Counted from the stretch's first letter, positions 1 to 32,669 are shown. The stretch is DNA of 32,669 bases from Candidatus Gottesmanbacteria bacterium RIFCSPHIGHO2_02_FULL_40_13 (GCA_001779235.1 MFJN01000044.1:24112-56780); one strand, 5' to 3'. Notes: a model not told the origin generated them from the letters alone. Program-made: numbers and translations.

Positions 1-588
1 TATGGTTAAAATGTTATGTTCATCGTCAACTGCCACTACTTCAAGGTTTTCTATTCTTACTCTCGTATTTCCCATCCTCCCGGCCATCCTTTTACCTTTA
101 TATACCCTTCCGGGAGTGGTCGTCTGTCCGATAGATCCCGGCGCTCTTTCCCGGTCTGATTGTCCGTGAGTTCTTGGTCCTCCCTTGAAATTATGGCGTT
201 TCACTCCCCCCTGAAATCCTTTACCTTTGCTTGTTCCCGTCACTGCCACCAGGTCTCCAACTGTGAAAATCTCACCTATTTTTACTTCCGTTCCTGGTTT
301 TAAGTCACCTAAGTTACTTAAGTCACTTAAACGAATTTCCCTTAAAAAACGGGGCGGATTTTTTTCCAGCCCCGGCTTTTTCAAATGTCCCCTCTCAGCT
401 TGTGAAATAGTCTTTGCTCTTCTTTCTCCTAGTCCAAGCTGGATTGCACTGTAACCGTCTTTTTGGACATTTTTGACGCAAACCACACGAAGAGGTCCTG
501 TTTTAATATTGGTTACAGGCACTAAATTTCCCTTTTGGTCAAATATCTGGGACTGATTTATTTTCGTCCCGATTACGGCGTTTAACAT
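1..588 (-). CDS. rplC: 50S ribosomal protein L3, truncated by the window edge
   Basis: Reverse-strand reading from ATG at 588 gives MLNAVIGTKINQSQIFDQKGNLVPVTNIKTGPLRVV...GTSKGKGFQGGVKRHNFKGGPRTHGQSDRERAPGSIGQTTTPGRVYKGKRMAGRMG, diagnostic for L3. No stop before position 1. Confidence 0.96.
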   Translation of the reverse strand, partial: MLNAVIGTKINQSQIFDQKGNLVPVTNIKTGPLRVVCVKNVQKDGYSAIQLGLGERRAKTISQAERGHLKKPGLEKNPPRFLREIRLSDLSNLGDLKPGTEVKIGEIFTVGDLVAVTGTSKGKGFQGGVKRHNFKGGPRTHGQSDRERAPGSIGQTTTPGRVYKGKRMAGRMGNTRVRIENLEVVAVDDEHNILTI

Positions 589-605
589 TTAAAGACAAAA
601 AAATT

Positions 606-625
606 AGCCCCGGATTATCGGGGCT
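606..625 (-). terminator. Intrinsic terminator/attenuator-like hairpin between rpsJ and rplC
   Basis: Stem AGCCCCG(606-612)/CGGGGCT(619-625), 6-nt loop; on the minus strand followed by CTAATTTTTTT. Confidence 0.7.
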
Positions 626-690
626 TATTTTTCCCAAAATCCGAATATTTATTTATGATTGGCGTTTAATCACCCTCATGATTTAATATA

Positions 691-719
691 ATTATACCCG
701 GCTGATGATTTAATTGCAA
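691..719 (-). promoter_or_regulatory. Putative sigma70-type promoter upstream of rplC
   Basis: Minus strand: TTGCAA (714-719), 17-nt spacer, TATAAT (691-696). Confidence 0.55.
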
Positions 720-728
720 TGTGCCCGT

Positions 729-1037
729 CTACATCTTTATCTCAATATCCACTCCTGCCGGCAATTCCAAATGCATAAGTGAATCAATTGTTTTGTCAGT
801 TGGCTCGATGATGTCAATAAGCCTTTTATGGGTTTTCAGCATGAAATCCTCACGGCTGTCTTTATCGGTAAAGGGAGAACGCCCCACTGAATAATGCTGT
901 TTATCGGTCGGCAAGGGAATCGGACCTACTACACGCGCTCCGGTTCTGATCGCTGTGTCCAGTATTTTTTGACAGGAATCGTCAATGATTCTCCCGTCGT
1001 AAGCTTTTAAACGTACGCGAATTCTTCCTTTTGGCAT
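729..1037 (-). CDS. rpsJ: 30S ribosomal protein S10
   Basis: [44 protein letters not shown]...; S10 signature and synteny. Confidence 0.97.
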
Positions 1038-1111
1038 TTTTGGATATTTTCAAGGTAAAAAGTAAATCGCTGTCTCAAAGACAGCAAATTTACTTTTTAC
1101 TAGTTGAGTAA

Positions 1112-2296
1112 TTATTTGATTATCTTGGTAATTGCACCGGCTCCAACCGTATGTCCGCCTTCTCTGATGGCAAATCTCTGTCCCTGTTCAAGTGCCACCG
1201 GCACAATCAGTTTGGCAGTCATTTTTGTACTGTCTCCCGGAACTACCATTTCCACTCCCTTTGGCAGAGTAACTTCACCGGTCACGTCTGTAGTTCTAAT
1301 GTAAAATTGAGGTCTGTATCCGGTAAAAAATGGAGTATGTCTTCCACCCTCGTCTTTATTCAGGATGTAAATTTCCGCCTCAAATTCGGTGTGTGGAGTA
1401 GTGCTGCCCGGTTTGGCAATAACTTGACCTCTCTCTATCTGATGTTTTTCCATTCCCCGAAGTAAAAGACCCACATTATCTCCGGCTATGGCTTCATCCA
1501 TGGTTTTTTTAAACATCTCTACCCCTGTAACAACCGTTTTTTGAGTGGCTTTAATACCGACGATTTCTATCTCTTCATTGACTTTTATTTTTCCTCTTTC
1601 CACCCTGCCTGTCGCAACTGTTCCCCTGCCTTTAATGGAAAAGACGTCTTCAACCGGCATTAAGAACGGTTTATCCATTTCCCTCTTAGGCTCAGGAATA
1701 TTTTCATCAACAGCTGTCATCAATTCTTCAATTGATTTGATACCTTCAGCGTCTCCCTGCAGAGCTTTCAAAGCGCTTCCTCTGACAATTTTGATTTTAT
1801 CCCCTTCAAAACCATACTTGGTCAAAAGCTCACGGACTTCCATTTCTACCAGTTCAAGCAACTCTTTATCCTGTACCATATCAACTTTATTCATAAAAAC
1901 TACGATGGCCGGTACGTTTACCTGTTTGGCCAGAAGTATATGCTCTCTGGTTTGAGGCATAGGGCCGTCAGGAGCAGACACCACCAGTATGGCTCCATCC
2001 ATTTGGGCTGCGCCGGTAATCATGTTTTTGATGTAATCTGCATGTCCCGGAGCATCTATGTGAGCATAATGCCTTTTTTCGGTTTCGTATTCGCTGTGAT
2101 GGACATTAATCGTCACACCTCTGGCTTTTTCTTCGGGTGCGTTATCGATTTCTTCGTATTTTAAGGCTTTGGCTAAACCTTTTTGAGCTAAAACATGGGT
2201 TATCGCTGAGGTTAGGGTGGTTTTACCGTGATCAACATGACCGATAGTACCGATATTAATATGTGGCTTGGTTCTTTTGTAAACTCCGGTTGCCAT
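1112..2296 (-). CDS. tuf: Elongation factor Tu
   Basis: [51 protein letters not shown] motifs; 394 aa. Confidence 0.98.
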
Positions 2297-2431
2297 ATAT
2301 AATCTCCTTTCCTGAGAATGATTTAATTAATGTTTTTTAAAAATTTAATATTAAATTAAGAATATCTACCACTAAAATGGAGTAAAAGGATTATACACTA
2401 TGAAATTTTTCCATGCAATAGGTTGGAAAAA

Positions 2432-4534
2432 TTATACTTTTGCCGCGACGATTTTTTCTGTGATATTTTTGGGAACTTCCTCATAGTGGGAAGGTTCCAT
2501 GTAATATGATGATCTTCCTTGCGACAGACTGCGAATAGTTGTAGCATATCCCGAAAGTTCCGATAATGGCACCATAGCAATAATAATCGTTACGGTACCT
2601 CGTTTTTCGGTTCCCAGAATCTGTGCCCTTTTACTGGATAGATCGCCGATAATCGTACCCATAAACTCGTCAGGGGTTGTTACTTCCACCTTCATGATAG
2701 GCTCAAGCAAAATAAGTCCTGCCTGTTTTACAGCGGATTGGAGTGCCATACTTCCTGCAATTTTAAAAGCTATGTCTGATGAGTCAACATCATGATAACT
2801 TCCGTCATAAAGTGTAACTTTTATATCTGTCAGGATGTAACCTGCCAAAACACCTTTATCCAGGGCTTCCTTCACTCCTTTTTCCACAGACGGAATAAAC
2901 TCATTGGGAATCGCCGCTCCCTTAATCGCATCTTCAAATTCAAACCCTTCACCGCGGTTTTTTGGTTCAACACGGAGTAAACAATGTCCATACTGTCCTC
3001 TTCCTCCGGTTTGCCTGATATACTTACCCTCCCCCTGTGCCTTGGCTTTGATGGTTTCTTTATAAGCTACCTGCGGCGCTCCGACATTGGCCGCAACTTT
3101 GAACTCTCTTTTCATGCGGTCAACCAAAACATCCAGATGCAGTTCTCCCATACCCCAAATTATGGTTTGTCCTGTTTCCGGATTTGATTTTACTTTAAAG
3201 GTCGGATCTTCCTCTGTCAGTCTTTGCAAAGCCATACCCATTTTTTCCTGGTCTATTTTGGTCTTAGGTTCAATTGCCAGTGATATTACAGGCTCCGGAA
3301 AGGAAATTTGTTCCAGTAGTATGGGATGAGCCTGATCACAAACCGTATCGCCAGTTCCGGTATCTTTAAATCCTACTATGGCTACAATTTCTCCTGCATA
3401 AGCCTCGTTAACATCCTCTCTTTGATTTGCATGCATCAGAAGTATCCTGCCGATTCTTTCCTGATTACCATGAGCAGGATTATATGTATACGAACCGGAA
3501 CTTAATTTGCCGGAATAGACGCGGATATAAGTCAGTTTACCTACATGAGGGTCAAGTTGGACTTTAAAGGCCAGACCTGAAAACGGATCATCCGCATTGT
3601 TTTTTCTGATTTCCCCGGCTTTGGTTTTAGGATTAACTCCCCTAATCGATGGAACATCAAGTGGAGATGGAAGATAATCAACTATGGCATCAAGCAAAGG
3701 CTGGACCCCTTTATTTCTCAAAGAAGTTCCGCAGTAAATTGGCACTAATTTATAAGCAATTGTTGCTTTTCTTAAAACCTTTTTCAATTCCGCAAGGGTT
3801 GGTTCTTTCCCCTCCAGGTATTTTTCCAAAAGAGAATCATCCTGTTCGCAGATCTGCTCGATCAACTTATGCCGGTACTCTGTGACATCTTGTTTCATAT
3901 CGTCCGGAATCTCATCCTTAATATCATATTCCGCCCCTAATTCATCACTGCCCCATATCAGACTTTTTTGCGTCAAAAGGTCGATGACACCAGTAAATGA
4001 GTGTTCTTTGCCGATCGGAAGTGTCATGATGGCAGGGTTTGCGCCGAGCCTGGATTTAATCATCCCAACAGTTCTGTGGAAATCGGCACCCAGTTTATCC
4101 ATCTTATTAATAAAGCAAATTCTGGGAACGTTGTATTTATCAGCCTGATGCCAGACAGTTTCAGACTGGGATTGAACACCTTCTTCTGCATCCAAAACTG
4201 TTACCCCGCCGTCCAGAACCCTGAGCGACCTCTCTACTTCGGCTGTAAAATCTACATGCCCGGGGGTATCGATGATGTTGATCCGTAAACCTTTCCAAAA
4301 AGTGGTAGTGGCTGCTGCGGTGATGGTTATACCTCTTTCTTTTTCCTGCGGCATCCAGTCCATCTGGGTTGTCCCTTCATCGATATCTCCGATTTTGTAT
4401 GATTTGCCGGTGTAATAAAGAATGCGCTCGGTTGTGGTGGTTTTACCCGCGTCGATATGCGCGATAATTCCGATGTTGCGGATTTTATCAAGGGGAACGT
4501 TTCTGTTTTTGGTGACGATTACCTGTCCTGCCAT
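2432..4534 (-). CDS. fusA: Elongation factor G
   Basis: [46 protein letters not shown]; 700 aa; str operon position. Confidence 0.98.
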
Positions 4535-4546
4535 AGATTTTTTACC

Positions 4547-5023
4547 TTACCATCTGAAGTGAGAAAAGGCCTTATTGGCTTCGGCATTGCGATGCATCAG
4601 GTCCCTTTTTCTAATTGCTTCTCCGGCATTATTATTTGAATCAATAAGTTCTGCTGCCAGTTTCTCTCCGAATGTATGATACTGCTTGCTGGAACGTGCG
4701 TGCGCAGCAGCAATTATCCAGCGGATAGCCAGTGAAATTCTTCTTTCTCCACGGACTTCTGTTGGAACCTGATAAGAAGCTCCTCCAACACGACGTGATT
4801 TAACTTCCATCCTGGGACTGACATTTTGGATGGCTGCTTGAAAAATTTCCAGAGGTTTCAGTTTTTGTGTTTCTATTCTTTTGAAGGCATCATATACAAG
4901 CTTCTGCGCGGTTGATTTTTTACCGTTTTTCATGACATTATTGATAAATTTTGCCAGTAATTTATTATCATACAGCGATTCCGGTTCAATTAATCTGTTT
5001 TTTATTTTACCAGTTCTCGACAT
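4547..5023 (-). CDS. rpsG: 30S ribosomal protein S7
   Basis: LLAKFINNVMKNGKKSTAQKLVYDAF, GGASYQVPTEVRGERRISLAIRWII. Confidence 0.97.
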   Translation of the reverse strand: MSRTGKIKNRLIEPESLYDNKLLAKFINNVMKNGKKSTAQKLVYDAFKRIETQKLKPLEIFQAAIQNVSPRMEVKSRRVGGASYQVPTEVRGERRISLAIRWIIAAAHARSSKQYHTFGEKLAAELIDSNNNAGEAIRKRDLMHRNAEANKAFSHFRW

Positions 5024-5049
5024 AAAATTTGTTAATTTTAATAATAATA

Positions 5050-5517
5050 TTATGCTGCCGGCGGAGCCGCAGTAACGGGCGGAGCGGCAGGCGCTTTTAC
5101 TCCAGACGCAGCTGATAATTTAGTACCATATCTAGAACGGCCCTGTTTACGTCCGACAACTCCCTGCATGTCAAATTTTCCCCGTACGATATGGTATTTC
5201 ACTCCTGGTAAATCTTTAACCCGTCCGCCTCTGATTAAAACTATGGCATGCTCTGTCAATTCATGTCCGATTCCGGGAATATAAGCTGTTACTTCCTGTT
5301 TGTTGGAAAGTCTGACTCTTGCTACTTTTCTCAAAGCAGAATTGGGTTTTTTCGGTGTCATGGTTTTTACCAGTGTGACTACACCCCGTTTAAAGGGAGC
5401 CGCCAGCTGTTTCATCTCGCGGTCTTTGGCATTAAAGTATCTTCTTAAAGCTGTGGCTTTAATTTTTTTTGCTGTTTTTCTTCGGCCTTTATTGATCAGT
5501 TGATTAATGGTTGGCAT
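5050..5517 (-). CDS. rpsL: 30S ribosomal protein S12 with Ala/Pro-rich C-terminal extension
   Basis: [14 protein letters not shown]... [39 protein letters not shown]. The ORF track starts at 5532, but the conserved N-terminus begins at the Met at 5517. Confidence 0.96.
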
Positions 5518-5584
5518 ATTGATTATTTCCAAAAAATTTAATACGGTATCACTAATTTTTGGGTAAAATTCCCGCGGCTAAAAA

Positions 5585-8500
5585 TTAATTAGTTATCCTT
5601 GCTCTGTCCGCAGAGACTGGAATAAGTCTGCCGATTATAACATTTTCCTTCAGACCCAACAAGTTATCTTCCTTTCCTTGTAAGGAAGCATCAGTCAAGA
5701 CAGTGGTTGTTTCCTGAAATGAAGCTGCAGACAGCCACGATTCAGTATAAAGAGAAGCACGGGTAATACCCAGGATAACAACTTTTGCTGTGGCAGGCTC
5801 TCCTCCTTCAGCCAGTATTTTAGCATTTTCTTCCTCAAAACGCCTTTTGTCAATCAGTTCACCCGCAAGCAGGATCGTATCACCTGCAGTTTCAATCCTG
5901 ACTTTATCGCTCATCTTTCTAATAATCACTTCAAAATGCTTGTCATGGATCGGAATTCCCTGTGATTCGTACACTCTTTGAATTTCGGTCATGAGGTACC
6001 TTTGCGTTCCCACCAAATCTCTTATCATGAGAACTTCTTTTGTATCCAGAGGTCCTGTAATAAGCTGGTCTCCTGTGGCTACCAAATCACCGGTTTTCAC
6101 GAGAATTTCTGAACCTTTTGGTACATTATAACTTCTTTCTTCAACTGGTTTGATGCCAAGACTTTTGATAATTATTTTTGTTCCGTCTTCCGAGTCTTCA
6201 ACTTTTACTTTTCCGGCAATTTCTGCAAGAGGCGCATGCACTTTAGGGGTTCTTGCTTCAAACAACTCTTCCACTCTGGGAAGCCCCTGCGTGACATCTA
6301 ATCCGACAATTCCTCCTGCATGTCTGACTCTCATTGTCAGCTGGGTTCCGGGTTCGCCGATGGATTGGGCAGCGATAATCCCGACAGGAGTACCAATTTC
6401 CACATATTTTTTGTTTGACAAATCAATTCCGTAACAGGAAGCGCATAATCCGTAAACAGATTCACAGGTTAGGGGGGATCTTACTATCATACTCTCAACT
6501 TCTTTGAGAAGAGGCAACTTGTCTTCAGTGACAAGTTCACCTTTTTTCAAAACTGCTTTCTTGGATTTTGTCTTGAAGACATCATGCGCTAAGACTCTTC
6601 CTAAAACCCGATTTTCAAATAAGGCCTGTCTTTTATCAGAGCGGACGATTTTAATTCCTTTCACTGTTTTACAGTCTTCCTCTCTGATAATAGCGTCATG
6701 GGCCACATCAATCAGTCTCCGGGTCAAATATCCGGCATCAGCTGTTTTCAGAGCCGAATCAGTCAAACCTTTTCTCGAACCTCTGGAGGAAGTAACATAC
6801 TCAAAAATTGACAATCCTTCCCGATAATTTGATTTCGTCGGCAGCTCAACAATTTTGCCTAAAGGATCAACCACCAGTCCTTTGATAGCTGACAGCTGTT
6901 TTAACTGATCTTTAGAAGCTCTGGCTCCGCCTGAATTAATGATGATTTTCACCGGATTGTCCAGACTCATCGATTCCCATGTTTTATCAGCCAGATTTTC
7001 CGTAATATCTATCCAAATATCATTTTCCAGCCTTTTTCTTTCTTCATCGGTAATTAAACCCTGCTGGTAATTTTCTTCTACCTTTTTTATCTTTTCTTCT
7101 GCATCTTCCAGCATAATTTTTTTCTCAGGAATTATCTTATTGTCAAAAACCGAGACTGAAACTCCGCCGGCTAAAGTGGCTCCAAAAAATCCCAAATTCT
7201 TGAATTTGTCGATCAAGGCGGCAACTTCTTCCTTTGGATAAAAATCATAGACTTTCGTTACAAGAGATTTGATGGTAGCTGCTTTAATGGGTTCATTAAA
7301 AAATCTCATATCAGGCGGAAGAATCTCGTTTAAGAGAATGCGTCCGACACTTGTTCTAACTAGTTTTCCGTCGATATTAACCAATATGGGCTGGCGCAGT
7401 CCTGCTTTTTCGCACTGATATGCCTGTATGGCATCTTTCCCGTCAGCAAAAACTTTGAGTTTGTTATCTTCTGTTTTTTCAGATTCCTCAGAAAAACTGG
7501 TGATGTAATAACATCCTAAGGCCATCTCTTTATTTGGTACAGTAATGGGAGTACCGTCCGCAGGTTTTAAAAGGTTATTGACCGGCAACATCAGGTCAAC
7601 AGCTTCTTTTTGTGAAACTGCTGAAAGCGGTACATGTACCGCCATCTGGTCGCCGTCGAAATCAGCATTATATCCGGCACAGACACAAGGATGTATTCTT
7701 ATTGCCGATCCTTCGATCAGGATCGGATAAAAAGCCTGGATACCCAGTTTATGCAGGGTTGGAGCTCTGTTTAATAAAACAGGATGGTTTTTAGTAATTT
7801 CTTCCAGAATATCAAAAACTTCGGCATCTTTTCTCTCCAGGATGTTTTTAGCATTTTTGACGTTGGGCGCCAGCTGCCTATTGATAAGCTCCCGGAGGAC
7901 AAACGGCTTGAAAAGTTCCAAAGCCATATCTTTGGGAAGACCGCACTGGGAAAGATTGAGTTCAGGACCAACCACGATAACCGATCTGCCGGAATAATCT
8001 ACTCTCTTGCCCAAAAGATTTTGCCGGAATCTTCCCTGTTTGCCCCGCAGCATATCAGAAAGAGAACGAAGCACCTGGCTTGACGCCCTGCCTGTTTTTC
8101 TTTGGCTGGCATCGATGAGAGAATCCACGGCTTCCTGCAGCATTCTTTTTTCATTTCTTAAAATAATTTCCGGGGCTCCGAGCTCTATCAAGTGCTTCAA
8201 ACGGTTATTGCGGTTGATTACTCTCCGGTACAAATCATTCAAATCAGAGGTCGCAAATTTTCCGCCGGTCAGCTGTACCATGGGACGAAGATCCGGCGGA
8301 ATCACCGGAAGTACGTTTAAAATAGTCCAGGCAGGATTTAAACTTGCTTTTTTTAATCCTTCAATAATTCTAAGCCTCTTGGTAACTTTTACTTTTCTTT
8401 GTCCGGAAGTTTCCTGCACCTCTTTATGAAGATCCGCAGTCAGTTTGGCTAAATCTATTTTTTTAAGAACATTGAGAATGCATTCAGCTCCCATCCCCAC

Positions 8501-9313
8501 TTCAAAAAATGAGGTAACTTCATATTCTCTTAACTTCAAATACTCATCTTCGGATATGACCGCTAACGGACGGAGTTTGCGTGCTAAATCTGCAATTGTG
8601 TTAAAAATTTCTTTGGCTGTAATATCTTCAGCAGAACTTTCTTCTTTGATGGAGGTAATCACCTGGTTTTTTCTGAATTCCAACTCTTCAATAGCTAAAT
8701 CATAGGCTTCCTTATTTTTTATTTTATTTTTGGTATCAGATTTCTTTCCGTCGTATTCTTTCTCCACTTCCTCAATTTTGTTTTTAGACAGTTTTAATCT
8801 GGCTTCTTTTCTTTTGTCAAAAATTGTTGAAAGCGCTTCCTGGGCCTGTTTCTGTTTACTCTTATTGACATCAATCACGAGGTAAGAAGCAAAATAAATA
8901 ATTGATTCCAAAGCTTTGGGGCTTATATCCAGGATAAGTGAAAGTTTTGAAGGAGCTCCTTTAAAAAACCAGACATGGACAACAGGAGCTGCGAGTTTGA
9001 TATGGCCCATTCTTTCCCGCCTGACTTTACTTTGGGTCACCTCCACTCCGCATTTATCGCAAATAATTCCCCTATATCTTATCCTTTTATATTTACCGCA
9101 GTAACATTCCCAATCCTTGGTAGGACCAAAAATTCTTTCATCGAACAAACCGTCTTTCTCCGGTTTGAGAGTGCGGTAATTGATAGTCTCGGGTTTAGTA
9201 ATCTCTCCGTATGACCAGGCTAATATATCCTGATCTGAAGCCAGAGTGATTTTTAAACCTGAAAAATCAATTATATTGCCGAAATTTCCTTTTTTATCCA
9301 TATGTTCAAACAA
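5585..9313 (-). CDS. rpoC: DNA-directed RNA polymerase subunit beta'
   Basis: Catalytic NADFDGDQMAVH, N-terminal Zn motif CYCGKYKRIRYRGIICDKCGVEV; 1242 aa. Confidence 0.99.
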   Translation of the reverse strand: MFEHMDKKGNFGNIIDFSGLKITLASDQDILAWSYGEITKPETINYRTLKPEKDGLFDERIFGPTKDWECYCGKYKRIRYRGIICDKCGVEVTQSKVRRERMGHIKLAAPVVHVWFFKGAPSKLSLILDISPKALESIIYFASYLVIDVNKSKQKQAQEALSTIFDKRKEARLKLSKNKIEEVEKEYDGKKSDTKNKIKNKEAYDLAIEELEFRKNQVITSIKEESSAEDITAKEIFNTIADLARKLRPLAVISEDEYLKLREYEVTSFFEVGMGAECILNVLKKIDLAKLTADLHKEVQETSGQRKVKVTKRLRIIEGLKKASLNPAWTILNVLPVIPPDLRPMVQLTGGKFATSDLNDLYRRVINRNNRLKHLIELGAPEIILRNEKRMLQEAVDSLIDASQRKTGRASSQVLRSLSDMLRGKQGRFRQNLLGKRVDYSGRSVIVVGPELNLSQCGLPKDMALELFKPFVLRELINRQLAPNVKNAKNILERKDAEVFDILEEITKNHPVLLNRAPTLHKLGIQAFYPILIEGSAIRIHPCVCAGYNADFDGDQMAVHVPLSAVSQKEAVDLMLPVNNLLKPADGTPITVPNKEMALGCYYITSFSEESEKTEDNKLKVFADGKDAIQAYQCEKAGLRQPILVNIDGKLVRTSVGRILLNEILPPDMRFFNEPIKAATIKSLVTKVYDFYPKEEVAALIDKFKNLGFFGATLAGGVSVSVFDNKIIPEKKIMLEDAEEKIKKVEENYQQGLITDEERKRLENDIWIDITENLADKTWESMSLDNPVKIIINSGGARASKDQLKQLSAIKGLVVDPLGKIVELPTKSNYREGLSIFEYVTSSRGSRKGLTDSALKTADAGYLTRRLIDVAHDAIIREEDCKTVKGIKIVRSDKRQALFENRVLGRVLAHDVFKTKSKKAVLKKGELVTEDKLPLLKEVESMIVRSPLTCESVYGLCASCYGIDLSNKKYVEIGTPVGIIAAQSIGEPGTQLTMRVRHAGGIVGLDVTQGLPRVEELFEARTPKVHAPLAEIAGKVKVEDSEDGTKIIIKSLGIKPVEERSYNVPKGSEILVKTGDLVATGDQLITGPLDTKEVLMIRDLVGTQRYLMTEIQRVYESQGIPIHDKHFEVIIRKMSDKVRIETAGDTILLAGELIDKRRFEEENAKILAEGGEPATAKVVILGITRASLYTESWLSAASFQETTTVLTDASLQGKEDNLLGLKENVIIGRLIPVSADRARITN

Positions 9314-9326
9314 ATTACTTTAATAA

Positions 9327-12300
9327 TTACTGAGCTTTTTTTTCAGCTTTGTCTTCCTTTGTATTTGGTTCCTCAACTACTGCCTGTAACTCAGCTGTTT
9401 GGACAACACTCTCAGATTTTTTATCCTTGTCTTCCTGACCTGCATCAGGTACAACAGCATCGTCCGCTACCTTATCTGTTAACTTCTTTGGTAAAGCGGT
9501 CACAACACCAATGGGATTGACCTTTAATCCCAACGCCTGCAGTTCTTTCACCAAAACTTTAAATGATTCAGGAATGGTGGATGCCGGAATATCATTTCCT
9601 TTGACAATCGCTTCAAATGCCCGGGCCCGTCCCACTACGTCATCGGATTTTATTGTCAGCATCTCCTGCAGCGTATAAGCAGCCCGATGGGCCTCCAGCG
9701 CCCAAACTTCCATTTCTCCCAGCCTCTGACCTCCCATCTGGGCTTTGCCGCCCAAAGGTTGTTGAGTAACCAAAGAATAGGGACCTGTTGATCTGGCGTG
9801 GGTTTTGTCCTCCACCATGTGGATAAGTTTCATGATGTAACCTATTCCCACAACGATTCTTTCCTGAAAAGGTTTACCTGTTCTGCCATCATAAAGTACT
9901 GTTTTACCATCGATGGGTAGATTATATTTTTTAAGTTCATTAACAATATTTTCTTCAAGAATTGGCTCAAAAACCGGTACTGCCACTTTGTAATTTCCGT
10001 GACTGGCAGCCCAACCAAGATGTGCTTCCAAAAGCTGTCCCAAGTTCATTCTGGATAAAACTGATAAAGGAGAAATGATGATATCCACCGGCTCTCCGTT
10101 TCCAAGATACGGCATATCGGAAACAGGAACAATTTTACTGATAACTCCTTTATTGCCATGCCTTCCGGCTAATTTATCTCCCACCACCACTTTTCTGATC
10201 TGGGCTACTTTCACGATTATTTTTTTGATGGTACCCGGATGCAGTTCGTCGCCTTTTTCCCTATCTAAAATTTTGACCTCTATGACAGTACCTTTTTCGC
10301 CATGCGGCATGCGCAGTGACGTATCTCTGACCTCCCTGGCCTTCTCTCCAAAAATCGCCCGAAGCAATCTTTCTTCGGCTGTCAGTTCAGTCTCGCCTTT
10401 TGGAGCAATTTTACCAACCAGTATATCGTTGGGCACAACATCAGCACCAATGACGACGATGCCTTTTTCATCCAAGTTAGCCAACGCTTCCTCTCCAACA
10501 TTGGGAATATCGCGGGTGGTTTCCTCCGGTCCAAGTTTGGTATCAACCACCTCAGTTTCGTATTCTTCAATACTGATCGAGGTCAATATATCCTCTTTTA
10601 CCAGACGATCGGAAATAACAATTGCATCCTCATAACCCATACCGTCAAATGAAGAGTAAGCAATCACCAGATTCTGGCCCAAAGCTAATTCTCCCGCCTC
10701 AGATGCCGGCCCGTCGATTATTAACTGACCCTTTTTAACTTTACTTCCCAGGGATACTACCGGATTTTGGGAAAAACAGGTGTTTTGTGATGTTCTCTTA
10801 AATTTTTCTATGATATAAACGTATTCTTTTCCGCTTTTACCTTTAATAGTAACCTTGCTGGCGTCAATATAAATGACTTTCCCGTCTTCAGGCGAATATA
10901 CCGCACGCTTCAAGGCTTGCGGAATAACATATTCCATACCGGTTCCGACCACCGGGGAGGCTGGAATTACCAAAGGCACAGCCTGACACTGCATGTGCGT
11001 ACCCATGAGAGCTCTGTTCGCTTCATCATGTGCAATAAATGGCACTAGTGATGCGGCAATTCCCACCACCTGTCGGGGCACTACATCTATAAAACTGATG
11101 TTTTTGGCTTCAGTTTCCAAAAACTCACCTTTATATCTGGCGGGAATCCTGTCTTCAGTGAAAAAGCCTTTTTTGTCGGTCGTCACCCCGGCATGAGTAA
11201 CGTAATAATTCTGCTCATCTTCAGCTGACAAATATACTATTTCTTCACTAACTCTGCTTTTACCGGAATTCTTATCCTGATAAACTTTTCTGTATGGGGC
11301 TTCCAAAAATCCGTATTCATTGACCCGCGCATATAAAGCCAGATAAGTAACTAAACCGATATTTGGTCCTTCAGGGCTTCGTACCGGACAGATTCTGGAA
11401 TATTGGGATGAGTTGATGTCTCTGATGGAAAATGAAGCTCTTTCTCTGGATATTCCCCCCACTCCCATGACAGTCAGTCTTCGTAAATTATCTAGCTCAG
11501 ATAAAGGATTTGTCTGATCAAGAATTGTTGATAATTGGGAGGTTCGGAAAAAATCATTGATTGAGGCAATAATAGGTCTGGCATTGACGATCTGACTGGG
11601 GGTCAAATCCATCTGTGTACCGGCTAAACTCATTCTCTCTTTGATTGATCTTTCTAGTCTCATCAGTCCTACTTTAAAAGCGCTGTTGGCAACCAGTTCT
11701 CCCACTCTTCTAATTCTTCTGTTGGCTAAATGATCAATATCATCTATATTTCCCTGTCCAATGGATAAACGGATCAGGTATTTAATGATGCCGATAATAT
11801 CTTCTTTGGTTAATATCCAATTCTCCGGATTATTGGGAATATTAAGATCGAGCTTTTTGTTTAATTTATAGCGCCCGACGGATCCCAAACTGTAACGCCG
11901 GGGGTTAAAAAATAAATTTTTCAACAAATCTTCCGCATTATCTAATACTGCCGGCTCCCCCGGTCGCATTTTGCGGTAAATTTCCACTACCGCTTCCTCA
12001 TATGATTTAGTGGTGTCTTTTTCGATAGTGGCTGAAATATAGGGATGGGTTTTTTCGGTATCTGCAAATATATGAAGTAATTCCTCGTCCTTCGATATTC
12101 CTACTGCCCGCAGAAGAGTTGTGGCTGCATACTTTCGTCTCCTGTCGATGCGTACTGTGAGAACGCCATGCCTACTGATGGAAAAATCAAGCCAGGATCC
12201 GAACAAAGGTCTTACTTCGGCTGAATAAAGGATTTTTCCGGTTGAAGGATCGGTCGTTCCTGTAAAATATGCTCCGGGTGAACGGACAAGTTGATTGACG

Positions 12301-12713
12301 ATACATCTTTCCACACCGTTGATGATAAAGGTACCGTTATCAGTCATCCTGGGAATATCACCCAGGAATACGTCTTGCCTGACCGATCTACCGGTTTGTT
12401 TGTTGGTGAGTTTTGTTTCGGCTTTGAGAGGCGCGTCAAAAGTTAAACCCTTAATCAGGCATTCTGCCGGTGTATATCTGGCTTCATCAAAATAATATTT
12501 GTCAAATTCGAGTATCCAGTTTTTACCTGTAAAGTCTTCTACGGGAGAAATTTCATTCAGAAGTTCTTGAAGTCCTGTATTTATAAACCAATCATAAGAT
12601 TCTTTCTGAACAGCAATTAAATCAAGGATGGGTAAATTGGCAGTTTCACTTCCCCAATTGACGCGCTTAATACCACCTGCTTCGTCGGATTTAGAACTGT
12701 TTTGCTTTGCCAT
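9327..12713 (-). CDS. rpoB: DNA-directed RNA polymerase subunit beta
   Basis: [57 protein letters not shown]; acidic/lysine C-terminal tail. Confidence 0.99.
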   Translation of the reverse strand: [1128 protein letters not shown]

Positions 12714-12757
12714 CGGGAATTATTCTTTTTTAAAATGGAGAGAAAACAACAAAAGAA

Positions 12758-12779
12758 GCGTACTAATAGCGACGTACGC
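12758..12779 (-). promoter_or_regulatory. Leader hairpin upstream of rpoB
   Basis: GCGTAC (12758-12763)/GTACGC (12774-12779) stem, 10-nt loop; on the minus strand followed by TTCTTTTGTTGTTTT. Confidence 0.4.
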
Positions 12780-12805
12780 CTCATTTCTATAAATAATTAT
12801 CCTAA

Positions 12806-12833
12806 ATTATAACACGTCTGAATTACTTGTCAA
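12806..12833 (-). promoter_or_regulatory. Putative rpoBC promoter
   Basis: Minus strand TTGACA (12828-12833), 16-nt spacer, TATAAT (12806-12811): consensus hexamers about 95 bp upstream of the rpoB ATG. Confidence 0.75.
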
Positions 12834-12868
12834 GCCTCCGAATTCGAGCCTGTTCGAGCCTGTTGATA

Positions 12869-14590
12869 TCAATTTATATCCTCCGGATCATATTGGAAAA
12901 TAGTTACCATGGGATTTTCGAAAACTTTTTTTAAAAAGGGGTATTTAGTTTTTAATGTTTCCCGGGAAGCTCCCACATATTTAGTTGCTACAATAAAACC
13001 GATGTTATTTTCTTTCAAAAAATTTTGCGCCATTAAACTTTCTTTTTGCGCGAACATAAACTCATTTGCCTGTATATCTTTTTCTTTGGAATTATAGGTT
13101 GTAAGAAAATGTCCGGTATAAACATACCGTCCGGAAATACCGGGAATCATCAAATCAATTGCAGTTGCGGGTGAAGCAAGAACGTTACTATCTACTGGCT
13201 CTGCTGTACGAAGAAACACCAATCCTTGATATAGATTATCGGGGATATAAGCAAAATGATAGTCAGGTTCAGGTACGGGTCGAACTGCAATTGCCCATCC
13301 AGGATAAAAAGACAGCAGATTCATACAAACATACAACACTACCAGTAATGGCAATGCATAGGTCAGGCGAATTCGTCTGGCTATAGCAATTAAGGCATAC
13401 ATCCCCATAACGCCCATAAAAATATAGACCGCGGGGAAGAGAAACCTGAATCCGGGTATGGGTAGCCGGAATAAGAGAGGAATCAGATAACCTGACCAAC
13501 CCAGGGAAACGATCACGATTGCCGAATCATCATAAACAGATCTGTTTTTTCTGCGAAGAAGCAACCCCAACCCGCCAAGAAACAACGGCAGCAGTAGTCC
13601 AAATCCTTTGATGAACTTCACGATACCTATTGTTTTTATTTGCTGGTGATATTGATAAATGTCCCAGTTATTGGCCTGTTTATAGACCGGATCGAAAGCA
13701 ACGGACCGGAGCATCGTCAAACCGGTAATAATAAATATGAAAAAAAACAACATGACTATAGTTTTGGATACCGGCATCACAGAAAATTTAGTTAACGGAA
13801 TTTTTCGGATAAATAACAGTGAGATGCATGTGGCCAGCAAAATAAATGAAACGACTAAATCGCCAAGAGCCAAAAAAATATAGGCTGACGACACAAAGAT
13901 TATCAGCATCAGGCTACCAAGTACCGCGTCTAACTTGAGACTCTTATTCTTACTTTTGCTTATTGCCGTAAATTCGGATTGAAAGATGCCGAGTAAAATA
14001 ATTAAAAGGCAGATAAAGAGAAAATTAACCAATGCATAATTCGGCGGTGATGTGCCGAAACGCGATAAAATTCTGTTGGAAGTCCGCCAGATATCAACCG
14101 ACTCTGTCAAAACCAGCGAACCTTGTTTGATGATAAACGAGGGAAAACTTGAGGAAAATAAAAAGAGCAAAAAGGCAATAATTCTCTGTTTGACCGGAAT
14201 ATTAATGTAACGAACCAGAAGAAGATAACTTGCCCCGATAAAAAGAAATTTAAAAAGTAATCCGAAATAATTTAATGACTGATATGATTCCCATCCCAAT
14301 AACCCGCCTATTCTCCCCATCAAAAGATGATTGAAATAGATGAGGGTTGAGGGAAACCTTTCGATGGAAAATCGGTTTTCCGTGAGCCATTTTCCTTCTT
14401 TTCCCTGATAGAACTGGTCCAGATAGTAATAATAATCTTCAAAATATCCCGGCATACCTATAAAGACAGAGTCTGACGTTTGTCGCATGAAACGGGAACT
14501 AAATCTTGGTGAGGTTAAAATAACCATACTCAGGCTGAAGAAGATTAAAAGAACCAATTCAGCAGTTTTTTTTGACAGAATTGTTTTCAT
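12869..14590 (-). CDS. Polytopic membrane protein, possibly GT-C-fold glycosyltransferase-like
   Basis: 573 aa with many hydrophobic segments; an acidic/aromatic loop (GYFEDYYYYLDQFYQGKEGKWLTENRFSIERFPST) after the first transmembrane segment resembles GT-C proteins. No firm family assignment. Confidence 0.6.
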   Translation of the reverse strand: MKTILSKKTAELVLLIFFSLSMVILTSPRFSSRFMRQTSDSVFIGMPGYFEDYYYYLDQFYQGKEGKWLTENRFSIERFPSTLIYFNHLLMGRIGGLLGWESYQSLNYFGLLFKFLFIGASYLLLVRYINIPVKQRIIAFLLFLFSSSFPSFIIKQGSLVLTESVDIWRTSNRILSRFGTSPPNYALVNFLFICLLIILLGIFQSEFTAISKSKNKSLKLDAVLGSLMLIIFVSSAYIFLALGDLVVSFILLATCISLLFIRKIPLTKFSVMPVSKTIVMLFFFIFIITGLTMLRSVAFDPVYKQANNWDIYQYHQQIKTIGIVKFIKGFGLLLPLFLGGLGLLLRRKNRSVYDDSAIVIVSLGWSGYLIPLLFRLPIPGFRFLFPAVYIFMGVMGMYALIAIARRIRLTYALPLLVVLYVCMNLLSFYPGWAIAVRPVPEPDYHFAYIPDNLYQGLVFLRTAEPVDSNVLASPATAIDLMIPGISGRYVYTGHFLTTYNSKEKDIQANEFMFAQKESLMAQNFLKENNIGFIVATKYVGASRETLKTKYPFLKKVFENPMVTIFQYDPEDIN

Positions 14591-14634
14591 GCTCCAAACA
14601 AATTTTACGATATATGTTTTAAGATTTGCACCTC

Positions 14635-14750
14635 TGTCATTCCGAGCGATCCCGACTCAGTCGGGAGAGCGTGGGAATCTTTCATCAGATTGCCGCGTAC
14701 CCCGACACAACTTCGGGGTCCCTGCCTGCGCAGGCAGGCTCGCAATGACA
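14635..14750. repeat. Palindromic interspersed repeat (TGTCATTSCGAGC...GCTCGCAATGACA type)
   Basis: Outer arms TGTCATTCCGAGC/GCTCGCAATGACA complementary at 12/13; internal hairpins CCCGACTCAGTCGGG, CCCCGACACAACTTCGGGG, CCTGCCTGCGCAGGCAGG. Confidence 0.8.
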
Positions 14751-14871
14751 ACTGCGAAACTCATGTAATATACTTCTTCTCAAAGAATTCTCTCTGTTTA
14801 TCAGTTTAGGGCGTATTAGAAAATAATAGTATCAACTTTAATATCGTATAATACACCACAAAAATACGTAA

Positions 14872-14901
14872 TAGTAAATAACCGATATAAGTTATTTACT
14901 A
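14872..14901. repeat. Perfect inverted repeat (11-bp stem, 8-nt loop)
   Basis: TAGTAAATAAC - CGATATAA - GTTATTTACTA. Confidence 0.8.
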
Positions 14902-14924
14902 ACGTCGCCTTAGTATATACCCAC

Positions 14925-14950
14925 GTAACTCAGATTTGCAACTGAGTTAC
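14925..14950. repeat. Perfect inverted repeat (9-bp stem, 8-nt loop) flanked by direct repeats AGTATATACCC
   Basis: GTAACTCAG - ATTTGCAA - CTGAGTTAC; direct repeats AGTATATACCC at 14912-14922 and 14953-14963. Confidence 0.8.
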
Positions 14951-15024
14951 TCAGTATATACCCCTCCCTGCCTGCCGGCAGGCAGGCAGGTAATCCGCTT
15001 TGCTGCCCCTTCGGGTTGCAAACC

Positions 15025-15042
15025 GGAGTAAGATGGGTATAC
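15025..15042 (+). repeat. Copy 1 of short repeat GGAGTAAGATGRGTATAC
   Basis: GGAGTAAGATGGGTATAC; other copies at 26414-26431 (minus) and 30480-30497 (plus, one mismatch). Confidence 0.75.
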
Positions 15043-15139
15043 ACCTTACTCTTTTGAACCTATCTATAATACATAATAAAACAAACATCAGTTTTTTTGT
15101 ATAATTAATCTTGTGCAAAACTATTTCCATGCGTAATCT

Positions 15140-15853
15140 ATGCGCGCAGACCAATACAAAGCCATGTACGAACACGAAGATACCCATTGGTGGTTTCTGG
15201 CAAAACGTGATTTTATCACTTCTCTTCTTCCTAAACCGCAACAAAACCTAAAGATTCTTGACGTTGGAGCAGGCACCGGAGGCATGAGTGTCTTCTTGGG
15301 TGCCTGGGGTAAAGTGCTGGCTGTTGAAAATTCAAAATATGCCATACCTTATCTCAAAAAACGAGGGGTGGATTATATAAAGTCTTCTGTAGAGATGTGT
15401 TCCTTTAAACCCGATTCATTTGATCTTATTTGTGCGTTTGATGTTCTGTACCACAAATCAATTCATAATGACGAACAACTTATTCATAAATTCCGCTCAT
15501 GGCTAAAGCCTGGGGGTATGCTTTGTGTAACTGACTGTGCAGTACCGTCTCTTTTCAGCCATCATGATCAGGTTATGCACGCCAGAAAACGGTATAAACA
15601 TTCGGAGCTTGTCAGTATCATTTTAAAAGCAAAATTAAATATTCAAAAGGCAACATATATTTACTTTTTCACGTTTCCGTTGTTTATCCTGGTACGCCTG
15701 ATTGACAAATATATTCCGCTTAATACAGTCGCAAAAGTACCTGCACCGATAAATACATTACTATTGTTTCTCTGTTTTCTGGAAAGTAAGCTTCTTCCTT
15801 ATTTGAATTTTCCGATCGGCTCATCTATACTTGTGGTTGCTGTCAAACAATGA
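15140..15853 (+). CDS. Class I SAM-dependent methyltransferase
   Basis: Motif I ILDVGAGTGGMSVFL; FDLICAFDVLYHK; WLKPGGMLCVTDCAV. Confidence 0.85.
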   Translation: MRADQYKAMYEHEDTHWWFLAKRDFITSLLPKPQQNLKILDVGAGTGGMSVFLGAWGKVLAVENSKYAIPYLKKRGVDYIKSSVEMCSFKPDSFDLICAFDVLYHKSIHNDEQLIHKFRSWLKPGGMLCVTDCAVPSLFSHHDQVMHARKRYKHSELVSIILKAKLNIQKATYIYFFTFPLFILVRLIDKYIPLNTVAKVPAPINTLLLFLCFLESKLLPYLNFPIGSSILVVAVKQ

Positions 15854-16563
15854 ACACCAAATCACTAAGTGTTATTCTGCCTACATATAATGAAATAAAT
15901 AATATTATACCGATAATTCATCAAATCCGATCTCTCGCCCATCCTGATGAAATCATTGTGGTCGACGATAACTCAACAGATGAAACCGGCTCGATTGTGT
16001 CTGGCTATTGCCGTACCCACAGGGATGTTGCCCTTATAGAAAACAACCCGCGCCTGGGATTAACTAAATCGCTTCAAAGGGGAATTGATGAAGCGGCGGG
16101 AAAGTATATCGCATGGATGGACGCGGACTTTTCCCATCCGCCAGACCTTCTGCCAATAATGTTAAATGCAATCAAAAATGCTGACATTGTTGTGGGCTCG
16201 TGGCACATCACAAATGGACGCGATAACAGAACGGAAAAACTCCATCGACTGATTAGCGCGTTTGTCAATTATCTATGCCGGATTCTCTTTTCTTCAACGA
16301 TTCACACTTATACATCGGGATATATTCTGACTAAAAAATCAGTTCTTGAGGAACAGCCCCTCCGCGGAAATTACGGCGAATACTGTATAGATTTTTTAGT
16401 GAGAAACCAAAGAAGACAAAAAAAGATAGTTGAAGTTCCATTTACCTGTGTTTCCCGGGTAAAAGGTCTATCTAAAACATGTCCTGATATGAAAACTTAT
16501 TTAGTCCACGGTTTGAGATATCTGAGCATGGTAGCAACTTTGCTGGTAAGTAATGGTCAATAA
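15850..16563 (+). CDS. Family 2 glycosyltransferase (dolichyl-phosphate mannosyltransferase-like)
   Basis: LSVILPTYNEINNIIPIIHQI, EIIVVDDNSTDETG, AWMDADFSHPPDLLP, ADIVVGSWHITNG. Overlaps the upstream gene by 4 nt. Confidence 0.88.
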   Translation: MNTKSLSVILPTYNEINNIIPIIHQIRSLAHPDEIIVVDDNSTDETGSIVSGYCRTHRDVALIENNPRLGLTKSLQRGIDEAAGKYIAWMDADFSHPPDLLPIMLNAIKNADIVVGSWHITNGRDNRTEKLHRLISAFVNYLCRILFSSTIHTYTSGYILTKKSVLEEQPLRGNYGEYCIDFLVRNQRRQKKIVEVPFTCVSRVKGLSKTCPDMKTYLVHGLRYLSMVATLLVSNGQ

Positions 16564-16654
16564 TCGAAACACTATCTGACATACTTCAATCCACCTCATA
16601 TTGCAATTCACGTTCGTTTGTGATAAGATCTTTGTCAGTTAATGAGTTTTTTGT

Positions 16655-16671
16655 GGTGGGAGGTTCCCACC
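16655..16671 (+). promoter_or_regulatory. Hairpin in nusA leader
   Basis: GGTGGGA-GGT-TCCCACC, perfect 7-bp stem followed by ATTTTTATA, 12 nt upstream of the likely nusA ATG. Confidence 0.5.
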
Positions 16672-16682
16672 ATTTTTATAAT

Positions 16683-17735
16683 ATGCCGGCAATAGTCCGA
16701 ACCGAGTTTGCCTTAGCTTTAAATCAGGTCGCTACCGAACGGGGTATAGACCCTGAGGTGGTATTGGAAACTATTAAAGCGGCAATTCTGGCTGCTTTCC
16801 GCAAAGACTACGGGTCGCAGGATTTGGAAGAACTGAGTGTTACTATTGACCCAAACACCGGGGAAGCAAAAGTCATTAAAGAAAAAAAAGATATTACCCC
16901 GCCGGGTTTTGGCAGAATTGCCACCCAAACTGCCAAACAGGTTATCCTGCAGCGCATCAGGGAAGCAGAGAAAAAAGCTATTATCTCCGATTTCGTCACT
17001 AAAGTAGGTACCATCACCAACGGAATGGTGCTTCGTTTTGACGGCCCCAATGTCATCGTGGATATCGGTCGGGCAGAAGGCGTCATGCCTCCGCAGGAAC
17101 AAATCCCGAACGAGCATTACAGGCTAAACCAGCGTTTGACTTTTTATTTAGAAGGAATTAAACAAACCATGCGGGGAGAAGAAGTCATCGTTTCCCGGGC
17201 ACATAAAGGTTTGATTTTGGGGTTGTTTGCGCGGGAAGTCCCTGAAGTTGCAAATTCTGCTGTGGTTATCAAAGTAATTGCCCGTGAACCCGGCAACAGG
17301 ACAAAAATTGCCGTCAGTTCCACACAGTCAGGAGTGGACCCTGTCGGAAGCTGTGTTGGTCAAAAAGGAGTCAGGGTTCAATCTGTCATTAATGAGCTTG
17401 GAGGACTGGAAAAAATTGATATTGTTCAATGGAGTGAGGATATCAAGTTTTTTATACAATCGGCTCTTGCCCCGGCCAAAGATATAGATATCATAACTAA
17501 TGATAAGAAAAACTCAGCCCAGGCCTTTGTACCTGATGATCAGCTGTCTCTTGCTATCGGCCGGGAAGGTCAAAACGTCCGTCTGGCGGCCAAACTTACC
17601 GGCTGGAAAATCGATATAATTGGCAAATCTGAAGCAGTCAAGGTCAAAACATCTGCAAAAATACCTGAAAAAGTGAAAAAAGTGAAAAAAACTGCTAAAA
17701 AGGCGGCAAAAACGCCCGCAGCTTCCAAGAAGTGA
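16683..17735 (+). CDS. nusA: Transcription termination/antitermination factor NusA
   Basis: ALNQVATERGIDPEVVLETIKAAILAAFRKDYG, SRAHKGLILGLFAREVPEV, IAREPGNRTKIAVSS, DPVGSCVGQKGVRVQSVINELGGLEKIDIVQW. ORF track starts at 16620; conserved start is the Met at 16683. Confidence 0.95.
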   Translation: MPAIVRTEFALALNQVATERGIDPEVVLETIKAAILAAFRKDYGSQDLEELSVTIDPNTGEAKVIKEKKDITPPGFGRIATQTAKQVILQRIREAEKKAIISDFVTKVGTITNGMVLRFDGPNVIVDIGRAEGVMPPQEQIPNEHYRLNQRLTFYLEGIKQTMRGEEVIVSRAHKGLILGLFAREVPEVANSAVVIKVIAREPGNRTKIAVSSTQSGVDPVGSCVGQKGVRVQSVINELGGLEKIDIVQWSEDIKFFIQSALAPAKDIDIITNDKKNSAQAFVPDDQLSLAIGREGQNVRLAAKLTGWKIDIIGKSEAVKVKTSAKIPEKVKKVKKTAKKAAKTPAASKK

Positions 17736-17768
17736 AAAAAATGTCCATGAAGTTTTACTTATCTTATT

Positions 17769-19319
17769 ATGCCCAAATCAAAAACAAAAATTCAGCCCGT
17801 TTTATTACCGCCTCCTGTCGTGACCATACTTGGCCATGTGGATCATGGTAAAACTACTCTGCTTGATCTGATCCGTAAAACCAAAGTAGCCCAGAAAGAA
17901 GCCGGCGGGATTACCCAGCATATAGGTGCCTATCAAATACGGATAAGCCCGAAGGGCGAACCGTCATCCCAAGCGACCCCGACGTTACGTCGGGGGAGTC
18001 GAGGAATCCCCTCCGAACACAAAGAAGAGATCCTTCGACAGGCTCAGGATGATTTTGTGTCTGCGGGACACAAAATCACCTTTATCGATACTCCGGGACA
18101 TGAAGCTTTTGCCAAAATGAGAGAGCGTGGTGCCATGGCCGCTGATGTAGCCATACTGGTTGTCGCAGCCAATGACGGAGTTCAACCGCAAACAGTTGAA
18201 TCAATAAAACACATCCAATCTGCCAAAATACCTTCAATTGTTGCCCTTAACAAAATCGACCTGCCGGGAATTAATGTCGAGAAAATAAAAAAACAACTTA
18301 CCCGGGAAGGATTGTCTCTAGAAGAATATGGCGGTGAAACTCCCCTTATTCCTATCTCTGCCAAAACCGGTCAGGGACTGGATAAACTTTTAAGTACCAT
18401 TACCTTGGTTTATGAACTATACCGGAAAAAGCCTCCGACAGCTAATTTTGAAGCTGTAGTGATTGAGTCACAGCTGTCAAAATCTAAAGGTCCAATCGCA
18501 ACCGTAATCATCAGAAACGGCACTCTGACCAGAGGGGAAGAGGTCGTCAATGAAGGCAGGGAATTCAAAATCAGAGCTCTCATTAATTTTCTTGGACAAA
18601 ATATCTCTCAGGCGACAAATGGTGATCCTGTCGAAATTTTGGGCTGGAAAATACTTCCGGCAATTGGCAGCAGAATTTATAAAAAAAATGAGCCGGTCAT
18701 AGAAGCTGCTCAGGTAAATAAGCAAATAATCACGCCGTCTGATAATCCCGGGGAAGAAAAAATAAAGCTGATTCTTAAAGCTGATACGGCCGGATCCCTG
18801 GAAGCTTTAACTGTGGTCTTATCTTCCAAGGTGGATATCATCTTATCAGGTGTAGGCAATATTTCCGAATCCGATATACTTCTTGCTAAAACAGCCAAGA
18901 CCATCATTGTTGGTTTTAATATCGAACCTTCGCAAAACGTCGTCAAGCTGGCTAACTCGGAAAAAGTTTTAATCAAAACCTTTCATCTTATCTATAAGTT
19001 GTTTGAAGAATTAGATGAAGTGATTGAAGCGATTAAAAAAGGAAATCTGGTATCAATACTCGGAGAGGCAAAAATTATAGAAATTTTTTCTTATAAAGAA
19101 GATAAAATTGCCGGCGTGAAAGTGATTTCAGGACGGATTGCCCGCGGTGATCAGATAAAGCTGGTCCGGGGTGAAGAAGAAATCGGCCGCGCTAAAATTA
19201 AATCTCTTCGCCATGGTAAAGAAGACATTTCCAAAGTCGAACAGGGAAAAGACGGAGGTGTAATATTATCCCAAAAACTTGACTTTTTGACAGGTGATAG
19301 TATAATAGCTATAGGATAA
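17769..19319 (+). CDS. infB: Translation initiation factor IF-2, short form, carrying an in-frame repeat insertion
   Basis: [85 protein letters not shown]. About 39 extra residues between GAYQIR and KITFIDTPGHEAF. Confidence 0.96.
   Translation: MPKSKTKIQPVLLPPPVVTILGHVDHGKTTLLDLIRKTKVAQKEAGGITQHIGAYQIRISPKGEPSSQATPTLRRGSRGIPSEHKEEILRQAQDDFVSAGHKITFIDTPGHEAFAKMRERGAMAADVAILVVAANDGVQPQTVESIKHIQSAKIPSIVALNKIDLPGINVEKIKKQLTREGLSLEEYGGETPLIPISAKTGQGLDKLLSTITLVYELYRKKPPTANFEAVVIESQLSKSKGPIATVIIRNGTLTRGEEVVNEGREFKIRALINFLGQNISQATNGDPVEILGWKILPAIGSRIYKKNEPVIEAAQVNKQIITPSDNPGEEKIKLILKADTAGSLEALTVVLSSKVDIILSGVGNISESDILLAKTAKTIIVGFNIEPSQNVVKLANSEKVLIKTFHLIYKLFEELDEVIEAIKKGNLVSILGEAKIIEIFSYKEDKIAGVKVISGRIARGDQIKLVRGEEEIGRAKIKSLRHGKEDISKVEQGKDGGVILSQKLDFLTGDSIIAIG
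17945..18066 (+). repeat. Palindromic interspersed repeat inside infB (boundaries approximate)
   Basis: Contains GTCATCCCAAGCGA, CCCCGACG-TTA-CGTCGGGG and ATCCTTCGACAGGCTCAGGATGA, resembling the intergenic elements at 14635 and 30319. Encodes ISPKGEPSSQATPTLRRGSRGIPSEHKEEILRQAQDDFVSA, which lacks a counterpart in the canonical IF-2 G domain. Confidence 0.8.
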
Positions 19320-19346
19320 AAACCCCTTTGATAAGGGGATTTTTTA
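19318..19346 (+). terminator. Rho-independent terminator after infB
   Basis: CCCCTT-TGAT-AAGGGG followed by ATTTTTT, preceded by AAAAA. Confidence 0.85.
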
Positions 19347-19352
19347 AAACTT

Positions 19353-20336
19353 ATGAATAACACAGCAGGAAGTAATGTTAATCAGGCAAGATCATTACTA
19401 GATAACTCTAAATCAATTCTCATAGCCACCCATATACGGCCAACCCTGGACGGTGTGGCGGCCAGTTTGTCATTATATTTATCATTATCGGCTTTAGGTA
19501 AACAAGTGAGTATTATTTGCCCGTCGGAGATGACCGTCGAATACAGTCATCTGGTGGGTGTAGATAAAATTACCAATGAATTGACCAAGTCCTCTGGTAA
19601 AAATCTGGTCATCTCTTTTCCTTATCAGGAAGGTTCTATCGAAAAAGTCAGCTACAATATTGAAAATGATACTTTTAATTTAGTCATTGAGCCAAGAGAA
19701 GGTTTTCCTCAAATAACTCAGGATGCCATCAACTATACCTATGGCAACGGAGATACAGATCTGATCATTGTTGTCGACTCTCCCCGCCTCACGGATCTGG
19801 ATCAGATTTACCAAAATAACCAGTCTCTGTTTAATGCCAAAAATATTATCAACATCGACAGCCACAATCAAAATACTAATTACGGCAGGGTTAATGCCGT
19901 AGATACTACAGCCTCCTCAACCAGTGAAGTCGTTTTATCATTTTTATCAGGACTTGGGATAAAAATTGACCCTGACACTGCCTCTAATCTCCTGCTTGGT
20001 CTTTCCTCAGGAAGTGCAAACTTCACCTCCGCAAAAACATCGGCCGCCACATTTGAGGCTGCCGCCATCTGTTTAAGAAATGGAGCTAAAAAGAGGGACG
20101 GACAAAATTCTTTTTCTGATATGACAGATCAGTTTGGTCAAGGTCAGTACGGCAACCAGCCAAAATTAATGCCAAATCTCCCTAAAATGAAGCCACCTAC
20201 TCCTTTTTTGGGTACTCAGATAAATCCTTCTCCAAATAAATCCGGTCCGGTGAATACTTCACCAAACCAGAATAACAACCCTCCACCCGACTGGCTGAAA
20301 CCAAAAATTTACAAGGGTTCTGGAGGACTGCTGTAA
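19353..20336 (+). CDS. DHH-superfamily (NrnA-like) protein with degenerate motifs and a Pro/Asn-rich C-terminal tail
   Basis: ILIATHIRPTLDGVAASLSLYLSLSALGKQV (canonical HxxPDxD), LIIVVDSPRLTDL, NIINIDSHNQNTNYGRVNAVDTTASSTSEVV (canonical DHH); located downstream of infB where nrnA often lies. Confidence 0.75.
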   Translation: MNNTAGSNVNQARSLLDNSKSILIATHIRPTLDGVAASLSLYLSLSALGKQVSIICPSEMTVEYSHLVGVDKITNELTKSSGKNLVISFPYQEGSIEKVSYNIENDTFNLVIEPREGFPQITQDAINYTYGNGDTDLIIVVDSPRLTDLDQIYQNNQSLFNAKNIINIDSHNQNTNYGRVNAVDTTASSTSEVVLSFLSGLGIKIDPDTASNLLLGLSSGSANFTSAKTSAATFEAAAICLRNGAKKRDGQNSFSDMTDQFGQGQYGNQPKLMPNLPKMKPPTPFLGTQINPSPNKSGPVNTSPNQNNNPPPDWLKPKIYKGSGGLL

Positions 20337-20363
20337 AACCCCGTACCCTGAGATAACTGCTCA

Positions 20364-20392
20364 TTGTAGAAAAACTCCCTATATTGTATAAT
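20364..20392 (+). promoter_or_regulatory. Putative rpsO promoter
   Basis: TTGTAG (20364-20369), 17-nt spacer, TATAAT (20387-20392); leaves about a 95-nt leader before rpsO. Confidence 0.55.
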
Positions 20393-20493
20393 GAGACATC
20401 TTAGATTAAACTTAATATTCGTTTCACCGATCTAATCAACGATTTTATCTAGAACTTAAATACTCCATACAAAGTTAAATTATTTTAGAAATC

Positions 20494-20763
20494 ATGGTTG
20501 TCCAAAACAGCGATAAAAATAAGATTATTAAAGAATTCGCCACCAAAAGTGGTGACACCGGTAGTCCAGAAGTACAGGTTGCTCTTTTATCCCATAAAAT
20601 TGACAATCTGGTTTCCCATCTCAAACAAAATCCTAAAGATAATCACTCCAGACGCGGACTTCTTGGGGTAATTTCCAAAAGAAGAAGACTGCTTACATAT
20701 CTTCAAAAAAAAGCAAGTGACCGGTACAAAGATATCATTAAAAAATTAAAGTTGTCAAAGTGA
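20494..20763 (+). CDS. rpsO: 30S ribosomal protein S15
   Basis: [52 protein letters not shown]. Confidence 0.97.
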
Positions 20764-20766
20764 AAT

Positions 20767-22929
20767 ATGAAAACTACCTCCAAATCCGTTGAAATAGGCG
20801 GGCGATTATTGACTTTGGAAGTCGGACGTCTGGCAGAACAAGCAACCGCCTCGGTTTTGGCTAAATACGGTGACACGATGGTCTTGGCAACTGTTGTTGC
20901 CTCTAAACAGCCTTCAAATTTATCCTATTTTCCCTTATCAGTTGAATATATCGAGAGGCTTTATGCCGGAGGCAGAATCAAAGGCAGCCGCTGGGTAAAA
21001 AGAGAAGGCAGGCCGTCTGATGACGCAATTTTAAAAGGAAGAGTTATCGACCGGTCAATCAGGCCCCTTTTTGACAAAAATTACCATCACGATATTCAAG
21101 TCATCATCACCATACTTTCGATAGACGGTGAAAACGAACCGGATATTTTAGGGCTGGTTGCAACCTCCGCCGCTCTTGCCATTTCGCCAATCCCCTGGGA
21201 TGGACCAATTGGCGCGGTCAGGGTAGGATATGTCCCTCCTAAAAACGGGGATCCCGGTTTTTTTATTAATCCCCGGCTAAAAGAGTATGAATTTTCCGAA
21301 CTTGACCTGATCGTGTCCTCCACAGATAAAAAGGTGGTTATGTTGGAGGCGGGCAGCAATGAAATTCCTGAAGCAGCAGTATTTGAGGCAATAAAATTTG
21401 CCAAAACAGATATCGTGAAGATAATCAGCTGCATCCGTGATCTGGTTAAGGAAGTCGGACAAAAGAAAATAGTAATGGAAAAAACAGGTGAGGAAAATGT
21501 TTTATACGATTTGATTAAAAAGAAATACTACAGCCGCATTGAGAAAAGCACGCTGGCAAAAGCCAATAAATCTGAAGACAGTGAAGATCTTTCCTTGATT
21601 TCCGCCGATATCCAAAAAGACCTGAATGAAAAATATGATAAAAACGCCATCGAAAAAGTGCTGGATACGCTTTTTGAAGAAAAAATCCGTGAAGATATAT
21701 TAAAAAAGAAAATCCGCCATGACAAAAGAGGAGTAGATGAAATAAGACCAATTAGTTCTGAAGTGAGCATACTTCCCCGCACACACGGGTCGGCGATATT
21801 TAAAAGAGGAGAAACCCAGGTACTGACTATTGCCACACTCGGTTCACCTTCTCTGGAACAGTTGATCGAAAGTCCTGAAGGTGAGACATCCAAAAGATAC
21901 ATGCATCACTATTCAATGCCGCCTTACTCTGTCGGCGAAACTGGCAGAATCGGTACACCAAGCAGGCGTGAAGTAGGGCATGGAGCTTTAGCTGAACGGG
22001 CACTTTTACCGGTCATTCCTTCTCAGGAAATATTCCCCTATACAATCCGCCTTGTTTCAGAAATCATGTCATCCAACGGTTCAACTTCGATGGCCTCAAC
22101 CTGTGGTTCCACCCTTGCCTTGATGGACGCAGGTGTGCCTATCAAAAGTCCGGTTGCCGGAATTTCGATCGGTTTGGTTTCAGAATCAGATAAAAAATAT
22201 ATCCTTTTGACAGATATCGCCGGAATAGAAGATTTCAGCGGCGAGATGGATTTCAAGGTAGCAGGAACCGCCAAAGGTATTACTGCAATTCAACTGGATG
22301 TCAAAAATCATGGTATTACCGACGAAATAATTGAAGAAACCTTTGTGCTGGCAAACAAGGCAAGAATGCTAATTCTCGATAAAATGAGCCAAACCATCAA
22401 AACACCAAGAACAAATCTTTCCCAATACGCACCAAGAGTATCGATAATCAAGGTACCTCAGGAAAAAATCGGAGAGGTTATCGGACCCGGAGGAAAAGTA
22501 ATCCGCCATATCATTGCCGAAACCGGATGTGAAGTCAATGTGGACGATGACGGTAATGTCACTATCACCGGAACTGATCCCGTTAAAGTGGAAATGGCAC
22601 ACCGCTGGATTTCAGGAATAGTCAAAGACGTCCAGCCCGAAGAGATATATGAAGGAATTGTCAAAAGAATTCTTCCCTTTGGTGCGTTTATCGAAATTCT
22701 TCCCGGTAAAGAAGGTATGGTACACGTGTCGCAAATGTCAATTGGATTTGTTTCCGATCCCAATACAATAGTTAAAATAGATCAAAGAGTAAAAGTTAGA
22801 GTGATTGAGGTTGACAATATGGGAAGAATCAACCTCTCCATGCTCTTTGGCGAAGACGCCAAAAAAAGGCCTGACAACAAACCGGAAAGAAGAGAAGGAA
22901 GGTTTGACAGGCCCCGCCGGAGATATTAA
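20767..22929 (+). CDS. pnp: Polyribonucleotide nucleotidyltransferase (PNPase)
   Basis: RNase PH-type repeats (GGRIKGSRWVKREGRPSD, SSNGSTSMASTCGSTLALMDAGVPI), KH (IGEVIGPGGKVIRHIIAETG) and S1 (YEGIVKRILPFGAFIEILPGKEGMVHVSQ). Confidence 0.98.
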   Translation: MKTTSKSVEIGGRLLTLEVGRLAEQATASVLAKYGDTMVLATVVASKQPSNLSYFPLSVEYIERLYAGGRIKGSRWVKREGRPSDDAILKGRVIDRSIRPLFDKNYHHDIQVIITILSIDGENEPDILGLVATSAALAISPIPWDGPIGAVRVGYVPPKNGDPGFFINPRLKEYEFSELDLIVSSTDKKVVMLEAGSNEIPEAAVFEAIKFAKTDIVKIISCIRDLVKEVGQKKIVMEKTGEENVLYDLIKKKYYSRIEKSTLAKANKSEDSEDLSLISADIQKDLNEKYDKNAIEKVLDTLFEEKIREDILKKKIRHDKRGVDEIRPISSEVSILPRTHGSAIFKRGETQVLTIATLGSPSLEQLIESPEGETSKRYMHHYSMPPYSVGETGRIGTPSRREVGHGALAERALLPVIPSQEIFPYTIRLVSEIMSSNGSTSMASTCGSTLALMDAGVPIKSPVAGISIGLVSESDKKYILLTDIAGIEDFSGEMDFKVAGTAKGITAIQLDVKNHGITDEIIEETFVLANKARMLILDKMSQTIKTPRTNLSQYAPRVSIIKVPQEKIGEVIGPGGKVIRHIIAETGCEVNVDDDGNVTITGTDPVKVEMAHRWISGIVKDVQPEEIYEGIVKRILPFGAFIEILPGKEGMVHVSQMSIGFVSDPNTIVKIDQRVKVRVIEVDNMGRINLSMLFGEDAKKRPDNKPERREGRFDRPRRRY

Positions 22930-22940
22930 ACTGGCTTTTC

Positions 22941-24095
22941 ATGAAATTTTCGACATATGCCATACATATCGGAAATGAGCCGAATCTGCAACCGGGCGGG
23001 AGTGGTGATGTAGTCATACCAATTCACCTCTCGACAACCTTTGCCAGAAAAAAGGTCAACCGGCCTACTCAGGGACTCGAATATTCCAGGTCAGGAAATC
23101 CAACCCGCTTTGCTCTGGAGAAAAATCTGGCGGCTTTGGAAAATGGCAAATTCGGCTTTGCTTTTTCCTCGGGACTGGCTGCCATAACCAATATACTTTT
23201 TCTCTTACAAAAAGGTGATCATGTGGTATCAATTGATGATGTTTATGGAGGAACCAGAAGGCTTTTTACGCAGGTTTTTGCAAAGTGCGGGGTAGATTTT
23301 ACTTTTGCCGACTTTTCAAATAGTGCTGATTTAAGCAAATTTCTGAAACCTGCGACGAAAATTGTCTGGATGGAATCACCCACCAATCCTTTATTGAAAA
23401 TTATTGACATTGCCTCCGTGAGTAAACTGGCAAGAACAATGAAAATCCTGACAGTTGTTGACAATACTTTCGCCTCCCCTTTCTTTCAAAAACCGCTGGA
23501 TCTTGGAGCTGATATTGTCATCCACTCCATGACAAAATATATCGGAGGGCATTCTGATGCGATTGCCGGGTGTGTCATGGTAAATGATGATCATCTGGCC
23601 GAAAGTTTCAAATTCCTGCAAAATGCGGTTGGAGCAATTCTATCTCCCTTTGACAGCTTTCAAATATTAAAGGGCATCAAAACTTTATCTCTTCGCATGC
23701 ACACTCATGAAGAAAACGCCAAAAAAGTCGTCGGGTTTTTGTCCCGCCACTCAAGGATCAAAAAAATTTATTATCCGGGACTGATCTACCACAAGGGGCA
23801 CAAAATAGCCGAAAAACAAATGTCAGGATACGCAGGTATGGTTTCTTTTGAACTTCAAGGCAATCTTAAGACGGCTGTCAAATTTTTAGAGTCTCTCAAA
23901 CTTATCTCTATTGCTGAAAGTCTGGGAGTGGTGGAATCGCTGATAGAACACCCTGCATCCATGACCCACAGCTCAGTTCCCAAAAAAGACCGGGAAAAAA
24001 TCGGGCTCAGCGATACGCTCATCAGACTGTCAGTCGGTATTGAAGACGTGGAGGATATCATCGGTGATTTGGATCAGGCTCTGCAAAAAATATAA
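22941..24095 (+). CDS. Cystathionine gamma-synthase/gamma-lyase family PLP enzyme
   Basis: EYSRSGNPTRFALEKNLAALE, PLP-lysine region SMTKYIGGHSDAIAG, SLGVVESLIEHPASMTH. Confidence 0.92.
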   Translation: MKFSTYAIHIGNEPNLQPGGSGDVVIPIHLSTTFARKKVNRPTQGLEYSRSGNPTRFALEKNLAALENGKFGFAFSSGLAAITNILFLLQKGDHVVSIDDVYGGTRRLFTQVFAKCGVDFTFADFSNSADLSKFLKPATKIVWMESPTNPLLKIIDIASVSKLARTMKILTVVDNTFASPFFQKPLDLGADIVIHSMTKYIGGHSDAIAGCVMVNDDHLAESFKFLQNAVGAILSPFDSFQILKGIKTLSLRMHTHEENAKKVVGFLSRHSRIKKIYYPGLIYHKGHKIAEKQMSGYAGMVSFELQGNLKTAVKFLESLKLISIAESLGVVESLIEHPASMTHSSVPKKDREKIGLSDTLIRLSVGIEDVEDIIGDLDQALQKI

Positions 24096-24113
24096 TCCTA
24101 CTGTCGAGGGTGG

Positions 24114-24119
24114 TATAAT
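24114..24119 (+). promoter_or_regulatory. Putative -10 element (TATAAT) for the MntA/HepT pair
   Basis: GGTATAAT ends 6 nt before the ATG at 24126; no convincing -35. Confidence 0.4.
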
Positions 24120-24125
24120 AATGCT

Positions 24126-24539
24126 ATGATTTCGAATACCCAGAAGCATGAGCTTTCCGCTTACTTTTCCGGCCAACCCGTGGATGCGGTCTATTTGTTC
24201 GGCTCGCAAGCCACGGGAAAAGGAAACAAGTTAAGTGACATTGACGTGGCAGTACTGTTTAGTGAAGGACTCGACGATAGGCAGCGGTTTGACTTGCGTC
24301 TCTCAATGATGAGCGATGTGGGTAAGATCTCTCACTTTTATGACAATGCTGAAGTTGTTGATCTGGACAACGTGCCTCTTGCCCTGCAATATCAAGCCAT
24401 TGCCCCGCGTCAGGAATTGTTTGTAAAAAACCGTACTCGGCAAGTACTATTTGAGGCTCGAGTGATGTCGAAGTTTTTTGATTACGTCTATTTTATTAAA
24501 ACAAATACGAGTGTCGGATTAGCCGCTATAATCCGGTAA
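24126..24539 (+). CDS. MNT-type nucleotidyltransferase, MntA-like antitoxin
   Basis: LFGSQATGKGNKLSDIDVAVLF fits GSx10DxD of minimal nucleotidyltransferases; next to a HEPN gene. Confidence 0.88.
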   Translation: MISNTQKHELSAYFSGQPVDAVYLFGSQATGKGNKLSDIDVAVLFSEGLDDRQRFDLRLSMMSDVGKISHFYDNAEVVDLDNVPLALQYQAIAPRQELFVKNRTRQVLFEARVMSKFFDYVYFIKTNTSVGLAAIIR

Positions 24540-24976
24540 TGCAGAAAAAGGAATTATTTATGGACGCTATTGATCGAATACACATACGCCTGAAGTTATT
24601 ACGATCCTATATGAAGAAGCTTTCTCGCTTTGAGCGTTTGACAGAGGAGGATCTTTTAGCAGATGAGGATCGTCGGGTGATGATAGAACGATATTTCCAG
24701 CTTGCATGCGAAGTGGTTATTGATATCGCCAATCTTCTCAATGCCGAGTTTCGATTTCGACCGGCAAATGATGCAAAAGAAAGTATTATCATCCTTGGAG
24801 AAGAAGGGGTGTTGAAGAAAGAGTTTGCCAATCAATTTGCCCCTATGGCGGGATTTCGAAATATTCTTGTCCATGACTATATCGCCATCGATTATACAAA
24901 AGTAGCAGATTATCTCAATAGCCGCCTCGGAGATTTTGAAACCTTCGCTAAAGCAGTAGCGTCCTACCTTGTATAA
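24539..24976 (+). CDS. HEPN-domain (HepT/DUF86-like) toxin
   Basis: RNILVHDY = Rx4HxY HEPN RNase motif, predicted all-helical; start overlaps the upstream stop by 1 nt. Confidence 0.88.
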   Translation: MQKKELFMDAIDRIHIRLKLLRSYMKKLSRFERLTEEDLLADEDRRVMIERYFQLACEVVIDIANLLNAEFRFRPANDAKESIIILGEEGVLKKEFANQFAPMAGFRNILVHDYIAIDYTKVADYLNSRLGDFETFAKAVASYLV

Positions 24977-24988
24977 CTTCTGTTATTC

Positions 24989-26323
24989 TCAGAATACGTT
25001 TAACTTATATTTTTTCAGAAACTCTCTTTTTAATTTAAGCTCTTCAATATTGTGATAAAGTCTACCCAACATTTCATCATTTTCACCGTTAATTAATGCT
25101 CCTCGCGCGGGGGCTAAATAATGATACTGTTTGGAAAAGTTACGGCTGCGCAGGATGGAATTAATAAATATCGCCAAAATAATTAAAAAATATAATATTT
25201 TGGCCATCTTTACTGTCTTTTTACCCTGTTTGCGCTGACTTAAAAACGTATTTTCTTTAATAATGAACAAAATTGCTAATAATGACAGCCAGAAGAGATT
25301 GGAGAATGAAACATATCTGGAACTGATCGCCTGAAGTAGTCCTAATCTGTATCGTCCTAAACTTGTCAGAAAAGCGCTCATCAAGGAATAACTACTTAAA
25401 GCGATAATCGGCATAAATAACGTTATTTTTTGTAATAATAATTTTCTTGCAATAATGATTAAATATATGAAAAATAATACTCCGGTAAGTCCGGCCACTA
25501 AGGCGCCGGCTCCGTTCATGCTGACAAGGGGCGCGCCAATAAAAGCGAATATATAAATCGTCAGCAAAAATATATTTTGCACCGAAAAATTTGCTTTAAG
25601 CGCCTCGGAGCCCGGGGAAAGATGAGTGTAAAGAAAAAAAACTAAAATCGAAAAAGCTGACCAAAAAATTAAGATTATATTTTTATTCTTTTGCTTTTTA
25701 AATTTCAGAATAATTAATCCAATAATCCAGTAAATTAACCCGTTGGCAAAAGAAAACGTAGCGACTATTCCTAAAAACATGCCTTTCAATAAATTACTCG
25801 ACTTTATTTTTCGGAGGCTTAAAATTTTAAGTCCTGTAACTACTGTAAAAAGATTTAAAAAAATCTGCACCTGCCAGCCCCACAGCCAGTTTTCCCACTG
25901 GGTCAGGGAAAATACCACCAGAGAAATCACGGGAACAAATTGCAGATAATTTTTTATCCTAAAAGCGGAAAAAATCAACTTGAATAAATAAAATAAACTG
26001 ATAAATATTCCAATCGCTAAAAGAAGATTTAAGATCAATTCGGGTAAAATCCTGTAGCCCGTCAGGTACGCCAAACCAAGCAGAATAAGACGCGGAAAAA
26101 ATGGTCTGTGCTCGTTGTGATAAGAACTGAAATCTGAAAAATTTACCTTGCTAAGATAGGATTTTTGCAGTAATCCGACAAAATCCCATTCATCCCAAAA
26201 GGGCACACCGACATAATATTTAAAGATTAATATTGTAAGAATAATGAGGGGAAGAAAAGTTACAATCCAAAATAATGCAGGTTTTAATTTCATAAAAATA
26301 GGAGCAGTGGTTTTTTGTTTCAT
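24989..26323 (-). CDS. Polytopic membrane protein, GT-C-like, unknown function
   Basis: About 10 hydrophobic segments; loop VPFWDEWDFVGLL...SSYHNEHRPFFPRL typical of GT-C-like membrane proteins. Confidence 0.6.
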   Translation of the reverse strand: MKQKTTAPIFMKLKPALFWIVTFLPLIILTILIFKYYVGVPFWDEWDFVGLLQKSYLSKVNFSDFSSYHNEHRPFFPRLILLGLAYLTGYRILPELILNLLLAIGIFISLFYLFKLIFSAFRIKNYLQFVPVISLVVFSLTQWENWLWGWQVQIFLNLFTVVTGLKILSLRKIKSSNLLKGMFLGIVATFSFANGLIYWIIGLIILKFKKQKNKNIILIFWSAFSILVFFLYTHLSPGSEALKANFSVQNIFLLTIYIFAFIGAPLVSMNGAGALVAGLTGVLFFIYLIIIARKLLLQKITLFMPIIALSSYSLMSAFLTSLGRYRLGLLQAISSRYVSFSNLFWLSLLAILFIIKENTFLSQRKQGKKTVKMAKILYFLIILAIFINSILRSRNFSKQYHYLAPARGALINGENDEMLGRLYHNIEELKLKREFLKKYKLNVF

Positions 26324-26413
26324 TATTTATTAGCGAAGTATGTACAATTTTCGAAGCATTGCATACAATCGTTCACACTAAGATGATTATCTTGAATAAT
26401 ATTCATGTCATAA

Positions 26414-26433
26414 GTATACCCATCTTACTCCTG
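26414..26433 (-). repeat. Left inverted repeat flanking the RM cassette (copy 2 of GGAGTAAGATGRGTATAC)
   Basis: Plus strand GTATACCCATCTTACTCCTG; reverse complement CAGGAGTAAGATGGGTATAC matches 30478-30497 at 19/20. Confidence 0.75.
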
Positions 26434-26509
26434 TTCGTAATCTATAGGAACAGTAAAACGAATTCGAAAGACAAAAAGAAGGAAAAGACCCCGCAGAAAT
26501 TTCTGTATT

Positions 26510-26545
26510 TATATTCCATTTTGGCATATTCTATTTTGGAATATA
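26510..26545 (+). promoter_or_regulatory. Putative C-protein operator upstream of the XRE regulator
   Basis: Tandem 15-mers TATATTCCATTTTGG/CATATTCTATTTTGG (13/15 identical), plus 9-bp inverted arms TATATTCCA (26510-26518)/TGGAATATA (26537-26545). Confidence 0.6.
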
Positions 26546-26568
26546 ACATACAATAAGTTAAGAAGATT

Positions 26569-26790
26569 ATGTCCAAAGCTATATACACAAAAGAACATAA
26601 ACATCTGATCGAAAAGCTAAAATCAGCAAGACTGTCAGCCAAACTTGATCAGAAAACTGCGGCAAAACTGCTGAACAAGTCTCAGTCCTATATTTCAAAA
26701 ATGGAATCCGGACAGCGCAGGGTTGATATAGTCCAGTTGAAAAGCCTTGCTGATATTTATAAAAAATCAATTGACTATTTTCTAAACTAG
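26569..26790 (+). CDS. XRE-family HTH regulator, RM controller (C) protein-like
   Basis: 73 aa, LIEKLKSARLSAKLDQKTAAKLLNKSQSYISKMESGQRRVDIVQLKSLADIYKKSIDYFLN; directly upstream of the nuclease gene. Confidence 0.88.
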   Translation: MSKAIYTKEHKHLIEKLKSARLSAKLDQKTAAKLLNKSQSYISKMESGQRRVDIVQLKSLADIYKKSIDYFLN

Positions 26791-26795
26791 TGTAT

Positions 26796-27968
26796 ATGGC
26801 AAAAAAAGATTTTATCCTTCAAGGATTTACTGAACGTACGCATACAAAAGCAATTCTGCGTTTATTTGATATTAAAAACGTTGAAGAAGTCATTCTGAGC
26901 GTTGCTTTCGTAACTGAAGACGGAGTTCGCTTAATAGAAAGCAAGTTACACAAATACGCAAACAAAACGAAAGTATTTTCAGGTATTAGAAATGATATAA
27001 CGTCTCGTCAAGGACTAAGTCGACTATTAGGATTAGGGGTTTCTGTATACGCTGTAGATACAGGAGCTCGCAATATTGTTTTTCATCCAAAACTATACTT
27101 AGTACGAGGAAGTGAACAAGCTCGATTACTTATTGGCAGTGCTAATTTAACGCTTGGTGGTCTAAACAATAATATCGAGGCTAGCCTAATTCTAGATCTG
27201 GATCTTGATAATTTCTCTGACAGAAAGTTTGTATCAAAAATTGTAAATCAACTTCTTAAGCTACCAGGTTTATATAATGACCATGTTTTCTTGATTGAAT
27301 CCGAGCCTCAACTGCTCGCTTTACAAACAAGCGGACGGCTACTTGATGAATCAGAAGCCTCACCGCCACACCCAACCACCACGGCTTTCGCACCTTCAAC
27401 AGATCTGATTCCACGTATTAAACTAAAAGTTTTACCATTACATCGATCGTCTCGTCGCGCAAAAGCTCAACCCACTACTCATCGTAGGATCAGTGGAACC
27501 CCTCAAACTCAAAAACAGTCACAAGTCTCAACTAATCTAGAACTTGTATGGCAAAGCAAGCCCTTAACCGAACGTGATCTTAATATTCCCAAAGAGAGAG
27601 GTACACACGCCACTGGTTCAATCAACTTAGACAAAGGGCTTCTTGAAGATAATATAGACCACAGACATTATTTTCGTGATGCGGTCTTTGCTCATCTCCA
27701 ATGGGAGCCTCGACAATCAGGTACGGTAGAAGAAACTGAAGTTCGTTTTCAGTTGGTTATTAAAGGAATCTATTATGGTGAATTTCCACTACAAATACGG
27801 CATAGCACAGACACAAATAGTGAAACTTATAAACAACACAATGCTATGACTCGATTAAGCTGGGGATCAATTGGAGACCATGTGAAACGAAAAGACTTAC
27901 TGAGTCGCACTTTGTCACTCTTTAGAGACGAAACTGATCCGAAAAGATTTATACTCGAAATTGATTAA
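26796..27968 (+). CDS. PLD-superfamily restriction endonuclease-like protein (NgoFVII/BfiI-like)
   Basis: HPKLYLVRGSEQARLLIGSANLTLGGLNNNIEASLIL is a single PLD-type active site (HxK...GSAN...E); separate C-terminal domain; adjacent C protein and methyltransferase. Alternative GTG start at 26790. Confidence 0.78.
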   Translation: MAKKDFILQGFTERTHTKAILRLFDIKNVEEVILSVAFVTEDGVRLIESKLHKYANKTKVFSGIRNDITSRQGLSRLLGLGVSVYAVDTGARNIVFHPKLYLVRGSEQARLLIGSANLTLGGLNNNIEASLILDLDLDNFSDRKFVSKIVNQLLKLPGLYNDHVFLIESEPQLLALQTSGRLLDESEASPPHPTTTAFAPSTDLIPRIKLKVLPLHRSSRRAKAQPTTHRRISGTPQTQKQSQVSTNLELVWQSKPLTERDLNIPKERGTHATGSINLDKGLLEDNIDHRHYFRDAVFAHLQWEPRQSGTVEETEVRFQLVIKGIYYGEFPLQIRHSTDTNSETYKQHNAMTRLSWGSIGDHVKRKDLLSRTLSLFRDETDPKRFILEID

Positions 27969-29605
27969 TTAATTCCTACATCGGTTGATATTCTCTGTCT
28001 TCTGTCATGAAGTTTTTGCCAATTATTTAACAACTGTTGTTGATCTGATAAACTTATCCTCAACGCTTTTAAAACAGCATGATCCTGCTTTTCTAAAACC
28101 TCTCTGGCCGATAATGTTTTGACAGCCGTATCTAGATTAGCAAGATTTACGGTTAGTTTCTTTGGCAATGGAATAAGCAACTTTTCAATCTCAGAAGGAA
28201 CCAGCTCTAGCACCCCTCCTCCATAGTGTCTTCCTTCTAATTCTGCACTTAATGCAGTCAATGAGTTTAGAAAAAAACCAACTAGTTGTTTACTGGCTTT
28301 ATTGTGAACACGAATTCTGTAGGCTGTATCAGTAGTGAATGCTCCAATTTTATTAAATATTAAGCGAGGAATATCATGAGATCTTTTTAACATCCCTATC
28401 TCTGTTGCGTAAACGGACGGCACGGAATACCAAGGACTTCGAACACTACATTTATAGCGTAAATGGAGACCTTGTTCTTCTCCATACTGGATATATTTTT
28501 TAGCGATGGAATTGTTTGTTGGTTTATTAGAAAACCATATTAAGTTAGTTGGTTTTCCGTTTTTTCTATTTTCTTGATGCTGTCGTTCATCATAAATGAT
28601 GCCATGACAATGATCACTTCGTCCAAACATTGGATGAGCCCATTTTGATAGGTCATATTTTTGAACTGTTTCATCGGAAACAAGAAAATAGTCATTTGCT
28701 CCAGTCACAATGCCAACATCAACTTCCGCGATATCATTAAAACGATATATATCTGGATGCTCAGCAAGTCGATCTATTAAGTTACGGGTTGATAGGTCTA
28801 ACAGAGCATAGGTCCATTTTCCAGCTACAGTTCTACCATTTAATGATTTAGGAGAAGAAAAAATAATGTCGGGATCTATATCAAGAAATTCTTTTTGTTT
28901 GACAGGATAAATACCAACGCCCTCAGCTTTAGCACTAGTACTGCTTCTTTTTTCCGCGAGAAGTAGTACTGCCCCCTGAAGAGTATTTTTAAACCAAAGC
29001 TCCTCTGGATCGATGATCACTAACCTTTTGCATTCTCTTCCAAGATATGTCCGGAGAGATTGAGCATGAATAATATGAATAATTTCTGCTGGAACCACCA
29101 TTGCTAATCGACCTCCAGGTCGCAACATTGCTAAAGAAGCTAGAACAAATGGAACCCATGCATTCGTGTGCTTGGTAAAGGATAAATTAAGTTCATTAAA
29201 AATTTCCTCTGATCTTTGTTGAAACTCTTTTGGAAGATATTGATATCTAATGAAAGGTGGATTACCAACTACTGCGTCATAAGATAGTTTATTATTTCGA
29301 ATATTATTTAGTGACCACTTAAGAAAATCGCCTATTTGTATATCTATATGAGCAGAAATATTTTTTGCTCTTATTTGGGCTTTTTTGGCTTCATTTTCAT
29401 TAATTTCAAAACCCAATACAGAAACACCTTTCATTCCATGAACTTTATCAATAGCTTCAAAAAAAATACCGTCTCCACAACTAGGCTCAAGGATAGTTCT
29501 CGGTTTTATACTTCTAACCCACTTTGTTAAAAAAACCGCTAGATCAAAGGGTGTATAATAACCTCCACGTAATTTTTGTTCGCTCTCGTTTATTTTAAAA
29601 TTCAT
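27965..29605 (-). CDS. N6-adenine DNA methyltransferase, gamma class (TaqI/Eco57I-like)
   Basis: GGYYTPFDLAVFLTKWV (motif X), TILEPSCGDGIFFEAI (motif I), DAVVGNPPFIRYQYLP (motif IV NPPF), long C-terminal region consistent with a target recognition domain. Confidence 0.92.
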   Translation of the reverse strand: MNFKINESEQKLRGGYYTPFDLAVFLTKWVRSIKPRTILEPSCGDGIFFEAIDKVHGMKGVSVLGFEINENEAKKAQIRAKNISAHIDIQIGDFLKWSLNNIRNNKLSYDAVVGNPPFIRYQYLPKEFQQRSEEIFNELNLSFTKHTNAWVPFVLASLAMLRPGGRLAMVVPAEIIHIIHAQSLRTYLGRECKRLVIIDPEELWFKNTLQGAVLLLAEKRSSTSAKAEGVGIYPVKQKEFLDIDPDIIFSSPKSLNGRTVAGKWTYALLDLSTRNLIDRLAEHPDIYRFNDIAEVDVGIVTGANDYFLVSDETVQKYDLSKWAHPMFGRSDHCHGIIYDERQHQENRKNGKPTNLIWFSNKPTNNSIAKKYIQYGEEQGLHLRYKCSVRSPWYSVPSVYATEIGMLKRSHDIPRLIFNKIGAFTTDTAYRIRVHNKASKQLVGFFLNSLTALSAELEGRHYGGGVLELVPSEIEKLLIPLPKKLTVNLANLDTAVKTLSAREVLEKQDHAVLKALRISLSDQQQLLNNWQKLHDRRQRISTDVGIN

Positions 29606-29620
29606 AACAATAAATTTATA

Positions 29621-30205
29621 TTAATCTCCTCTTCTTATTAAACCACAAAACTTGCCGCGAATCTCGAGCTCTTTTGGATAGATATTGATTATCGATTTAT
29701 TTCGAGGCTCTAGATAGACTTTTCCATTTCTATTGCGATAAACTTTTAGTGTTGCGCCTTTTTCTGTAACTGCAACCACCCTGTCACCATCTTCTGCAGT
29801 TTTCTGATGTCTAACAACGATAATATCCCCATCAAGAATATTATCATCCTTCATGCTCGTCCCTAGTACTTCAAGAGCATAATAATCGCCTTTTCTGCTT
29901 ATCATAGACAATGGAACGTCGATTGGCTCCGGATTTTCAATCGGCTCTATTGGAATGCCTGCGGCGATGACGCCAAGCTTGAAGATGCGTCCAAATTGTC
30001 GAATTGTTGTGCTGATTCCGCGCGCTATGTTATCGGTTTTCTGGAGAAATCCCCTCGTTTCAAGCTCTTCTACGAAATGCTGGGCGGTACTGACGGACTT
30101 TCGAAAATGTCTCGCTATCTCATGAAGCGACGGAGAATAACCATTGTCTTTAACGAAAATCTTGATGAAGTCCAGTACTTGTTTTTGCTTCGGCGTTATT
30201 ACCAT
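29621..30205 (-). CDS. lexA: LexA-like repressor (winged HTH plus S24 peptidase)
   Basis: Winged HTH KQKQVLDFIKIFVKDNGYSPSLHEIARHFRKSVSTAQHFVEELETRGFL; Ala-Gly cleavage site VIAAGIPIEP; catalytic Ser in LGTSMKDDNILDGD; Lys in TEKGATLKVYRN. Confidence 0.9.
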   Translation of the reverse strand: MVITPKQKQVLDFIKIFVKDNGYSPSLHEIARHFRKSVSTAQHFVEELETRGFLQKTDNIARGISTTIRQFGRIFKLGVIAAGIPIEPIENPEPIDVPLSMISRKGDYYALEVLGTSMKDDNILDGDIIVVRHQKTAEDGDRVVAVTEKGATLKVYRNRNGKVYLEPRNKSIINIYPKELEIRGKFCGLIRRGD

Positions 30206-30318
30206 AGATGTATTGACTTTTATTCGTGTTTGCTCTATTATTAATTTATTACTTTTTTATGACTATTGTCAAGAAGTAAAAAATCTGAGATTACCCCAGT
30301 TTAGCTTCAAAACACCCA

Positions 30319-30457
30319 TGTCATTGCAAGCACATTCGACAAGCTCAGTGTAAACTCCGCGAAGCCAAGTACCGTCCGGTACCTGGCGAAGCAATCTCTT
30401 TTTTCCTGATGGGATTGCCACGTCTCCCGATGTGACATCGGGGTCCTCGCAATGACA
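30319..30457. repeat. Palindromic interspersed repeat (TGTCATTGCAAG...CTCGCAATGACA type)
   Basis: Outer arms TGTCATTGC/GCAATGACA; internal GTACCGTCCGGTAC, GGCGAAGCAATCTC, GATTGCCACGTC, CCCGATGTGACATCGGGG; same class as 14635-14750. Confidence 0.8.
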
Positions 30458-30477
30458 ACCACAAAGTGGGGTAAGGT

Positions 30478-30497
30478 CAGGAGTAAGATGAGTATAC
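30478..30497 (+). repeat. Right inverted repeat flanking the RM cassette (copy 3)
   Basis: CAGGAGTAAGATGAGTATAC, 19/20 identical to the reverse complement of 26414-26433. Confidence 0.75.
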
Positions 30498-31609
30498 AAG
30501 CTTATGTAAGTACTGATATAATTTTAGATATCATGAATAATACTGCCCAGCCTCAGGAATTGATAGAGTTGACTAAGCTTCAGGAGAAGCTAACCGGTGC
30601 TTCTCTGCCTGATGATCTGCGGGATAAGGCTACAGCAATGATTGTACAGGCTTCCCTCAGTTATAAGTATAACGGCCAGCTGTCTGGTTTTGAACAGGCA
30701 GCCAAATATATTGACTGGATAGTCAATATCCCTTGGATGAAAAGAAGCAGTGATCTTTTGGATATTGTACAGGCAAAACAGGTGCTCGATAAATATCATT
30801 ACGGCTTGGAACAGATTAAAGACAGAATTTTGGAATATCTATCAGTCATGAAGCTCAATCTTACTCAAACAAATCAGGACAAAAATGTTCACAATTTCAT
30901 GCGGGCGCCTATTCTTTTTTTTGTAGGGTTAGTCGGCACCGGAAAAACGACTATTGCCGCCTCGATTGCCCAGGCTATGCAGAGAACCTTTGTCAGAATC
31001 CCTTTTGGAGGTATGGGATCAGCTCTTGATTTGAGGGGACAATCCAGAATCCATCCCGACGCCGAAGTAGGTCAGTTAATTAAGGCTCTGAAACGAGCCG
31101 GCACTAAAAATCCTGTTATCCTACTTGATGAAATTGACCGCGTCGCCGACCATGCCAGAGCTGATATTATGGGAGTCCTCATTGAGATTCTTGACCCTGA
31201 ACAAAATGCGGCCTTTGTCGATCACTTTATTGATTATCCTTTTGATCTTTCGGAGGTACTGTTTATCGCCACGGCAAACAATACAACCAATGTTTCAACA
31301 GCCGTCATGGACAGGCTGGAACCAATTCAAATGCCATCCTATAATGATGAAGAAAAAATTGTTATCGGAAAGAGTTATGTTTTTCCTAAAGTAATAGTAA
31401 ATTCCGGATTAAACGGTTCACAGCTTCAGATAGATGACGAAGTCTGGTCTTTGATTGTCAGACCTTTAGGATTTGATTCGGGCATCCGGACTCTTGAGCG
31501 GACAATTAACGGCATCTGCCGTAAAGTTGCCAGGATGATTGTGGAAAATAAAGGCAACAGTTTTCATATAACAGGCGAAAACATCAAACAATTCTTACCA
31601 AAATGGTGA
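30488..31609 (+). CDS. Lon-type AAA+ ATPase without N-terminal LAN and C-terminal protease domains
   Basis: YIDWIVNIPWMKRSSDLLDIVQAKQVLDKYHYGLEQIKDRILEYLSVMKL, Walker A GLVGTGKTT, Walker B PVILLDEIDR, LFIATANNTTNVSTAVMDRLEPI are Lon AAA+ hallmarks; ends at GENIKQFLPKW. Start uncertain (30488 or 30533; the ORF-track ATG at 30452 lies in the repeat). Confidence 0.85.
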   Translation: MSIQAYVSTDIILDIMNNTAQPQELIELTKLQEKLTGASLPDDLRDKATAMIVQASLSYKYNGQLSGFEQAAKYIDWIVNIPWMKRSSDLLDIVQAKQVLDKYHYGLEQIKDRILEYLSVMKLNLTQTNQDKNVHNFMRAPILFFVGLVGTGKTTIAASIAQAMQRTFVRIPFGGMGSALDLRGQSRIHPDAEVGQLIKALKRAGTKNPVILLDEIDRVADHARADIMGVLIEILDPEQNAAFVDHFIDYPFDLSEVLFIATANNTTNVSTAVMDRLEPIQMPSYNDEEKIVIGKSYVFPKVIVNSGLNGSQLQIDDEVWSLIVRPLGFDSGIRTLERTINGICRKVARMIVENKGNSFHITGENIKQFLPKW

Positions 31610-31641
31610 AGACTCCCCGGACTGAAGTCCGGGGCTTCTTT
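31608..31641 (+). terminator. Intrinsic terminator after the Lon-like gene
   Basis: CCCCGGAC-TGAA-GTCCGGGG stem with outer GAAG/CTTC, followed by TTT. Confidence 0.75.
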
Positions 31642-31656
31642 AAGGTAGAGTCTGAA

Positions 31657-31727
31657 ACCCCGTACCAAAAGCCCCAAGAAGCCATTCATCACCGCATTGA
31701 GAAGGCGGGGCTTTTTGGTACTGGGGT
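31657..31727. repeat. Long imperfect inverted repeat between the Lon-like gene and rnj
   Basis: ACCCCGTACCAAAAGCCCC (31657-31675) pairs with GGGGCTTTTTGGTACTGGGGT (31707-31727) with two 1-nt bulges. Confidence 0.8.
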
Positions 31728-31754
31728 AAATCATGATACAATAATAATAATTTA

Positions 31755-32669
31755 ATGCTTACTAGCTCTCCTAACACTTCACAAGAATCGGTTCGAATAA
31801 TACCTCTGGGCGGGGTTGGCGATGTCACCAAAAATATGTATCTCTACGAATATCATACCTCGCCAGGTATCATCTCCGATATCCTGATAGTCGACTGCGG
31901 AATAGGATTCCCTGAAGAAAACATGTATGGAATTGATATCGTAATTCCTGATATTTCCTATCTGCGCGATAAAAAAGATAAAATTAGAGGAATTGTTCTG
32001 ACACACGGCCATGACGACCATATCGCAGCACTCCCCTACATACTGCCGGAACTGAAAGTACCGGTATACGGCTCAAAACTTACCGCCGCGTTAGCAGAAG
32101 TAAAACTTGAGGAATTAGGGTTGCATAATCAGGTAAAAACTATCAATACAGATGATATTTTAAGAATCGGGCCTTTTAATATTGAATTTATCCACGTCAC
32201 CCATTCCATTCCGGACGCCTGTAATCTAATCATCAAGACTCCAGTTGGCACTTTTTACCATGGCAGTGATTATAAATTTGACTGGACCCCGCTTGATGGC
32301 AAAATTACGGAGGTCGGTAAAATAGCCCAGGCTTCAAAGACGGGTATTTTATGCCTGCTGTCAGATTGCGTCAGGGTGGAATCTCCTGGTTACACCTTGT
32401 CTGAACGGGTTATTGAGGACACTCTCGAAAAAGAAATCAGAAACTGTCCGGGAAAGTTTATTTTTACCACCCAGTCTTCAAATATTTCACGTATTCAACT
32501 GGCGGTTAATGTAGCGATAAGACACAACAGAAAAATAGCATTTCTGGGCCGTTCAATTGAGAAAAATGTCACAGTTTCGCGTAAACTGGGTTACATCAAC
32601 TTTCCCGATATCCACATCGTCCCCGAAAAGGATCTTTATAAATATCAGGACCGGGAACTGGCCTTGATG
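31755..32669 (+). CDS. rnj: Ribonuclease J (metallo-beta-lactamase/beta-CASP), truncated by the window edge
   Basis: RIIPLGGVGDVTKNMYLYEY, GIDIVIPDISYL, LTHGHDDHIAALPYILPEL, FIHVTHSIPDACNLII; frame open to the window end. Confidence 0.93.
   Translation, partial: MLTSSPNTSQESVRIIPLGGVGDVTKNMYLYEYHTSPGIISDILIVDCGIGFPEENMYGIDIVIPDISYLRDKKDKIRGIVLTHGHDDHIAALPYILPELKVPVYGSKLTAALAEVKLEELGLHNQVKTINTDDILRIGPFNIEFIHVTHSIPDACNLIIKTPVGTFYHGSDYKFDWTPLDGKITEVGKIAQASKTGILCLLSDCVRVESPGYTLSERVIEDTLEKEIRNCPGKFIFTTQSSNISRIQLAVNVAIRHNRKIAFLGRSIEKNVTVSRKLGYINFPDIHIVPEKDLYKYQDRELALM

Follow-up and report, generated by a model that had tools for sequence, protein, structure and literature searches.

LexA-type repressors ahead of, or fused to, DNA methyltransferases of unrelated systems in mostly uncultured Patescibacteria suggest that self-protection may rise upon DNA damage

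LexA-type repressors are of the kind that cut themselves upon DNA damage, and here they are found in front of, or fused to, methyltransferases of numerous unrelated restriction systems in the tiny, mostly uncultured Patescibacteria, which suggests that self-protection in these organisms may rise when DNA is damaged. The reading that we favour, with a probability of about 0.6, is that such a LexA is a dedicated autorepressor of the methyltransferase whose self-cleavage would raise methylation upon DNA damage, including damage by the restriction enzyme. We see about even odds for the wider proposition that the Patescibacteria have captured a LexA-family autoproteolytic switch as an interchangeable module for unrelated methyltransferases, by adjacency or fusion. 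This would make protection of the chromosome damage-inducible and amount to transcriptional restriction alleviation for Type II systems, within a two-regulator chassis whose catalytic core is swapped.

The window, that is, the whole stretch of 32,669 nucleotides analysed, belongs to a patescibacterium with a genome of 1.29 Mb in 70 contigs. Open reading frames and family matches fall where the initial annotation had placed them, with an XRE regulator and a PLD-fold nuclease on the plus strand against a LexA and a methyltransferase on the minus strand (Table 1). The two operons converge, the 3' ends of the R and M genes share 4 bp, and lexA is separated from the methyltransferase gene by 15 nt. 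The nuclease may start at GTG 26790 or at ATG 26796, the latter giving 390 aa and being conserved in relatives. The entire cassette was found again in locus L034, with 86.7% DNA identity throughout, and its conservation is far beyond chance. As part of the best overall explanation, the cassette is probably a Type II-like restriction-modification system in which each half has a separate dedicated regulator. Support was found for the two-regulator layout that had been proposed from the window, and this arrangement is more general than was then known.

Table 1. Positions of the cassette genes, putative regulatory sites and flanking features in the window.
Feature	Coordinates	Strand	Remarks
XRE operator (putative), two tandem imperfect dyads	26511..26544	+	ahead of XRE gene, C-protein-operator-like layout
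XRE-family regulator, C-protein-like	26569..26790	+	73 aa, first gene of restriction operon
PLD-fold nuclease, presumed restriction enzyme	26796..27968	+	H97-x-K99 ... N117
Gamma-class N6-adenine methyltransferase, M.Eco57I-like	27965..29605	-	546 aa, NPPF motif
Dedicated LexA paralogue	29621..30205	-	194 aa, intact autoproteolysis residues, first gene of methyltransferase operon
lexA-M promoter and operator (putative)	30235..30272	-	TTGACA, then three 11-bp direct repeats
Inverted repeat	30319..30457		15-nt arms, 87%
MntA antitoxin and HepT toxin	24126..24976	+	type VII toxin-antitoxin
Lon-like protein	30452..31606	+	AAA ATPase and lid

The LexA of the window combines the DNA-binding domain PF01726 with the S24 peptidase domain PF00717 and scores 141.3 bits against the LexA equivalog model TIGR00498 (cut-off 110.95). 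Its cleavage site, serine and lysine, reported earlier as intact, are Ala-Ala-Gly at positions 81-83, Ser117 and Lys154. Gly83, which follows the scissile bond (A82-G83), and both catalytic residues are invariant in 36 of 36 aligned LexAs, fusions included. The genome encodes a second LexA, 36% identical to the first, on contig 57 and divergent from uvrB. Such uvrB-linked LexAs occur across the class and track family lines in the tree, and the LexA of the window does not. The latter shares the fold, cleavage site and catalytic dyad of the LexA that governs an SOS regulon, but it apparently controls one operon, belongs to a separate clade, has its own operator and coexists with the uvrB-linked copy.

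In order to define this clade, LexA loci were gathered by protein search from 142 relatives, GTDB contigs, 382 genomes of the class and 382 of the phylum, and copies at least 98% identical were removed before counting. Close relatives come from Gottesmanbacteria, Collierbacteria and further Patescibacteria. A methyltransferase was linked, either downstream on the same strand or fused, to 38 of the 40 LexAs at least 42% identical to that of the window and to 3 of the 62 at 35-42% identity (Fisher p 5e-22, kinship ignored). The 38 comprise 35 assigned by an automatic rule and 3 by hand, namely L012 and L046, with Type IIG enzymes, and L140, with a cut C5 gene. In the phylum sample, 32 of 382 species have a LexA (E value 1e-36 or lower), and the new loci include 17 LexA-methyltransferase fusions and 4 adjacent pairs (21 of 26). 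The first batches were unselected and the later class batch was partly picked for long open frames, so the number of fusions should not be read as a frequency. The LexA-methyltransferase adjacency is conserved in the genome and GTDB contig searches, and this LexA is not an SOS regulator placed there by chance, so that two of the three conditions under which the initial annotation would have been refuted turned out in its favour. In phage and plasmid collections no close LexA relative above 44% identity was found, nor, on plasmids, a LexA-methyltransferase fusion covering 80% of the query.

The maximum-likelihood tree separates a canonical clade of 59 rows (support 98/95), none of them linked to a methyltransferase, from a sister group (support 89/84) in which 41 of 46 rows are linked. 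The linked and unlinked labels change 8 times on this tree vs 34.7 times when shuffled. The LexA of the window is a member of a patescibacterial clade tied to DNA methyltransferases. Distant LexAs (L072/L135, L073/L134, L074/L133) also stand directly ahead of methyltransferases, which points to a possible repeated origin of the link. L008 and L015 carry LexAs of the linked clade with no adjacent methyltransferase; in the first of these (L049 7606-8019, the same locus as L008) the LexA is followed by a 137-aa open reading frame with no Pfam match. In L144, inside the methyltransferase-fusion clade, LexA is fused to about 180 aa of unassigned domain, perhaps a decayed or a new type of fusion.

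The methyltransferase of the window matches M_Eco57I_C (E 6e-86), N6_Mtase and Eco57I, as well as PADLOC MTase_II over nearly its full length (634 bits). The enzymes linked to this LexA clade are unrelated to one another, with gamma, alpha and beta N-types and C5 enzymes among them. Their families are gamma N6 (PF02384/PF07669), the beta/N4 type (PF01555), D12 (PF02086) and C5 with Vsr (PF00145, PF03852). Along the LexA tree the methyltransferase class, taken from the catalytic motif, switches 19 times or more. Even LexAs 87-90% identical to that of the window are joined to four different families: a gamma enzyme in L034, C5 with Vsr in L035 and L036, D12 in L037 and a PF01555 enzyme in L038. 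LexA therefore appears to be a reusable module. The restriction side varies as well, the same position being occupied by a BglII-like gene in L038, an HNH gene in L036 and a DUF7687 gene in L037. DNA similarity between the window and L035 is confined to 29621-30282 (lexA and its promoter, 83%) and 26484-26741 (XRE gene and promoter, 84%). Between these two blocks L035 holds different R and M genes and nothing similar to the window. The XRE block is 84-85% identical in L035 and L052 despite their differing M and R genes. The conserved lexA and XRE blocks around differing R and M genes point to a chassis, lexA-M converging on XRE-R, with an exchangeable core. Several fusions (L141, L142, L143, L177) are likewise followed by a convergent open reading frame and an XRE gene.

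Upstream of lexA-M operons, 11-bp direct repeats overlap the promoter. In the window TTGACA is followed by AATAGTCATAA, AAAAGTAATAA and ATTAATAATAG. No simple palindrome is shared among the regions upstream of lexA, and the signal consists of these direct repeats. Self-matching at a lag of 11 reaches 0.497 in the first set vs 0.316 in shuffled sequences (sd 0.014), 0.391 vs 0.302 in a set thinned to unlike sequences (z 8.2, n=30) and 0.407 vs 0.295 in an independent phylum set (z 9.2, n=23). Upstream of uvrB-linked lexA no such excess is present (0.306, z 0.5). The regions upstream of other genes also display a small excess (0.307 vs 0.283); the lexA-M value lies well above this uneven background. 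The operator of the window has a single perfect match in its own 1.29-Mb genome, at lexA-M. With a 20-mer version, G184 and G240 (0 mismatches) and G107 (1 mismatch) each give a single hit, immediately in front of lexA, and G088 and G268, which have slightly different operators, give none when up to one mismatch is allowed. LexAs whose recognition helix contains Gln accompany TMATAA-type repeats in 18 of 18 cases and those with His mostly TTTCG/TTTCT repeats (17 of 23; p 7e-7), an agreement that is suggestive only, because the tree contains just three independent switches.

From these observations we strongly infer that LexA represses lexA-M. It would bind the 11-bp direct repeats that cover its own promoter, thereby throttling lexA and the methyltransferase together, while the XRE protein, of C-type, would govern the restriction operon. 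The trigger would be single-stranded DNA with RecA filaments, arising from damage or from the cassette nuclease cutting an under-methylated chromosome. LexA would then cut itself at Ala-Gly, lexA-M would be derepressed and methylation would rise until the chromosome is safe. In a new host devoid of repressor, the same circuit would give early methylation ahead of restriction. Unrelated R and M genes would be swapped in and out of the chassis formed by the lexA and XRE modules. The invariance of the autoproteolysis residues fits a control of methylation by DNA damage, and from general LexA biology we infer induction by RecA-stimulated self-cleavage, RecA dependence being assumed because these residues are conserved.

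A simpler circuit, which we consider unlikely although it deserves the most weight among the alternatives, would be a steady-state autorepressor: LexA would set the dose of methyltransferase and allow an early burst of methylation in a new host, and its self-cleavage would not serve damage signalling or would be triggered otherwise. Autorepression by the direct repeats over the promoter is indeed the best-evidenced part of the scheme, and the fusions would couple the doses of repressor and enzyme in the manner of methyltransferases with an N-terminal repressor domain. A plain repressor, however, would be expected to lose Gly83, Ser117 or Lys154 sometimes, whereas all three are invariant, fusions included.

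On the restriction side, the XRE protein matches HTH_3 (E 5.1e-13) and, weakly, PADLOC Control_protein (E 6e-5), with other XRE models scoring better. Its counterparts in L034, L035 and L052 are 80-92% identical. In agreement with a C-protein layout, this small protein heads the R operon behind two tandem dyads of its own (ATATTCC-N5-GGCATAT / ATATTCT-N5-GGAATAT), which are conserved in L035 and L052. The nuclease matches PLDc_2 above cut-off (E 8.3e-7) and RE_NgoFVII weakly. The earlier designation of this protein as BfiI-type stands only in the sense of a distant PLD-fold relative, nothing closer being supported. BfiI (PDB 2c1l) is its nearest solved structure and the nuclease has the HxK...N residues seen in BfiI (here H97, K99, N117), which are invariant in three homologues, but the similarity extends over about 90 residues only (E 3.5e-6) and the partner here is a methyltransferase of M.Eco57I type. 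An AlphaFold2 model computed from three sequences was too poor for use (pLDDT 44).

The weak similarity to BfiI and the unusable structure model leave room for the view that the PLD protein does not act as a restriction enzyme, in which case the locus would be a solitary methyltransferase plus its regulator. We nevertheless regard this as improbable, since sister cassettes have a BglII-like or HNH nuclease in the same slot and convergent PLD-methyltransferase pairs recur, a methyltransferase with a neighbouring presumed endonuclease being found in L034, L130, L176 and two alphaproteobacterial plasmids. In L130 (G050) the convergent pair is 64% and 53% identical to that of the window and comes 123 nt after a quite different LexA (28%). 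The Yoonia and Roseobacter plasmids carry the pair without a LexA or XRE module. In the viral contig L176, too, neither LexA nor XRE accompanies the PLD nuclease (48% identical) and the methyltransferase (57%), which adjoin a terminase-like gene and a further gene of phage-like character. LexA is therefore not essential to the pair.

Traces of mobility surround the XRE end of the cassettes, where L037 (9570-11526), L052 (5167-5897) and L034 (10646-10975) share the palindrome CAGAAATTTCTG and a GC-rich, possibly structured stretch. An Rfam search of this stretch near XRE returned tRNAs only. In L037 and L052 a large serine recombinase adjoins the XRE end. The 3' end of the L037 recombinase meets a tRNA gene, and L034 has a tRNA gene close to its XRE end. 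Palindrome, recombinase and tRNA probably mark an integrative element that uses tRNA sites. No direct or inverted repeats common to both cassette ends, as insertion marks, were found. Considering these neighbours, and that many prophages are controlled by S24 repressors, LexA might control the excision or transfer of a mobile element that carries the cassette, with the methyltransferase as a passenger. This is very improbable given that the operator is present a single time per genome, at lexA-M, that the recombinases lie outside the LexA operon, with none in the window, and that fusions tie LexA to methylation.

The idea that an ordinary SOS LexA merely adjoins the cassette by chance is ruled out for practical purposes, for despite the score above the LexA equivalog cut-off the canonical copy is the one beside uvrB on contig 57, the copy in the window falls in the other clade, and its adjacency recurs with unrelated methyltransferases.

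Among known regulators of this sort are C-proteins, BrxR and repressor-domain methyltransferases. Methyltransferases of the SsoII/EcoRII type carry their own N-terminal repressor domain. In these, as in the LexA-methyltransferase fusions, a helix-turn-helix domain in the same chain controls the dose of enzyme, but the fusions described here add a complete LexA with its peptidase domain, which could in principle be inactivated by self-cleavage. In C-protein Type II systems such as PvuII and AhdI (reviewed in PMC3874152), the restriction operon begins with a small XRE protein that has its own operator of tandem dyads, and a dedicated factor sets the R/M balance, whereas the window adds a second, autoproteolytic repressor of the LexA family at the head of the methyltransferase operon. 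Where that review touches on LexA or SOS, no LexA-headed methyltransferase operon is described; it does report that unbalanced Type II activity induces SOS (PMC3874152). A literature search found no LexA-type repressor heading, or fused to, a methyltransferase; a study of patescibacterial SOS (Sanchez-Osuna 2017) was outside its reach.

Type I systems meet unmodified sites by restriction alleviation (PMC11109961). For EcoKI, as would be the case here, the chromosome is shielded from its own enzyme once damage or recombination has left unmodified sites, but there ClpXP degrades the nuclease subunit (PMC11109961, PMC4231737) and here the methyltransferase would be induced. Self-protection when damage and repair leave sites unmethylated is understood for Type I through this degradation and much less for Type II, for which control of the methyltransferase by LexA, if true, would be a direct transcriptional answer. 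The recurrence of the link with unrelated methyltransferases and as fusions implies that selection has favoured it several times, or that it has persisted through many exchanges, in a phylum whose genomes are very reduced. These loci are also a source of small and portable, possibly damage-responsive repressors with recognisable operator sequences.

Beyond the cassette, the inverted repeat listed in Table 1 (GTCATTGCGAG...CAATGAC) is flanked by the lexA promoter and the Lon-like gene and is typical of a small mobile repeat. The Lon-like protein has no N-terminal or protease domain, and of 59 relatives almost all have such a short Lon of about 350-400 aa in addition to a full-length Lon. On the other side of the cassette, some 1.6 kb away, the nucleotidyltransferase antitoxin MntA and the RNase toxin HepT both score above their NCBIfam cut-offs.
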